From Dyella jiangningensis (GTDB lineage: Bacteria; Pseudomonadota; Gammaproteobacteria; Xanthomonadales; Rhodanobacteraceae), in assembly GCA_000632805.1 (NCBI GenBank), contig CP007444.1, positions 2,406,772 to 2,470,771 on the forward strand: a stretch of 64,000 nt of DNA, written 5' to 3'. This document shows, in pieces, positions 1 to 64,000 of the stretch. Both the position numbers and the translations under genes were made by a program. The notes beneath the pieces were generated by a model that made no database searches, had not been told where the DNA came from, and saw only the letters and a list, made by a program, of their open reading frames with translations. The stretch's first letter is position 1, and the number at the start of each line of letters is the position of its first letter.

Positions 1-658
1 GTGCCCAGTCAAATTGCGTTGACACATAACGTGCGTAGGCTTCGTCGTGCGCCGCGGGCACCTGTGGGCCGGCGATGAGCGAGGCGCACAGCCATGAAGG
101 TTCCAGCGTGGCCAGCGCGGCGGCGACCTTCACGCCTTGCGCATCGGCCACCCTTTCCTTCTCGTACGGCCAACCCTCGGCCTCGCGGCTGCGAGGCTTG
201 CCCACCGCGAAGTAGTACGTGGCTTCATTGCCCTGAAGCTGGGCCTGGAACTGCGCGCGCACGGCACGAATGCTGTGATCCTTCGCATACCAGCGCAGGG
301 TGACCTGCACATGCGCCGGCACCTCCTCGCCCTTGGCATCGAGAATCCGCACCAGGCTCGCGTCGCGCAGCGCCGAGGGAGGAAACGGAATGCCCACGGA
401 GACGGGTACGTCGGCACCCTCGCCCACGTTGCGGTGGACGACGATGCGTTGCTCGGGCGTGCTGTCAGTCGGCGCAACGGCCGTCACCTGCATTGCCGAT
501 TTCGCGGCGGGCGCCGGCGCAGCGTGTGGATGACGCGGCAGACCCGCGGCAGCAGACGCAACAAGCAGCCATACGAGCAATATCACCAAGGCTTGCCACT
601 GACGCCATCCAGCCCGGGCGCTGCCGGAAAAAAGCGTGCGTGGCCGTACCCGATACAT
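1..658 (-). CDS. Secreted or membrane-anchored protein, possible RIFT-barrel domain (C-terminus beyond window)
   Basis: The frame is open from an ATG at 658 to the left edge, so about 219 N-terminal residues are seen and the rest is missing. The start overlaps the galE stop in a TGATG junction, which indicates translational coupling. Residues about 20-40 form one hydrophobic segment (core LVILLVWLLVASAAAG) after an Arg-rich N-terminus, so the protein is a signal-anchored or exported protein. After an Ala/Pro linker comes a beta-rich stretch containing DVPVSVGIPFP and a later LRWYAKDHSIRAV. This pattern resembles the N-terminal RIFT-barrel domain of PcRGLX/YetA-like proteins; that assignment is from memory of the family and is tentative. 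Its place at the end of the exopolysaccharide operon suggests a role in polymer modification or surface attachment. Confidence 0.6.
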   Translation of the reverse strand, partial: MYRVRPRTLFSGSARAGWRQWQALVILLVWLLVASAAAGLPRHPHAAPAPAAKSAMQVTAVAPTDSTPEQRIVVHRNVGEGADVPVSVGIPFPPSALRDASLVRILDAKGEEVPAHVQVTLRWYAKDHSIRAVRAQFQAQLQGNEATYYFAVGKPRSREAEGWPYEKERVADAQGVKVAAALATLEPSWLCASLIAGPQVPAAHDEAYARYVSTQFDWA

Positions 659-1662
659 CACGCCACCGACGAAAGCGGCATGCGCGTGCTGGCAAGCTTG
701 CGCTCCCACACCAGCGCCGTACGCACGATGAAATCCAGATCATCGTACTGGGGCTGCCAGTCGAGCACCTGCTTGAGGCGATCGCTGCACGCGATGAGCT
801 TGGCCAGGTCACCTTCGCGTCGCGGCAGTTCGACGATATTGAGCGCCTGCCCGCCTACCCGCGCTACCGAATCCAGCACCTCGCGCACGCTGTAACCGTG
901 GCCATAGCCGCAGTTGAGCGTGAGCGATGCGCCGCCCGAGCGCAGATGATCAAGCGCGCGTAGATGTGCCGCGGCCAGGTCGTCGACATGGATATAGTCG
1001 CGGATGCCCGTGCCGTCCGGCGTGTCGTAGTCGGTGCCATAAATCGCGAGGAAATCACGCTTGCCCACGGCATGTTCGCAGGCAGCCTTGATCAGCAAGG
1101 TGGCAGCAGGCGCGGAATGGCCGATGCGCCCCTTGGGATCGCAGCCCGCCACGTTGAAATAGCGCAGGATCACGTGCCGCATGTGGCCGGTGGCGCAATA
1201 GTCCGCCAGCATGGTTTCCGACATCAACTTGGAGGTGCCATACGGATTGACCGGACGCGTCGGCGTGCTCTCGTCCGCCACGCCCTGAGCGGTCAGGCCG
1301 TACACCGCCGCGGTGGACGAAAAGATGAACTTGTCCACGCCCGCTTCCGCGCATGCCGCCAACAAATTGCGCGTATTGCAGGTGTTGTTGCCGTAATACT
1401 TGAGCGGGTCACTCACCGATTCCGGCACCACGGTATGGGCGGCAAAGTGCATGACCGCATCGATGCCGCAGCCGCGCAGCACCGACGACACCAGGCTCTG
1501 GTCACCGACATTGCCGACCACCAGCTCCGCATCCTGCACGGCTTCGCGGTAACCGGTGCTGAGGTTGTCGATCACCACCACCGACTCGCCGCGTGCCACC
1601 AACTGCTGCACGACATGACTCCCTATGTAACCGGCGCCGCCGGTGACGAGTACCTTGCTCAT
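658..1662 (-). CDS. galE: UDP-glucose 4-epimerase
   Basis: A 334-residue extended SDR enzyme that interconverts UDP-glucose and UDP-galactose in the cytoplasm, supplying galactose for polysaccharide. The N-terminal NAD site is TGGAGYIGS (residues 7-15). The catalytic set is a Ser/Thr in FSSTAAVYG (about 114-122) with Tyr141 and Lys145 in NPYGTSKL. Length matches bacterial GalE (about 335-340). Longer upstream starts exist in frame, but the ATG at 1662 gives the canonical MSKVLVTGGAGY N-terminus and follows the upstream hydrolase stop by only 5 bases. It is the seventh gene of the exopolysaccharide operon, so a role in sugar-nucleotide supply for the polymer is likely. Confidence 0.95.
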   Translation of the reverse strand: MSKVLVTGGAGYIGSHVVQQLVARGESVVVIDNLSTGYREAVQDAELVVGNVGDQSLVSSVLRGCGIDAVMHFAAHTVVPESVSDPLKYYGNNTCNTRNLLAACAEAGVDKFIFSSTAAVYGLTAQGVADESTPTRPVNPYGTSKLMSETMLADYCATGHMRHVILRYFNVAGCDPKGRIGHSAPAATLLIKAACEHAVGKRDFLAIYGTDYDTPDGTGIRDYIHVDDLAAAHLRALDHLRSGGASLTLNCGYGHGYSVREVLDSVARVGGQALNIVELPRREGDLAKLIACSDRLKQVLDWQPQYDDLDFIVRTALVWERKLASTRMPLSSVA

Positions 1663-1667
1663 AAGCA

Positions 1668-2486
1668 CTACTCTGGTCGAGTGACGGGAAAGTGGCGTGC
1701 CATCCACTGCGCGACGTGATCGAGCAATCGTCGGCGGTCGCCACTGAGGACGTAGGTGTGATCGGTTTCCTGCAGATAGCTGACGCTGACGCCGGCATGG
1801 TCGGCCAGCCGGCCGAAGCACTCGCGAAACTGCCGGACGTGGTTGAAATAGCGGGACACGCCACCGCTGTAGATGAAGTCCAGCTTGAGCCCGCGGCCCA
1901 GCATGTCGGCGAGCTGACTGCCCACGACCTTGCCCGGCAACGGTTCGACGACAAAGGCGGGCTCCGCCGGCCGAGGGCCCGACGTCGCGCGCGTGCGCGT
2001 TATCCACTGCTTCCATACCGAAGCTTTCATGAGGCGCGGCAGGTAGTGCCGCACGCGCTGCCCGAGCGTGCGATGCCCGTATCCATCGAGGAAGAACGCA
2101 CCGACCACGCGTGGGTCGGCATGCGCCACCGAATGCGCGTTCTGTGCACCCGAGCACAGGCCGAAGAGCACGAACCGCTGGCAACCGGTCTGCTGATGCA
2201 GCAGATCCATGGCTTCGCCGACGTCGGACACTACCTGTTCGGGCCGCGCGAGCAGCTTGCCGCCCGCGCCACTGTCACCGATGGTCGACTGGTCGAACCG
2301 CAATGTCGGATAGCCCAACGCATTGAGGCGACGCGCCAGATCGACATGCAAACGGAACGGGCCGATGCGATAGACCATGCCCGCGTTGAGCAGGACCACG
2401 CCCACGCCATGGTCGAGCACCGGCGGTAAGCCGACGATGCCTACAAGGTGGCGCGCACTGCCGAATCGAAACGCCTGCTCGTGCAT
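1668..2486 (-). CDS. Exosortase A system-associated alpha/beta hydrolase 1
   Basis: A 272-residue alpha/beta hydrolase. The nucleophile elbow is GLCSG with Ser112, and an acidic and a His residue suitable for the triad occur later (for example in the ETDHTYVLSG stretch near the C-terminus). It matches the 'hydrolase 1' protein that accompanies exosortase/PEP-CTERM exopolysaccharide loci; the substrate of that family is unknown. The ATG at 2486 was chosen because it overlaps the stop of hydrolase 2 (TGATG) and gives the usual family N-terminus; a longer in-frame extension upstream is antisense-like and poor in conserved features. The pair of hydrolases is a marker of an XrtA-type locus even though the exosortase gene itself is not in this window. 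Confidence 0.85.
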   Translation of the reverse strand: MHEQAFRFGSARHLVGIVGLPPVLDHGVGVVLLNAGMVYRIGPFRLHVDLARRLNALGYPTLRFDQSTIGDSGAGGKLLARPEQVVSDVGEAMDLLHQQTGCQRFVLFGLCSGAQNAHSVAHADPRVVGAFFLDGYGHRTLGQRVRHYLPRLMKASVWKQWITRTRATSGPRPAEPAFVVEPLPGKVVGSQLADMLGRGLKLDFIYSGGVSRYFNHVRQFRECFGRLADHAGVSVSYLQETDHTYVLSGDRRRLLDHVAQWMARHFPVTRPE

Positions 2487-3259
2487 CAGGCCATCTCCCG
2501 CAGGCGACGCTTGGCTGCATCGATCAGCGGATGCGACAGAATCGCCATCTCCAGCCGGTCGATATCCTCCCAATGCGGAGTCACATCGACCGGTTCGAGG
2601 GGCCTTCCCTGCCACGTGACGTGCCGCGATATCGCGTCTTCCCCCTTCGACATCAGCCACGCCGCGCGAGAGCCGGGCGCGGGCAAGGCGACGCGTGCGA
2701 TCTCCGCGCGCAGCCGGTCGGTGGTCTCGAAGCCTTGCCACTCCATGCGTACGTCCAGATCCGGCCGGGCCCGATCGAAACGGTTGAGGTCGACCTTGAG
2801 CGCGTCCTGCATCTGATCGAGTTCGCGAACCAGTGCAGCGCCATCGGCAATGGCATCCCAGGCGACAACACCCGCAAGCACGGCTTCGGTCGCTTCAAGG
2901 GCGGCATTGGCACCCAACCGCGTGCCGAAGGCGAGGATGCGCTGTGCACCACTGCGCGCCCGCAATTCGGTGGCGGCTGTCGCCACGTCGGCCAGGCAGC
3001 GCGTCCAAGTAACGTCGCGGCTGCCACCGGCGGAATCCCCGGTACCGTAGTAGTCGAAGCGAAGCACCGGAAAACTGCTTTCCGCCAAACCATGCGCGAG
3101 CTGTCGATACAACCGATGACAACGGATCTGCTCGGCACCCAGCGGCGGGCACAGCAGCACGGCCGTACCCCCCAATGCGGGCGCCGGGTGATAGAAGCCG
3201 AACAGCTCCCTTCCGGGGCCAAAATAGAACGGCAGGTCGGCTTCGATGCGCGCTTTCAT
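2486..3259 (-). CDS. Exosortase A system-associated alpha/beta hydrolase 2 (no Ser nucleophile)
   Basis: A 257-residue protein with an alpha/beta-hydrolase fold, including the oxyanion-type LLCPPLGAEQ segment and FDYYGTGDSAG. At the position of the GxSxG elbow it has GTRLG, with Arg114 in place of the nucleophilic Ser. This Arg form is, as I recall, common in the 'hydrolase 2' family of exosortase loci, so the protein may be a non-catalytic partner or use another chemistry. The ATG at 3259 overlaps the stop of the outer-membrane protein gene (ATGA). It lies directly before hydrolase 1, with which it forms a coupled pair. Confidence 0.85.
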   Translation of the reverse strand: MKARIEADLPFYFGPGRELFGFYHPAPALGGTAVLLCPPLGAEQIRCHRLYRQLAHGLAESSFPVLRFDYYGTGDSAGGSRDVTWTRCLADVATAATELRARSGAQRILAFGTRLGANAALEATEAVLAGVVAWDAIADGAALVRELDQMQDALKVDLNRFDRARPDLDVRMEWQGFETTDRLRAEIARVALPAPGSRAAWLMSKGEDAISRHVTWQGRPLEPVDVTPHWEDIDRLEMAILSHPLIDAAKRRLREMA

Positions 3260-4599
3260 CGGTGATACACCACCGACAGCATGTATTCGTTCTCGTGGTA
3301 GCTCTGCCCGGCCACCGTGCTGTGGCGGATCTGCCGCGTATAGGACGCGCGCCAGCTCCACTTGTCAGTGAGCTGATGGCTCAAAGCCGCACCAAAGCGG
3401 TAATCCTTATCGGTGCGGTCGATACTGTGGTAATCGGTATGGTCGACATTGAGGAACGTCGACAGCAGCAACGTGGGCCTCAGCTTGTAGTCGAGGCTGA
3501 AGGCGCCGTTGCGTTCCGTCTGGTCGAACGTCGGGTTGTTGACATAGGAAAGCTTGCGGTAAAGCGGCGCGACGGTCAGGGTCAGCCGTTCGATGTGATA
3601 GCTGTAGGTCGCCTGTACGCTCTGGTCCAGGTAGACCTGCGGGTCGATGACCATCGAGCCGGTATTGATGCCGCGCGTCGGATCATTGATCAGGTCCAGC
3701 GGGTTCGCCGGCACATTGGTCATGCTGTCGACGATCTTCTGGCCCGGCTGCAGCAGCATGTCCTGCGCCGCGTCCGAATACTCGTAGACGCCCATCAGGC
3801 TGAAACTGTTGCTGAGGCTCGGCCGCCAGCCCAGCGTGACGCGTGCCATGGGCTTGGACGCGCTCGGCGCATTGTTGAAGTCGATGTAGGTCCAACCCAG
3901 CAGCGCGTCCACGTCGAAGTCGCGCAGCGTGCGCACGTAATGCCCGTACAGCGAATTGCGCGTGTAATCGGGGCCGCTGCTGTTGTTGCGGAAATCGACC
4001 CGCTGCGATTCCGCGTTCAGCGATACCTGCGTGGTCGGACTCACGTCGCGGATCACGCGGAAGGCGCCCAGGCCGCGGGATGAATCGAAGTCATCGACCT
4101 TGGAGGCATAGCTGTTGAAGTACTTCACCTCCGCCTGGCCGCGCGTCGCCTCGTTGAAGTTGAAATGCAGCACCGGGCCCAAGGCCAGCACGTTGGTCTG
4201 CTGCTGGTTGTCCGGTGCGTTGCTGGCCAGCGTATCCACCGGCTGGATACCCGCGTCATCCTCAATGGTGAAATCCAGCCGCTGCGGCATGATCGACCAG
4301 TTGGCCTGACCGGTGAGCGTCGTGCGTGTCTGGCTGTCGTACTGGCTGTTGGTGTAATCGAGGTATTCCAGCGTGCCGACAACATTGGCCTGGAAGCTGG
4401 AGCCAAGCTCCTGATAGGCAAAGTTGACGCCGGGGATGATGATGTTGGTGCTGGCCGGGTTGCTGGTGGTCAACGCGATGTTGTCGCTGTGCTCGATGCT
4501 GCCGAACAAGGCGTAGCCGAACGTTCCCGCAAAGGACACGCCGGGCACGGCAACGAGCGCGAGCATGGTGGCGCGAGCGAGCTTGCTGTAAGCCGGCAT
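3256..4599 (-). CDS. Outer-membrane beta-barrel protein of the exopolysaccharide locus
   Basis: A 447-residue protein with a signal peptide (MPAYSKLARATMLALVAVPG, cleavage near VSFAG), followed by alternating aromatic/polar strands throughout and ending MLSVVYHR. It contains many beta-hairpin-like stretches such as SFSLMGVYEYSD and WRASYTRQIR. This pattern is that of the outer-membrane protein family associated with PEP-CTERM/exosortase loci (TIGR03016-like or BBP2-like). It probably forms part of the outer-membrane secretion path for the polysaccharide or a surface adhesin; the exact role is unknown. The start at 4599 was chosen over longer frames because only it provides a signal peptide. 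It lies 67 bases after the kinase-like gene. Confidence 0.8.
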   Translation of the reverse strand: MPAYSKLARATMLALVAVPGVSFAGTFGYALFGSIEHSDNIALTTSNPASTNIIIPGVNFAYQELGSSFQANVVGTLEYLDYTNSQYDSQTRTTLTGQANWSIMPQRLDFTIEDDAGIQPVDTLASNAPDNQQQTNVLALGPVLHFNFNEATRGQAEVKYFNSYASKVDDFDSSRGLGAFRVIRDVSPTTQVSLNAESQRVDFRNNSSGPDYTRNSLYGHYVRTLRDFDVDALLGWTYIDFNNAPSASKPMARVTLGWRPSLSNSFSLMGVYEYSDAAQDMLLQPGQKIVDSMTNVPANPLDLINDPTRGINTGSMVIDPQVYLDQSVQATYSYHIERLTLTVAPLYRKLSYVNNPTFDQTERNGAFSLDYKLRPTLLLSTFLNVDHTDYHSIDRTDKDYRFGAALSHQLTDKWSWRASYTRQIRHSTVAGQSYHENEYMLSVVYHR

Positions 4600-4666
4600 G
4601 TACTGTCCTCTGACCCTGGTCCCCAATGACGCCTGGCCCGCGGCCCGGCGCGCCTTCCCTACATTC

Positions 4667-5440
4667 CTACTGCGCCTGGTTGAACACCACGCCTGCCAGC
4701 TTGCTCGGCTCGAAATGTGTGAGGGCCTGGGTGATCGCCCCCGGCGTGTCCTTGCCATACCCCGCGACCACCACCACGAAATCAGCAAGGTCCGCGAGAA
4801 TCCGCGCGTCCGGCGCGCCCTTGATCGCGGGACCATCGAGAAACAGATAACGATCCGCGTAACGCGAGCGCAGTGAATCGATCACCGTGCGCATGCGGAA
4901 CGACGTGAAGTACTCGCTCCCGCTTTCGCGTGCGCTTCCGGCGGGAATCAGCCGCAGGTGCGGCACGCCGGTGTGGTAGAGAATCGTCTCCACGCCGATC
5001 GCGAGATGATCCATCAGGTCGGTCAGCCCGCCGCGCGTCGCTTCGATGCCCATGGCCTTGTGCTGGCTCGGATAGCGCACGTTGCAATCGATGAGCAGGC
5101 TGGTCTTCGCGTCGTCGAAGGCAAAAGCCGCCGCGAGGTTGCGGGCCACGAAACTGCCGCCCGAGCGCGGACTCACCGCCACCACCAGCGTCACGAAATT
5201 CTGTTGCCCGGCCATCGCGAGCAGCCGCGTGCGAATCTCGCGGAACGCGTCCGCCTGCGGGCGAACGGATTCTTCGCGATGGATCATGCGGCGTTGTTCG
5301 AGTTGCACCGGCGCCAGGGCGCCGCCATGCTCGTGCATGCGGGCGATGGACTGGCTCGACGACTTGCGCATTTCCAGGCTGTGTGCCGCTGCCTCGAGCA
5401 CTTCGCTGATGCCTGACATCTTCTCGTTTTCAATGTTCAT
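4667..5440 (-). CDS. CpsD/CapB-like ATPase of exopolysaccharide locus, degenerate Walker A
   Basis: A 257-residue protein related to the cytoplasmic BY-kinase/ParA-like ATPases paired with chain-length regulators. The Walker A' segment LLIDCNVRYPSQH and the distal FLDGPAIKGAPDARIL segment are recognisable. The expected P-loop (GxGKS in relatives) reads SPRSGGSFVARNLA, so the catalytic Lys is absent, and there is no Tyr-rich C-terminal tail. It may bind nucleotide poorly and act as a scaffold for the Wzz-like partner. An ATG at 5446 overlaps the upstream stop (ATGA); the ATG at 5440 is preferred because AAGGG lies six bases before it. No frameshift is apparent. Confidence 0.8.
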   Translation of the reverse strand: MNIENEKMSGISEVLEAAAHSLEMRKSSSQSIARMHEHGGALAPVQLEQRRMIHREESVRPQADAFREIRTRLLAMAGQQNFVTLVVAVSPRSGGSFVARNLAAAFAFDDAKTSLLIDCNVRYPSQHKAMGIEATRGGLTDLMDHLAIGVETILYHTGVPHLRLIPAGSARESGSEYFTSFRMRTVIDSLRSRYADRYLFLDGPAIKGAPDARILADLADFVVVVAGYGKDTPGAITQALTHFEPSKLAGVVFNQAQ

Positions 5441-5442
5441 GG

Positions 5443-6987
5443 TCATCCCTTCAGCCGTATCCATACGGCGACCAGATAGACGACAGCCACGCCAAGCACG
5501 ATCAGCGTCACGATCATGTTGCGCATGTGGTCGCGCCGACGGTCCCGTGGCGTCGGATAGAACGGAATCGTCGCCAGCACCGGCACCCCGATGGCGTGCT
5601 CGATCTGCCAGGTCGAACGCACGCGCGGATCGAACCACACCAGGGCAATCAGCAGGCCCAGCGGTATGGCGATGGACAACGCGATACCCGCGAGGCCGAA
5701 ATGCATGAAGCGCAGGCCGGAGGGCGTCAGCGGCATCACCGCGGGATTCTGGATCAGGAAGTTGAGGCCGCGCTGCTCGGCGTCGAGGTTCATCGACACG
5801 CGCGCGTTCTCGCGACGCTTCAACAAATCCTGGTAGACGTCGCGATTCACGTTGTAATCGCGCGTCAGTTCGGCAGTGACATTTTCCGAGTTGGCAATCC
5901 GCGTGCTGCGCTGCAGTTCCGACTGCAACATGGATTCGCTCGCGCTCATGCGGGCCGCGGCGGCGGCCGTGGATGCGCGCGTCGAGGCCAGCTGCGTCTT
6001 GATCTGCTGATACGCCGGGTTGAACGTCACGCTGCTGTCCAGCGCGGTTGGCGTCCCGGCCATCCGTGCTGCCTGCTGGTGCTGCTCGGCGGAGCTCAGC
6101 TGGCGCTTGAGATCGTCCATCTGATGACGGATGCGCACCACGTCCGGGTACGAGTCGGTATAGGTCAGCAGCAGTTTGCTCAGCTGTGCCTGCAACTCGC
6201 CCAGTTGCGCGCGCAAGGCACCGTCGGCGGTCTGCACGGTGTTCACCTCGGACTCGCCATTGAGCTGCGAGGCCAGCGACGCTTCCTGCGAGCGCCGTTC
6301 CATCAGGTCCATTCGCGACGACTCGATCTGCGTGCGCAGCTGGCTGATGCGCGCGGCCGTGTCGGCTTCGCTGCCAGGACGCGCATCGGCGTTCGCATCG
6401 CGATAGGCCTTCAGCTTGTCTTCGGCATCCGTGAGCTTCTTGCGGTATGCCTCGACCTGGCTGTTGATGAACTCGTACGCGTCCCTGCTCTCGCGCTGCT
6501 TTGAAGCCAGGCTCTCGCTGATGAAGAGCTGCGCAAACGCGCGCGTGACCTCGTACGTGCGGCGTGCGTTGTTGTCGTTGTAGGTGATGGTGATCAGGTT
6601 GTCGCGGGCGATCTGCACCAGCGTGCGCGACTTGATGCCCTCGATGATGCGGTCCTGTTCCACCGGCGAGGGATGTGTGGCCGTCCAGCCACCCACCTCG
6701 AGGATCTTGGTCATCACCTTGTGGCTGAAGATGACGTCACGCGCCATGTTCGCCCGGTTCTTGTTGCCGGTCGGCGCGGCGGCGCCCTCCATCAACGGCG
6801 TGATGATGGTGCTCTCCTGCGCGAGAATCGTCGTTGAAGCGACGTACTTGCGCGGCCACGCCATGCCCACGGCCAACGCGATCAACGCGATCACCGCAAA
6901 GCCCACTCCAAGCGTCAGGCGGCGGTGGCGCGCTTCATTCAACAATGACGGCACGAGGCTCGTCATGGGCCTGAGTTCTCCACTCAT
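5443..6987 (-). CDS. Exopolysaccharide chain-length determinant (XrtA-type, Wzz family)
   Basis: A 514-residue inner-membrane polysaccharide co-polymerase. It has a transmembrane helix at about 25-45, a long periplasmic region with predicted coiled coil (about 165-330, rich in Leu/Gln/Ala/Glu), a second transmembrane helix near 430-450 and an extra C-terminal hydrophobic helix (core MIVTLIVLGVAVVYLVAV). The Wzz-like N-terminal domain includes YVASTTILAQ. This architecture matches the chain-length family of exosortase-linked loci. A strong Shine-Dalgarno AGGGAGGAG sits upstream of the ATG at 6987. The gene lies between the export lipoprotein and the kinase-like ATPase, its expected cytoplasmic partner. 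Confidence 0.9.
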   Translation of the reverse strand: MSGELRPMTSLVPSLLNEARHRRLTLGVGFAVIALIALAVGMAWPRKYVASTTILAQESTIITPLMEGAAAPTGNKNRANMARDVIFSHKVMTKILEVGGWTATHPSPVEQDRIIEGIKSRTLVQIARDNLITITYNDNNARRTYEVTRAFAQLFISESLASKQRESRDAYEFINSQVEAYRKKLTDAEDKLKAYRDANADARPGSEADTAARISQLRTQIESSRMDLMERRSQEASLASQLNGESEVNTVQTADGALRAQLGELQAQLSKLLLTYTDSYPDVVRIRHQMDDLKRQLSSAEQHQQAARMAGTPTALDSSVTFNPAYQQIKTQLASTRASTAAAAARMSASESMLQSELQRSTRIANSENVTAELTRDYNVNRDVYQDLLKRRENARVSMNLDAEQRGLNFLIQNPAVMPLTPSGLRFMHFGLAGIALSIAIPLGLLIALVWFDPRVRSTWQIEHAIGVPVLATIPFYPTPRDRRRDHMRNMIVTLIVLGVAVVYLVAVWIRLKG

Positions 6988-7024
6988 GGCTACTCCTCCC
7001 TATCCTTTTTCCCCTGGCGCGGCG

Positions 7025-7648
7025 TCAGAACGCCCGCATCGGCACCGTGACCACGTCTCCCGGTTGCACCGGATAATTGGTGGCGAGATCGCCCTGCTGC
7101 AGCACCTTGTCCAGACGTATGGCGTACGGCGTCGTCACTCCGTTGGCGCTTTCGCGGAACAACTCGGTGCGATCCGGCGCAGCGAACTCGGTCGTTCCGC
7201 CTGCGGCGAGCACGGCATCGAGCACCGTCATGCCCTGGCGATATGGCAGCGAAACCGGCGTGCGCACGGCGCCCGTTACACGTACGCGCGAAAGGTATTC
7301 ATGGCTGCGAAGCGCAGTCAGGATCACGGCCACCTGCGGGTCACGCACGTAGGACTGCAGCTTGTCCTTGATCTCTGCGGACACTTCTTCAGGCGTCTTG
7401 CCGCCAGCCATCACGTCGCCGATCAACGGGACGGTGATCTTGCCGTCCGGCCGGACGGGCACGCTGACGCTGAGGTCGGGGTTTTGCCACACCGTGATCT
7501 GCAACTGATCGTCGACACCGATCCGATAGGTGCCGACCGCCTGCGCCTGCGGGTCGATCTTCGGCGCTTCGGTCGAACCGCGTCCGGTGGCACAGGCCGC
7601 CAAGGTGGCGGTAACGCACAGCACAAGCAACAAGCGTAGACATGTCAT
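7025..7648 (-). CDS. Polysaccharide export lipoprotein (Wza-like, XrtA-type)
   Basis: A 207-residue outer-membrane lipoprotein that would form the exit pore for the exopolysaccharide. The signal peptide ends in a lipobox LAAC with the lipidated Cys19. The polysaccharide-export domain follows at about 40-120 (YRIGVDDQLQITVWQNPDL), and an SLBB-type domain at about 122-200 ends VQPGDVVTVP. The short length is typical of the exosortase-associated form, not of full-length Wza. An AGGGGG stretch precedes the ATG. It is the first gene of the minus-strand operon, with 37 bases before the chain-length gene, and the promoter should lie in 7649-7740. Confidence 0.92.
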   Translation of the reverse strand: MTCLRLLLVLCVTATLAACATGRGSTEAPKIDPQAQAVGTYRIGVDDQLQITVWQNPDLSVSVPVRPDGKITVPLIGDVMAGGKTPEEVSAEIKDKLQSYVRDPQVAVILTALRSHEYLSRVRVTGAVRTPVSLPYRQGMTVLDAVLAAGGTTEFAAPDRTELFRESANGVTTPYAIRLDKVLQQGDLATNYPVQPGDVVTVPMRAF

Positions 7649-8003
7649 GGCGGGGCCCCCTGCGCATACAAAATGTGAACTGCGTCACTGTCGAGTATAT
7701 CCACGGCCCAGGAAAACTTGACAAAGCCATTCGTTCTATGTCTTGACGCACATGGATTCCAGTAAAAAGCCGCTGCGCTCTCGACGTGGCGTACATGGCG
7801 AGGTCGGCAATACTGCGACCGCGACACTCCTCCTCTCCGCCTGCGTGAATCCATCCACCACAAGACAGCGCCGGGTTTAGGCCGTTTGGCCGATGAAACC
7901 GTGCGCGGGCCCGGCGCCCGGCGCGAAAACCGGACAAGACTCCTGCTTACGGTTGATGCGATACGCCACGGCGGCCACTGCACCCACGCGGTAAGGAATT
8001 GCG
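7649..8003. other. Divergent intergenic region between exopolysaccharide operon and SDR gene
   Basis: These 355 bases separate two divergent genes. Besides the promoter candidate at 7694-7724 I see a TTGACA on the plus strand at 7719-7724, overlapping the minus-strand box, with no good -10 partner. No RNA gene or small reading frame with a ribosome site is convincing. Confidence 0.5.
7694..7724 (-). promoter_or_regulatory. Putative promoter of exopolysaccharide operon
   Basis: On the minus strand TTGTCA (7719-7724) and TATACT (7694-7699) resemble -35 and -10 boxes, separated by 19 bases, which is longer than the optimum. They sit 46-76 bases upstream of the export lipoprotein start. The match is by eye and moderate. 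Confidence 0.35.
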
Positions 8004-8804
8004 ATGCCCAAGACACCCGCCGTCACCAGGCACGACCCTATGCCGCTGAAAGACAAGACCGTCCTCATCACTGGCGGCGCCCAGGGCATAGGTCGCGGCA
8101 TTGCACAGGCCGTGCTCGGCGCCGGTGGCCGCGTCTGCATAGGCGATCTGGACGCGGAAGCAGGCAAGGCGTGCCTCGCGGAATGGCAGGTCGGACCCAG
8201 TGCTCATTTCGCGGTGCTCGACGTCGCCCGCGAAGCCAGCGTCCGGCGCTGGATGACAGCCGCGATGAAACGCTTCGGCCGCATCGATGGGCTCGTCAAC
8301 AATGCCGGCATCGCCAACCCGCACGCTGCGCCGCTGGCCGAATTGTCACTGGCCGATTGGAACCGTTACCTGTCCACCAACCTCACCGGCGCGTTTCTCT
8401 GCAGCAAGCATGCCCTGCCCGAACTGCAGAAACGCCACGGCGCCATCGTGAACATCGCTTCCACGCGCGCATTGCAATCGGAACCGGACACCGAAGCCTA
8501 TGCCGCGAGCAAGGGCGGACTGGTCGCCTTTACCCATGCGCTCGCGGTCAGTGCCGGCCCGGGCGTGCGCGTCAACGCGATTCTTCCTGGCTGGATCGCC
8601 ACGGATGACTGGCGCAAGCCCGAGCTGCGTGCCGCCCCCAAGCTCAGTCGCCGCGACCACGCACAGCATCCGGCCGGGCGCGCCGGCACACCGGAAGACA
8701 TCGGGGGTTTGGCCGTCTATCTGCTTTCCTCGCCATCGAGCTTCATCACCGGCCAGTCCTTCGTCGTGGACGGTGGCATGACCATCAAGATGCAATACGC
8801 CTGA
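8004..8804 (+). CDS. SDR family oxidoreductase
   Basis: A 266-residue classical short-chain dehydrogenase/reductase. It shows the NAD(P) motif TGGAQGIGRG (about 23-32), the NNAG motif (99-102) and the catalytic Ser153-Tyr166-Lys170 set within YAASKGG. The C-terminal GQSFVVDGGMTIK is the usual family ending. The substrate cannot be read from sequence; relatives act on sugars, alcohols or acyl chains. AAGGA lies seven bases before the ATG. It is transcribed away from the exopolysaccharide operon and stands alone. Confidence 0.88.
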   Translation: MPKTPAVTRHDPMPLKDKTVLITGGAQGIGRGIAQAVLGAGGRVCIGDLDAEAGKACLAEWQVGPSAHFAVLDVAREASVRRWMTAAMKRFGRIDGLVNNAGIANPHAAPLAELSLADWNRYLSTNLTGAFLCSKHALPELQKRHGAIVNIASTRALQSEPDTEAYAASKGGLVAFTHALAVSAGPGVRVNAILPGWIATDDWRKPELRAAPKLSRRDHAQHPAGRAGTPEDIGGLAVYLLSSPSSFITGQSFVVDGGMTIKMQYA

Positions 8805-8938
8805 GCGCGGGCACGCGACATGCGCTTCGCCAAGCGCCGGTTTCATCGTCTCGTGATGCATTTCGTTGCGCTTTCCATGACGCCGCTTGCACGGTCGCCA
8901 TGGCCCCATGATTCGACCGTCGCGGGCCCAGGCAGGTC

Positions 8939-10060
8939 ATGGCAGCAAGTGTGCGAATCCCAGACGATCCGGTTGCCATCGCCAAGCGGGAGGCCAAAGC
9001 CGCCGGCCTGGTCTACGTCACTGACGAACTTCCCGGACTAAGCCGGCAGCGCGCCGGCAAAGGCTTCACGTTCCGTGACGAACGTGGCCGACGAATAACG
9101 CGCGCGGACGTCCTGGAGCGCATTCGCAGCCTGGCCATTCCACCGGCTTACACGCAGGTGTGGATCTGCAGCGATCCGCGGGGCCATCTACAGGCCACGG
9201 GGCGCGATGCCAGGGGACGCAAACAGTATCGCTATCATCCCCGGTGGCGCGAAGTGCGCGACAGCGGCAAGTTCGACCGCATGCAGGCCTTTGGCCAGGC
9301 GCTGCCGCGCATCCGCCGCCAGGTTACGCTCGACCTCAAGCGCAAGGAGCTGTCATCGCCACGCGTGCTCGCCGCCATCGTGCGCCTGCTCGACACGACG
9401 CTGCTGCGCATCGGCAACGAGGATTATGCGAAGGACAACGGCAGTTATGGCCTGAGCACCTTGCGCAATCGACACGTCAAAGTCTCGCGCCAGCACGTGC
9501 GCCTGCGCTTCCGCGGCAAAAGCGGCATCGAGCGCGAAGTGGACATCCACGATCCCGTCGTGGCGCGACTGGTCGATCGATTGCAGGAGCTTCCAGGACA
9601 ACACGTATTCCAGTACCTGGACGAGAACGGCACAGCTCATCCCGTCGACTCCGGCATGGTCAACGACTACCTGCGCGAGATCGGCGGCGCCGACTTCACC
9701 GCCAAGGATTTCCGCACGTGGGGCGCCACCGTTCTCGCCACGGCAGCGCTGGGTTGCATCGAACTCGTCGAAACATCCACGCAACGCGCGCGTCGCGCAC
9801 AGATGAAAACCAGCGTCGAGGCGGTTGCACGGCAACTGGGACATACACCCACAGTCTGCCGCCAGTCCTATATCCATCCCGCCATCTTCGCAGCCTGCGA
9901 AGCTGGAACGCTGCAGCTTGCCACGCGCGAGCTCACACGCCGCAGCCGTGCCACCGTGGAGAAGCTCACCTTGCGATTGTTGAAGCTGCACGTTGCAGCC
10001 GCGGGCCGGCGTGCACGAAAACCTTCCCCGCCGAAGAAACAGGGCGCCCGGCGCACCTAG
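8939..10060 (+). CDS. DNA topoisomerase IB
   Basis: A 373-residue eukaryal/viral-type topoisomerase IB, which relaxes supercoils through a transient 3'-phosphotyrosyl link. The N-terminal domain (about 20-80) precedes the catalytic core, with DFRTWGAT (257-264) providing an active-site Arg and RQSYIHP providing the nucleophile Tyr311. The C-terminus is Lys/Arg rich (KPSPPKKQGARRT), as in other bacterial members. Length is typical (about 350-380). It is a single gene with 134 bases after the SDR gene and a weak ribosome site; the start at 8939 gives a sensible N-terminus but is not certain. Confidence 0.93.
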   Translation: MAASVRIPDDPVAIAKREAKAAGLVYVTDELPGLSRQRAGKGFTFRDERGRRITRADVLERIRSLAIPPAYTQVWICSDPRGHLQATGRDARGRKQYRYHPRWREVRDSGKFDRMQAFGQALPRIRRQVTLDLKRKELSSPRVLAAIVRLLDTTLLRIGNEDYAKDNGSYGLSTLRNRHVKVSRQHVRLRFRGKSGIEREVDIHDPVVARLVDRLQELPGQHVFQYLDENGTAHPVDSGMVNDYLREIGGADFTAKDFRTWGATVLATAALGCIELVETSTQRARRAQMKTSVEAVARQLGHTPTVCRQSYIHPAIFAACEAGTLQLATRELTRRSRATVEKLTLRLLKLHVAAAGRRARKPSPPKKQGARRT

Positions 10061-10162
10061 TGGCAGAAGACGGCAGGCCGGCGGGCGAATCAAGGCTGTT
10101 CGGAAGCTTTAACCTTTTGACCAGCCGGGCTCGTAGCCGGAAAAGATCAACTGGACGAATGC

Positions 10163-10201
10163 CAAAAGAAAAAAGGCACTTAGCTTTCGCCAAGTGCCTT
10201 T
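10163..10201 (-). terminator. Rho-independent terminator of the tRNA operon
   Basis: An inverted repeat AAAGGCACTT / AAGTGCCTTT (10172-10181 and 10192-10201) with a 10-base loop is followed on the minus strand by a T-rich tract (TTTTTTCTTTT). It begins six bases after the tRNA-Lys 3' end, so it ends the minus-strand tRNA transcript. Confidence 0.85.
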
Positions 10202-10206
10202 CCAAT

Positions 10207-10282
<76 letters not shown>

Positions 10283-10314
10283 GATGAAACTGTTTTTAAC
10301 TTACATAGGTCAAC

Positions 10315-10392
10315 TGGGGTGGAAGATGGGACTCGAACCCACGACCCTCGGAATCACAATCCGATGCTCTAACCAGCTGAGCTACATCCACC
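10315..10392 (-). tRNA. tRNA-His (GTG)
   Basis: Minus-strand cloverleaf with the anticodon loop TTGTGAT (anticodon GTG, His). The extra 5' G (position -1) of histidine tRNAs is encoded and faces C73; CCA is encoded. The acceptor stem GTGGATG / CTTCCAC has one T-T mismatch at pair 6-67, which is unusual but does not disturb the rest. It is the fourth gene of the operon. Confidence 0.94.
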
Positions 10393-10405
10393 ACAAACCT
10401 TGAGT

Positions 10406-10482
10406 TGGCGCGCCCGACAGGAATCGAACCTGCAACCGTCGGCTTAGAAGGCCGATGCTCTATCCGGTTGAGCTACAGGCGC
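10406..10482 (-). tRNA. tRNA-Arg (TCT)
   Basis: Minus-strand cloverleaf starting GCGCCTGTAGCTCAAC. The anticodon loop CTTCTAA gives TCT (Arg, codon AGA). The acceptor stem GCGCCTG / CGGGCGC includes a G-T type pair, and CCA is encoded. It is the third gene of the operon. Confidence 0.95.
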
Positions 10483-10508
10483 TTGTGCACATTGTGCATA
10501 GCATCTGC

Positions 10509-10585
10509 TGGTCGGGGCAGAGGGATTCGAACCCACGACATCCAGCTCCCAAAGCTGGCGCTCTACCAGGCTGAGCTATACCCCG
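10509..10585 (-). tRNA. tRNA-Pro (TGG)
   Basis: Minus-strand cloverleaf starting CGGGGTATAGCTCAGCC, with the C1 start typical of proline tRNAs. The anticodon loop TTTGGGA gives TGG (Pro). CCA is encoded. It is the second gene of the operon. Confidence 0.95.
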
Positions 10586-10758
10586 ATTTCGAACCCTCAA
10601 CCGCTTTAGCGGGCTGAAGCTTTGAAATGCTACGGGTGACGCTTTGCCTAGTCAATCCGTATCAAAGCACACCGAACTTCAACTCTTCGTCCGGTCCACT
10701 TGGCGATTCACTGCCTTGCGGTGCAATCCGTGGTGTTGCCACCTCGTCTTGCCTTATA

Positions 10759-10835
10759 TGGCGCGCCCGGAGAGATTCGAACTCCCGACCACCAAGTTCG
10801 TAGCCTGGTACTCTATCCAACTGAGCTACGGGCGC
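10759..10835 (-). tRNA. tRNA-Arg (ACG)
   Basis: Minus-strand cloverleaf starting GCGCCCGTAGCTCAG. The anticodon loop CTACGAA gives ACG (Arg, read as inosine at position 34 after deamination, serving CGN codons). CCA is encoded. It is the first gene of the operon, separated by 173 bases from tRNA-Pro. Confidence 0.95.
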
Positions 10836-10900
10836 GTTTTTTAAAAACTTTGCCTTGTCGCTTAACCATTTTAGTGGAAAGCGCCGAAGCGAGAAGCGGA

Positions 10901-10929
10901 ATTATTCAGATTCGAGGTCGGCGCGTCAA
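10901..10929 (-). promoter_or_regulatory. Promoter of the five-tRNA operon
   Basis: On the minus strand TTGACG (10924-10929), a 17-base spacer and AATAAT (10901-10906) form a near-consensus sigma70 promoter. It ends 65 bases before the first tRNA (Arg-ACG). The GC-rich stretch just after the -10 box is compatible with stringent control, which is inference. Confidence 0.75.
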
Positions 10930-11197
10930 TACTTTTTTTCATATTTTTTTCATCACCGTTGAAGAATCTTCATGTCCGGCGGTGAAAAGCGCTTCACCCG
11001 AGCCGCTTAGTCTAACGACCATCTTCACATTCGGCTATACCCTTCGCTGGAAATATTTCTGCGATATGTCTGCGCGGTGCGGCATGACGCCTGTGACCAT
11101 CAAACGATGAGGCATGCCACGAGGTTGCGCTCGCGCCGCACTCGGTGCGCTGCTACAAAACGCGCGGACCAAGCGCACAGCGAGAAATGAAAGGCAA

Positions 11198-11229
11198 AGA
11201 AAAAGGCGGCCATGGGGCCGCCTTTTTTT
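11198..11229 (-). terminator. Terminator of rlmE-ftsH
   Basis: The perfect inverted repeat AAAGGCGGCC / GGCCGCCTTT (11202-11211, 11216-11225) with a four-base loop is flanked by T-rich tracts on both strands. It lies 17 bases after the ftsH stop and can work in both directions. Confidence 0.85.
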
Positions 11230-11246
11230 GTCGTGCTGTACTTTGC

Positions 11247-13192
<1,946 letters not shown>

Positions 13193-13196
<4 letters not shown>

Positions 13197-13843
13197 GCAC
13201 GGTTCTCGCCCGATTGCCCGCCATGGATCTTGCGACCCGTGGCTAATGCATACACTTCCCGCGAACGCGCGCGGGAAGCCTTAGGTTTACGCATCGTTAC
13301 GCGGGTGAAGTCTGCGCGCAAGCTGCGAATGTATTCGTCAAAACCTGTCCCCTGGAACAACTTGATCAGGAAGGACCCGCCCGGCTTGAGCCACTGCCGG
13401 CTGAAATCCAGCGCCAACTCGGCCAGGTCCATCGCCCGGATCTGGTCGGCCAGGGCCACGCCACTCATATTGGGGGCCATATCGGACAGCACAAGATCGA
13501 CCTGCTGGCCCTGCAGGCGGCCTTCCAGCTCGCGCAGGACCGATTCCTCGCGAAAATCGCCCTGCAGGAAGTCCACTCCGCCGATGCCCTGCATGGGCAG
13601 GATGTCCATGGCGATCACGGTACCGTTATCACCCATGCGCTGCCGCACGAGCTGCGACCAGCCGCCCGGGGCGGCGCCCAGGTCGACCACCCGCATGCCG
13701 GGCTTGAGCAGCCGGTCCTTGTCGATCAGCTCTTCCAGCTTGTATACCGCACGCGAGCGCGCCCCCTCGGCCTGGGCCTTCTTCACATAAACGTCATCGA
13801 AATGCTCCCGCAGCCAGCGGGAACTGCTTTTGCTGCGAGACAT
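13193..13843 (-). CDS. rlmE: 23S rRNA (uridine(2552)-2'-O)-methyltransferase
   Basis: A 216-residue RrmJ/FtsJ methyltransferase that uses SAM to methylate U2552 of 23S rRNA in the 50S subunit. The SAM site is [11 protein letters not shown] (54-64), the catalytic Lys is in RAVYKLEEL (Lys35), and [12 protein letters not shown] provides the catalytic Asp. Length matches E. coli (209). The start at 13843 ([11 protein letters not shown]) was chosen because it gives the family N-terminus; upstream in-frame codons lack conservation. It is coupled to ftsH by ATGA. Confidence 0.96.
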
Positions 13844-13926
13844 GGGTCGGCAACTGCCACAGATACGGGGAGATGACCCCATGATAACCTTAGCGGTCCT
13901 ATCGCAGCGAATCCGAGACTGAACGC

Positions 13927-14223
13927 ATGGCACTTTCCCCCTCGCAACGCCGGTATCTGCGCAGCCTCGCCCATGACCTCCATCCCGTCATCCTGCTCGG
14001 CGCCAAGGGCGCGACCGACGCCGTGGTGAAGGAGCTGGACCTGGCCCTGTCCCACCATGAGCTCGTCAAAGTGAAGCTCTCGGGCGGTGACAAGGAAGAA
14101 CGCCAGCAGCAGATCGACTTCCTCACCGAAGGCACCCGGTCAGAGAGCGTGCAGCAGATCGGCCATATCGTGGTGCTGTTCCGCCGCAACGAAGACGAAC
14201 CCAAGCTCGCCCTGCCCCGCTGA
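13927..14223 (+). CDS. yhbY: Ribosome assembly RNA-binding protein YhbY (CRM domain)
   Basis: A 98-residue protein made of one CRM domain that binds the pre-50S particle. The hallmark [19 protein letters not shown] contains the GxxG RNA-binding loop, and [13 protein letters not shown] follows. Size equals E. coli YhbY (97). It is divergent from rlmE with 83 bases between starts, the conserved yhbY/rlmE arrangement, so both probably serve large-subunit maturation. Its stop overlaps the next start (TGATG). The ribosome site is weak. Confidence 0.95.
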
Positions 14224-14597
14224 TGGATCTCTCGCTCGACCGCCCCGGCAATTACCTGTTCGTCCGTCGCGTGGGCCCACGCAGCATCACTGTGGTCGAT
14301 CGCGAACTCACCGCCAGCTTCCTGCTCTCGCCAGAGCGCGCCGTGGAAAACTGGCCGGTGGCTGCGTCGAAGGAATTGGACGCCAGCCATGTCGACGCCA
14401 TTCTCGAACTGGCCCCGGAAGTCGTCCTGCTAGGCACCGGCGAGCACCAGGTATTTCCCGCGCCCGCCTTCATGGCCGGTCTGCTGCGCAAAGGCGTGGG
14501 CATCGAGGTGATGGACAACGCGGCCGCGGCACGTACCTATGATCTACTCGCGGGCGAACATCGCCGCGTGGTGGTCGCGTTCATTCTGCCGGGCTGA
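14223..14597 (+). CDS. Mth938-like domain protein (DUF498)
   Basis: A 124-residue protein of the Mth938/AAMDC fold. It contains ELAPEVVLLGTGEHQVFP and KGVGIEVMDNAAAARTYDLL, the two conserved blocks of the family. Members are found in all domains and their function is not known; a link to respiratory complex assembly has been proposed for homologues. It is translationally coupled to yhbY by a TGATG overlap. An extragenic palindrome begins 24 bases after the stop. Confidence 0.88.
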   Translation: MDLSLDRPGNYLFVRRVGPRSITVVDRELTASFLLSPERAVENWPVAASKELDASHVDAILELAPEVVLLGTGEHQVFPAPAFMAGLLRKGVGIEVMDNAAAARTYDLLAGEHRRVVVAFILPG

Positions 14598-14620
14598 CCC
14601 GCCCGTCCGCATCGTTTTTT

Positions 14621-14699
14621 GTGGGAGCGCACCCTGTGCGCGACAGCCCATGAAATGCCACCGCTGAATCTGGCAGTCGCGCACAGGGTGCGCTCCCAC
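14621..14699. repeat. Extragenic palindrome, complete two-arm copy
   Basis: GTGGGAGCGCACCCTGTGCG at the left and its reverse complement at the right (each arm about 24 bases) enclose about 32 bases. It separates two convergent genes. The same arms occur at 38432-38513 and 48731-48800. Confidence 0.9.
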
Positions 14700-14712
14700 C
14701 GAAAACAAAACC

Positions 14713-15681
14713 TCAGCGCGACGGCAGATAACCCAGCGGATCGACCGGGTTGCCGTCCTTGCGGATCTGGAACTGCAGTTCGTCGCGCGACGCGCCGGTG
14801 GAACCCATCTCGGCGATCTGCTGACCGGCAGTCACGCGCTGACCTTCCTTCACCAGTCGCTTGCTGTTGTGCCCATATGCCGACAGATAGCTGTCGTTGT
14901 GCTTGACGATGATCAGCTCGCCGTAGCCCACCAGGCCATTGCCGCTGTAGACCACCACGCCATCGGCCGCGGCACGCACGGGATCGCCCGACTTGCCTGC
15001 GATCTCGATGCCGGGAATGGCGTCGCCGGACTGGAAGCGCTTGATCAATGAACCGTCTGCCGGCCACCGCCACGTCACGCCACCGTTCGCACGCGTGGCG
15101 CCCGGCGCGATGGCCGACGGAGGCGTGGGCGGCGGGGTGTTGCTGGCCGTGGCTGCCGGAGCACCCGCCACCGGCACCACCGGCGTGGTCGTCGCGGCCG
15201 GGGCAAGCGGCGCAGCCGGAGCGGGCGTCTGGGCTGCCGTTGTTCCGGAGGGCGCCGGCTGCGTGCCCGCCGGTGCCTGTGCCGCCGGGGTCGGGTGTGC
15301 GGGCGCCGGTGCGGGAGTCGCCGGCTTGGCAGCCGCGACGGCGGCAGGGGCAGCGTGCACCGGGGACGTCGGCGTGGCGCCGTTGGGTGCCGCCAGCTTC
15401 AATTCCTGCCCGGGCCAGATGGTGTACGGCGCAGCAATGTTGTTCCAGCTTGCCAGGTCGCGAACATCAACCTTGTTGCGGAACGCGATCGAATAGAGCG
15501 TGTCGCCCTTGCTGACCTTGTAGACACCGCCCGGTGCCGGCCGGCTAGCCGGCACTACCGTGGTCGCGGCACGCGATGGGGTTCCCGTGGCGGGTTCGAC
15601 CACGACAGAGCGCTGCGTTCCGCAGGCGGCCAGCACCACGATGGCAGAGGTCAGGGTGACCGACCGGAGATATCCATTCAT
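14713..15681 (-). CDS. nlpD: NlpD-like murein hydrolase activator (LysM, degenerate M23)
   Basis: A 322-residue lipoprotein. The signal peptide ends in the lipobox LAAC (Cys20), a LysM domain follows (about 53-96, YKVSKGDTLYSIA), then a long Ala/Pro linker (about 100-200) and an M23/LytM domain to the C-terminus. The M23 zinc ligands are missing: the first motif reads IPGIEIAGKSG and the last ELQFQIR instead of an HxH. As in E. coli NlpD it should activate a cell-wall amidase, not cut peptidoglycan itself. Synteny surE-pcm-yqaA-nlpD supports the name. The start at 15681 gives the best signal peptide; a start at 15693 is possible. Confidence 0.92.
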   Translation of the reverse strand: MNGYLRSVTLTSAIVVLAACGTQRSVVVEPATGTPSRAATTVVPASRPAPGGVYKVSKGDTLYSIAFRNKVDVRDLASWNNIAAPYTIWPGQELKLAAPNGATPTSPVHAAPAAVAAAKPATPAPAPAHPTPAAQAPAGTQPAPSGTTAAQTPAPAAPLAPAATTTPVVPVAGAPAATASNTPPPTPPSAIAPGATRANGGVTWRWPADGSLIKRFQSGDAIPGIEIAGKSGDPVRAAADGVVVYSGNGLVGYGELIIVKHNDSYLSAYGHNSKRLVKEGQRVTAGQQIAEMGSTGASRDELQFQIRKDGNPVDPLGYLPSR

Positions 15682-15758
15682 GGGAATGAGCATAGCGAGG
15701 CCGCACGGTATTTTCATGCGTGCGGCGACCTGCGATGCGTCAGCGCCACGGCCATCGT

Positions 15759-16367
15759 TCAGCGCGACCAGATCCACCAGGCCAGCAAGGCCGCCAGGAT
15801 CACCAGCGCCGCCCATCCAATCCGCTCGATGTGCTTGTGCAGGATGCGCTCGGCACGCTCACCGAAAATGCGGATCAGCAACGCGAGCAACCACACGCGC
15901 TTGCCACGACCCACGGCCATGCAGACCAGGAACGGAATCACCGGCACGCCCACGATGCCCGCCGCCCACGTCACGAACTTCATCGGCACGACGGGCTGCA
16001 GTGCGGCGAGCGCCAACACCACCAGCAGACCGAGCCAATGCTCGTTCATCTGCATGCGCAGATTATCGACGCCTTTTTCGATCGGCGCCAACAGATGCAA
16101 CGAATCCAGCAATGGCGACAACGCGTGGAACGCCCAGTGGCCCAGCGCGTAACCGACCAACGAACCCAGCAGCGAAAACAGCAGGCTGATGTTCGCGTAG
16201 AAGAACGCCTTGTGACGCTTGCCGAGCATCATCGGCGCGAGCATCACTTCCGGCATGATCGGGAAGATGAAGGCCTCCACGAAGCTCAAACCGCAGAGGT
16301 AGTACAAAGCCCTGGGGTCACGCGCCCATGTCAGTGCGCGCGCATACAGCGGTCCGAACAGACGCAT
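15759..16367 (-). CDS. YqaA family membrane protein (DedA/SNARE-associated fold)
   Basis: A 202-residue inner-membrane protein with about five hydrophobic segments, among them LSFVEAFIFPIMPEVMLAPMM, which is typical of YqaA/DedA-superfamily proteins, and a C-terminal helix ending LLAWWIWSR. A conserved Gly/Pro/Arg-rich segment (AVGRGKRVWLLALLIR) matches the SNARE-associated fold. Relatives are linked to lipid flipping and envelope homeostasis; the substrate here is unknown. AAGGAA lies ten bases before the chosen ATG. It sits between pcm and nlpD. A long inverted repeat fills the space to pcm. Confidence 0.85.
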   Translation of the reverse strand: MRLFGPLYARALTWARDPRALYYLCGLSFVEAFIFPIMPEVMLAPMMLGKRHKAFFYANISLLFSLLGSLVGYALGHWAFHALSPLLDSLHLLAPIEKGVDNLRMQMNEHWLGLLVVLALAALQPVVPMKFVTWAAGIVGVPVIPFLVCMAVGRGKRVWLLALLIRIFGERAERILHKHIERIGWAALVILAALLAWWIWSR

Positions 16368-16390
16368 GCTCAGGAATTTCCTTGTGGGTA

Positions 16391-16548
16391 GGGCCTGTTT
16401 GATGGCTCCGCGTGGCTCGCGCCGGGATCTGCTTGCCCGCAGGCCAACGAAGACTGAGGGCGTGTATGTCGATACACAGCCGAGTGATGACGCTGGCATG
16501 CGGGTAAACAGACCCGGCCCGGGCTGCTCGGAGTCATCAGACAGGCCC
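16391..16548. repeat. 158-bp imperfect inverted repeat (palindromic element)
   Basis: The segment is a single long palindrome centred at 16469/16470. The outer 20 bases (GGGCCTGTTTGATGGCTCCG against the reverse complement of the right end) differ at two positions, and the centre GTGTATGTCGATACAC is a perfect stem with a four-base loop. Between these, similarity continues with mismatches and an indel. It fills the gap between pcm and yqaA and could form a hairpin in RNA from the operon or be a MITE-like insertion. Confidence 0.75.
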
Positions 16549-16557
16549 TTGAGCGCA

Positions 16558-17238
16558 TCAACCGATGCCGCCGAGCAATGGCACGAAACTGACCGCGCCC
16601 AGTTCTTCTTGGATGAAATCACCCTGCCCGTCGCCGCGCATGCGGATCAGCATCTGGTTGCTGGGCGAACCGACCGGCGCCACCAGCACGCCCGTGGGGC
16701 TCAGCTGATCGAGGATGGCATGCGGAATCGCATCGCCCGCCGCGGTCAGGATGATGGCGTCGAACGGCGCCTCGTCGGCCCAGCCGAGCTTGCCGTCATC
16801 GTGACGCGAGCGGATGTTCGTCAGGCCCAGCTGTCGGAAGCGGCGGCGCGCCTGGCGCAGCAATTCTTCGATGCGTTCGACCGTGTAGATCTGGGGCACG
16901 ATCTGCGCCAACACCACGGCCTGGTAACCGGAGCCAGTGCCGATTTCCAACACTTTCTGCGGCACGCCGAATTCCAGCAGCGCCTCGGTCATGCGCGCCA
17001 CCACCCACGGCTGGGAGATGGTCTGGCCATGGCCGATCGGCAGCGCGGTGTTTTCGTAGGCGCGCGAGTGCAGCGCCTGGTCGATGAAATGATGGCGCGG
17101 CGTGTTGCGGATCACGTCGATCACGCGCTGGTCGCGGATGCCCTCTTCCTTGAGCTTGGTCGCAAGGCGATCGCGCGCGCGCTGCGAGGTCATCCCCTCG
17201 CCTTTCAATGCGGATGGCGGCAGTGGATGCACGTTCAT
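16558..17238 (-). CDS. pcm: Protein-L-isoaspartate O-methyltransferase
   Basis: A 226-residue enzyme that methylates L-isoaspartyl residues in aged proteins with SAM. The SAM motif is VLEIGTGSGYQAVVLA, preceded by the family segments PRHHFID and LPIGHGQTISQPWVVARM. It ends LLGGIG, close to the usual length. The start at 17238 follows the surE stop by four bases with a GAGGG-type site just upstream; an internal ATG at 17193 (MTSQRARD) is an alternative. It is coupled with surE as in most gammaproteobacteria. Confidence 0.96.
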   Translation of the reverse strand: MNVHPLPPSALKGEGMTSQRARDRLATKLKEEGIRDQRVIDVIRNTPRHHFIDQALHSRAYENTALPIGHGQTISQPWVVARMTEALLEFGVPQKVLEIGTGSGYQAVVLAQIVPQIYTVERIEELLRQARRRFRQLGLTNIRSRHDDGKLGWADEAPFDAIILTAAGDAIPHAILDQLSPTGVLVAPVGSPSNQMLIRMRGDGQGDFIQEELGAVSFVPLLGGIG

Positions 17239-17242
17239 GCCC

Positions 17243-18034
17243 TCACGCCGCCTCTTCGGCGTTCTTGCCGCCGACGCCTTCGTTCAACGCACCGACCCAG
17301 CTGCTGACCTTTTCCAGCGCCTGGAAACGCGTGAGGTCCACATGGATGGGCGTCACCGAGACATAGCCGCGGCGCACCGCATTGAAGTCGGTGCCGGGAC
17401 CGGCGTCGTCCACGTCACCTGCGGGGCCGATCCACCAGATGGTCTTGCCGCGGGGATCGGTCTGCTTGATGCACGGCGCCGAACGATGGCGCTTGCCCAG
17501 GCGCGTGACTTCGAAGCCGTGGATTTCATCCCATGGACGGTCCGGCACATTGACGTTGAGGATCGTATCCGCCGGCAGCGGATCGACCAGCAATCGCTGC
17601 ATCAACCGCAGCACCGCGTTGGCCGCCGATTCGTAGTGGATGCCGTTGTGGTCCTTGCTTACCAGCGACACGGCAATGGCGGGCAGGCCGAGAAAGCGCC
17701 CCTCCATCGCCGCCGACACGGTGCCGGAATAGATCACGTCGTCGCCGAGGTTGGCCGAATTGTTGATGCCGGACACCACGATGTCCGGCTCGTGGTCGAG
17801 CAAACCCGCCAATGCCAGGTGTACGCAGTCGGTCGGCGTGCCGGCGACGCGGTAATAACCGTTGTCCATCCGCAGCGCGCGGATGGGAGCGTCCAGCGTA
17901 AGTGAATTGCTGGCGCCGGAGCGATCTCGATCCGGTGCCACCACCGTGACTTGGCCGACCGCGCCGAGGCGCTCGGCGAGCACCCGGATGCCAGGTGCAT
18001 CCACGCCGTCGTCGTTGCTTACCAGAACTCGCAT
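17243..18034 (-). CDS. surE: 5'/3'-nucleotidase SurE
   Basis: A 263-residue metal-dependent nucleotide/exopolyphosphate phosphatase. The metal site Asp8-Asp9 lies in the start motif [28 protein letters not shown] provides the next ligand region, and [15 protein letters not shown] is the second signature. It ends EEAA. It heads the surE-pcm-yqaA-nlpD series and is associated with stationary-phase survival in E. coli. The start has only a short CGGA site. Confidence 0.96.
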
Positions 18035-18220
18035 GATGATCCGTTCAAAGCCAATCGCGGCGCCTTCGTTCTCGACGGAACGCGCCGGGTGAAGCCTGAA
18101 GTCTACCGGACCGGGGCGATGGTTTCACATTGCCCGGAAGCCCGGTTCCAGAGGCCTGGCGCAAACCCGGCTCATGGCCGTCGCGACACCGGATTCCTTC
18201 GGCTGCATTACGATGCAGGC

Positions 18221-18766
18221 ATGAAACATCGCCCTCCTGCCCAGGTCTCTGATGACGATGCACGCCTGTTTCGCGAGGCGATCGGCGAGGTAAAGGCGTT
18301 CGATCCGGTGGCACCGCCACCCGCCGCACCCAAGCCGGCACCTGAGCCGCGCATGTTCGAAGCGGACGAGGCCGCCGTACCGGGCGAACTGCTGGATATG
18401 GCCTTCGATCCCACGCTGCTCGAAGTGGGCGAAGAATTGAGCTACCTGAGGGATGGCTATCCGCCCAAACTGCTGCGCCAGCTCAAGCGCGGCCAGTTCA
18501 GCGTGCAGGACGACATCGATCTGCACCAGATGAACGCGGCCGCGGCGCAGGCCTGCATCAACGATTTCCTCGCCGAAGCGAAGCGACGGGGCATCCGCTG
18601 CGTGCGCATCGTTCACGGCAAGGGATTGCGCTCACGCGCAGCCGGCCCAGTGTTGAAGGTGCTGACGGACCGGATGTTGAGGCGGCGTGATGATGTGGTG
18701 GCGTTTGCCTCGGCGAGACCGATGCAGGGCGGGACGGGGGCGGTTGTTGTGCTTCTGAAGGGTTGA
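18221..18766 (+). CDS. Smr domain protein
   Basis: A 181-residue protein with a Pro/Ala-rich N-terminal part (about 25-45) and a C-terminal Smr domain (about 100-180). The Smr hallmarks are DIDLHQMNAAAA (LDLHG-like motif) and IVHGKGLRS (HGxG motif). Stand-alone Smr proteins act as nucleases or nicking enzymes in some bacteria; the target here is unknown. The ATG at 18221 was chosen because it lies just upstream of the conserved N-terminus. It is divergent from surE and about 190 bases away. Confidence 0.88.
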   Translation: MKHRPPAQVSDDDARLFREAIGEVKAFDPVAPPPAAPKPAPEPRMFEADEAAVPGELLDMAFDPTLLEVGEELSYLRDGYPPKLLRQLKRGQFSVQDDIDLHQMNAAAAQACINDFLAEAKRRGIRCVRIVHGKGLRSRAAGPVLKVLTDRMLRRRDDVVAFASARPMQGGTGAVVVLLKG

Positions 18767-18801
18767 GCACACACGCGTTCGCTCACGCCACGCACCGCCC
18801 T

Positions 18802-18830
18802 TGTAGGAGCGCGCCCTGTGCGCGACAGCC
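18802..18830. repeat. Extragenic palindrome, single arm
   Basis: TGTAGGAGCGCGCCCTGTGC followed by GCGACAGCC matches the left arm of the palindrome family with two changes. No matching right arm is nearby. Confidence 0.7.
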
Positions 18831-18954
18831 TTTCGCGTCGGTCGCCACTTCTCATCGTCCCGGCGGAGGCCGGGACCCAGTTTCGTCAGTCTTCGGATGT
18901 GGCGATATCGCCAATGGGCCGCTTACGCAGCGGGCGTTTCGATCTCCTGCCGGC

Positions 18955-19028
18955 GACGCGAAGCTAGTCCCCGTGGGACGACGCGAAGCTAGTCCCCGTG
19001 GGACGACGCGAAGCTAGTCCCGTGGGAC
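18955..19028. repeat. Three tandem 25-bp repeats
   Basis: The unit GACGCGAAGCTAGTCCCCGT plus GGGAC repeats with period 25 at 18955, 18980 and 19005; the last unit lacks one C. There is no spacer between units. Confidence 0.95.
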
Positions 19029-19127
19029 GCTCGAGTCACTCTTCTTTTGCTGGCCCACGCACGCGCTTTTGGCGTGCGAACGGCGAAGCCGGCCCAAAGG
19101 GCGGAGGGCGGAACGCCCGGAGTCAAA

Positions 19128-19151
19128 GTCCCACGGGATTAGCTTCGCGTC
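19128..19151. repeat. Inverted copy of the 25-bp repeat
   Basis: GTCCCACGGGATTAGCTTCG plus CGTC is the reverse complement of the tandem unit (with one change), 99 bases after the array. Together they could form a long hairpin. Confidence 0.9.
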
Positions 19152-19339
19152 AAAAGTAACCCAAAGAAAACGGCCTTCAGAGCCAGAGCTCGTAGCGATA
19201 TGAGGAATAAAGCCTGAGTACCGAGGCCAGCCGGGTTACGCTCGTTACTACCTCAAACGGAGCCGCTACACCGCAACGCGCCAATGCGAAGAGGACTTAA
19301 AGCAGGCTCTCGGATTGCAGCCGCGTGGGCGAGCAGAAT

Positions 19340-20353
19340 TTACGTCCTCGCCAGCTCCCTCACCACCGTCGTCGCATAAGCACCGGCCGGCAGCTCGAAG
19401 CTCAACTCCAGCGCATCGCTTTCCAGCCATCGCCAGTTGAGGTTACGAGGAATCATGCGCAGCGCGCGGCGCTCCTGATCCATCTTGGCGGCGACCAGAC
19501 CATCGGAAAGATCGGCATTTGCCGCCGCCACCGCGTTCTCCAGTGCAGCCACGTCCGCCTGGGCGGGCGTATCGCCTCGGCCCCACAGCGGGCCCGAGGG
19601 ATGGATATCGCCTTTCGCCAGTCGCTCGGACAGCACCGCATCGAACGGTTCGGGACCAAACCACGAGCGCGAGCCATCCAGCGCCCAGATCTCGCCTTCC
19701 ATCGGCGAATCCCAGCTACCCTGCTCCACGCGTGCGGCCAGCACGGCATTGAAGATGTGTGAGCGTGCCGCGGAGAGGAGGAAATGTCGCTTGTCGCGAT
19801 CGACACGGCGTCCCGCGAACATGGCCCTGGCCTGCGCGACATTGCCGCCTTCGCGGCCGAAGCGCTGCTCGCCGAAGTAATTGGGCACGCCGCGTTGCGC
19901 GATCTGGCCGAGTACCTGCTCGGCCACGCCGCGATCGCCCTGGACGTCGCGCAGCACCAGCACGAAACGGTTGCCACGCAATGCGCCGCGCTTCAACTTG
20001 CGCTTGTGACGTGTGGCCGCCAGCACCTTCACTTCTGTATGCGGGAACGTGGACCAATCGGGGTCAGGCTTGCCCGCCAGCTGCACCGAGAAGGTCTGTC
20101 TCGTGACAGCATGGCGATCCTTCAACCCGGCGTAACCCACATTGAGCGGCGGCACGCCCGCGAAACGCGCCAGCTCCTTCGCCACCCAGTCGGTATTGGA
20201 GCCACGCTTCTCTACCCACAGCAGTGCGTGCTCGCCTTCGCCGTCCGCGTCATAACCGAGGATTTCCTCAACCTGGAAATCTTCCGGGGCAGCACGCAGC
20301 ACCGCGGTCAGCGACGGGTTGCCATAGGCATAGGGTAGTTCGAGATCGGACAT
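19340..20353 (-). CDS. truD: tRNA pseudouridine(13) synthase TruD
   Basis: A 337-residue pseudouridine synthase that modifies U13 of tRNA-Glu. The catalytic Asp79 lies in YAGLKDRHAVTRQ, and the TruD-specific insertion and the RGVPNYFGEQRFG segment are present. Length is near E. coli (349). It follows mgtE by 57 bases on the same strand, continuing the ispD-ispF-truD order of gammaproteobacteria with mgtE inserted. Confidence 0.96.
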   Translation of the reverse strand: MSDLELPYAYGNPSLTAVLRAAPEDFQVEEILGYDADGEGEHALLWVEKRGSNTDWVAKELARFAGVPPLNVGYAGLKDRHAVTRQTFSVQLAGKPDPDWSTFPHTEVKVLAATRHKRKLKRGALRGNRFVLVLRDVQGDRGVAEQVLGQIAQRGVPNYFGEQRFGREGGNVAQARAMFAGRRVDRDKRHFLLSAARSHIFNAVLAARVEQGSWDSPMEGEIWALDGSRSWFGPEPFDAVLSERLAKGDIHPSGPLWGRGDTPAQADVAALENAVAAANADLSDGLVAAKMDQERRALRMIPRNLNWRWLESDALELSFELPAGAYATTVVRELART

Positions 20354-20410
20354 GGGACTCCACCGGACAACGCCGGCATCAACGGAAAGGTCAGGCGCGC
20401 AGCCAGCGCA

Positions 20411-21829
20411 TTACATCAGGAACAGCGTGGCGAGGCCGAGAAAAATGAAGAAGCCGCCCGAGTCGGTCATGGCGGTGATCATCACGCTGGAACCCAGCGC
20501 GGGATCGCGCCCGAGCTTCGTCATCAGCATGGGAATGGCCACGCCGCAGAATGCGGCCAATACGAGGTTGAGCGTCATGGCGGCGGTCATCACCACGCCC
20601 AGGTGCGGATTGTCGTAGAGCAGCCACGCCACCGTGCCGATCACGCCTCCCCAAACGAGACCATTGACCAGCGCCACGATGATTTCCTTGCCCCACAGGC
20701 GCCGCGCGCTCGCAGGAGAAATCTGGTCCAGCGCCAGCGCGCGCACGATCATGGTGATGGTCTGGTTGCCGGAATTGCCGCCGATGCCGGCCACGATGGG
20801 CATCAAGGCAGCAAGCGCCACCAGATGCTGGATGGAGCCTTCGAAAAGACCGATGACACGCGAGGCGATGAAAGCGGTAACGAGGTTGATCGCCAGCCAC
20901 GCCCAGCGGTTGCGCACCGACTTCCAGGCCGAGGCGAAAATGTCTTCTTCCTCGCGCAAGCCGCCACGACTCAGCGCTTCGCTTTCGCTCTCCTCGCGCA
21001 GCACGTCCACCATCGCGTCGATGGTGATGCGGCCGATCAGGTGGCCGCTGCCATCGACGACGGGCGCGGTGACCAGGTCGTAGCGCTCGAAGGCTTGCGC
21101 CGTCTCGTAGGCATCGTCGGTGGGATGAAAAGTGTTGACGTCCGGTGCCATTACCTCGCTTACCTTTTTCTCGGGCGAGTTGATCAGCAGCCAATGCAGC
21201 GGCAGCACGCCGGTAAGCAGATTGTCCTGGTTGATCACGAACAGCTTGTCAGTCTGCTCGGGCAGTTCGTCGAACCGGCGCAGGTAGCGCAACACCGTCT
21301 CCAGCGTGATGTCTTCGCGGATGGTGACCATCTCGAAGTCCATCAAGGCACCGACCTGGTCGTCGGGATAAGACAACGCAGCCTGCACGCGCTCGCGCTG
21401 CTGCGCGCCGAGACTGGCCATCAGTTCGGGCAGTACCTCGGTCGGCAGGTCTTCGACAAGGTCAGCCAGCTCGTCGGCGTCCAACGGCTCGACGGCCGCG
21501 AGGATCTCGTGATCGTCCATGTCCGCGATGAGCGATTCGCGCACCGCATCGGAAACTTCCAGCAGGATCTCGCCGTCGCGATCCGCCTTCACCCGCTGCC
21601 AGACGGACAGGCGATTTTCAAGCGGCAGTGCTTCGAGTACGTACGCGATGTCCGCAGGATGCAATGCATCGAGCAGGCTCTGCAGCTCGACCTGGCTTTC
21701 GCGAAACGCCTGGTTGGCGTCGGGCTCGGAGGCCTGACCCAACTCGCGCAGCTTGCGTAGCAACTCGCCGATCAGGTCAAGCTGCTCGTGCAGGCGCGAA
21801 GCCGAGCCGCGGGCACCGGCCTCGCTCAT
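20411..21829 (-). CDS. mgtE: Magnesium transporter MgtE
   Basis: A 472-residue homodimeric Mg2+ channel. The N-terminal acidic MgtE domain (about 40-135), two CBS domains (about 140-265) and five transmembrane helices (about 285-472) are in the usual order. The pore signature is [13 protein letters not shown], and the last helices include [17 protein letters not shown]. The cytosolic part senses Mg2+ and gates the pore. The start at 21829 overlaps the ispF stop (ATGA). Confidence 0.95.
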
Positions 21830-22302
21830 GCCATGACCAGCAACACGCAGGCCTGGGCGGCGATGCCTTCGCCGCGACCGGTGAAGCCGAGCTTCTCGGT
21901 AGTGGTGGCCTTGATGCTCACGCGGCCGAGTTCGCATCCCAGTTCTTCGGCCACGGCTTCACGCATCGCCAGCGAGTGCGGCCCGACTTTGGGCGCTTCG
22001 CAGATCACCGTGACGTCGGCGTTGCCCAGGGCGTAACCCTGTTCGCGCATCAGCTTTGCGGCGTAACGAAGGAAGAGCCGGCTGTCCGCGTTCCGCCATT
22101 GCTCCTGGCTCGGCGGAAAGTGGCGACCGATATCGCCCATCGCCAGTGCGCCGAAGATGGCATCGCACAGCGCATGGATCACCACGTCGCCGTCGGAATG
22201 AGCTACCACGCCACGGGTGTGCGGCACGCGCACGCCGCCCAGCATCACATGGTCACCTTCGCCGAAGATGTGGACGTCGAAGCCCTGGCCAATCCGCATC
22301 AT
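21826..22302 (-). CDS. ispF: 2-C-methyl-D-erythritol 2,4-cyclodiphosphate synthase
   Basis: A 158-residue trimeric zinc enzyme of the MEP isoprenoid pathway that forms the cyclodiphosphate from the CDP-ME phosphate. Zinc ligands are in GQGFDVHIF and [17 protein letters not shown]. Length equals E. coli (159). It follows ispD by 23 bases and overlaps mgtE by four. Confidence 0.97.
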
Positions 22303-22325
22303 CGCGTTGCTCCTTTGAGCCTAGC

Positions 22326-23015
22326 TCACCTGGTACGCGGCAACAGAAACTCGGCCAGCGCGAAATCCGCGGCCGTCGTCACCTTGATGTTGTCCTCGGC
22401 GCCTTCGACCAGCAAAGGCGAGAAACCTGCACGTTCCATCGCCATCGCCTCATCGCTCACCGTGACACCGGCGTCCGATGCCGACTGCAGCGCCCGCGAA
22501 AGATCGCCCCGGCGGAACATCTGCGGCGTGAAGGCGCGCCAGCGATGGTCACGCGGTTCGGTTTCATGGCTGCGCCCATCGGAGCCTGCGCGCTTGAGCG
22601 TATCGCGCAGCGGCGCGCCCAGCAGGCCGCCGCCGGCCGGAATGCCCTTGACGATCAGCCGGGCGATGTCGGCCTCGCGTACGCAGGGACGCGCAGCGTC
22701 GTGCACGAGCACGAAGGCATCTTCAGCGACATCCTTGGGCAGTGCCCTGAGCCCGGCAAGAACCGAGTCGCAGCGCTCGGCACCGCCGATGGCGGTCAGC
22801 ACCGGCTTGCCGCCGAGCCGGTCGATGGACGGCCAGAGCTCATCGCCCGCACCGAGCACCACCATCAAACCGGCGACCGACGGATGCGCGGCCAGCCGGT
22901 CCAGCGTGTGCAGGATCAGCGGTCGCCCTGCCAGTGGCAGGTATTGCTTGGGAAGATCGCCACCGACCCGCGTGCCGCGACCTGCTGCCGGCACTACACA
23001 CCACAGGGCCGTCAT
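22326..23015 (-). CDS. ispD: 2-C-methyl-D-erythritol 4-phosphate cytidylyltransferase
   Basis: A 229-residue enzyme that joins CTP and MEP in isoprenoid synthesis. The nucleotide-binding motif is PAAGRGTRVGGDLPKQYL, and the family segments VLVHDAARPCV and ADIARLI follow. The first 40 residues of the reverse-strand product fit the family start at 23015. It is one base from ftsB. Confidence 0.97.
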   Translation of the reverse strand: MTALWCVVPAAGRGTRVGGDLPKQYLPLAGRPLILHTLDRLAAHPSVAGLMVVLGAGDELWPSIDRLGGKPVLTAIGGAERCDSVLAGLRALPKDVAEDAFVLVHDAARPCVREADIARLIVKGIPAGGGLLGAPLRDTLKRAGSDGRSHETEPRDHRWRAFTPQMFRRGDLSRALQSASDAGVTVSDEAMAMERAGFSPLLVEGAEDNIKVTTAADFALAEFLLPRTR

Positions 23016-23016
23016 A

Positions 23017-23340
23017 TCAATGACCGCCGGTGGATGCGGCCGGCGCAGGCGCCTGATTGGCGCCCGGCTTTTCGACCACCTGGTAGAACGTCTCGCCCGG
23101 CTTGATCAGGCCCAGTTCGGCGCGAGCGCGAGCTTCGACGGCCTGCTCGCCGTGCTTGAGGTCGTCCACGTCCGCGCCCAATGCCTGATTGCGCTGCAGC
23201 AGCTTGTCGTTGTCCTCACCCTGCTTCTTGACGGCCGCGCGCAAGGTCTCCACCTCGCGCACGCCGCCATTGCCGTGCCACAGCTTCATCTGCAGCGCGA
23301 TCAGCAGAACGATAAGGACCAGTGCGACCCAACGCAGCAT
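23017..23340 (-). CDS. ftsB: Cell division protein FtsB
   Basis: A 107-residue bitopic divisome protein that pairs with FtsL and FtsQ. It has a transmembrane helix at about 3-19 (RWVALVLIVLLIALQM), a coiled coil (about 28-65) and the C-terminal RAELGLIKPGETFYQ motif. A Pro/Ala-rich tail follows. The gene order eno-ftsB-ispD is conserved in gammaproteobacteria. Longer in-frame upstream extension lacks homology; the ATG at 23340 gives the standard N-terminus. Confidence 0.94.
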   Translation of the reverse strand: MLRWVALVLIVLLIALQMKLWHGNGGVREVETLRAAVKKQGEDNDKLLQRNQALGADVDDLKHGEQAVEARARAELGLIKPGETFYQVVEKPGANQAPAPAASTGGH

Positions 23341-23359
23341 CGGCGATCGTCGCTCCCTG

Positions 23360-27782
<4,423 letters not shown>

Positions 27783-29570
27783 ATGAATAGAGGAAAAGGA
27801 ATTCTTGCGACATCGTTGCTTGTGGCGGCGCTGATAGGTGGCGTCTATCTCGCCAACTGGCTGACGCTGTGGCTGCTGGAGCTCAGGGGCACCCCCTCGG
27901 GCTGGGACACGTGGTGGCAATACTTCCAGGCGAAGAACCTGCCTAAGTTTGCCCCTTTTGCCACCAAGATCCGGCTGGCAGGCAGCATTGGCTTTGGCAT
28001 ACCCATCATAGGCTGGCTGCTGCTGTTGATTCCGATGTTCCGCCCCAGGGAACAGTCGCTGCATGGCGACGCCAGCTTTGCCGGCATGCACGACCTGAAA
28101 AAGGCCGGCCTGCTGACACGAACCCCGCAGAGCCTCCTCATCGGCAAGTTCAAAGGCCGGCATCTATGGCTGGGTGGCGCACAACACGTTATCGCCATCG
28201 CCCCTACTCGTACCGGCAAAACTACCAGCCTGGCCATCCCCGTACTGCTGACCTATCAGCATTCCATGGTCGTACTCGATCTCAAAGGTGAGCTGCGCAA
28301 AGCTACCAGCGGACAGCGCAAAGCCATGGGCCAATGCATTTACGTCTGGGCCCCATACGACGACGACGGAAGGACCCATCGTTTCAACCCCTTCACCCTG
28401 CTCGCCGGCATGGACCAAGCCAAGCGCATGGGCGAAATCCAGACCATCGCCGCCATCCTCTATCCGGATGAGCCTGGCAAAGACCCGTTCTGGACATCCC
28501 AAAGCCGAGCAGCCTTCACGGGGTTCACCTGCTTCATGTTCGAGGCATGGGATCGGTCCTGGCGCATGGGCCTTCCTTCTGACCCCAATACAGTCGAGGA
28601 CTTTCCCAGCTTCGAGCGCATCCTGCGGCTCTCGGCGGGCGCACTCGGCTTGGGCACGAAGAATCTGTTGCAGACCATCATCGACGACACGACAACTTAC
28701 GCCTACGTCAGCCCACAAACCCGCACTGTGTTCAACAACCTCGCCGGCTTGGCAGAGCAGACCTTCAGCTCCGTCATCGCGACCATGCAGGCACCCCTGC
28801 AACAGTTCTTGAGTCCCGTACTGGCCGCGGCCACTAACGCCACGGATTTTGACATCACCAGTTTCCGCAGGCGGCCCACCACACTCTACGTCGACATCCC
28901 CACCAACAAGCTGGACGAAAGCGGCAAGCTGCTCAACATCTTCTTCAGCTCGGTCATCGGCAACAACCTTGGCAAGCAACTGGGCGAAGAACCGGGCCTG
29001 AAATATCAAATGCTCATGCTCATGGACGAGTTCACCGCCATGGGCCGAGTGGATGTGTGGTCCAAGCGCATCTCCATTTCCGCCAGCTACGGTGTCCGCG
29101 ATCTGTGCATCGTTCAGAGCCGCGCCCAACTGCGCTCAGTCTATGGCGACAATGATGCGCAAAACTTCATTACCAACCACGGCGCGCAGGTGGTATTCAC
29201 GCCACGCGAACAAAGCGACGCCAATGAATACAGCGAAATGCTGGGTTACAAGACGCTGCGCCGTAAACAGGAAAGCCGAAGCCATGGCGGCGGCAGTGGC
29301 CAGACATCAATCAGCTACACCGAAGAGCGTCGGGCGCTGTTGCTGCCGCAGGAAATCAAAGAACTCCCAGCAGATGACGAACTGATCTTCTACGAAGGCT
29401 GCAAGCCCATCCGCGCCCAGAAGAACTGGTTCTTCAAGGACAAGACATTTAAGCAGTGCACGTCCCTCGCACCCGTCGTGATACCCGCACGCGAAAGACC
29501 GGCAGCTTACGTGGCAACCGAAATCCGCCTCGCTGATGATCTCGCAAAGACTTTGGCTTCAGGCGGCTAA
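27783..29570 (+). CDS. virD4: Type IV secretion coupling protein VirD4
   Basis: A 595-residue VirD4/TraG-family ATPase that recruits substrates to a type IV secretion channel. Two transmembrane helices near the N-terminus (about 7-32 and 66-86) flank a short periplasmic loop. Walker A is APTRTGKTTS (about 140-149) and Walker B is MLMLMDEF (about 410-417). The all-alpha region lies between. GGAG is eight bases before the ATG. In Xanthomonadales this protein delivers toxins bearing XVIPCD domains into rival bacteria; here it is followed by an apparent effector/immunity pair but no virB genes. Length is a little above that of the Xanthomonas protein as I remember it (about 560). Confidence 0.92.
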   Translation: MNRGKGILATSLLVAALIGGVYLANWLTLWLLELRGTPSGWDTWWQYFQAKNLPKFAPFATKIRLAGSIGFGIPIIGWLLLLIPMFRPREQSLHGDASFAGMHDLKKAGLLTRTPQSLLIGKFKGRHLWLGGAQHVIAIAPTRTGKTTSLAIPVLLTYQHSMVVLDLKGELRKATSGQRKAMGQCIYVWAPYDDDGRTHRFNPFTLLAGMDQAKRMGEIQTIAAILYPDEPGKDPFWTSQSRAAFTGFTCFMFEAWDRSWRMGLPSDPNTVEDFPSFERILRLSAGALGLGTKNLLQTIIDDTTTYAYVSPQTRTVFNNLAGLAEQTFSSVIATMQAPLQQFLSPVLAAATNATDFDITSFRRRPTTLYVDIPTNKLDESGKLLNIFFSSVIGNNLGKQLGEEPGLKYQMLMLMDEFTAMGRVDVWSKRISISASYGVRDLCIVQSRAQLRSVYGDNDAQNFITNHGAQVVFTPREQSDANEYSEMLGYKTLRRKQESRSHGGGSGQTSISYTEERRALLLPQEIKELPADDELIFYEGCKPIRAQKNWFFKDKTFKQCTSLAPVVIPARERPAAYVATEIRLADDLAKTLASGG

Positions 29571-29642
29571 CGCCAGCGCCTCCGAAAAGATAGGGCAACT
29601 GTAAACTCATGCACTGCAACCGACGACCAGGAAGGCATGGTC

Positions 29643-30101
29643 ATGGCCGCTCGTGATAAACCTCGTAAAGACAAGCTGCAGCCGTTCATACCCAGCCAGC
29701 CGATGCCCCGTACGCCACCATCAGAGGACTGCGAGTGGATGCGCAATGCCGTTAGTGGCCGCTGGCACCTATTCCGAAAAATGACGGAAGAAGAGCGCAT
29801 CCATCTAGGTCGCCAGCCGCCTCGACTGGAACGGGAACCCGATCCAGACATCCGCCGCTTCATTGAGGAAGAAGAAGCACGCCCGTCATCGATCATTCCC
29901 GTACATCACGCTGCCGCACCAGATCCATTCCACGACCTGCAACTCCTGCGCGACTTGGCGATCATCAACGAACAGACCGTAAAGAAATTGGGGCCGCTGC
30001 CAGAGGCCGGAATGCCGGTGCGTGAGAAGCGCAAACCCAGGCTGCGACCGCCGGATGCTATGCCAGTGGAGGCATGCGTCAACTCACAGGAGACTGACGA
30101 T
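29643..30101 (+). CDS. Unrecognised 153-residue reading frame running in frame into the lipoprotein
   Basis: From the ATG at 29643 (AGGAAGG seven bases upstream) the frame is open for 153 codons and continues without a stop into the lipoprotein that ends at 30713, so the formal gene is 29643-30713. The product is charged and Pro/Arg/Glu rich (for example HLGRQPPRLEREPDPDIRRF, then FIEEEEARPSS), with no membrane segment. I do not recognise it. A TGA lies at 30095-30097 in another frame, four bases before the lipoprotein ATG, so an indel may have fused two originally separate genes, or the upstream part may be an independent ORF of chance length. It is 72 bases after virD4. Confidence 0.45.
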
Positions 30102-30713
30102 ATGAAGATAAAGCAACTGGCTGCTGCGGCGATAGCAGCGAGTGCACTAGCAGCTTGCCAGCCTGCGCAGCTTCCAGAATACAAACGGAATCCGCATCCA
30201 AAAGAGCATTACGAAATTATAGTGACCGTAGTGAACGCGCCAGGCCCTCTCAACGCTATTTTGGGAGGCGCTCATTATGAAGCTCCCAACTGCTTCTATT
30301 CCGTAGCTCCGAGTATGGGGGCTGGACTTTCCAACCCTAACTACAGAAAGCAAATCGTGTTCAACCGTGTATCGGACAGCCGGTGGGCTGGTGATTTCTA
30401 CGCTGACGGAATGATCGACGATGACTATGGCATGGCCGGCGGGACATGCCACTGGCGACTTCGAAGTGCGGGGGCTGTATTGCGGGCAACGGGTGCAAAG
30501 GGCGAAACAATATATGGCGTGTCTTTAGACGAAGAACAGATTAGAGCCCAGCACAGCGAGACAACGTATTTCAGCAAAATGGGTTATCCGCGAGACCAGG
30601 TCATTTCTGACTACAAAGAAGCCGGTCAGACTAACCGCGAGTGGTTTGGCCCTAGCGTTGCTGATGATGCCCTGTTCACCATTACCCTTACTGTCAGGAA
30701 GCTTGCCCAATGA
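30102..30713 (+). CDS. Periplasmic lipoprotein, candidate immunity protein
   Basis: A 203-residue protein if translated from the ATG at 30102, which has AGGAG about eleven bases upstream. The first 18 residues are a lipoprotein signal peptide ending in the lipobox LAAC (Cys19). The mature part contains VVNAPGPLNAILGGAHYEA and GGTCHWRLRSAG, blocks that I associate with small immunity-type lipoproteins beside toxin genes in this group. It would sit in the periplasm and neutralise the lipase encoded directly after it, with which it shares an ATGA overlap. In-frame continuity with the upstream ORF leaves the start open. GC content and codons (ATA, AGA present) are lower in GC than neighbours. Confidence 0.75.
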   Translation: MKIKQLAAAAIAASALAACQPAQLPEYKRNPHPKEHYEIIVTVVNAPGPLNAILGGAHYEAPNCFYSVAPSMGAGLSNPNYRKQIVFNRVSDSRWAGDFYADGMIDDDYGMAGGTCHWRLRSAGAVLRATGAKGETIYGVSLDEEQIRAQHSETTYFSKMGYPRDQVISDYKEAGQTNREWFGPSVADDALFTITLTVRKLAQ

Positions 30714-32251
30714 GCCTGCGTAGTCAGGATTATGCTGAGTTATCGGCCGATTCTTATAAAAAGCCGGATGCCCGTGACGGGGACGAAGACGGCAGCATCT
30801 CCGTCGGCGGTGTGACATATAAGGTCATTGATTACATGGATCGCCCTTCTGGCTACCAGGGCACGATCTACCAATGCATGGACACCGACGAAATTGTGGT
30901 TGCGCACCGAGGCACCGAATTTGACAAGGGGCTGAAAGCGGCGATCCAGGACGGTATTTGGACCGATGGCAGCATGGTGACCCAACGCGTCAACCACCAG
31001 GCCAACGATGCCATCGAATTGACCAAGCGTGCGTTGGATTTTGCACAACAATACGCTGCGAGAAACCCCAGCAGCCCTCCACCAGAAGTCACCGTCACCG
31101 GCCATTCCCTTGGCGGCACGCTGGCCGAAATCACCGCCCATCATTTCAATCTGCGTGGCGAAACCTTCAATGCCTACGGTGCGGCAAGTCTGGATCGTCG
31201 CATTCCGGAGGGCGGCGATCACGTCATCAATCACGTTATGGCCGGCGATGCGGTGAGTTCGGCCGCACCGCACTATGGGCAGGTGCGCATCTACGCCACC
31301 CGCCACGACATCGACGTACTGACCAGCCATGGATACTCCAAGGAGCACAGCCTGTCTGGCGGACACGGTGCGCTGGGCGCGGCCAAGGATATGGTGAGTG
31401 ACCATTTCATGACGAACTTCCTCAACAGGGATGGTGACGGCATGCCTCATCGTTCCGTGCTCAGGGATCCGCAGGCTAGTTTGTTTGCGCAGCAGGACAT
31501 GGACATGATTGCCGCCTACCGCCATGACGTCCAAGCCTTACGCATGGGTATCACCGTGGGTGCGCGGGGCCTTCAAGGTCTGGCCGAAGACGCTATCGAT
31601 GCCGCGCGGGGACCGTTGGCCGCCGGCGAACCCGCCAAGCGCGCGTTATCCACGAGCGAAGCGCCGAGGATGACAACGCTGGAGCAGGCTCGCCAGACGC
31701 TGACGCCTTTGGCTTCAACAGCTTCGGACCAGCGCCTTGATGCCGCGAACGTGGACACTTGGACAGCAAATCTCCACTCGACTGCTCACGTACCGGAACC
31801 GAATGTCGCTCGCGGTGTAGTGGCTGCATCGCCCGCAAACGTCCCACCTTCCGAGCCTGTCAATGCACCTGCAGCGATGCTTCGACCCTTCGGCGATCCC
31901 ACGCACCCCCAGCATGGGATGTATACGGAACTGGAGAAATTGCTTCCTGCAGGCACGTCGCCAGAGCGGCTGACTCAAGCTACCGCGACCTGTCATCAAG
32001 TCGGCATCGACAAGCCCCAAGACCTGGCCAGCATCATCGGCAGCGGCAACACCATTCTCTTCACTTCGCGCTCCGCTGTTTCCCGAATCGGCGAAATGAA
32101 CATGGGCCAGCCCGCGCCGAGCATTCAGCAGACCATGCAGCAGGTGCGACAGTTCGATCAACAGCACGAACAGCATCACGTCCAATTCCACTCGCAGCAA
32201 GCGCAGGCGAATACCCAATCACAGCAAGGTCAGACGCCGGTTGGGCGATAG
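30710..32251 (+). CDS. Lipase-like effector with C-terminal XVIPCD-like secretion domain
   Basis: A 513-residue protein with a lipase class 3/DUF2974-type N-terminal domain (about 1-260). The nucleophile elbow is VTGHSLGGTLAE (Ser133), and Asp180 in VMAGDAVSS with a His near 219 or 232 could complete the triad. There is no signal peptide. After an Ala/Pro-rich linker the last 120 residues hold PTHPQHGMYTELEKLL and a Gln-rich tail (70 or so residues rich in QQ and H), which resembles the XVIPCD domain that VirD4 recognises in Xanthomonadales. I infer a phospholipase effector delivered by a T4SS. The start overlaps the lipoprotein stop (ATGA). Confidence 0.82.
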   Translation: MSLRSQDYAELSADSYKKPDARDGDEDGSISVGGVTYKVIDYMDRPSGYQGTIYQCMDTDEIVVAHRGTEFDKGLKAAIQDGIWTDGSMVTQRVNHQANDAIELTKRALDFAQQYAARNPSSPPPEVTVTGHSLGGTLAEITAHHFNLRGETFNAYGAASLDRRIPEGGDHVINHVMAGDAVSSAAPHYGQVRIYATRHDIDVLTSHGYSKEHSLSGGHGALGAAKDMVSDHFMTNFLNRDGDGMPHRSVLRDPQASLFAQQDMDMIAAYRHDVQALRMGITVGARGLQGLAEDAIDAARGPLAAGEPAKRALSTSEAPRMTTLEQARQTLTPLASTASDQRLDAANVDTWTANLHSTAHVPEPNVARGVVAASPANVPPSEPVNAPAAMLRPFGDPTHPQHGMYTELEKLLPAGTSPERLTQATATCHQVGIDKPQDLASIIGSGNTILFTSRSAVSRIGEMNMGQPAPSIQQTMQQVRQFDQQHEQHHVQFHSQQAQANTQSQQGQTPVGR

Positions 32252-32319
32252 GTCGACTATCGCCACCTTCGATTCCGGCGATGAGTTGAGAAGAGTCAGT
32301 CTGCCTCACTCTCCGAACC

Positions 32320-32349
32320 AACCAAAACAAAAGGCGCCCGAAGGCGCCT
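32320..32349 (-). terminator. Terminator of the cyo operon
   Basis: AGGCGCC / GGCGCCT (32332-32338, 32343-32349), on the minus strand with a TTCG tetraloop, is followed by a T-rich tract (TTTTGTTTTGG). It lies 28 bases after the cyoD stop and between convergent transcripts. Confidence 0.85.
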
Positions 32350-32376
32350 CTGTTCTTAAGCCACCGATAGTCGGCC

Positions 32377-32754
32377 CTACTCCACCGGCATCATCTTCGA
32401 CGTCGGGTGCATCATGTTCACGTTCATGTTGTGCAGCACCCACAGCGAGCCGACCACCACGATGGCCAGGATTAGGAGGGTGAACAGCATGATGGCGAGG
32501 TTGCCGCGCTGCGAGGGCGACGTGCCCATGTGCAGGAAGCAGACCAACTGGACCACCAGCTGAGCCACGCCGAACACGATGATGCCCGGCATCATCAGAT
32601 CGTGCGGCACCAGGCCGCTCATGACCACGCCGAACGAGGCCAGGGTGAGCAGCACGGATAGCGCGAAGCCGATCAGGTAGGACTTGGTGCTGCCGTGGTC
32701 GGCGTGGGCGGCGTCGTGATGGGCCGCGTCGTGGGAATGGTGAGCGCCCGACAT
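32377..32754 (-). CDS. cyoD: Cytochrome bo3 ubiquinol oxidase subunit IV
   Basis: A 125-residue membrane subunit with three transmembrane helices. The N-terminus is His rich (AHHSHDAAHHDAAHADHG), then come the family segments SYLIGFALSVLLTLASFGVV and QLVVQLVCFLHM. It stabilises the oxidase complex. The start overlaps the cyoC stop (TGATG). It is the last gene of the operon, ahead of the terminator. Confidence 0.94.
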   Translation of the reverse strand: MSGAHHSHDAAHHDAAHADHGSTKSYLIGFALSVLLTLASFGVVMSGLVPHDLMMPGIIVFGVAQLVVQLVCFLHMGTSPSQRGNLAIMLFTLLILAIVVVGSLWVLHNMNVNMMHPTSKMMPVE

Positions 32755-33389
32755 CAGATGGCTCCCCGCAGGTAGACAAAGGTGAACACGCAGATCCAGA
32801 CGATGTCCAGGAAGTGCCAGAACAGGCTCAGGCACGACAGGCGTCGGCGGTTCGCGTCATCAAGGCCGTGGCGACGGATCATGTCCATCATTACCACCAG
32901 CCAGATCAGGCCGCAGGTGACGTGCAGGCCGTGCGTACCCACCAGAGTGAAGTAGCTGGACAGGAAGGCGCTGGTGCTCGGGCCCGCGCCTTCATGGATC
33001 AGCTTGGCGAACTCGTAAACTTCCATGCCGATGAAGCCGGCACCGAACACGAAGGTCACCGCCAGCCATGCCAGCAGCTTGCCCTTCTGGCCGGCATGCA
33101 TGTTGAGCATGGCCATGCCGAAGGTGACCGAGGAGATCAGCAGCAGCATGGTTTCGCCGAGCACGTACGGCAGCTCGAACAATTCCTTGCCGGTGGGACC
33201 GCCTGCCGTGCTGTTGGCCAGCACGGCAAACGTCGCGAACAGGCCCGAGAAGATCAGGCAGTCGCTCATCAGATAGATCCAGAACCCCAGCAGGGTCTTG
33301 GATCCATCGTCGTGGTGGTGATGATCGACGCCGCCACCGTGGACGTCGTCGAGTGCGCCGTGGGAGACGCGAACTGCGGTACTGCTCAT
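32754..33389 (-). CDS. cyoC: Cytochrome bo3 ubiquinol oxidase subunit III
   Basis: A 211-residue subunit with five transmembrane helices. It begins with a His-rich segment ([15 protein letters not shown]), then the conserved [20 protein letters not shown] and [16 protein letters not shown]. It ends [10 protein letters not shown], as in other CyoC. It is coupled to cyoD and lies three bases after cyoB. Confidence 0.95.
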
Positions 33390-33392
33390 GGG

Positions 33393-35417
33393 TTACGCCA
33401 CCTTCTGACGCTGGGGCGCCGCCACCGGAGCCACCTGCGTGGTCTGGACCTGCTGCAGCTTGGCGTGGCGCGAACGCTCAATCTTCTCGACCTCGACCGC
33501 CGGCACCCAGTAATCGATGTCGCGGTCGTAGGCGCGGACGATGAACGCGGCCACCATGCCGACGAGGCCCGCGGCGGCCATCCACCAGATGTGCCACACG
33601 AGCGCAAAGCCCAGGACCGTACCGAACGCGCCCATCACCACACCGACGCCGGTGTTGCGGGGCATATGAATGTCTTCGTACTTGGCAGGTTGCACGTAAG
33701 CGACTCCGTTTTGTTTGTCTTCCCAGAACTGATCCAACTCACGCACCTGCGGAAGCGTGGCGAAGTTGTAGAACGGGGCGGGAGAACTGATGGACCATTC
33801 GAGCGTGCGGCCACCCCACGGGTCGCCACTGGGATCGGTGAGCTTCTTGCGGTCGCGGATGGATACGTAGAACTGCACGAGGGTGCAGAAGATGCCCACC
33901 GCGATGACGGCGGCGCCGAGCGCGGCGACGATCAGGTACGGCTGCCAGTCCGGGTTGGCGTAGTGGTTCATGCGACGCGTCATGCCCTTCAGGCCCAGCA
34001 CGTACAGCGGCGCGAAGGCCAGCCAGAAACCCACCAGCCAGCACCAGAACGATGCCTTGCCCCAGAACTCGTTGAGGCGGAAACCGAAGGCCTTCGGGAA
34101 CCAGTAGTTGATCGCCGCGAACACGCCGAACACCACGCCGCCGATGATCACGTTATGGAAGTGCGCGATCAGGAACACGCTGTTGTGCAGGACGAAGTCC
34201 GCACCCGGCACGGCCAGCAGCACGCCGGTGACGCCGCCGATCACGAAGGTGACCATGAAGCCCACCGTCCACAGCATCGGCACGTTGTACTCGACGCGGC
34301 CGCGGAACATGGTGAACAGCCAGTTGAACAGCTTCGCGCCGGTGGGCACCGAGATGATCATCGTCGTGATGCCGAAGAAGGCATTGACGTTGGCGCCCGA
34401 GCCCATGGTGAAGAAGTGGTGCAGCCACACCACGAACGACAGCACGCCGATGCACGAGGTGGCGTACACCATCGATTTGTAGCCGAACAGCGGCTTCTTG
34501 GAGAACGTGGCGACGATTTCCGAGTACGCGCCGAAGCACGGCAGGATCAGGATGTAGACCTCCGGGTGACCCCAGATCCAGATCATGTTCACGTACATCA
34601 TGGCGTTGCCGCCAAGCTCGTTCGTGAAGAAGTGCATGTCGAGGTAGCGATCGGCCGTGAGCAGCGCGAGCGTCACCGTCAGGATTGGAAACGCGGCCAC
34701 GATCAGGATATTGGTGACCAGCGACGTCCAGGTGAACACCGGCATCTGCATCAGCTTCATGCCGGGCGCGCGCATCTTCATGATGGTCACGATGAAGTTG
34801 ATGCCGCTCAGCGTGGTGCCAAGGCCGGACAACTGCAGCGACCAGATGTAGTAGTCGACGCCTACGGTGGGGCTGTATTTGATGCCCGACAGCGGCGGAT
34901 ACGCCAGCCAGCCGGTGGCGGCGAAGTCACCGACGAACAGCGACACCATCACCAGCACCACGCCCGACACGAACAGCCAGAAGCTGAGTGAGTTGAGGAA
35001 AGGATAGGCGACGTCACGCGCCCCGATCTGCAGCGGCACCACCAGGTTCATCAGACCCGTGATGAACGGCATCGCCACGAAGAAGATCATGATCACGCCG
35101 TGGGCGGTGAACACCTGATCGAAGTGGTGCGGCGGCAGGTAACCGGCGGCATCGGAGGCGGCCATGGCCTGCTGCAGGCGCATCATGATCGCGTCGGAGA
35201 AGCCGCGCAGCAGCATTACCAGCGCCACGATGATGTACATGATGCCAATCTTCTTGTGATCCACCGAGGTGAACCACTCCTTCCACAGGTAGCCCCACAG
35301 ACGGTACTTGGTCACGACGGCAAACATCGCCAGACCACCAAGGATGACGGCGGCGAGCGTGCCCATCACGATCGGCTCGTGATACGGAATCGCGTCAAGG
35401 GTGAGCTTTCCAAACAT
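33393..35417 (-). CDS. cyoB: Cytochrome bo3 ubiquinol oxidase subunit I
   Basis: A 674-residue heme-copper oxidase subunit with about 15 transmembrane helices. It reduces O2 to water with electrons from ubiquinol and pumps protons. The CuB/Tyr region reads [13 protein letters not shown] and further heme and CuB ligands are in WLHHFFTMG and HFHNVIIGG. Length matches E. coli CyoB (663). It sits three bases after cyoA and encodes the catalytic core. Confidence 0.98.
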
Positions 35418-35420
35418 GGC

Positions 35421-36389
35421 TTACTTCTCTGCCTGAGTCGGGGTGGTGTTCGAGGACACGGCGTCACCGTCCTCGTGGTGGTGCATGTCCATCGGCATGT
35501 CGGCCTGCGACATGTCGTGATGCGAATCCTTCGGCATCTCGCCGTGCGCCATGTCATCCATGTGCTTGTTGACCACGCTGGTGAACAGGCCCGGCGCCAC
35601 CTGGCCGTAGTACGACACCGGCACCTTCTGGCTCGGCTGCGCCAGCGTGTTGTAGCTCTCGCCATCCAGCGTGACCTGCGCGGCCTTGGCCTTGGCGATC
35701 CAGTCCTTGAAGCCATCTTCCGAGGTGGCGATGGCCTTGAAATGCATGTCCGAGAAGCCCTCGCCGCTGAAGTTGGTCGAAAGGCCTTCGTAGCTGCCCG
35801 GTTCGCGCGCGATCAGGTGCAGCTTGGTCTCCATGCCGGCCATCGCGTAGATCTGGCTGCCCAGCTGCGGGATGAAGAACGCATTCATCACCGAATCGGA
35901 AGTGATCTGGAAATTCACCGGGCGATCGACCGGGAAGGCCAGCTCGTTGACCGAGGCCACGCCGTACTCGGGATAGACGAACAGCCACTTCCAATCCATC
36001 GACACGACCTGCACCGTCACCGGCGTGGCCTCGGAGTCCAGCGGCTTGTATGGATCCAGCGCGTGCGAACTGGTCCAGGTGATGGTCGCGAGGATGACGA
36101 TGATGATGGCCGGGATGGTCCACACCACCAGCTCGATCTTGGTCGAGTGCGACCAGTTCGGCGTGTAGGTCGCCTTCTTATTGCCCGAGCGGTAGCGCCA
36201 GGGGAACCACAGGGTCATCGCGATGACCGGAATCGCCACGATGGCCATCAGGCCCAGCGCGATCAGGATGAGGGACTTCTCATGGGCGCCGATGTCACCC
36301 TTCGGGGTGAGCACTTCCATGTTGCAACCGCTGAGCAGCACGGCGACGCCAACGCTTGCGTAGCGCAAGCGCGAAAGGAGGGAATGCAT
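35421..36389 (-). CDS. cyoA: Cytochrome bo3 ubiquinol oxidase subunit II
   Basis: A 322-residue lipoprotein-type subunit with a signal peptide (LLSGCNM lipobox), two transmembrane helices (about 42-65 and 88-110) and a periplasmic cupredoxin-like domain without a CuA site. The conserved QVVSMDWKWLFVYPEYG and GEGFSDMHFKAIA are present. The last ~48 residues are unusual: His/Met rich (KHMDDMAHGEMPKDSHHDM, then MHHHEDGD), suggesting metal binding. The ATG at 36389 is chosen; a GTG at 36395 with a nearby CAGG is possible. It starts the cyo operon; no cyoE is in the window. Confidence 0.94.
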   Translation of the reverse strand: MHSLLSRLRYASVGVAVLLSGCNMEVLTPKGDIGAHEKSLILIALGLMAIVAIPVIAMTLWFPWRYRSGNKKATYTPNWSHSTKIELVVWTIPAIIIVILATITWTSSHALDPYKPLDSEATPVTVQVVSMDWKWLFVYPEYGVASVNELAFPVDRPVNFQITSDSVMNAFFIPQLGSQIYAMAGMETKLHLIAREPGSYEGLSTNFSGEGFSDMHFKAIATSEDGFKDWIAKAKAAQVTLDGESYNTLAQPSQKVPVSYYGQVAPGLFTSVVNKHMDDMAHGEMPKDSHHDMSQADMPMDMHHHEDGDAVSSNTTPTQAEK

Positions 36390-36612
36390 GTTCACGAACA
36401 ACCTGGGGGCACTGCGTGGGGACGGGGCATGCTAACGGCATGTCGCGCGGGTTTGAACGCCTCCGAGACACAATGTCGCAGCTGAAAATTCTTGCGCAGA
36501 CGACTGCGGCGGCTTGACACAAGAATGCAAGAGCCAGCACCCGCTTTTCGGCCGCCAAAACAGCAAAAAATGCCGTGAATCGCGGCCATCGGCGCCCTGC
36601 TACCATGCCGCG

Positions 36613-38415
36613 ATGGAAACCACCACGCCCTCCAAACTGGCTGCCCTACGCCAGGCGATGCAACAGCACGGCATTACCGCCTGCCTGATTCCGAGTGCCG
36701 ACCCACATCTCTCCGAATATCTGCCGGCCCATTGGGAAGCCCGTGCCTGGTTGTCGGGCTTCGCGGGTTCTGCAGGCACGCTGGTGGTGACGCCAAATCA
36801 CGCCGGGCTGTGGACCGACTCGCGCTACTTCGCCCAGGCCGCGCAGCAGTTGACCGGAAGCGGCATCGAGCTGATGAAGCAGCGGGTGGCACACGCCCCG
36901 GAACACATCGAGTGGCTGCTGCAAACCCTGAAGCCCGGCCAGGTCCTCGCCGTCGCAGGTGACAGCGTGTCGCTGGCCACGGCGCGCAACCTCGAGCGCC
37001 GACTGCAGGCCATCGATGCACGCCTGCGTACCGACCTGGATCTGCCTGGCCAGATCTGGCCCGACCGCCCCGCCCTGCCCACGGCACCCGTGACGGAGCA
37101 TCCGCCGCGTTTTGCCACACAGCCTCGCAGCGACAAACTGGCGCGCCTGCGCACCGCCATGCGCAAGCTCGGCGCCACGCACCATCTGGTATCGAGCCTG
37201 GACGACATCGCCTGGCTCACCAACCTGCGCGGCAGCGACGTGGAGTGCAACCCGGTCTTCCTTACACACATGCTGGTGCAGGCGGAAGGCCACGCGACGC
37301 TGTTCGTTGGACGCGGCAAGTTCACCGACGCATTGGTGCAGTCGCTGGCTGCTGACGGCGTGCGTATCGCCGACTACACCACGATCACCGACGCGCTGTC
37401 CGAGCTGGGCGCGAATGATCGCCTGCTGTTGGACAGCAGCCGTGTCGTGGTGGCGGTGGCCTTGGCCATTCCGCCGAAGGTGCCGCTCGTCGAAGCAGCC
37501 AACCCCACCACGCTGTTCAAGGCGCGCAAGACCGAGCCCGAGCTCGACCACATCCGCGACGCGATGCGCCGCGACGGCGCCGCCCTGGCGCGCGCGTTTC
37601 GCCGGCTGGAGGAACGCGTCAATGCCGGCATGCGCCAGACCGAACTCGATGTCGACGCCCTGCTGCGCGAAGAACGCTCGGCCCAGCCGGATTTCGTGGG
37701 CGAGAGCTTTTCCACCATCGCCGGCTACCAGGCGAACGGCGCGCTGCCGCATTACCGCGCCACGCCCGAATCGCACAGCACGCTCAAGCCGCAGGGCCTG
37801 CTGCTGGTCGACTCCGGCGGTCAGTACCTGGGCGGCACCACCGACGTCACCCGTGTGCTCGCGCTCGGGGAAACCACCGCCGAGCAGCGCCGCGACAGCA
37901 CCCTGGTGATGAAGGGCATGATCGCCCTGAGCCGCGCCCGCTTCCCCAAGGGCGCCAGCGGCCCGCAGCTCGATGCCCTCGCCCGCGCGCCGCTCTGGGC
38001 CAGCGGCATGGACTATGGCCACGGCACCGGCCACGGCGTGGGCTACTTCCTCAATGTGCACGAGGGCCCGCACGGCATCCGCCCACCCGTCTCGGGCGCG
38101 ACGCTGGTTTCGCTGGAGCCGGGCATGATCACCTCGATCGAGCCGGGCCTGTACAAACCCGGCCGCCATGGCATCCGCCACGAGAACCTGGCCGTGGTGG
38201 TCGAGGCTGACAAGACCGAATTCGGCGAGTACTACGCCTTCGAGACCCTGACCCTATGCCCGTTCGACCGCCGCGCGCTGGAACCGGGCCTGCTCAACCC
38301 CGAGGAGCGCGCCTGGCTGGACGACTATCACGCCACCGTACGCGCCGCCCTGGCACCCTTGCTGGAGGATGCCGACCTTGCCTGGCTGGAGCGGCATTGC
38401 GCGCCGCTGGGGTGA
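36613..38415 (+). CDS. Aminopeptidase P family protein (M24B, Xaa-Pro aminopeptidase)
   Basis: A 600-residue M24 metallopeptidase of the long aminopeptidase-P type that removes N-terminal residues before proline. Two creatinase N-like domains (about 8-290) precede the pita-bread catalytic domain (about 300-540). Metal ligands are in VDSGGQYLGGTTDVTR, GHGTGHGVGYFLNVHEGP and TSIEPGLYKPG. The length and C-terminal extension fit the 600-residue class. The ATG at 36613 gives METTTPSKLAAL; the divergent cyo operon lies 224 bases upstream. Confidence 0.94.
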   Translation: METTTPSKLAALRQAMQQHGITACLIPSADPHLSEYLPAHWEARAWLSGFAGSAGTLVVTPNHAGLWTDSRYFAQAAQQLTGSGIELMKQRVAHAPEHIEWLLQTLKPGQVLAVAGDSVSLATARNLERRLQAIDARLRTDLDLPGQIWPDRPALPTAPVTEHPPRFATQPRSDKLARLRTAMRKLGATHHLVSSLDDIAWLTNLRGSDVECNPVFLTHMLVQAEGHATLFVGRGKFTDALVQSLAADGVRIADYTTITDALSELGANDRLLLDSSRVVVAVALAIPPKVPLVEAANPTTLFKARKTEPELDHIRDAMRRDGAALARAFRRLEERVNAGMRQTELDVDALLREERSAQPDFVGESFSTIAGYQANGALPHYRATPESHSTLKPQGLLLVDSGGQYLGGTTDVTRVLALGETTAEQRRDSTLVMKGMIALSRARFPKGASGPQLDALARAPLWASGMDYGHGTGHGVGYFLNVHEGPHGIRPPVSGATLVSLEPGMITSIEPGLYKPGRHGIRHENLAVVVEADKTEFGEYYAFETLTLCPFDRRALEPGLLNPEERAWLDDYHATVRAALAPLLEDADLAWLERHCAPLG

Positions 38416-38431
38416 CGCCACACCTATTAGC

Positions 38432-38513
38432 TGTGGGAGCGCACCCTGTGCGCGACCGCGGAGTGGAAGGTTGCAGCTCCGTAAGGTTGTCGCGCACAGG
38501 GTGCGCTCCCACA
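38432..38513. repeat. Extragenic palindrome, complete two-arm copy
   Basis: TGTGGGAGCGCACCCTGTGC followed by GCGAC and its reverse complement (end GTGCGCTCCCACA) enclose about 32 bases. It sits 17 bases after the aminopeptidase stop. Confidence 0.9.
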
Positions 38514-38603
38514 TATATGCGGCAAGGCCTGCCGCCCCAACCCTTGACCTCCCCGCCCGGGCAACCCATCCTCCCGCGCCTGACCTGAGCCGAATCCTCC
38601 CGC

Positions 38604-40493
38604 ATGAGCAGTCGTTACAACGCCGCCGACATTGAAGTCCTCTCTGGCCTTGACCCGGTCAAGCGCCGCCCCGGCATGTACACGGACACCTCCCGCCCGA
38701 ACCACCTGGCGCAGGAAGTGATCGACAACTCGGTGGACGAGGCCCTCGCCGGCCACGCCAAGTCGCTGGAAGTGATCGTGCACACCGACGGCTCGGTGGA
38801 GGTCACCGACGATGGCCGCGGCATGCCGGTGGACATCCACCCGGAAGAAGGCGTGCCGGGCGTCGAGCTGATCCTCACGCGCCTGCATGCGGGCGGCAAG
38901 TTCTCCGGCAAGAACTACAACTTCTCCGGCGGCCTGCACGGCGTGGGCGTGTCGGTGGTGAACGCGCTGTCCAACCGCGTGGAAGTGACCATCCGCCGCG
39001 ATGGCAATGAATACCGCATGGCCTTCGAGAACGGTGACCGCGCCAGCGAGCTCGACGTGATCGGCACGGTGCCCAAGAAGAAGACCGGCACCACCGTGCG
39101 CTTTTGGGCCGACCCCAAGTACTTCGACTCGCCGAAGATCTCGCTGGGCAAGCTGCGCCACCTGCTGCGCGCCAAGGCCGTGCTTTGCGCCGGCCTGAGT
39201 GTGAAGCTGGTCGACGAGGCCACCGGCGAGGTCAACGAGTGGTACTACGAGGACGGCCTGCGCGATTACCTGCGCGACGAGCTGTCCGGTGCCGAAGCTA
39301 TTCCCGCCGAGCTGTTCGTGCACCACGTGCAGCGCGAGGCCGACGGCCTCGACGTGGCCCTGGCCTGGCTGCCGGAAGGCGAGCTGGTGCAGGAAAGCTA
39401 CGTCAACCTGATTCCCACCGCGCAGGGCGGCACCCACGTGAACGGCCTGCGCTCGGGCCTCACCAATGCCATCCGCGAGTTCTGCGACATCCGCAACCTG
39501 CTGCCGCGTGGCGTAAAGCTGGCGCCGGAAGACGTATGGGAGCGCCTCGCCTTCGTGCTGTCGGCCAAGCTGCAGGATCCGCAGTTCGCCGGCCAGACCA
39601 AGGAACGCCTGTCCTCGCGCAACGCCGCGGGCATGGTGGAAGGCGTCATCCACGACGCCTTCAGCCTGTGGCTCAATCAGCACGTGGATCTCGGCGAACG
39701 CATCGCCCAACTCGCCATCGAGCGCGCCAGCGCGCGCCTGAAAGCCGCCAAGCAGGTGGTGCGCAAGAAGATCACCCAGGGCCCCGCCCTGCCTGGCAAG
39801 CTCGCCGACTGCACCGCCACCGACCTCACCCGCACCGAGCTGTTCCTGGTGGAAGGCGACTCCGCCGGCGGCAGCGCCAAGCAGGCGCGCGACAAGGAAT
39901 TCCAGGCGATCCTTCCGCTGCGCGGCAAGATCCTCAACACCTGGGAAGTGGAATCGACCTCAGTGCTCGCGTCCGAAGAAGTACACAACCTCGCCGTCGC
40001 CATCGGCTGCGATCCGGGCAAGGATGACCTCAGCGGTCTGCGCTACGGCAAGGTGATCATCCTCGCCGATGCCGACTCCGACGGCCTGCACATCGCCACG
40101 CTGTTGAGCGCCTTGTTCCTCAAGCACTTCCCGTCGCTGGTGCGCGAAGGCCACGTGTTCGTCGCCATGCCGCCGCTGTTCCGCGTGGACGTGGGCAAGC
40201 AGGTGTTCTACTGCCTGGACGAAAACGAAAAGAACGCGATGCTCGAGCGCATCCAGCGCGAGAAGATGAAGGGCCAGGTCAGCACCACCCGCTTCAAGGG
40301 CCTGGGTGAAATGAACCCCTCGCAGCTGCGCGAGTCGACCATCCATCCCGACACGCGCCGCCTGGTGCAGCTCACCGTCGACACCGACGACGGCACCACC
40401 AAGCTGATGGACATGCTGCTGGCCAAGAAGCGCGCCAGCGACCGCAAGGCATGGCTGGAAGAAAAGGGCGACCTGGCAACGCTGGAAGTCTGA
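38604..40493 (+). CDS. parE: DNA topoisomerase IV subunit B
   Basis: A 629-residue GHKL ATPase subunit of the type II topoisomerase that decatenates daughter chromosomes. The ATP site includes EVIDNSVDEAL and TDDGRGMPVD; the TOPRIM domain carries LVEGDSAGGSAKQARD and ADADSDGLHI. The order and length are those of ParE, not GyrB (which is longer, about 800). parC is not in the window. The C-terminus ends LATLEV. Confidence 0.97.
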   Translation: MSSRYNAADIEVLSGLDPVKRRPGMYTDTSRPNHLAQEVIDNSVDEALAGHAKSLEVIVHTDGSVEVTDDGRGMPVDIHPEEGVPGVELILTRLHAGGKFSGKNYNFSGGLHGVGVSVVNALSNRVEVTIRRDGNEYRMAFENGDRASELDVIGTVPKKKTGTTVRFWADPKYFDSPKISLGKLRHLLRAKAVLCAGLSVKLVDEATGEVNEWYYEDGLRDYLRDELSGAEAIPAELFVHHVQREADGLDVALAWLPEGELVQESYVNLIPTAQGGTHVNGLRSGLTNAIREFCDIRNLLPRGVKLAPEDVWERLAFVLSAKLQDPQFAGQTKERLSSRNAAGMVEGVIHDAFSLWLNQHVDLGERIAQLAIERASARLKAAKQVVRKKITQGPALPGKLADCTATDLTRTELFLVEGDSAGGSAKQARDKEFQAILPLRGKILNTWEVESTSVLASEEVHNLAVAIGCDPGKDDLSGLRYGKVIILADADSDGLHIATLLSALFLKHFPSLVREGHVFVAMPPLFRVDVGKQVFYCLDENEKNAMLERIQREKMKGQVSTTRFKGLGEMNPSQLRESTIHPDTRRLVQLTVDTDDGTTKLMDMLLAKKRASDRKAWLEEKGDLATLEV

Positions 40494-40506
40494 GCCTTCG
40501 CTTCAC

Positions 40507-40663
40507 TCCCTCTCCCCTCCGGGCGACCCGAAGGTAGTCCCCGTGCGAGACAGAGCCGGGGTGAGGGGCCAGTCTTGCGATAAGAGTAGATTCGAGCCGG
40601 CTTTTATGAAGTCCGCCGCAAGCACCCGCCCCTCACCTCGATCCTCTCCCCAGAGGGGAGAGG
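40507..40663. repeat. Nested inverted-repeat element rich in CCCTCTCCCC
   Basis: Outer arms CCCTCTCCCCTC (40507-40518) and GAGGGGAGAGG (40653-40663) and inner arms GGGGTGAGGGGC (40558-40569) and GCCCCTCAC (40628-40636) form a two-stem structure. It also includes GACCCGAAGGTAGTCCCCGT (40525-40544), a relative of the 25-base repeat at 18955. It lies between parE and the PLP enzyme. Confidence 0.7.
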
Positions 40664-40724
40664 AAGAAATCCTGCACTGATCGACGTCAACGCCCCACTC
40701 ACACCTGGGCGATAGACTGCTTGA

Positions 40725-41795
40725 ATGCACACCGCCTGGACCCGCCAAGCCGTCCAAGTCCTCGAGTCCGAAGCGAACCGCTCGGCCGACACGCACCTGA
40801 TCCGCCTGGATCTCCCCGCCTTCCCTGGCATTCCGCTGTACCTCAAGGACGAATCCGTCCATCCCACCGGCAGCCTCAAGCACCGGCTGGCGCGTTCGCT
40901 GTTCCTGTACGCCATCTGCAACGGCTGGCTGCAGGCGGAACAACCCGTGGTGGAAGCCTCCAGCGGCAGCACCGCCATTTCCGAGGCGTATTTCGCGCGC
41001 CTCCTCGGCCTGCCCTTCTTCGCGGTGATGCCGCGCAGCACCTCGCGAGACAAGGTGGCGCAGATCGAATTCTTCGGCGGCCATTGCCATTTCATCGATG
41101 ACACGGACGTGTACGGCGCCGCACAGCGCCTCGCCGCGGCGCTCGGTGGTCATTACATGGACCAGTTCACCTACGCCGAACGCGCGACCGACTGGCGCGG
41201 CAACAACAATATCGCCGAGTCCATCTTCCGCCAGATGCAGCGCGAGCCCGATCCCGATCCTCGCTGGATCGTCGTGCCCGCTGGCACCGGCGGCACCTCG
41301 GCCACCATCGGCCGCTATATCCGCTATCGCTCCGCACAACACGCCCCGGTTCGGCTGGCTGTGGTGGACCCGGAGCATTCAGTCTTCTACGACTACTACG
41401 CGTGTCGCGACGCCAGTCTGCATTTGAACCGTGGCTCTCGCATCGAAGGCATCGGCCGCCCACGCGTGGAGCCTTCGTTCCTGCCCAGCGTGATCGACCG
41501 CATGATGCGCGTGCCCGATGCCGCCTCGATCGCCGCGCTGCGCCTGCTCGAGCAATTACTGGGTCGCCGCTGCGGCGGCTCCACCGGCACCAACCTGGTC
41601 GGCGCCCTGCAGCTGATGTCGGAGCTTCAAGAGGCCGGTGAACGCGGGCCGGTGGTCACGCTGATCTGCGACGGCGGCGATCGCTATCGCTGCTCGTATT
41701 ACAACGACGAGTGGATCGCTTCCGAAGGGTTGGACCTCGCGCCCCAGCTCGCGCGCCTGGAAGCTGTCGTGCGTGAGGGCCGCTGGATCGACTGA
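40725..41795 (+). CDS. PLP-dependent cysteine synthase family protein
   Basis: A 356-residue fold-type II PLP enzyme. The PLP Lys52 is in [12 protein letters not shown], the substrate-binding segment is [12 protein letters not shown] and the phosphate cup is [12 protein letters not shown]. These motifs resemble cysteine synthase/Cds1-type L-cysteine desulfhydrases, but substrate cannot be fixed by sequence. No ribosome site is strong; the ATG at 40725 is the only good start. The 3-hydroxyanthranilate dioxygenase gene follows 62 bases later on the same strand. Confidence 0.85.
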
Positions 41796-41857
41796 CAGGG
41801 TTTCCCCCTGCTCCACCGTGGCGTTATCTTGATGGCTCCCCACCATCGGACGGCGTC

Positions 41858-42379
41858 ATGTCCCTGCTGCCACCCATCGACCTGAAGCGCTGGATCGACG
41901 AGCACCGCCATCTGCTCAAGCCGCCCGTGGGCAACAAATGCATCGTCGATGGCGACTTCATCATCATGATCGTGGGCGGCCCCAACGCGCGTACCGACTA
42001 CCACTACGACGAAGGTCCCGAGTTCTTCTACCAGATCGAAGGCGAGATGGTGCTGAAGGTGCAGGACGAAGGCGTCCCACGCGACATTCCGATCCGTGCC
42101 GGCGAGGTGTTCTATCTGCCGCCTTGCGTGCCGCATTCGCCGCAGCGCATGCCGGAATCGATCGGCCTGGTGATCGAGCGTCGCCGGCTGGCCGGCGAGA
42201 AGGATGGCCTGTTGTGGTTCTGCGAGAAGTGCAACCACAAGCTGTACGAGGAGTACTTCACCCTCGATAGCATCGAGCACGATTTCCCGCCGGTGTTCGA
42301 ACGCTTCTATCGCTCGATCGATGCGCGCACCTGCGAGCAGTGCGGGCATCTCAACCCGGCGCCGGCGAAGTACGCCTGA
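41858..42379 (+). CDS. 3-hydroxyanthranilate 3,4-dioxygenase
   Basis: A 173-residue cupin enzyme that opens the ring of 3-hydroxyanthranilate in the kynurenine route to quinolinate and NAD, or in tryptophan breakdown. Fe(II) ligands are in [17 protein letters not shown] and CVPHSPQR. The bacterial second metal site is present as CEKC and CEQC near the C-terminus (rubredoxin-like). Length fits the bacterial enzymes (about 174). No other kynurenine genes are in the window. Confidence 0.95.
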
Positions 42380-42409
42380 TCAGGGCATTTTTCCAAACCC
42401 GCTTGCATT

Positions 42410-42609
42410 GGGGGAGCGCACCCGGTGCGTGACAGCCGACGCCGCGGTCAGCAGCACCGGAACAACATTTATTGGCCGCATGAGGGCGCGTGCGTTCCAT
42501 AGGGGGGCGCATGGCCTTGACGTAATCGCGCACAGGGTGCGCTCCCACAATCTGTCGCGATTGCGATTTCGGTCGCAGCGTTGATCGCGCACTGGGTGCG
42601 CTGCTACAG
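42410..42609. repeat. Extragenic palindrome cluster (three arms)
   Basis: A left arm at about 42411-42434 (GGGGAGCGCACCCGGTGCG), a right arm at 42526-42548 (CGCGCACAGGGTGCGCTCCC) and a third, diverged arm at 42583-42609 (GCGCACTGGGTGCGCTGCTA). They lie between convergent haaO-like and NUDIX genes. Confidence 0.8.
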
Positions 42610-42635
42610 AAGGAAGGTAGGCCTGAGGAACCGTG

Positions 42636-43166
42636 TCAGCGTCGCAGCCACTTCCACGCCATGCGGCGCAGCGATTCGTCGCTTTGCGGGTCCTCGGCGA
42701 TTTCGCGGATGGAACGCCAGGCGAGCGCATGCGATTCGTCGCTGACCACGAAATCTTCGCTCGCGTCCGCATGCACGACGTAGCGCACGTCGTAGTGCCA
42801 ATGCTCCGGCTCGATGCCTCGTGCGGGAATGCGATGGCGATCCAGATCGAACGGAGTCGTCTCGACCGTGAGGCCGGTGATGCCCGACTCCTCCTCGGCT
42901 TCACGCAGCGCCACACGCGCGAGGTCGACATCGCCGTCGGCGTGGCCACCCAGCTGCAACCAGCGCCCTAGCTTGCGGTGATGGGTCAGCAATACACGTT
43001 GCCCGTCGGCACTCACCAGCCATGCGGAGCCGGTGAAATGGGCCTCCAGCGATTCGCGACGGAACCGGTGTTCGCCGCCATCGAGTAGTGCAATGAAATA
43101 CGTTACGTCATTTTCTTCCGGCCATTGCTGGCCGTAGTGCTGAAACTGCTCTGACAACATGCGCAT
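42636..43166 (-). CDS. NUDIX hydrolase
   Basis: A 176-residue NUDIX protein. The box begins GHADGDVDLARVAL and ends REAEEESGI; the REUXEEXGU part is intact, but the first Glu position of the consensus is Val (G at the right place, then V). The substrate class is unknown; family members cleave nucleoside diphosphate derivatives. GGAAG lies five bases before the ATG at 43166, and an in-frame start at 43187 is less well placed. It converges with the repeat cluster. Confidence 0.88.
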   Translation of the reverse strand: MRMLSEQFQHYGQQWPEENDVTYFIALLDGGEHRFRRESLEAHFTGSAWLVSADGQRVLLTHHRKLGRWLQLGGHADGDVDLARVALREAEEESGITGLTVETTPFDLDRHRIPARGIEPEHWHYDVRYVVHADASEDFVVSDESHALAWRSIREIAEDPQSDESLRRMAWKWLRR

Positions 43167-43409
43167 GGATGCTTCCCGACCGGCCACCGATCAACGCCTC
43201 CCGAGAGGCGGCAAACCGCGATTATTTCAGAGCTTTCCCCGACGCGCACCGCCCCACCAGACGGCCGCAGGCCGACCGCAGTGCAACTTGTACGCCCGTG
43301 CCCCGCTGGGCTATGGTGCCCCGTCGTTGCCGGGGTAGCGACGAGCAGACCGTGACGTTTGGCACGGTTACAAGCGGTAAGAACGACCACAAGGCGGTAG
43401 GGGAGACTC

Positions 43410-44960
43410 ATGCTGAAAAACCTGTTCGCGACGCATCCGATCCAGGCGTCGCCACATGTCGACGCGGGCGAAATTCCGCATGACAGCCTGCAAGGCGAGG
43501 CCAGCCTCAAGCGTGTATTGACGGCACGCCACCTGATCATGCTGGGCATCGGCGCCGTGATCGGCGCAGGTATTTTCGTCATCACCGGCCAGGCCGCCGC
43601 GGAGCACGCGGGCCCCGCCCTGATCATCAGCTTCATCGTCGCCGGCATCGCCTGCGCCTTCGCGGGCCTGTGCTACGCCGAATTCGCCGCGATGATTCCC
43701 GTCTCCGGCAGTGCCTACGCTTACTCGTACGCCACCCTGGGCGAAATCGTCGCCTGGTTCATCGGCTGGAACCTTGTCCTCGAATATCTCTTTGCCGTCG
43801 CCACCGTGGCGGCGGGCTGGTCGGGTTATTTCAACGAGTGCCTCTCCATCCTGAGCCACTGGACGGGCCTGTCGCTGTCGTTGCCTGACAGCCTGGCTTC
43901 AGCGCCACTCGCCTTCATGGACGGCAGCCAGATCGAACACCTGAAGGCCGGCCAACATGTGATCGCGAAATTCTCCGAACACTTCTTCCTGGTCAGCACC
44001 AACACCATCATCAACCTGCCGGCCATCCTGATCGTGACCGCGTTGACGATGCTGTGCTATCGCGGCATCACGCAATCGACCTTCGTCAACTCGATCATCG
44101 TGGCCATCAAGGTCATCGTGATCCTGCTGTTCCTGGTATTCGCCTTCCGCTTCATCGATCCGTCGAACTGGCACCCGTTCATTCCGCCGGAGGAAGGCCC
44201 GGGCCGCTTCGGCACCAGCGGTATCTTCCGCGCCGCCGTGCTGGTGTTTTTCTCCTACGTAGGCTTCGACGCCGTGTCGACGGCGGCCGGTGAAGCCAAG
44301 AACCCGCAGCGCGACATGCCCATCGGCATCCTGGGTTCGCTGCTCATCTGCACCATTCTGTACATCGCCATGGCGCTGACCCTCACCGGCATCGCCCCGT
44401 ACCGCATGCTGGGCACCCCCGAGCCGGTGGCCACGGCGCTGAGCATCCATCCGGAACTCAACTGGCTGAAGGCGATCGTCTCGTTCGGCGCGCTGGCCGG
44501 CCTGAGCTCGGTGATCCTGGTGATGCTGCTGGGTACCTCGCGCATCTTCTTCAGCATGGCGAAGGACGGCCTGCTGTCGAAGAAGATCTCGCAGGTGCAT
44601 GCCAAACACCGCACGCCCCACATCGCCACCATCATTGCCGGTGTCTCCGCCCTGGTGCTCGCCGGCCTCTTCCCGGTCAGCATCCTGGGTGAGCTGGTGT
44701 CGATGGGCACCCTGCTGGCCTTCACCACGGTGTGCATCGGCGTGCTGATCCTGCGCTACACCCGTCCGGAGCTTCCGCGTTCGTTCCGCGTGCCGGGCAT
44801 CTGGGTGGTGAGCATCCTGGGTTCGGTGATCTGCCTGTACCTGTTCTGGCAGTCGTTCCGGGCCAATTGGCCGCTGATGGTGGGCTGGACCACCTTCGGC
44901 ATGCTGATCTATTTCTTCTATGGGTATTCCCATAGCAAGCTCCGCAAGCAAAACTCCTGA
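43410..44960 (+). CDS. Amino acid permease (APC superfamily), first copy
   Basis: A 516-residue inner-membrane transporter with 12 predicted helices. The helix-1 signature GIGAVIGAGIFVITGQAA and the helix-6 region VGFDAVSTAAGE are typical of APC amino-acid permeases of the CAT/YhdG type. A hydrophilic N-terminal part (about 1-40) precedes it. A good GGGGAG site lies seven bases before the ATG. It is the first of two paralogues (next starts at 45045), with a short hairpin (44971-44995) between them. The substrate is unknown. Confidence 0.92.
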   Translation: MLKNLFATHPIQASPHVDAGEIPHDSLQGEASLKRVLTARHLIMLGIGAVIGAGIFVITGQAAAEHAGPALIISFIVAGIACAFAGLCYAEFAAMIPVSGSAYAYSYATLGEIVAWFIGWNLVLEYLFAVATVAAGWSGYFNECLSILSHWTGLSLSLPDSLASAPLAFMDGSQIEHLKAGQHVIAKFSEHFFLVSTNTIINLPAILIVTALTMLCYRGITQSTFVNSIIVAIKVIVILLFLVFAFRFIDPSNWHPFIPPEEGPGRFGTSGIFRAAVLVFFSYVGFDAVSTAAGEAKNPQRDMPIGILGSLLICTILYIAMALTLTGIAPYRMLGTPEPVATALSIHPELNWLKAIVSFGALAGLSSVILVMLLGTSRIFFSMAKDGLLSKKISQVHAKHRTPHIATIIAGVSALVLAGLFPVSILGELVSMGTLLAFTTVCIGVLILRYTRPELPRSFRVPGIWVVSILGSVICLYLFWQSFRANWPLMVGWTTFGMLIYFFYGYSHSKLRKQNS

Positions 44961-44965
44961 TTCGA

Positions 44966-45001
44966 CACACGAAGGGCCGGCCCAGTGCCGGCCCTCTCGT
45001 T
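44966..45001 (+). terminator. Weak terminator-like hairpin between the permease genes
   Basis: AGGGCCGGC / GCCGGCCCT with a five-base loop lies soon after the first permease stop. The following CTCGTT tract is short, so termination is probably partial. Confidence 0.4.
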
Positions 45002-45044
45002 ATGACCGGGGGCGATGACAGCCCCAGCTTCACCAGGTTGACGC

Positions 45045-46517
45045 ATGCTCAAACAGCTACTCGCCCGCAAGACCGACTTCTCCGACGCCGACGACGCCTG
45101 CCACGGCCCTACCCTGCGCCGCACGCTCGGCCCCTGGGGCATCACGGCCCTCGGCATCGGCGCCGTCATCGGCACCGGCATCTTCGTCGTGACCGGCCAG
45201 GCCGCCGCGGAACACGCCGGTCCTGCAGTCCTGATCTCCTTCATCCTCGCGGCGATCTGCAGCGGTTTCACCGCGCTGTGCTACGCCGAATTCGCCACGC
45301 TGATCCCGATCTCGGGCAGCTCCTATTCCTACGCTTACGCCACGCTGGGTGAGTTGGTGGCTTGGTTCATCGGCTGGAACATGGTGCTGGAATACGGCAT
45401 CTCCGCGTCTGCGGTGGCCGCCAGCTGGACGGGCTATTTCACCAGCCTGCTCGACCAGCTCGGCATCCATCTTCCGCAGGCCCTGACCGAAGCTCCATTG
45501 GCCTTCACCGATGGGCATCTGGTGGCCACCGGACACATCATGAATCTGCCGGCGGTGGCGATCGTGCTTGCGCTGACCTGGCTCTGCTACGTCGGCATCC
45601 GCGAGTCGTCGGGCCTGAACGTGCTGATGGTGGGCCTCAAGGTCGGCCTGATCATCGTCGTGGTGGTCGCCGGTTACCGCTACATCGATCCGGCCAACTG
45701 GCATCCGTTCATCCCGGAAAACCAGGGGCCCGGAAAGTACGGCTGGTCCGGCATCATGCGCGGTGCGGCGATGGTGTTCTTCGCCTACATCGGCTTCGAG
45801 GCGACGTCGACCGCGGCGCAGGAATGCAAGAACCCACAGCGCGACCTTCCCTTCGGCACGCTCGTCTCGCTGGTGATCTGCACCATCCTCTATCTCGCGA
45901 TGGCGGCCGTGCTGACGGGCTTGGCCTCGTACACCCAGCTTGGCACCAGCGAGCCGGTGGTCACCGCCATCAAGGGCCACGTGGAGCTGGGTTGGCTGCG
46001 CACCGTGGTGGAAATCGGCGCGCTGATCGGCCTGTCTTCGGTGATCCTGGTGATGATCATCGCGCAGCCGCGCATCTTCATGATCATGTCGCGCGACGGC
46101 CTGCTGCCGAAGGTGTTCAACCGCATCCATCCCAAGCACCGCACGCCTCACATCAACACGGTGATCACGGGTGTGGGCATCGCGATCCTTGCGGCGGTTT
46201 TCCCGCTTGATCTGCTGGCCGACCTGACCTCGATGGGTACGCTAATCGCGTTCGTCGCGGTATGCGCGGGCGTGCTGATCCTTCGCTATACGTCGCCGGA
46301 ACTGCACCGCGGTTTCCGCGTGCCGTGGGCGTGGGTGATCTGCCCCGCTGGCGTGATCAGCTGCCTGGCCCTGCTGGCCTTCATGAGCTGGTTCAACTGG
46401 CTGCTGATGATTGTCTGGACCGCCATGGGCCTGGCCATCTACTTTGGCTACGGCATCCGCCACAGCCGTCTCCACCGTCAGCCTGTCGGTCAAAAAGCCG
46501 ATTCTTCGTCGATCTGA
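45045..46517 (+). CDS. Amino acid permease (APC superfamily), second copy
   Basis: A 490-residue paralogue of the preceding gene, sharing GIGAVIGTGIFVVTGQAAAE, WFIGWNMVLEYG and YIGFEATSTAAQE. It lacks the ~15 extra N-terminal residues of the first copy and ends with a polar KKADSSSI-like tail (QKADSSSI). Twelve helices are expected. The pair most likely arose by tandem duplication and could have different substrates. No other gene separates them. Confidence 0.92.
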   Translation: MLKQLLARKTDFSDADDACHGPTLRRTLGPWGITALGIGAVIGTGIFVVTGQAAAEHAGPAVLISFILAAICSGFTALCYAEFATLIPISGSSYSYAYATLGELVAWFIGWNMVLEYGISASAVAASWTGYFTSLLDQLGIHLPQALTEAPLAFTDGHLVATGHIMNLPAVAIVLALTWLCYVGIRESSGLNVLMVGLKVGLIIVVVVAGYRYIDPANWHPFIPENQGPGKYGWSGIMRGAAMVFFAYIGFEATSTAAQECKNPQRDLPFGTLVSLVICTILYLAMAAVLTGLASYTQLGTSEPVVTAIKGHVELGWLRTVVEIGALIGLSSVILVMIIAQPRIFMIMSRDGLLPKVFNRIHPKHRTPHINTVITGVGIAILAAVFPLDLLADLTSMGTLIAFVAVCAGVLILRYTSPELHRGFRVPWAWVICPAGVISCLALLAFMSWFNWLLMIVWTAMGLAIYFGYGIRHSRLHRQPVGQKADSSSI

Positions 46518-46669
46518 CGACAATTTCCTCGAAAACGCCGGGTAGCCGCTGCTCTACCCGGCGTAACGAATGAAAGCTTCCCCCCGGACATTCGTGAGGC
46601 CCAGTCTCGAATGTAATGATAAGTTATTGTTTTTTATAATTTTAACGAGACTTTTTCGATAAAATTTTA

Positions 46670-46850
46670 GGCTCGCCCGGCCCCAAAACGGCCCTCCAGG
46701 AGTATCATCTGTGCTCCGTGGGTTGATCACTTGGCAGTGGGCCCCGGATTGCCGCCCGGCGCGTCAGGCGGGTCAGCTCCTCGGCCTGACGCGTCTGGGC
46801 AGCATCTTCTACTCACCGAGTTCTTCGGTTCGAGTTCTTCTTCTTTCGTA
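46670..46850 (+). ncRNA. Candidate structured RNA
   Basis: Downstream of an AT-rich tract containing TAAAAT-like boxes is a GC-rich stretch that could fold: CGCGTCAGG / CCTGACGCG (9-bp stem, 16-base loop), extended by GCCC / GGGC, and a small CACT-TGGC-AGTG hairpin 5' of it. It is not protein coding as far as I can see and ends in a pyrimidine-rich run (TTCTTCTTCTTTCG). I could not name a family. Strand is a guess from the flanking promoter-like boxes. Confidence 0.35.
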
Positions 46851-46954
46851 TAAAGATCACGCGAAGATCAGGTCAGCGTGATGTCTTCGCGCGATGCGAT
46901 GCGCGCGAATGAAGTGGATGCATGACGCGTCTACGATCGAAGCCACGCGCCGAC

Positions 46955-46987
46955 ACAAAAAAAGAAGGCCGGCAATGGCCGGCCTTC
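46955..46987 (-). terminator. Terminator of the HiPIP gene
   Basis: GAAGGCCGGC / GCCGGCCTTC (46964-46973, 46978-46987) with a four-base loop is followed on the minus strand by TTTTTTT. It starts 23 bases after the HiPIP stop codon. Confidence 0.88.
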
Positions 46988-47010
46988 GCGTCGATCCGAT
47001 ATCGGAAGCG

Positions 47011-47346
47011 TCAGGCTTTCTTCGGCGCGTGCGACACGCACCAGCCTTTCGCATTGACGGACTTGCCGGGGAACAACTGGCACGGACCGTAGCCCGTCGC
47101 ACCGCCGCTGTAGAACTGGCAGTTGGCACAAGTGTCGCCGGCCTTGTGCTTCGCGTCGCTCGTCTTGCTGGCGTCCTCGACGTAGCCAAGGGCCTTCGCC
47201 GTGGGATCGGATTCGGCGACGTGGGGCAGATCAGCCGCACGTGCGAAGCGCGGCAGGGCGCCGCCGATCACTACGGCAGCCGCTGCGGTCCCGGCTGCGG
47301 CCTTGAGAAAGCGACGACGCGATTCGATATCTTTTTCGTGCGACAT
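47011..47346 (-). CDS. High-potential iron-sulfur protein (HiPIP)
   Basis: A 111-residue periplasmic electron carrier with one [4Fe-4S] cluster. A twin-arginine signal (SRRRFLKAA) is followed by a hydrophobic core and Ala-rich cleavage region. The four cluster Cys are at 73, 76, 89 and 103 (CANC, then CQLF, then WCVSH). GGAGG lies eight bases before the ATG at 47346; longer in-frame starts lack sense. HiPIPs carry electrons in aerobic or photosynthetic respiration; the partner here is unknown. It is divergent from mtnB. Confidence 0.93.
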   Translation of the reverse strand: MSHEKDIESRRRFLKAAAGTAAAAVVIGGALPRFARAADLPHVAESDPTAKALGYVEDASKTSDAKHKAGDTCANCQFYSGGATGYGPCQLFPGKSVNAKGWCVSHAPKKA

Positions 47347-47472
47347 TGGTCCAACCTCCGTCTGTAAAAATACCCACCACGCCCGTGGCGGATCTGTCCG
47401 CATGCTACTAGCCTCACCGATAAGTCGTGAGAACGAATCGCATTTTCGGCATTGGGCGTGAAGACGACGTGG

Positions 47473-47499
47473 TATAGTTGCCGTTCATTTGGACGTCCA
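47473..47499 (+). promoter_or_regulatory. Putative mtnB promoter with palindromic operator
   Basis: TATAGT (47473-47478) is a near-consensus -10 box, with no strong -35 box. TGGACGTCCA (47490-47499), a perfect 10-base palindrome, starts about 12 bases after it and ends six bases before the mtnB ATG, suitable for a repressor. The core GACGTC is shared with MetJ boxes, but no MetJ is known here. Confidence 0.4.
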
Positions 47500-47505
47500 T
47501 AACCC

Positions 47506-48153
47506 ATGAGCCAGACTCTTCCCGCCACCATTCCAGCCGAGCTGTTCGCGCAGCGCGCCGACGCCATCGCCGATGCCGCGCGCGAACTCGCGAATGCCGG
47601 CTGGACGCCCGCCACCAGCAGCAATTTCTCCATGCGTCTGGATGGTGAGCATGCGGCCATCACGATCTCCGGCCGCGACAAGGGCAAGCTGGGTCGCGAC
47701 GACATCATGGTCGTCGACATGCAGGGCAAGGCGGTGGGCACCTCTGCCCGCCCCAGCGCGGAGACTGAGCTGCATACGCAGATCTACCGTCGCATGCCGG
47801 AGATGAACGTAGTGCTGCACACGCATTCGCGCACGCAGAGCGTGGCCTCGCGTCTCTTTGCACGCGAAGGCGTGGTGAAGCTGGAGGGCTGGGAACTGCA
47901 GAAGGCCATCTCGGGTCAGACCACCCACGACGCCGAACTGGCGATCCCGGTGTTCCCCAACACGCAGCACATGCCCGAACTGGTGGCGCAGGTGGACGCC
48001 TGGCTCGACGCCGGCAAGCCGCTGCACGCCTATCTCATCAACGGTCACGGCATCTACACCTGGGGTCGTGACATGGCCGAGACGCGCCGCCACCTGGAGG
48101 CGCTGGAATTCCTGCTCGGCTGCGAACTCGATCTGAGGAGACTTTCCGCATGA
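47506..48153 (+). CDS. mtnB: Methylthioribulose-1-phosphate dehydratase
   Basis: A 215-residue class II aldolase-fold enzyme of the methionine salvage pathway that dehydrates MTRu-1-P. Zinc ligands are in LHTHSRTQS and later in [21 protein letters not shown] is the family substrate segment. No ribosome site is evident, and the leader is short. It overlaps mtnD by four bases (ATGA) and starts a three-gene salvage cluster. Confidence 0.95.
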
Positions 48154-48716
48154 GCCGCCTGCGCATTTTCCAGGACAGCCGCCCCGATGCTCCGCTGAGC
48201 GTCTACACCGATCATGCCGAGATCGCCACCGAACTGGCGAAGGCCGGCGTGCGCTTCGAGCAGTGGGAGGCGACCCAGCCGATCGCGCCCGGCGCCAGCC
48301 AGGATGAGGTGATCGCGGCCTATCGCGCCGACATCGATCGCCTGATGGCCGAAGAGGGCTACCAGGCCGTCGACGTCATCAGCCTCAAGCCGGACCATCC
48401 GGATCGCGCAACGCTGCGACAGAAGTTCCTCAGCGAACACACGCACAGCGAGGACGAGGTCCGCTTCTTCGTGGCCGGTGCCGGCCAGTTCACCTTGCAC
48501 CTCGGTGACAAGGTCTACGACATCCTGTGCGAACAGGGCGACCTGATTGGCGTCCCCGATGGCACGCGGCACTGGTTCGACATGAGCGAGTCGCCGTACT
48601 TCGTGGCGATCCGCCTGTTCACCAACAAGGATGGCTGGGTGGCGAATTTCACGGGCGAGGACATCGCCCAGCGCTTTCCGCGGATGACCCCGCACGGCTC
48701 TGCGCAGGTAGCCTGA
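48150..48716 (+). CDS. mtnD: Acireductone dioxygenase
   Basis: A 188-residue cupin that oxidises the acireductone of methionine salvage to the ketoacid precursor of methionine (Fe form) or to methylthiopropionate (Ni form). Metal ligands His, His and Glu are in [11 protein letters not shown], and a later His is in GTRHWFDM. Size matches the family (about 180). GGAGACTTTCCGC precedes the ATG. An extragenic palindrome follows 14 bases after the stop. Confidence 0.95.
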
Positions 48717-48730
48717 ACAGAACGACTTCT

Positions 48731-48800
48731 GTGGGAGCGCACCCTGTGCGCGACTTGCCGCACTTTGTGCTTGGCTGTCGCGCACAGGGGCGCTCCCACA
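48731..48800. repeat. Extragenic palindrome, complete two-arm copy
   Basis: GTGGGAGCGCACCCTGTGCG plus CGAC at the left and CGCGCACAGGGGCGCTCCCA plus CA at the right enclose about 20 bases. The right arm lacks one base. It lies between mtnD and mtnC. Confidence 0.88.
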
Positions 48801-48878
48801 CTAGTTTCCAGGCTCTGACTCTCGCCGGGCGGCCCGGCCACGGGTAAGCTTGTCCGCCCTGCAGCCCGGTTTCCCCGC

Positions 48879-49565
48879 ATGACCGTCATCCGCGCCATCG
48901 TCACCGATATCGAGGGCACCACCAGCTCGATTCGTTTCGTCAAGGACGTGCTGTTTCCGTACGCCCGCGAGCGGCTGCCCGCCTTTGTGGAAACCCATGG
49001 CGATACGCCCGACGTGCAGCATTGGCTGCACGAGGCAGCCAAGGAGGCCGGCATCGTGGAGGCACCGCGGCAGGAAGTGATCGAGATGCTGCTGCGGTGG
49101 ATCGACGAGGACCGCAAGTCCACGGCGCTCAAGGCACTGCAGGGCATGATCTGGAAGGAAGGCTACGAAAGCGGCGACTACCAGGCACACATGTATCCGG
49201 AAGTTTCCGCCAGGCTGCATGCCTGGCGTGCGGATGGCCTGCACCTGTATGTGTATTCGTCGGGTTCGGTGCCGGCGCAGAAGCTGTTTTTCGGCTACAG
49301 CGAAGCGGGAGATCTGACGCCACTGTTCTCGGGCTATTTCGACACCGAGACCGGCCCCAAGCGCGAGCGCGCCTCCTACGAAAAGATCGCCAAAGCGATC
49401 GGCGAGCAGCCGGGGCACATCCTGTTCCTCTCCGATATCGTCGAGGAGCTGGACGCCGCGAAGGCGGCTGGTCTGCGCACGGGTTGGCTGTTGCGTGAAC
49501 CGCAGGCGATTCCGGAGGCGCCACGCCATCCCGCCTACCGCGACTTCGACGCCATCGTTCTCTGA
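48879..49565 (+). CDS. mtnC: 2,3-diketo-5-methylthiopentyl-1-phosphate enolase-phosphatase
   Basis: A 228-residue HAD-superfamily bifunctional enzyme that enolises and dephosphorylates the salvage intermediate. The HAD nucleophile motif is VTDIEGTTSSI, motif II includes YSSGSVPAQKLFF and motif III/IV is in ILFLSDIVEELDAAK. Length is normal. It follows mtnD after an intervening palindrome and completes mtnB-mtnD-mtnC; mtnA, mtnK and mtnN are not in the window. Confidence 0.94.
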   Translation: MTVIRAIVTDIEGTTSSIRFVKDVLFPYARERLPAFVETHGDTPDVQHWLHEAAKEAGIVEAPRQEVIEMLLRWIDEDRKSTALKALQGMIWKEGYESGDYQAHMYPEVSARLHAWRADGLHLYVYSSGSVPAQKLFFGYSEAGDLTPLFSGYFDTETGPKRERASYEKIAKAIGEQPGHILFLSDIVEELDAAKAAGLRTGWLLREPQAIPEAPRHPAYRDFDAIVL

Positions 49566-49582
49566 CCTGCCAGGTTTCCGCC

Positions 49583-50602
49583 ATGCGTATCGCATTGACT
49601 GCCCTGCTCGCCTTTGCGGCCGGCGTGCTGCTGATGATGGGGCTGACGCGGCATACCCCACAGGCAGCCGGGCCGGGCGCGACCACGACTCAGGCCGTGC
49701 CGGCATCGACGAGCACGGCGACCGCCGGCACCGATACCGAAGAGGACGCCGACACCTCATCCGACAACTGGCCGCCCCACGCGCCCTCGCCGGAACAGGT
49801 CATGTATGCCCAGCGCGGCATGGTGCACAAGGCGCTGGAAAACCTGAGCCCGCGGGTTGCCGGCCAACCCAACCTGTACGTGCTCGCATTTGGGGGCGAC
49901 GCTGGCGAGGACGTGTTCCGCAATGAAGCGGAGTACGCCGCCAAGCTGTTTCCCCGGCACTTCGGCGCAACCACGCATGTGATGGTGCTGGAAAACAATC
50001 CGGCCTCGCTCGATCAGCATCCGCTGGCGTCGTGGAGCAATCTGGAAACCGCGCTGGATGGCTTGGCCGGCGTCATGAAGCCGGAGGAAGACATCCTGCT
50101 GCTGTACATGACCACGCACGGCGATGAAGACCACAACCTGCTGGTCGACATGGACCCACTGCCGCTGGATCAGATCGGCGCGCCGGATCTCGCCGACATC
50201 CTCAACAAGCGACCGTTCAAGTGGAAGGTCGTGGTGGTCAATGCCTGCTATTCGGGCGGATTTGTGCCGCCACTGAAGGGCGCCGGCACGCTGGTGATCA
50301 CGGCCGCCCGCGCCGATCGCAGCTCATTCGGCTGCGGCAGCGATTCGGACATCACGTATTTCGGCCGTGCCTGGCTGGTCGATGGACTCAACCGCACGCC
50401 GGATTTCATGGAAGCCTTCCGCCAGGCTTCCGGTGAGATCGCGCAATGGGAAGCCAAGGACAAGTTGACACCCTCCGAGCCGCAGATGGACGTCGGCGCG
50501 GGCATTGCAGACCAGTTGGCCCTGTGGCGCCGCCACGTCGTCCCCGGGCCGGCCGTGGCGTTCAAGCCTACGGCACCGGCTCCCGAGACCCACACGCAGT
50601 AA
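49583..50602 (+). CDS. C13 family peptidase (legumain-like)
   Basis: A 339-residue protein with a N-terminal signal anchor (ALTALLAFAAGVLLMMGL), a Thr/Ala-rich low-complexity stretch (about 30-60) and a caspase/legumain-fold domain. The catalytic dyad is His179 in LLYMTTHGDEDH and Cys222 in VVVVNACYSGGF. Bacterial C13 proteins are envelope associated; their substrates are mostly unknown. It follows mtnC by 17 bases, so it could be in the same transcript, which is an unexplained neighbourhood. Confidence 0.88.
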   Translation: MRIALTALLAFAAGVLLMMGLTRHTPQAAGPGATTTQAVPASTSTATAGTDTEEDADTSSDNWPPHAPSPEQVMYAQRGMVHKALENLSPRVAGQPNLYVLAFGGDAGEDVFRNEAEYAAKLFPRHFGATTHVMVLENNPASLDQHPLASWSNLETALDGLAGVMKPEEDILLLYMTTHGDEDHNLLVDMDPLPLDQIGAPDLADILNKRPFKWKVVVVNACYSGGFVPPLKGAGTLVITAARADRSSFGCGSDSDITYFGRAWLVDGLNRTPDFMEAFRQASGEIAQWEAKDKLTPSEPQMDVGAGIADQLALWRRHVVPGPAVAFKPTAPAPETHTQ

Positions 50603-50614
50603 AGGAGCGCCCGC

Positions 50615-51733
50615 TCAGGCGGGTACGGGGCTGCGTGCGTGCCAGATCCAGCGTTCGTGATTGATCGTCACGCCCTGATCGTTCCGCGGGAACAGGACCG
50701 CGCCGCGCGGCGCCACGCGCATTTCCATGCCCGGGTGTAGCCCAAGGCGCGAGAGATCTTCGCTGGCAACGTCGGCTTCCAGTGTCTGGTCAAGCGATCC
50801 CACATGCAGCTCAAGGTGCGCCACGCTGCCGGCCAGATAGATGTGGCGCAGCCGCGTCTCCCACGCCGGCTGCGACGTCGGCACAGCGAGACGCAGTTGC
50901 TCAGGCCGCACGTAGGCGACCGCTTCGGTGTATTTGCCCTGCCAGGGATCGTCCTGTGGCATCCATCCGCCGGCTGCCAGACCGCTTCCGTTGCGCCTGA
51001 CGGTGAAGCGATTCACCTTGCCGATGAATTCGCATACGAAAGGCGTGGCCGGCTGCTGATAGATCACCTCCGGTGAACCCACCTGTTCCACCCGGCCGTT
51101 GTTCATCACGGCTACGCGATCGGCCAGTTCCAGCGCCTCTTCCTGATCGTGCGTGACGAAAACCGTGGTGAGCCCGAGCTCTTCATGCAGCTCGCGCAAC
51201 CAGCGCCGCAAGGTGACGCGAACCTGGGCGTCCAACGCGCCGAACGGCTCATCCAGCAGCAGGATATCGGGCTCTACCGCCAGCGCGCGTGCCAGCGCGA
51301 CGCGTTGGCGCTGTCCGCCGGAAAGCTGTGAGGGATAGCGCCGCGCGTGATCGTCCAGTTGAACACGCTTGAGCAGGCGCTCGACCCGTTCGCGGATCAC
51401 CGCGCGCGATGGCCGCTTGCGCCACGGACGCACGCGCAGGCCGAAGGCGATGTTCTCCAGCACCGTGAGGTGACGAAACAGTGCGTAATGCTGGAAGACC
51501 ATGCCGATATTGCGCTCGCGCGCCGTGGTCGCGAGGAAATCCTTGCCGTCCTTCAGCACGCTACCGGTGTCGGGGTAATCGAGGCCAGCGAGAATGCGCA
51601 GCAAGGTGGTTTTTCCCGACCCGGAGGGGCCGAGCAAGGCAAGGAATTCACCAGGCGCGATGTCCAGGCTGACATCGTCCAGTGCCTGGTATTCGGCGAA
51701 GCGTCGGTTCAAATGGGACAGCTCGAGCGTCAT
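50615..51733 (-). CDS. cysA: Sulfate ABC transporter ATP-binding protein
   Basis: A 372-residue ATPase of the sulfate/thiosulfate importer. Walker A is [14 protein letters not shown], the signature is [15 protein letters not shown] and Walker B is [13 protein letters not shown]-terminal TOBE-like region (about 240-372) follows. The ATG at 51733 has AGGAC five bases upstream and eight bases separate it from the cysW stop. It is the last gene of the sbp-cysT-cysW-cysA operon. Confidence 0.95.
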
Positions 51734-51741
51734 GGATGTCC

Positions 51742-52605
51742 TCAATGCCCGCCCGGCGCGTGCGCGGCGATTTCGTCACCATACCGCCATTCCAGCAGGG
51801 TTTTCACGGCCAGCGTGAGCAGGGCCAGCAGTGCGAGCAGCGACGCCACCGCGAACGCACCCACGTAATCGTATTCGTTGTAGCGCATTTCCACTTCGAG
51901 CGGCATGGTGGTGGTGAGGCCACGGATATGCCCGGAAACCACCGACACCGCACCGAACTCGCCCATGGCACGCGCGTTGCACAACAGCACGCCGTACAGC
52001 AGCGCCCAGCGGATGTTGGGCAAGGTGACACGGAAAAACATCTGCCACCCGCTGGCGCCCAGCACGCGTGCGGCTTCTTCTTCCTCGCTGCCCTGCGCCT
52101 CCATCAAGGGTATGAGCTCGCGTGCCACGAAAGGCAGCGTGATGAAGATCGTGGCCAACACCAGCCCCGGCACCGCGTAGATCACTTTGACGTCATACGC
52201 ATCCAGCCATGGCCCGAACCATCCGTGGGAACCGAACAGCAGTACATACACCAGGCCCGAGATCACCGGAGACACAGAGAACGGCAGGTCGATCAACGCG
52301 CCGAGCAAGGTCTTGCCACGAAACTCGAACCGCGTCATGGCCCATGCCGCCGCAACGCCAAAAACCACGTTGAGCGGAACCGCGATGGCGGCCACCAGAA
52401 GGGTCAGGCCGATGGCCGAGCGCGCTTCGGGTTGCCGGATGGCGGCGAGATAAGGCGCCAGTCCTTCGCGAAATGCCTCCGCGAATACGGTGGCCAGCGG
52501 CGCCACGAGAAACGCCAGCAGAAACGCCAGGGCGAACAGGATCAACGCGACGTGACCGATACGACGCGGCCAGCTGGCGGTGCGCGAACGCACGTGGCGA
52601 CTCAT
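51742..52605 (-). CDS. cysW: Sulfate ABC transporter permease CysW
   Basis: A 287-residue inner-membrane permease with six helices. The EAA loop is seen as [20 protein letters not shown]. The C-terminus ends AAHAPGGH. It pairs with CysT to form the sulfate channel. It overlaps cysT by four bases (ATGA), matching the operon order. Confidence 0.94.
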
Positions 52606-53426
52606 GCGGCGCGCTCCGCCCAGCGGTTGCTCCAGCGCTGCAGCAACGCCACCAGCACGAGCAGCACGAATGAAAGCAGCAACATGGCCACGCCAAGCGC
52701 GGCGGCGCCGGCGTAGTCGAACTGTTCGAGCTTCTGCACGATCAACAGGGGCGCGATTTCCGAACGCATGGGAATGTTGCCCGCAATGAAGATCACCGAA
52801 CCGTATTCACCCACGGCTCGCGCCAAGGCCAATGCAAAGCCGGTAAGCAACGTGGGCGCCAGCATCGGCAGGATCACGCGGAAGAACGTCTGGTAGCGGC
52901 GCGCACCCAGGCTTTCCGCCGCTTCTTCCACATCGCGCTCCATCGACGCCAGCACGGGCTGCAGCGTGCGCACCACGAACGGGAAGCCGACGAACACCAT
53001 GGCGACGAGTACGCCGACCGGCGTGTACGCCACCTTGATCCCCAGTGGTTCCAGCCATCGCCCGAGCCAGCCGTTGGGCGCGTACAGTGTGGTCAGTGCG
53101 ATGCCGGCCACGGCCGTGGGCAGCGCGAACGGCAGATCCACCAGGGCATCGAACAGGCGCCGGCCCGGAAACCGGTAGCGCACCAGCACCCAACCGATCA
53201 ACAGCCCGGCCACCGCGTTGATGGAAGCAGCGAGCACGGCGCCGAACAGGCTGAGCCGGAGCGCGGCGAGGGTGCGCGGGCCGGACAGCAACTGGATCAA
53301 TCCGTGGAAACCGATGCCGGTCGCTTTCCAGGCCAGTGCCGCCAATGGCAACAGGACGATCAGCCCCAGGTAGGTAAGCGCATAGCCGAAACTGAGACCG
53401 AAACCGGGTAGCACCTGCCTTCGCAT
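52602..53426 (-). CDS. cysT: Sulfate ABC transporter permease CysT
   Basis: A 274-residue permease with six helices. It has the EAA loop [20 protein letters not shown] and [13 protein letters not shown], typical of CysU/CysT. The chosen ATG at 53426 gives [15 protein letters not shown]; upstream in-frame extension lacks homology. It lies four bases after the sulfate-binding gene stop. Confidence 0.94.
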
Positions 53427-53430
53427 GAAA

Positions 53431-54432
53431 TCAGCGCCCCGCGCCCAGCTGGTCGAAAATGGCGCCCTCGGCAAAAAACTTCGCCTGCGCCTGCCGCCAG
53501 TCGCCGAAGACCTCGCTGATGGTGAAGGTGTGGGTTGCGGGGAACTGGCTCGCATAGCGAGTTGCCACTTCCTGCGAACGCGGCCGGTAATAGTTTTTCG
53601 CGGCGATTTCCTGGCCCTGCGGCGAGTACAGGAATTGCAGATAGGCGTCTGCCACGGCGCGCGTGCCGTGCTTGTCGGTGTTCGCATCGACCACCGATAC
53701 GGGCGGCTCGGCGAGGATCGTGATCGACGGCACCACGATGTCGAACTTGTCCTTGCCCAGTTGCCGCTGCGCCAGCAACGCTTCGTTTTCCCACGCGATC
53801 AGTACATCGCCGATGCCGCGCTGTGCAAAGGTATTGGTGGCACCACGCGCGCCGGTATCGAGCACAGGCACGTGCTTGTACAGCTCCTGCACGTAGGCCT
53901 TGGCCTTGGCTTCGTTGCCGCCCGGCTGCTTGAGCGCGTAGCCCCATGCGGCCAGGAAGTTCCAGCGGGCGCCACCTGACGACTTCGGATTGGGCGTCAC
54001 CACCTGCACACCCGGGCGCACCAGGTCGGCCCAATCCTTGATGCCCTTGGGATTGCCCTTGCGCACCAGGAACACGATGGCGGAAGTATAAGGCGCCGCA
54101 TTCTCGGGCAGCCGCGTCTGCCAGTTCTTGGCGACCAGGCCACGATCGGCCATGACGTCGATGTCGTAGGCGAGCGCAAGCGTCACGACATCGGCCGGCA
54201 ACCCATCCACCACCGAACGTGCCTGCTTGCCGGAACCACCGTGCGACATCTGGATGGTCACGCTGTCGCCATGCTGCGCCTTCCACTGCGCGGCGAACGC
54301 CGTGTTGATGTCGCGATAGAGCTCGCGCGTCGGGTCGTAGGACACGTTGAGCAGGGTGACGTCCTTGGCTGCCACGCTGGCCGCAAGCAAAGTGCCGGCG
54401 AGCGCCATCAGGCACGGAACGAGTTTTTTCAT
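53431..54432 (-). CDS. Sulfate-binding periplasmic protein
   Basis: A 333-residue periplasmic solute-binding protein with a cleavable signal peptide (cleavage near [10 protein letters not shown]). The sulfate-binding blocks [27 protein letters not shown] and [17 protein letters not shown] are typical of Sbp/CysP. GGAG is six bases before the ATG. It is the first gene of the sulfate-uptake operon. The upstream region holds a palindrome candidate at 54483-54496. Confidence 0.93.
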
Positions 54433-54482
54433 GACGTCTCCTGCGATGGCACGAACGACCAGATTATCGGGCCGGCGTGCAT

Positions 54483-54496
54483 TTGCGAAATCGCAA
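54483..54496. promoter_or_regulatory. Palindrome upstream of sulfate-binding gene
   Basis: TTGCGA-AA-TCGCAA is a perfect 6-bp inverted repeat with a two-base spacer, about 50 bases upstream of the start. It has the length and symmetry of LysR-type operators, and CysB is an expected regulator, but the match is not specific. Confidence 0.3.
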
Positions 54497-54559
54497 TATG
54501 GCATAACCTCATGGCGGCACCATGCGCAAAATCAGCGCAATCCCTCGGGCACGCGTCCT

Positions 54560-55963
54560 TCACGAGCCTTCGCTGGCGCTTTCGTGCGAAGCACCTGCCC
54601 TTCCCGTCGCCACCAGTTGCACCGCCAACCGGTGCGCCGCCGCACGGATTTCCGGCATGGCGGTACATTCCCACAGGTTGCCGCGGAGCAGCGATCCGAT
54701 CGCATACAGGCCGGGGCGGGGCGTCCCGCGGGCATCAAGCAGTTGCCCGTTTGCTTGCGCAGAAATGCCCAGCTGCAACGGGTCGGCTACCGCCAGGCCA
54801 TCACGCAACAATTGCGCAAGCAGCTCATGTGCACCGTACGCCACCGCCGTATCCAATCCGGTCGCCTGGATGACCAGATCCGCCTCGATCGTCGTCACGA
54901 GCTGGGTCGCGCGCTCGCGCAGCGTGAGCTGCAATGGCGAGGCGCCGTCAACATCAAGCACGCGCGATGCGAGTACCTGCAGTCTGCCCTCCTCCTGCAA
55001 CTGGTGAATGGCCTCGCCGGACGCGGGCGCCATGCGGTGACGCGCGGCTTCCCAGATCCAGCGCGCATGCCGCAAGAACTGCCGCCGCCGCGCATGGCCC
55101 ATGCCCTGCCAAAGCAGGGCGTTGATGGGACGCATGCCGTCGACGAGACTGCGCCAGTCCGTCTCCGGCGAGTCCGCCATCGCACGCCGAACCTGGCGAA
55201 GCATCTGCGCGGGACCGCAGCTGCCCAGCAATGCCTGATTGAGCTCCTCCTGACGCGCATAGGGGGCCAGTGGCAGTGCAGAGTGCGTGAAAGGCCATAG
55301 TCCGTGGCGCGAAACGGCCAGCAGCTCCGCATGCGGCCAACGCACGGCGGCCGATAGCAAGGTGTCGACCGCGGTGAGTCCGGTACCGATGACGACGACG
55401 CGCCGCGGCGGCTTCGGATGGCGATCGAGCCGCCATGGATCGAGCTCGTACGCGCCGCCCGCCAGTGCGGTGGTCGAAACGGTGCGCAGGGGTCGCTGCG
55501 CCAAGGCTCCGATCGCCAGCACTACCTGCGAAACGTCGAGCCAGCGGTCGGCACCCACACGCACGGCATAACCACCCTCGGCACGCGCCATCACTTCGCG
55601 CGCGCTGCCAGGATGAATGCGGAAACTCCGACCCGCGCGACGCGCCGCATCGATACGCGCGCCCACCTGCGCCTGAATGAAATCGCCGAACAGGCGGCGC
55701 GGCAGGAAGTCCGTGCCCTTCACCTGGCCCAACTGGCGTGACGCATGCTGGATGAAATCCTCCGCATGCTCGTGGAACACGCCCATGCCTGATGCACGCA
55801 CATTCAACAGATGCCTATCGTCGCCGGTGGCATAGGCGACACCACGCCCGGGCGCCTGCTGGCCGACGATCCAATGGATCGTTCCCGCGTCGTATTGGGC
55901 AAGCAATTCGCCAAAGGCGGCCGCGCCCGCTGCCCCACCACCGATCACCGCGATATCAGTCAT
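54560..55963 (-). CDS. FAD/NAD(P)-binding protein (pyridine nucleotide-disulfide-like)
   Basis: A 467-residue protein with the N-terminal FAD motif AVIGGGAAGAAAFGE, a second dinucleotide motif VVVIGTGLTAVDTLL and a conserved ATG-type block in QATGLDTAVAYG. It resembles the FAD-NAD(P)-binding family (PF13454) of uncharacterised oxidoreductases, also called HI0933-like in older annotations. The substrate is unknown. The ATG at 55963 has GAGGA seven bases upstream; a GTG three bases earlier is possible. It lies on the same strand upstream of the sulfate operon but is separated by 127 bases. Confidence 0.82.
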   Translation of the reverse strand: MTDIAVIGGGAAGAAAFGELLAQYDAGTIHWIVGQQAPGRGVAYATGDDRHLLNVRASGMGVFHEHAEDFIQHASRQLGQVKGTDFLPRRLFGDFIQAQVGARIDAARRAGRSFRIHPGSAREVMARAEGGYAVRVGADRWLDVSQVVLAIGALAQRPLRTVSTTALAGGAYELDPWRLDRHPKPPRRVVVIGTGLTAVDTLLSAAVRWPHAELLAVSRHGLWPFTHSALPLAPYARQEELNQALLGSCGPAQMLRQVRRAMADSPETDWRSLVDGMRPINALLWQGMGHARRRQFLRHARWIWEAARHRMAPASGEAIHQLQEEGRLQVLASRVLDVDGASPLQLTLRERATQLVTTIEADLVIQATGLDTAVAYGAHELLAQLLRDGLAVADPLQLGISAQANGQLLDARGTPRPGLYAIGSLLRGNLWECTAMPEIRAAAHRLAVQLVATGRAGASHESASEGS

Positions 55964-56244
55964 CACTCGTTCCTCGGACTGCGGACATGACGCCGGATGA
56001 TCCGTCGACGACAGGTCAAACGGCAGTGTTCCCCTTGCTCAACATCACAGGTGAAAACGATCTTCACGACATCGGCGATGGAGAAATCCAGCCGTCCGGT
56101 CGGGCCTGTGACAGTGCAGGACATCAACGAACGGAATGCCCGCCTGCGTGATGCAGAATCAAACACAGAGGCCGTTAAGGTGCCGCTAGCCGTGTGTCGA
56201 GTTGCGAGGAGGCTCATTCCCTGGAGGTTATGAGCCCCTTCGCA

Positions 56245-56877
56245 TCAATGCGTAACGCGCTCCGCGTGGCGTTGCGCAAGCACGTCGATCACATCGGACA
56301 GACCCAGTCCTCGCGCGCGCAAGGTCACCAGCAGGTGGAAGACGAGGTCGGCAGCTTCACCCAGCAGCGCTTCGTCATCCTGGGCGACAGCGGCCAGCGC
56401 GGTTTCGACGCCCTCTTCACCGACTTTCTGCGCCATGCGCCGGACGCCGCCTTCGAACAGGCGGGTCGTGTAGCTGCCTTCGGGACGCTCGGCATATCGA
56501 CGCGCTATCAACGCATCAAGTTCGGCGAGGAACCCGCCCACGGGGCGCACGTCGTCGCCAAAACAACTGCTCGTGCCATTGTGACAGGTAGGCCCATGCG
56601 GTTCAGCCGTCACCAGCAAGGTGTCCGCGTCGCAATCCATGCGCAACGATTTCAGCGCCAGCACGTTGCCAGACGTTTCACCCTTGGTCCACAGGCGCTG
56701 CTTGCTACGGCTGAAGAAAGTGACATGGCCGGTGGCCTGCGTCGTCGCCAGCGCATCGGCATTCATGTACCCCAGCATCAACACTTCGCCGGTCAGCCAA
56801 TGCTGCACGACGACGGGCAGCAGACCGTCGCCCTTGGACCAATCAAGCTGCGCGGAATCAAGGAGAGTCGAAGTCAT
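56245..56877 (-). CDS. hisIE: Phosphoribosyl-AMP cyclohydrolase / phosphoribosyl-ATP pyrophosphatase
   Basis: A 210-residue fusion enzyme of histidine biosynthesis. The cyclohydrolase part (about 1-110) has the metal motif [11 protein letters not shown] and the [19 protein letters not shown] segment; the pyrophosphatase part (about 120-210) has [13 protein letters not shown] and [11 protein letters not shown]. The bifunctional form is standard in enterics and xanthomonads. It is the last gene of the his operon, 55 bases after hisF. Confidence 0.96.
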
Positions 56878-56932
56878 CGTGGATGTCCAAAAAATGGTTG
56901 CGGCACCATGCAGGAATGCACGGTTGTCCGTG

Positions 56933-57703
56933 TCAAGGCCTCACGTTCACGCCCCATGTTGCCAGCGACTGCTTCAACGCAGGGATCGCGATGGCGCCGG
57001 AATGGAATACGCTGGCCGCGAGCGCGCCGTCCACATCCGATTGCAGGAAAGCGTCGCGGAAATGCTCCGGCGCACCGGCACCGCCCGAGGCGACCAGGGG
57101 CACGTGGCAAAGCGCACGCACAGCCGACAACTGCTCCAGGTCGTAACCCTGGCGCACGCCATCGCTGCCCATGCAGTTGAGCACGATCTCGCCGGCACCG
57201 CGCCGTTGCGCTTCTTCGATCCAGTCGAGCGTGCGCCGCGGCAACGCCTGCGTGCGCGTCGGATCGCCGGTGTATTGACGGACACGCCATTCACCATCGG
57301 CATCGCGCAGGCTGTCCACGCCGACCACCACGCACTGCACGCCAAAGGCAGCCGACAATTCGTCGATCAGGTCGGGGCGCTCCAGCGCGGGAGAGTTCAC
57401 CGATATCTTGTCGGCGCCGGCATACAACACTGCCCTCGCCTCCTCCACGCTGCGGATGCCACCAGCCACGCAGAACGGAATATCGATCACTCTCGCGACG
57501 CGCTCTACCCAGCCGCGATCGACGCTACGTCCCTCGGGGCTGGCGGTAATGTCATAGAACACCAGTTCGTCCGCGCCTTCATCGCGATAGCGAAGCGCGA
57601 GATCGACGATCTCACCCATCACCACGTGGTCGCGAAACCGCACGCCCTTCACGACCTTGCCGTCTCGCACATCAAGGCAGGGAATGATGCGACGACTCAG
57701 CAT
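56933..57703 (-). CDS. hisF: Imidazole glycerol phosphate synthase subunit HisF
   Basis: A 256-residue TIM-barrel lyase that uses ammonia from HisH to form imidazole glycerol phosphate and AICAR. It starts [19 protein letters not shown] with the catalytic Asp, and the second Asp is in [16 protein letters not shown]. Length matches E. coli (258). It overlaps hisA by seven bases. Confidence 0.97.
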
Positions 57704-58425
57704 GCCAGCGCCTCCTCCACGGTGAAGCGACCTTCGAGCAATGCACGCCCGAGAATGACGCCTTTCGCACCCGCCTCGCGTGCCGCGCGGATGTCGTCGA
57801 GCGAGCGCACGCCGCCGGACGCCTGCACCGCCAGCGTCGGCACCGTGGCCGCCAGGTGGCTATACAGTTCAAGATTGAAACCGGCGAGCATGCCGTCTCG
57901 ATGGATGTCCGTGCACAGCAGGTGCCTTGCACCGCGGATGGCATACCAGGGGGCGAGTTCATCCAGCGTGCGCGATTCCGTTTCCGTCCAACCTGCGCTG
58001 GGCAGGCGCCACGCACCATCCTGTTGCAAGGTGTCCAAGGCCAGCGTAATGCGCTCGGCGCCGCGCGCTGACAGCCAGCCTGCCACGCGTTCCGGCTCGC
58101 GGATGGCAAGACTGCCGACCACCACGCGCGATACGCCGGCATCGAACAGGCGCTGCACGTCGTCTTCGGAACGCACGCCACCGCCCGCCTGGATACGCAT
58201 GCCGTCCCGCGCGATCGACTCGATCACGGCGAGATTTTCCAGGCTGCCACCCCGGGCGCCATCCAGGTCGACCAGGTGCAGCCACTCGGCGCCAGCTTGC
58301 GCATAGCGAGTGGCCAGCGCGCGCGAGTCGAAGTCATAGGTAGTCTGCTGTGCGTAATCACCCTGCTTGAGGCGCACGACGCGACCTCCGCGCAGATCGA
58401 TGGCAGGAATGACGGTAAAGCTCAT
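57697..58425 (-). CDS. hisA: ProFAR isomerase HisA
   Basis: A 242-residue TIM-barrel isomerase acting on ProFAR. Motifs are [19 protein letters not shown] and the C-terminal [12 protein letters not shown]. The HisA catalytic Asp occur in AIDL and in CTDIHRDGM. It overlaps hisH by four bases and hisF by seven. Confidence 0.97.
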
Positions 58426-59012
58426 AGCTCGAGGAAGTTCTTCAATAGGCGGGCGCCGACCTTGGCCGAACGCTCGGGGTGGAATTGCATGCCGTGGAAG
58501 TTGCCCTGTGCGATCACGCTGGCGAATTCATCGCCGTAATCGGTGGAAGCAAGCGCGTAGTCGCCCATCGGCACGGCGTAACTGTGTACGAAGTAGGCCC
58601 AATCGTCGTCGCCCAGGCCAGCCAACAATGGATGCTCGCGTCGTGGTCGGACGCGATTCCATCCCATGTGTGGTACGCGGCGGCCTGGCTGGTCCTCGAA
58701 ACGGCGAACGATGGCGGGCACCACGCCGAGACAGGTGGTGTCGCCCTCTTCCGAGCGTTCGCACAACAACTGCATGCCCAGGCAGACGCCCAGCACCGGC
58801 TGGGTGAGCGAGCGGATTTGATCGACCAGGCCCAGCTCGCGCAATCGCGCCATGCCCGGCCCGGCGGCCCCGACGCCAGGAAGGATCACCTTGTCCGCCG
58901 TACGGATCGTTTCGGCGTCCGAAGTGAGCGCTGCTTCCACACCGAGACGCTGCAGTGCGTAGCGCACCGATCCGATGTTGGTGCCACCCGCGTCGACCAG
59001 GACCACGCCCAT
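58422..59012 (-). CDS. hisH: Imidazole glycerol phosphate synthase subunit HisH
   Basis: A 196-residue glutamine amidotransferase. The nucleophile Cys is in LGVCLGMQLL, with His in HGMQFHPERS. It supplies ammonia to HisF. The ATG at 59012 overlaps the hisB stop (TAATG); in-frame upstream extension is not conserved. Confidence 0.96.
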   Translation of the reverse strand: MGVVLVDAGGTNIGSVRYALQRLGVEAALTSDAETIRTADKVILPGVGAAGPGMARLRELGLVDQIRSLTQPVLGVCLGMQLLCERSEEGDTTCLGVVPAIVRRFEDQPGRRVPHMGWNRVRPRREHPLLAGLGDDDWAYFVHSYAVPMGDYALASTDYGDEFASVIAQGNFHGMQFHPERSAKVGARLLKNFLEL

Positions 59013-60076
59013 TACAGCGCCCCCTTGGTGCTGGGAAGTTCGCTGCCTTCGCGCCGGATCGCCTGGCGCAACGCGCGCGCCACGACCTTGAAGCAGGCTT
59101 CCACCATGTGATGCGCGTTGTCGCCCTGCACGCTCAAATGCAGGTTGGCGCCCAGCGTCTCGCACAGCGAGCGGAAGAAATGCGGCACGAGTTCAGTGGG
59201 CACGTCGCCCACCCGCTCACGCGGGAACTGCCCCTCGAAGACGAAATAGGGACGGCCGGAAAGATCCAGCGCTGCGCTCGCCTGCGACTCGTCCATGGGC
59301 AGCACGAAGCCGTAGCGACCGATACCGCGCTTGTCGCCCAAGGCCTGCCGCAACGCCTGTCCCAGCGCCAGCGCGCAGTCTTCGATGGTGTGGTGCTCGT
59401 CGATGTGCGTATCGCCGTCGCATCCCAGCGCCAGCGCGAAACCGCCGTGCTTGCCGATCTGTTCCAGCATGTGGTCGAAGAAGCCCAGGCCGGTGTGGAT
59501 CTGCGGCTCAGCAGTCTTGTCGAGATTCACGCTCACGGTAATGCGCGTCTCGCGCGTATTCCGGTCGACCGTAGCCATGCGCGGGGCATCCAGCAGCTGG
59601 TGCGCAACCTCGTCCCACGCGAGCCCCTGCGGGCCCACGCGGAAACCGCGCACACCCATATTCGCGGCAAACAGGAGGTCGGTCTCGCGATCGCCCACCA
59701 TCGCCGATGCGGCGCGACTCCAGCCATCGTCCGCCAGGTAGTGGCGCAGCATGCCGACACCCGGCTTGCGGGTATCGAGGTTCTCGTGCGGAAAACTGCG
59801 ATCGATCAACACTTCACGCACCTTGACGCCTTGCGACAAGAGAATGCGCATCAGCAGTTCGTGCGGCCCGTTGAAATCCGCCTCGGGAAAGCTGTCGGTG
59901 CCCAGGCCATCCTGGTTGGTCACCATCACCAGCTCGTAGCCGGCGGCCACGATGCGTTGCAACGCGCCGATCACGCCAGGCAACAGGGCGAACTTCTCGA
60001 AGCTGTCGATCTGGAAATCTTCCGGCTCCTCAATGAGGCAACCATCGCGATCGATGAAAAGGATCTTGCGGCTCAT
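59012..60076 (-). CDS. hisB: Bifunctional histidinol-phosphatase / imidazoleglycerol-phosphate dehydratase
   Basis: A 354-residue bifunctional protein. The N-terminal HAD phosphatase (about 1-165) has [11 protein letters not shown]; the dehydratase (about 168-354) has the metal motifs [28 protein letters not shown] and HMVEACFK. It catalyses two steps of histidine synthesis. The stop overlaps the hisH start and the start overlaps hisC by four bases. Confidence 0.97.
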
Positions 60077-61134
60077 GCGTTGATGTCCTGAAGTACGGCA
60101 AGCACGCGGTCATTCTCTTCCGCCGTGCCGATGGTGAGGCGCAGCGCATCGCCCAGCCGCGGATAGCGGCGCACATCGCGTACCACGATGTCGGCGGCCA
60201 GCAAACGCTGATACACCGCGGCCGGATCATCCAGTCGCACCGCCAGGAAATTGGCCTGCGACGGCAGCACCTCGCGCACGCCCGGCAGGGCCGCAAGCGC
60301 AGTGGCCATGCGTTCGCGCTGCTCGCGTACGGTGGCAATGTGCTGGCTCGCTTCGGCCTGCCCAACCGTGGAGAGGGCGCGCAACGCCAGCGCCACGCAG
60401 GGTCTCGGCAACGGATATGGGGCAATGATGCGGCGAAGCAGCGCGATCACATCCTCGTTCGCCAGCAGCGTACCGATGCGTGCGCCCGCGAGGGCCCAGG
60501 CCTTGGACAGCGTGCGAAGCACGGCAAGGTTCTCGTAGCGACCGACCAATGGCGCCACGCTCGGCGTATCGGAAAACTCGATGTACGCCTCATCGGCCAC
60601 CAGCAATGCGCGTCCCGACAACGCCTGCGCGAGACGCTCCACCTGGGCCTGCGTCACCTTCTGTCCGGTGGGATTGTTCGGCGTACATACGAACACCAGC
60701 TTCACTGCCGGTGTCAGCGCAGCCAGCACGGCATCCACGTCAAGCGAGAAATCCTCGGCCAGCGGAATTTCCACCACCGCTGCGTTCTGGATGCGCGCGG
60801 ATACCGCATACATGCCGAACGTCGGCGGCTGAATCGCAATGGCATCTTCGCCGGCACGACAGAACGCGCGGACCAGCAGGTCGATCGCCTCGTCGCTGCC
60901 GCGTCCCACCAGTACCTGCGTCGGGCGCACGCCATAGAGCGTCGCCAGCGCCTCGATCAGCGCGGCCGGCTGTGGATCGGGATAGCGATTGCATTCCAGC
61001 GCATCGTCGCCGGGCGGCGCCCAGGACGATTCGTTGGCGTTGAGCAGGATCGCGCCGCCACTCGCTTCCATCCGCGCGGAGGAATACGGCTGCATGGCGC
61101 GGATCTCCGGGCGTGCAAGTTCCACGATGCTCAT
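60073..61134 (-). CDS. hisC: Histidinol-phosphate aminotransferase
   Basis: A 353-residue PLP enzyme that makes histidinol phosphate from imidazole acetol phosphate. PLP-Lys is in [16 protein letters not shown], and CTPNNPTGQ and VADEAYIEF are the family blocks. Length fits (about 350). The ATG at 61134 overlaps the hisD stop (ATGA); longer frames upstream read through hisD in another frame. Confidence 0.96.
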
Positions 61135-62438
61135 GCTGCCGTCTCCAGCGCGGCCAGGCGCAAGGTCACCGCGCGGCGGTGCGCTTCCAGCTGTTCGGCG
61201 GCCGCCAACGTCGCCGTGCACGGGCCGATCTCGCGCAGGCCTGCGGGTGAAAGCTCCTGCACGGTAATCTGCTTCTGGAAGCTCGCCACGGACACGCCGC
61301 TGTAGCTGCGCGCGTAGCCGTACGTCGGCAGCACGTGGTTGCTTCCGCTGCAGTAATCGCCCACGGATTCCGGCGTCCACGCGCCGAGGAACACCGAACC
61401 GGCGCTCTCGACGGCCGCCAGCAGGTCGCGCGGCTGCGCCACCTGCAGGATCAGGTGCTCGGGCGCGTAGCGATTGCTCACCTCCACGGCCTGCGCCAGC
61501 GACGACACCGCTATCAGGCGGCTTTGCGACAGCGCCTGCCTGGCGATGTCCGCCCGCGGCAACGCCGCGCACTGCTGCGCCACTTCGGTCTCCACCGCGT
61601 CGAGCAGGGTCGGTGAAGGGCTGAGCAGAATCACCTGCGAATCCGGACCATGCTCGGCCTGGGACAGCAGATCGGCGGCAACGAACGCCGCATTGGCCTG
61701 CTCGTCGGCGATCACCAGCACTTCCGACGGGCCGGCCGGCATGTCAATGGCAGCGCCCTCGGGATCGGCCGACACTTGCAGCTTCGCCTCGGTGACCCAG
61801 GCATTGCCGGGGCCAAACAGCTTGTCGCACTTGGGCACCGATGCCGTGCCGTAGGCCATGGCCGCAATCGCCTGCGCGCCGCCCAGTTTGAATACCTTGT
61901 GCACGCCGGTGATGCGCGCCGCATAGAGCACCGCGTCATCGCAGCGCCCATCGGCGCGAGCCGGCGAGCACAGCACCACCTCGGGACAGCCGGCGATGCG
62001 TGCGGGCACGCCCAGCATCAGCGCCGTGGAGGGCAACGGCGCGCTGCCGGCGGGCACGTACAGGCCCACGCGGCCGATCGGTCGCAACACGCGCTCCACC
62101 CGCACGCCGCTGGCCGTGTCCAGCGCCACCGGCTGCGGGGCAGCGGCACGGTGGAACGCTTCAATGCGCGCAGCCGCCTCTTCGATGGCCGCCTTCAGCA
62201 CGGGATCGAGCCTGGCTTCAGCCTCGTCCATCTCTCGCCCGGAGACTTCGATGGCATCGAGCGTACAGTGGTCGTAGCGCTCGCTCAGATCACGCAATGC
62301 CTGGTCACCATCGGCGCGCACGCGCGCAACGATCTGCTCGACACCGGTGCGCAAGGTATCGGCGCGCGACTGCGGTGGACGGGCCAGCGCCGCGCGACGT
62401 GCGGCGTTGTCGAGTGCATTCCAATCGAGGCGGTTCAT
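61131..62438 (-). CDS. hisD: Histidinol dehydrogenase
   Basis: A 435-residue zinc- and NAD-dependent enzyme that oxidises histidinol to histidine in two steps. Zinc-binding signature blocks include the [15 protein letters not shown] segment, and [14 protein letters not shown] and [15 protein letters not shown] are present. Length is normal (E. coli 434). It follows hisG by 27 bases. Confidence 0.97.
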
Positions 62439-62465
62439 ACCGTTCTACCTTTCATCCCGCCTGCA

Positions 62466-63359
62466 TCACGCAAGCATCTTCTCGACCGGAAGCACGAACA
62501 TCTCGCGTGCACCGGCCTTCTTGATCTCTTCGAGCTGTCGCCAGCTCACCTCACCCGCGCACAACGCCTGCAACATCAGCTGATCGGGCTGGCCCGCCAC
62601 CGGCAGCAGCGTCGGCTGCGGACCGCCGGGCAGCAAGCGAATCACCGCATCCAGCGCGCTGCGTGATGTCTGCAGCAGCAGCAGGCGCGATTCGCGCACC
62701 TGGATCACACCGTCGAGGCGCTTGAGCAGCAGGTCGATCATGTCGCCGCGTTCGTCGGTGGGCAGCGCTTCGGGGCCTGTCAGCACGGCTTCGCTTTCCA
62801 GCAGCACATCGGCTTCGCGCAACTGGTTGGCTACCAGCGTGCCGCCGCTCTGCACAAGGTCGCAGATGGCATCGGCCGTGCCCAGGCGGGGCGCGATTTC
62901 CACCGAGCCCGCCAACGTCACGACGCCGGCATCCACACCATTCGTGCGCAGCCATTCGCCAAGCAGCCCCGGGTATGAAGTGGCGATGCGCATGCCCTGC
63001 AACTGCGCCGGCTCGCGATAGTCGAACTCCTGCGGCACCGCGATCGACAGGCGGCAGCGGCCGAAGCCCAGCGAGCGCCACTCGCTCAGCGCCGGCCCTT
63101 CGCGGCCTGCGGTGAGCTGGAACTCGCTGAGTACGTTGCGGCCCACGATACCCAGATCACATACGCCCTGCGCGATCAGCCCAGGAATGTCGTCGTCGCG
63201 CACCAGCAGCAGATCAACGGGCTCGCCTTCGCCGAACAGGAACAGCTTGTCACGGCTTTGGCGGAACGTGAGGCCGCAACGGTTGAGCAGGTCGAGCGCC
63301 GGCTCGGTGAGCCGGCCGGACTTCTGCATGGCAATACGTAGTCGATCCCGCGGTTTCAT
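62466..63359 (-). CDS. hisG: ATP phosphoribosyltransferase (long form)
   Basis: A 297-residue enzyme of the first step of histidine synthesis, joining ATP and PRPP, feedback-inhibited by histidine. Length indicates the long form, with a C-terminal regulatory ACT-like domain (about 225-297). It starts RLRIAMQKSGRLTEPALDLL and has VRDDDIPGLIAQGVCDLGIV. The start overlaps the regulator stop (ATGA), so hisG is coupled to yerC. Confidence 0.97.
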   Translation of the reverse strand: MKPRDRLRIAMQKSGRLTEPALDLLNRCGLTFRQSRDKLFLFGEGEPVDLLLVRDDDIPGLIAQGVCDLGIVGRNVLSEFQLTAGREGPALSEWRSLGFGRCRLSIAVPQEFDYREPAQLQGMRIATSYPGLLGEWLRTNGVDAGVVTLAGSVEIAPRLGTADAICDLVQSGGTLVANQLREADVLLESEAVLTGPEALPTDERGDMIDLLLKRLDGVIQVRESRLLLLQTSRSALDAVIRLLPGGPQPTLLPVAGQPDQLMLQALCAGEVSWRQLEEIKKAGAREMFVLPVEKMLA

Positions 63360-63703
63360 GCCTTGGCCTTCTTGCTTGCTGCCTTGCCGGCTGCGCGACG
63401 ACGCGCAGCGCGGGCGGCGGCGGCGAGATAGCCGCCATTGCCCTGATTGAGGAAACGCGCCACGCGCCCGATGGTCGTGATGCTCACCGCCGTGCGCTCG
63501 TGGATTTCACGATACGCCACACCATCCAGCAGATACGGCACCACGCGCCAGCGATCGATCAGCACTTCCAGCTCGGCTGGCGTGCAGAGGTCGTGCAGGA
63601 ACGCCGACATCTCTTCGGCGTTCTTCAGCGAGAGCAACGCCTCGCAAAGACTGAGCTCGGCGGACTCGGCGGGGGTTTCGGGATCGAGGGATCGGCGCTT
63701 CAT
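63356..63703 (-). CDS. YerC/YecD family TrpR-like regulator
   Basis: A 115-residue helix-turn-helix protein of the TrpR/YerC-YecD family. The HTH is about residues 55-85 (AYREIHERTAVSITTIGRVA) and the N-terminal part forms the dimer helices. The Ala/Arg/Lys-rich C-terminal tail extends it. It heads the his operon, so it probably represses histidine genes in response to histidine or a related ligand, as inferred for this family in xanthomonads. No Shine-Dalgarno is visible; the leader is only about 23 bases. Confidence 0.92.
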   Translation of the reverse strand: MKRRSLDPETPAESAELSLCEALLSLKNAEEMSAFLHDLCTPAELEVLIDRWRVVPYLLDGVAYREIHERTAVSITTIGRVARFLNQGNGGYLAAAARAARRRAAGKAASKKAKA

Positions 63704-63706
63704 AAT

Positions 63707-63724
63707 GTACTAATGCGTTAATAC
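63707..63724. promoter_or_regulatory. TrpR-type operator of the his operon
   Basis: GTACTAATGCGTTAATAC is an imperfect 18-base palindrome. It shares both half-site ends with the E. coli trp operator GTACTAGTTAACTAGTAC (GTACTA at one end, TA-TAC at the other). It lies just upstream of the regulator start and after the promoter -10 box, as expected for autorepression. Confidence 0.7.
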
Positions 63725-63734
63725 AATGGAGCGA

Positions 63735-63763
63735 ATCATACGCGACACGATGCAGCGCAGCAA
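63735..63763 (-). promoter_or_regulatory. Promoter of the his operon
   Basis: On the minus strand TTGCTG (63758-63763), a 17-base spacer and TATGAT (63735-63740) form a good sigma70 promoter. Transcription would start near 63727, so the operator at 63707-63724 covers the first transcribed bases. Confidence 0.75.
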
Positions 63764-63850
63764 CCGGGCGGCGGAACACCCTGGGGCACCGTTAAGGGAG
63801 CGCCTGGCAATCCGCATCGTGGGTTCTTGCGAACTGGGGTCGCCCGTTTT

Positions 63851-63880
63851 TTGTGGGAGCGCACCTGTGCGCGACAAGCC
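63851..63880. repeat. Extragenic palindrome, single arm
   Basis: TTGTGGGAGCGCACCTGTGC followed by GCGAC lacks one C of the consensus. No partner arm is seen within 80 bases. Confidence 0.75.
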
Positions 63881-63963
63881 TACGAAGCGGTAACGCCGAT
63901 GCGCCGCGGCCGCTCAGAGGGTGGGCTCCTAACAACGCGAGACCCTACGCTTTTGCCTTGCCC

Positions 63964-64000
63964 TGTGGGAGCGCGCCCTAAGCGCGACAACCCTATGAAG
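63964..64000. repeat. Extragenic palindrome, single arm at window edge
   Basis: TGTGGGAGCGCGCCCTAAGC followed by GCGACAACC is a diverged arm. The second arm, if any, is beyond the window. Confidence 0.65.

Follow-up and report, generated by a model that had tools for sequence, protein, structure and literature searches.

The 158-bp interval at positions 16391-16548 of the window (by which we mean the whole 64,000-nucleotide stretch of Dyella jiangningensis contig CP007444.1 analysed here) very probably belongs to a MITE family as a one-armed copy. Members of the family are most likely moved by IS5-type transposases and their body is probably selected to fold, the copy in the window being itself a probable relic. 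Members of this palindrome family are dispersed, gene-less elements that are bounded by terminal inverted repeats (TIRs), lie at TNA or TA sites, and are missing from orthologous sites in relatives. An earlier note, made from the letters of the window, had read the interval as an imperfect palindrome resembling a MITE or a mobile palindrome, a view borne out by the other copies, the terminal inverted repeats, the TNA/TA flanks, the empty orthologous sites, and the insertion sequences (IS) with matching ends that are described below.

The palindrome is a bounded element with exactly the limits that the earlier note had given it, from G16391 to C16548 (Table 1). As had also been claimed, its 20-base ends differ at two positions. 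Its central sequence, GTGTATGTCGATACAC, begins at 16462; over 26 bases, the two ends match less well than those of most copies. An ungapped mirror match covers only 86 of the 158 positions, so that the palindrome is a gapped one. Folded as RNA, the + strand forms one long hairpin of -112.1 kcal/mol, compared to -63.4 +/- 3.9 in 200 shuffles (z -12.6), and the - strand reaches -99.5 (z -10.3). Arm 1, for which the + strand is the sense strand in the window copy, was recognised at 16417-16526 on that strand with 103 bits by R1, a covariance model of arm 1 from whose construction the window copy had been excluded; in the R1 alignment, three mini-hairpin positions of the window copy are deleted. 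The two-armed, 265-bp form that lies behind the window copy was beyond the view of the earlier note.

Table 1. Features of the palindromic element and its surroundings in the window
Feature	Position	Strand	Basis or remark
Whole element	16391..16548	+	158-bp MITE copy without arm 2; inverted ends, family alignment
Left terminal inverted repeat / outer stem 5' side (GGGCCTGTTTGATGGCTCC...)	16391..16420	+	Fold; 21 of 26 bases equal the right end
Right terminal inverted repeat / outer stem 3' side	16519..16548	-	Fold and end comparison
Arm 1, imperfect hairpin with family motif (family: CAAGGAAGA..GA / GACYGAGYGATGACGC)	16421..16518	+	Family alignment, model R1
Apical stem-loop of arm 1, GTGTATGTCGATACAC	16462..16477	+	Position read in the sequence
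Approximate site of the missing mini-hairpin CCC-NNN-GGG and arm 2	16516..16526	+	Comparison with full-length copies
Left flank GTA, putative target-site remnant	16388..16390	.	Sequence
Right flank TTG, unlike the left flank; duplication decayed or unprovable here	16549..16551	.	Sequence
AAGGAA, ribosome-site-like	16378-16383	-	Read in the sequence; between the element and the yqaA ATG
yqaA-like gene	15759..16367	-	ORF, ATG at 16367; name from the earlier note
pcm-like gene	16558..17238	-	ORF; related gene of high identity in all 20 searched genomes of the genus

A DNA search matched the element at 15 places in its own genome, the window copy included, which disposes of the uniqueness that, in the earlier note, would have spoken against a mobile element; most of these copies, when aligned with wide flanks, are longer than that in the window. 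The core pattern was found in at least 114 DNA stretches from named Dyella, Rhodanobacter, Luteimonas, Lysobacter, and related records. Among 190 flank-distinct copies, which range from 150 to 311 bp, 149 measure 265 or 266 bp; the search for ends was bounded at about 330 bp in this set, as well as in the terminal-repeat set and in the 19 distant loci. The intact layout consists of the left repeat, arm 1 (the palindrome core), the mini-hairpin CCC-NNN-GGG, arm 2, and the right repeat, such that the terminal inverted repeats form an outer stem of ~30 bp that carries two hairpin arms of ~100 nt. The terminal repeats match at 22-26 of 26 bases in most of the 116 copies compared (of 124, with eight at locus edges dropped). 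In 46 of the 54 Dyella-type copies and 32 of the 40 distant ones, the loop of the central mini-hairpin is GNA when one strand is read and TNC when the other is; GNA loops in DNA and UNCG loops in RNA are unusually stable. At these lengths, the elements are too short to hold a transposase gene, and the frames of at least 50 codons present in 145 of 157 full-length copies were called under a very loose start rule, small chance frames being possible. No autonomous form that carries a gene between its arms was found among 18 core matches that have no near right end: none has a farther one within its locus, and several run off the contig. Three of the longest copies, of 310-311 bp (L368, L440, and L442), as well as L040, contain a nested REP-like palindrome of ~45 bp (GGCGCCAT..ATGGCGCC, with a GAGGAGCGAGG-type tail) in either orientation. 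Locus L040 also carries, at 3647 and ~200 bases past the element core, the string CTGTCTCTTATACACATCT, which we take to be sequencing-adaptor sequence and which is likely an assembly artefact of that contig.

Structure statistics were obtained from 54 of the 77 full-length copies after removal of near-duplicates; for alignment A1 (arms), 43 of the 54 were taken and the window copy was excluded. Standard pairs occupy 96.2% of the 5173 pair cells, compared to 79.2% after shuffling and 31-39% when the structure is slid along the alignment, and the covariation score is 0.472, compared to 0.141 for shuffled and 0.06-0.07 for slid structures. Two-sided changes are seen at 73 of the 96 pairs. All four Watson-Crick pairs occur at many positions of the outer stem and of the arm 2 stem, arm 1 being more conserved, and within the apical stem-loop, some pairs vary two-sidedly across the family (chiefly columns 72-87 and 77-82) and others are invariant. 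The unpaired core of arm 1, read on the + strand, contains three tandem G·A / A·G mismatch steps that are identical in all 54 copies.

The two arms also differ by strand. The ratio of G·U to A·C cells is 69:15 in arm 1, 17:70 in arm 2, and 49:30 in the outer stem, where most of these cells come from one pair, so that the wobble is strand-specific, with G·U in arm 1 and its complement in arm 2. Consistently, arm 1 folds better on its sense (+) strand in 51 of 52 copies of the Dyella type and in 28 of 31 distant ones, and arm 2 on its sense (-) strand in 52 of 52 and 24 of 31, respectively. RNA and DNA energies prefer the same strands, and the mini-hairpin loop is GNA or TNC depending on the strand, so folding leaves both RNA and single-stranded DNA as the candidate folded molecule.

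This strand preference follows from the relationship between the arms: in distant relatives, arm 2 is seen to be an inverted homologue of arm 1. When the arm 1 model was applied to eight full-length loci, it clearly matched arm 2 on the opposite strand in three, the 27-bit arm 2 matches (e.g., in L253) being no better than the antisense matches of arm 1 itself. When 15 first and 15 second arms were aligned together, a common CAAGGC..GAG..ATGAGCGA..AACGC pattern emerged, and a joint model of the arms scores both alike in L248 and L249, from genomes that did not contribute to the model, and unequally in L251, L297, L226, and L128. It misses arm 2 in three of the four Dyella-type loci given to it (L002, L005, and L010), and hence, arm homology in the Dyella-type copies rests on the distant relatives. 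The unpaired arm motif is kept across the phylum, as judged from a comparison that included 36 sequences (32 of the 40 distant loci plus four). Because the arms are inverted homologues, both strands of the element fold alike family-wide, into a sense arm, a mini-hairpin, and an antisense arm.

In overlapping samples, model R1 had matches in 18 of 20 genomes at the level of the genus, in 30 of 151 for the order, and in 34 of 369 for the class. Model R2, built for the arms, matched 107 of 398 sampled Pseudomonadota genomes in 51 of 213 genera, including families outside the class. The length is kept at this distance as well: 30 of the 40 distant loci, among which some (e.g., L257 and L263) have ends misplaced by a few bases, hold elements of 262-269 bp, and 17 of 19 hold elements of 264-267 bp. 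The end sequences vary widely (GAGCCTG.., GGGCCTGTTAACAC.., GGGCGTGTCATC.., GGGGGTGTTCTC.., and AGGAATCTCTG..). One query of the type found in genome G325 retrieved four plasmid records and nothing from E. coli genomes or from phages.

The flanks and empty sites of these elements point to transposition. Flank statistics were computed for 143 GAG-ended and 38 GGG-ended copies, with 9 of the 190 that have other ends set aside. Identical 3-bp flanks are found in 38 of the GAG-ended copies, compared to 17.3 expected when flanks are re-paired, a background that arises because TNA is preferred as the target (present on both sides in 52 of the 143). For the GGG-ended copies, TA stands on both sides in 25 of 38, with 25.4 expected by re-pairing, the near invariance of these flanks making a duplication statistically unprovable for this type; another target-site duplication count took 100 of 116 copies. 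Simple insertion is seen in the comparison of ..cgccTTA(element)TAGtac.. (L213) with the empty ..cgccCTAGtac.. (L359), and further pairs of occupied and empty sites were found, such as L428 and L140. Thus, target-site duplication is evident in the family, from the 38 of 143 copies and the empty sites, and the window copy, for which the earlier note had suggested looking for one, has no clean duplication (GTA and TTG). Insertions are almost exclusively intergenic: 2 of 100 copies lie within an ORF call, a count confined to this set since ORFs overlapping the element were masked in the set of 190. Of 150 copies, 44 lie directly against a stop codon, compared to 154 of 751 TNA sites (20.5%) in control gaps, a modest excess; this count, like those of site occupancy, neighbour distance, and gene orientation, relies on genes called by a simple codon-score script. 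In several genomes, copies occupy the same or nearly the same spot of a homologous gap (L381, L390, L410, and L407 compared with L050), possibly an insertion hot spot or shared old insertions.

The IS5 family includes a DUF4096-type subgroup that makes TNA or TA duplications, and the ends and TNA/TA flanks of our elements resemble those of such IS. Those in L168 and L177 have like ends and are flanked by TAA/TAA and TCA/TCA, respectively, and genome G325 contains five DUF4096 IS copies with the ends GGGCGTGTTAACACTA and TA flanks, in which 15 of 16 bases equal those of the MITE ends of the same genome. The DUF4096 IS element in locus L166 has ends (GAGCCTGTTCAAAGTCTC) that are identical over 18 bp to those of copies L074, L085, L124, and L225 of other genomes; this copy is rearranged, with the left and the right end each present twice, and the sub-terminal bases inspected in it hold no arm motif recognisable by eye. 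PF13340 was found in 9 of 26 chosen MITE-bearing genomes, with like ends within the same genome in G325 only. The D. jiangningensis genome yielded no DUF4096 match, and the ends of its two PF01609 copies differ from the MITE ends, so that no resident transposase was identified for the window copy. These two copies (L148 and L149, at 1.93 and 2.01 Mb) are identical DDE IS with the ends CAGGCTGTTGAGAAGCTCC.

The element sits 9 bp past the stop codon of the 16558..17238 gene, which we take to be pcm, as did the earlier note, and 7 bp ahead of the AAGGAA of yqaA, in a gap that belongs to the gene order surE-pcm-yqaA-nlpD, according to the gene names in that note. Of 20 genomes of the genus, three carry an element at the pcm-yqaA site (G000, G013, and G064, the genome of the window included); in the other 17, only 23-34 bases separate the pcm stop codon from the yqaA ATG, and the element is absent. 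The one-armed form at this site is common to three related species, so the window copy is probably old. The 158-bp length is found in three copies, of which two are the window copy and its orthologue in G013 (L001 and L228). Because two-armed copies are the rule, the window copy appears to have lost arm 2 and the mini-hairpin through an internal deletion, and it is probably a decaying relic, for which a current role in the expression of pcm and yqaA is neither shown nor needed.

A role of the element as an RNA device of the host was considered, whereby the hairpin in a read-through transcript would be cut or would block RNA polymerase and thus separate pcm from yqaA expression. This develops the proposal of the earlier note that a large hairpin in the transcript could split surE-pcm from yqaA-nlpD, a hairpin that is so far a predicted fold. 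The very stable fold of both strands and the strand-specific wobble pairs, which suit RNA, would be expected of such a device. The operon is transcribed on the - strand of the window, where the sense arm would be arm 2, that is, the absent one, and sense-arm loss is also suggested by arm-2-deleted copies with two co-directional neighbours within 150 bp, in which the lost arm is the transcription-sense arm in six cases and the other arm in none, compared to 28 and 23 for full-length copies. However, this 6:0 ratio is small and post hoc, and it falls to 7:2 within 300 bp (full-length, 33:25) and to 9:5 without a distance limit (full-length, 49:37); a first, smaller count of sense-arm deletions in operons gave 8:2. 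Sense-arm loss in co-directional gaps is therefore only a weak lead. Moreover, a consensus scan of 16300-16700 detected neither an intrinsic terminator (a GC stem followed by a T run) nor a sigma-70-type promoter, and the family displays no bias in gene orientation: among 181 of the 190 copies, 103 lie between co-directional, 47 between convergent, and 31 between divergent genes, compared to 95, 52, and 34 expected (p = 0.49), and host regulation through such a bias was rejected on this ground. Altogether, we consider the host device unlikely. Even more improbable is an origin as a structured host gene for a non-coding RNA that was repeated by chance, with which the strong covariation would agree. 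It is contradicted by ends that behave like transposon ends and by the empty sites, and the elements examined have no Rfam match at the gathering score; a relaxed threshold yielded only sub-threshold miRNA look-alikes, which we attribute to chance. The gathering matches in the examined loci are tRNAs and one cobalamin riboswitch, the latter at 1234-1396 of L310, where its final 22 bases run into the margin of an element copy (1375-1640). A REP/BIME-type repeat mobilised by a Y1 (RAYT) transposase would likewise consist of two inverted imperfect hairpins in many intergenic copies, yet our elements are TIR-bounded insertions with TNA/TA flanks, and their units of ~100 nt contrast with REP hairpins of 20-40 bp, according to the part of PMC3733652 drawn on here, so that we deem this origin the most improbable of all.

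Another possible, although rather improbable, reading is that the elements are purely selfish relics in which the ends alone matter and folding is not selected, the covariation of the stems arising as a mutational side effect when templates are switched or hairpins repaired. Template switching is able to restore stems, as described in the portion of PMC8794818 that we draw on, and templated repair of palindromes that have no selected function could equally yield covariation. In agreement with this possibility, transversion- and transition-type double changes are nearly equal in number in the outer stem (172 vs 195) and in arm 2 (194 vs 159), but not in arm 1 (34 vs 92), and stepwise change through G·U does not predict such a frequency of transversions. 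The changes between similar copies fit both processes. In the outer stem, copies that are at least 96% identical differ by 26 single and 6 both-sided changes, and those that are 92-96% identical by 50 and 119, as counted over overlapping and hence non-independent copy pairs; 43 disjoint close pairs gave 54 single and 50 both-sided changes. Because single-sided changes prevail among very similar copies and many two-sided ones follow soon after, mismatches seem to be quickly resolved, and two-sided changes that mostly affect single pairs and are often transversions are compatible with strong selection as well as with templated repair acting on a folded strand. Nevertheless, the double changes of the close pairs are isolated (84 of 90 runs) rather than arranged in tracts, the wobbles are strand-specific by arm, the length is held near 265 bp, and the unpaired arm motif is the same across the phylum without being homogenised, with the tandem G·A steps intact in 54 of 54 Dyella-type copies, all of which argues against folding being unselected.

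The preferred reading, a MITE family with a body selected to fold, can be cast as the following mechanism. IS5-family transposases of the DUF4096 type would most likely recognise the ends and move the element in trans, and insertion would yield target duplications of 3 bp (TNA) or 2 bp (TA). The body is probably selected to fold as a single strand, as the covariation and the strand-specific wobble suggest, and each arm would work on its own strand, such that the element looks alike whichever strand is read. In what we regard as the weakest step, the folded state may serve the replication or transposition of the element itself rather than the control of host genes, a role that we favour because there is no orientation bias relative to host genes and the two strands are equivalent. 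A more speculative extension, which we hold only tentatively and think rather unlikely, would treat these elements as phylum-wide structured DNA parasites with a folded single strand as the working form: the paired ends would make up a hairpin duplex accepted by IS5-type transposases, either strand could be mobilised by virtue of the inverted arms, and the ends would be swapped among IS5-type hosts while the fold and the 265-nt length are kept.

A MITE linked to an IS5-type IS is a known kind of element, but the palindrome family itself seems to be undescribed in the open-licence PMC literature, where we found no description of it, and in Rfam. For a MITE, it is unusual that an element without genes retains both a length of ~265 bp and its fold in many families of one phylum while most of its stem bases, and even the ends that face the transposase, are replaced, judging in part from PMC10969869. 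The family constitutes a large natural data set on how the pairing of palindromes is maintained, by stepwise compensation or by templated repair, provides a testable case of a DDE transposon with a possibly selected folded single strand, and would help to annotate intergenic regions that now seem empty. Parvovirus terminal repeats and integron attC sites are T-shaped or hairpin folded single strands in which the shape is kept while the sequence varies; they resemble the palindrome family in shape only, by analogy, with no relation claimed. REP and BIME sequences are likewise inverted hairpin pairs in intergenic DNA, REPs not being known to carry TIR or target-site duplications, unlike the palindrome family with its ~100-nt arms, TIR, and duplications. 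ERIC, NEMIS/Correia, and QMITE are palindromic MITE-like repeats that fold in transcripts. They have other sizes and duplications, 7-9 bp in the case of QMITE2 (in the part of PMC10969869 cited here), and are set apart from our elements by description. So is the Chunjie MITE of Geobacter uraniireducens, which is likewise intergenic with conserved ends but differs in length, at 178-235 bp, and for which the passages of PMC10969869 at hand do not mention an inverted-arm architecture. MITEPsy1 of Pseudomonas syringae is similarly short and gene-less, with IS-like inverted ends ('IS5?'), a duplication of a few bp, and presumed mobilisation in trans; according to the sections of PMC3189936 used here, it is 100 nt long, with 18-nt ends and a 4-nt duplication, and its well-conserved copies occur within part of the P. 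syringae complex, whereas the palindrome family is ~265 bp long and two-armed, extends over many families of Pseudomonadota, and combines TNA/TA flanks with several end sequences.
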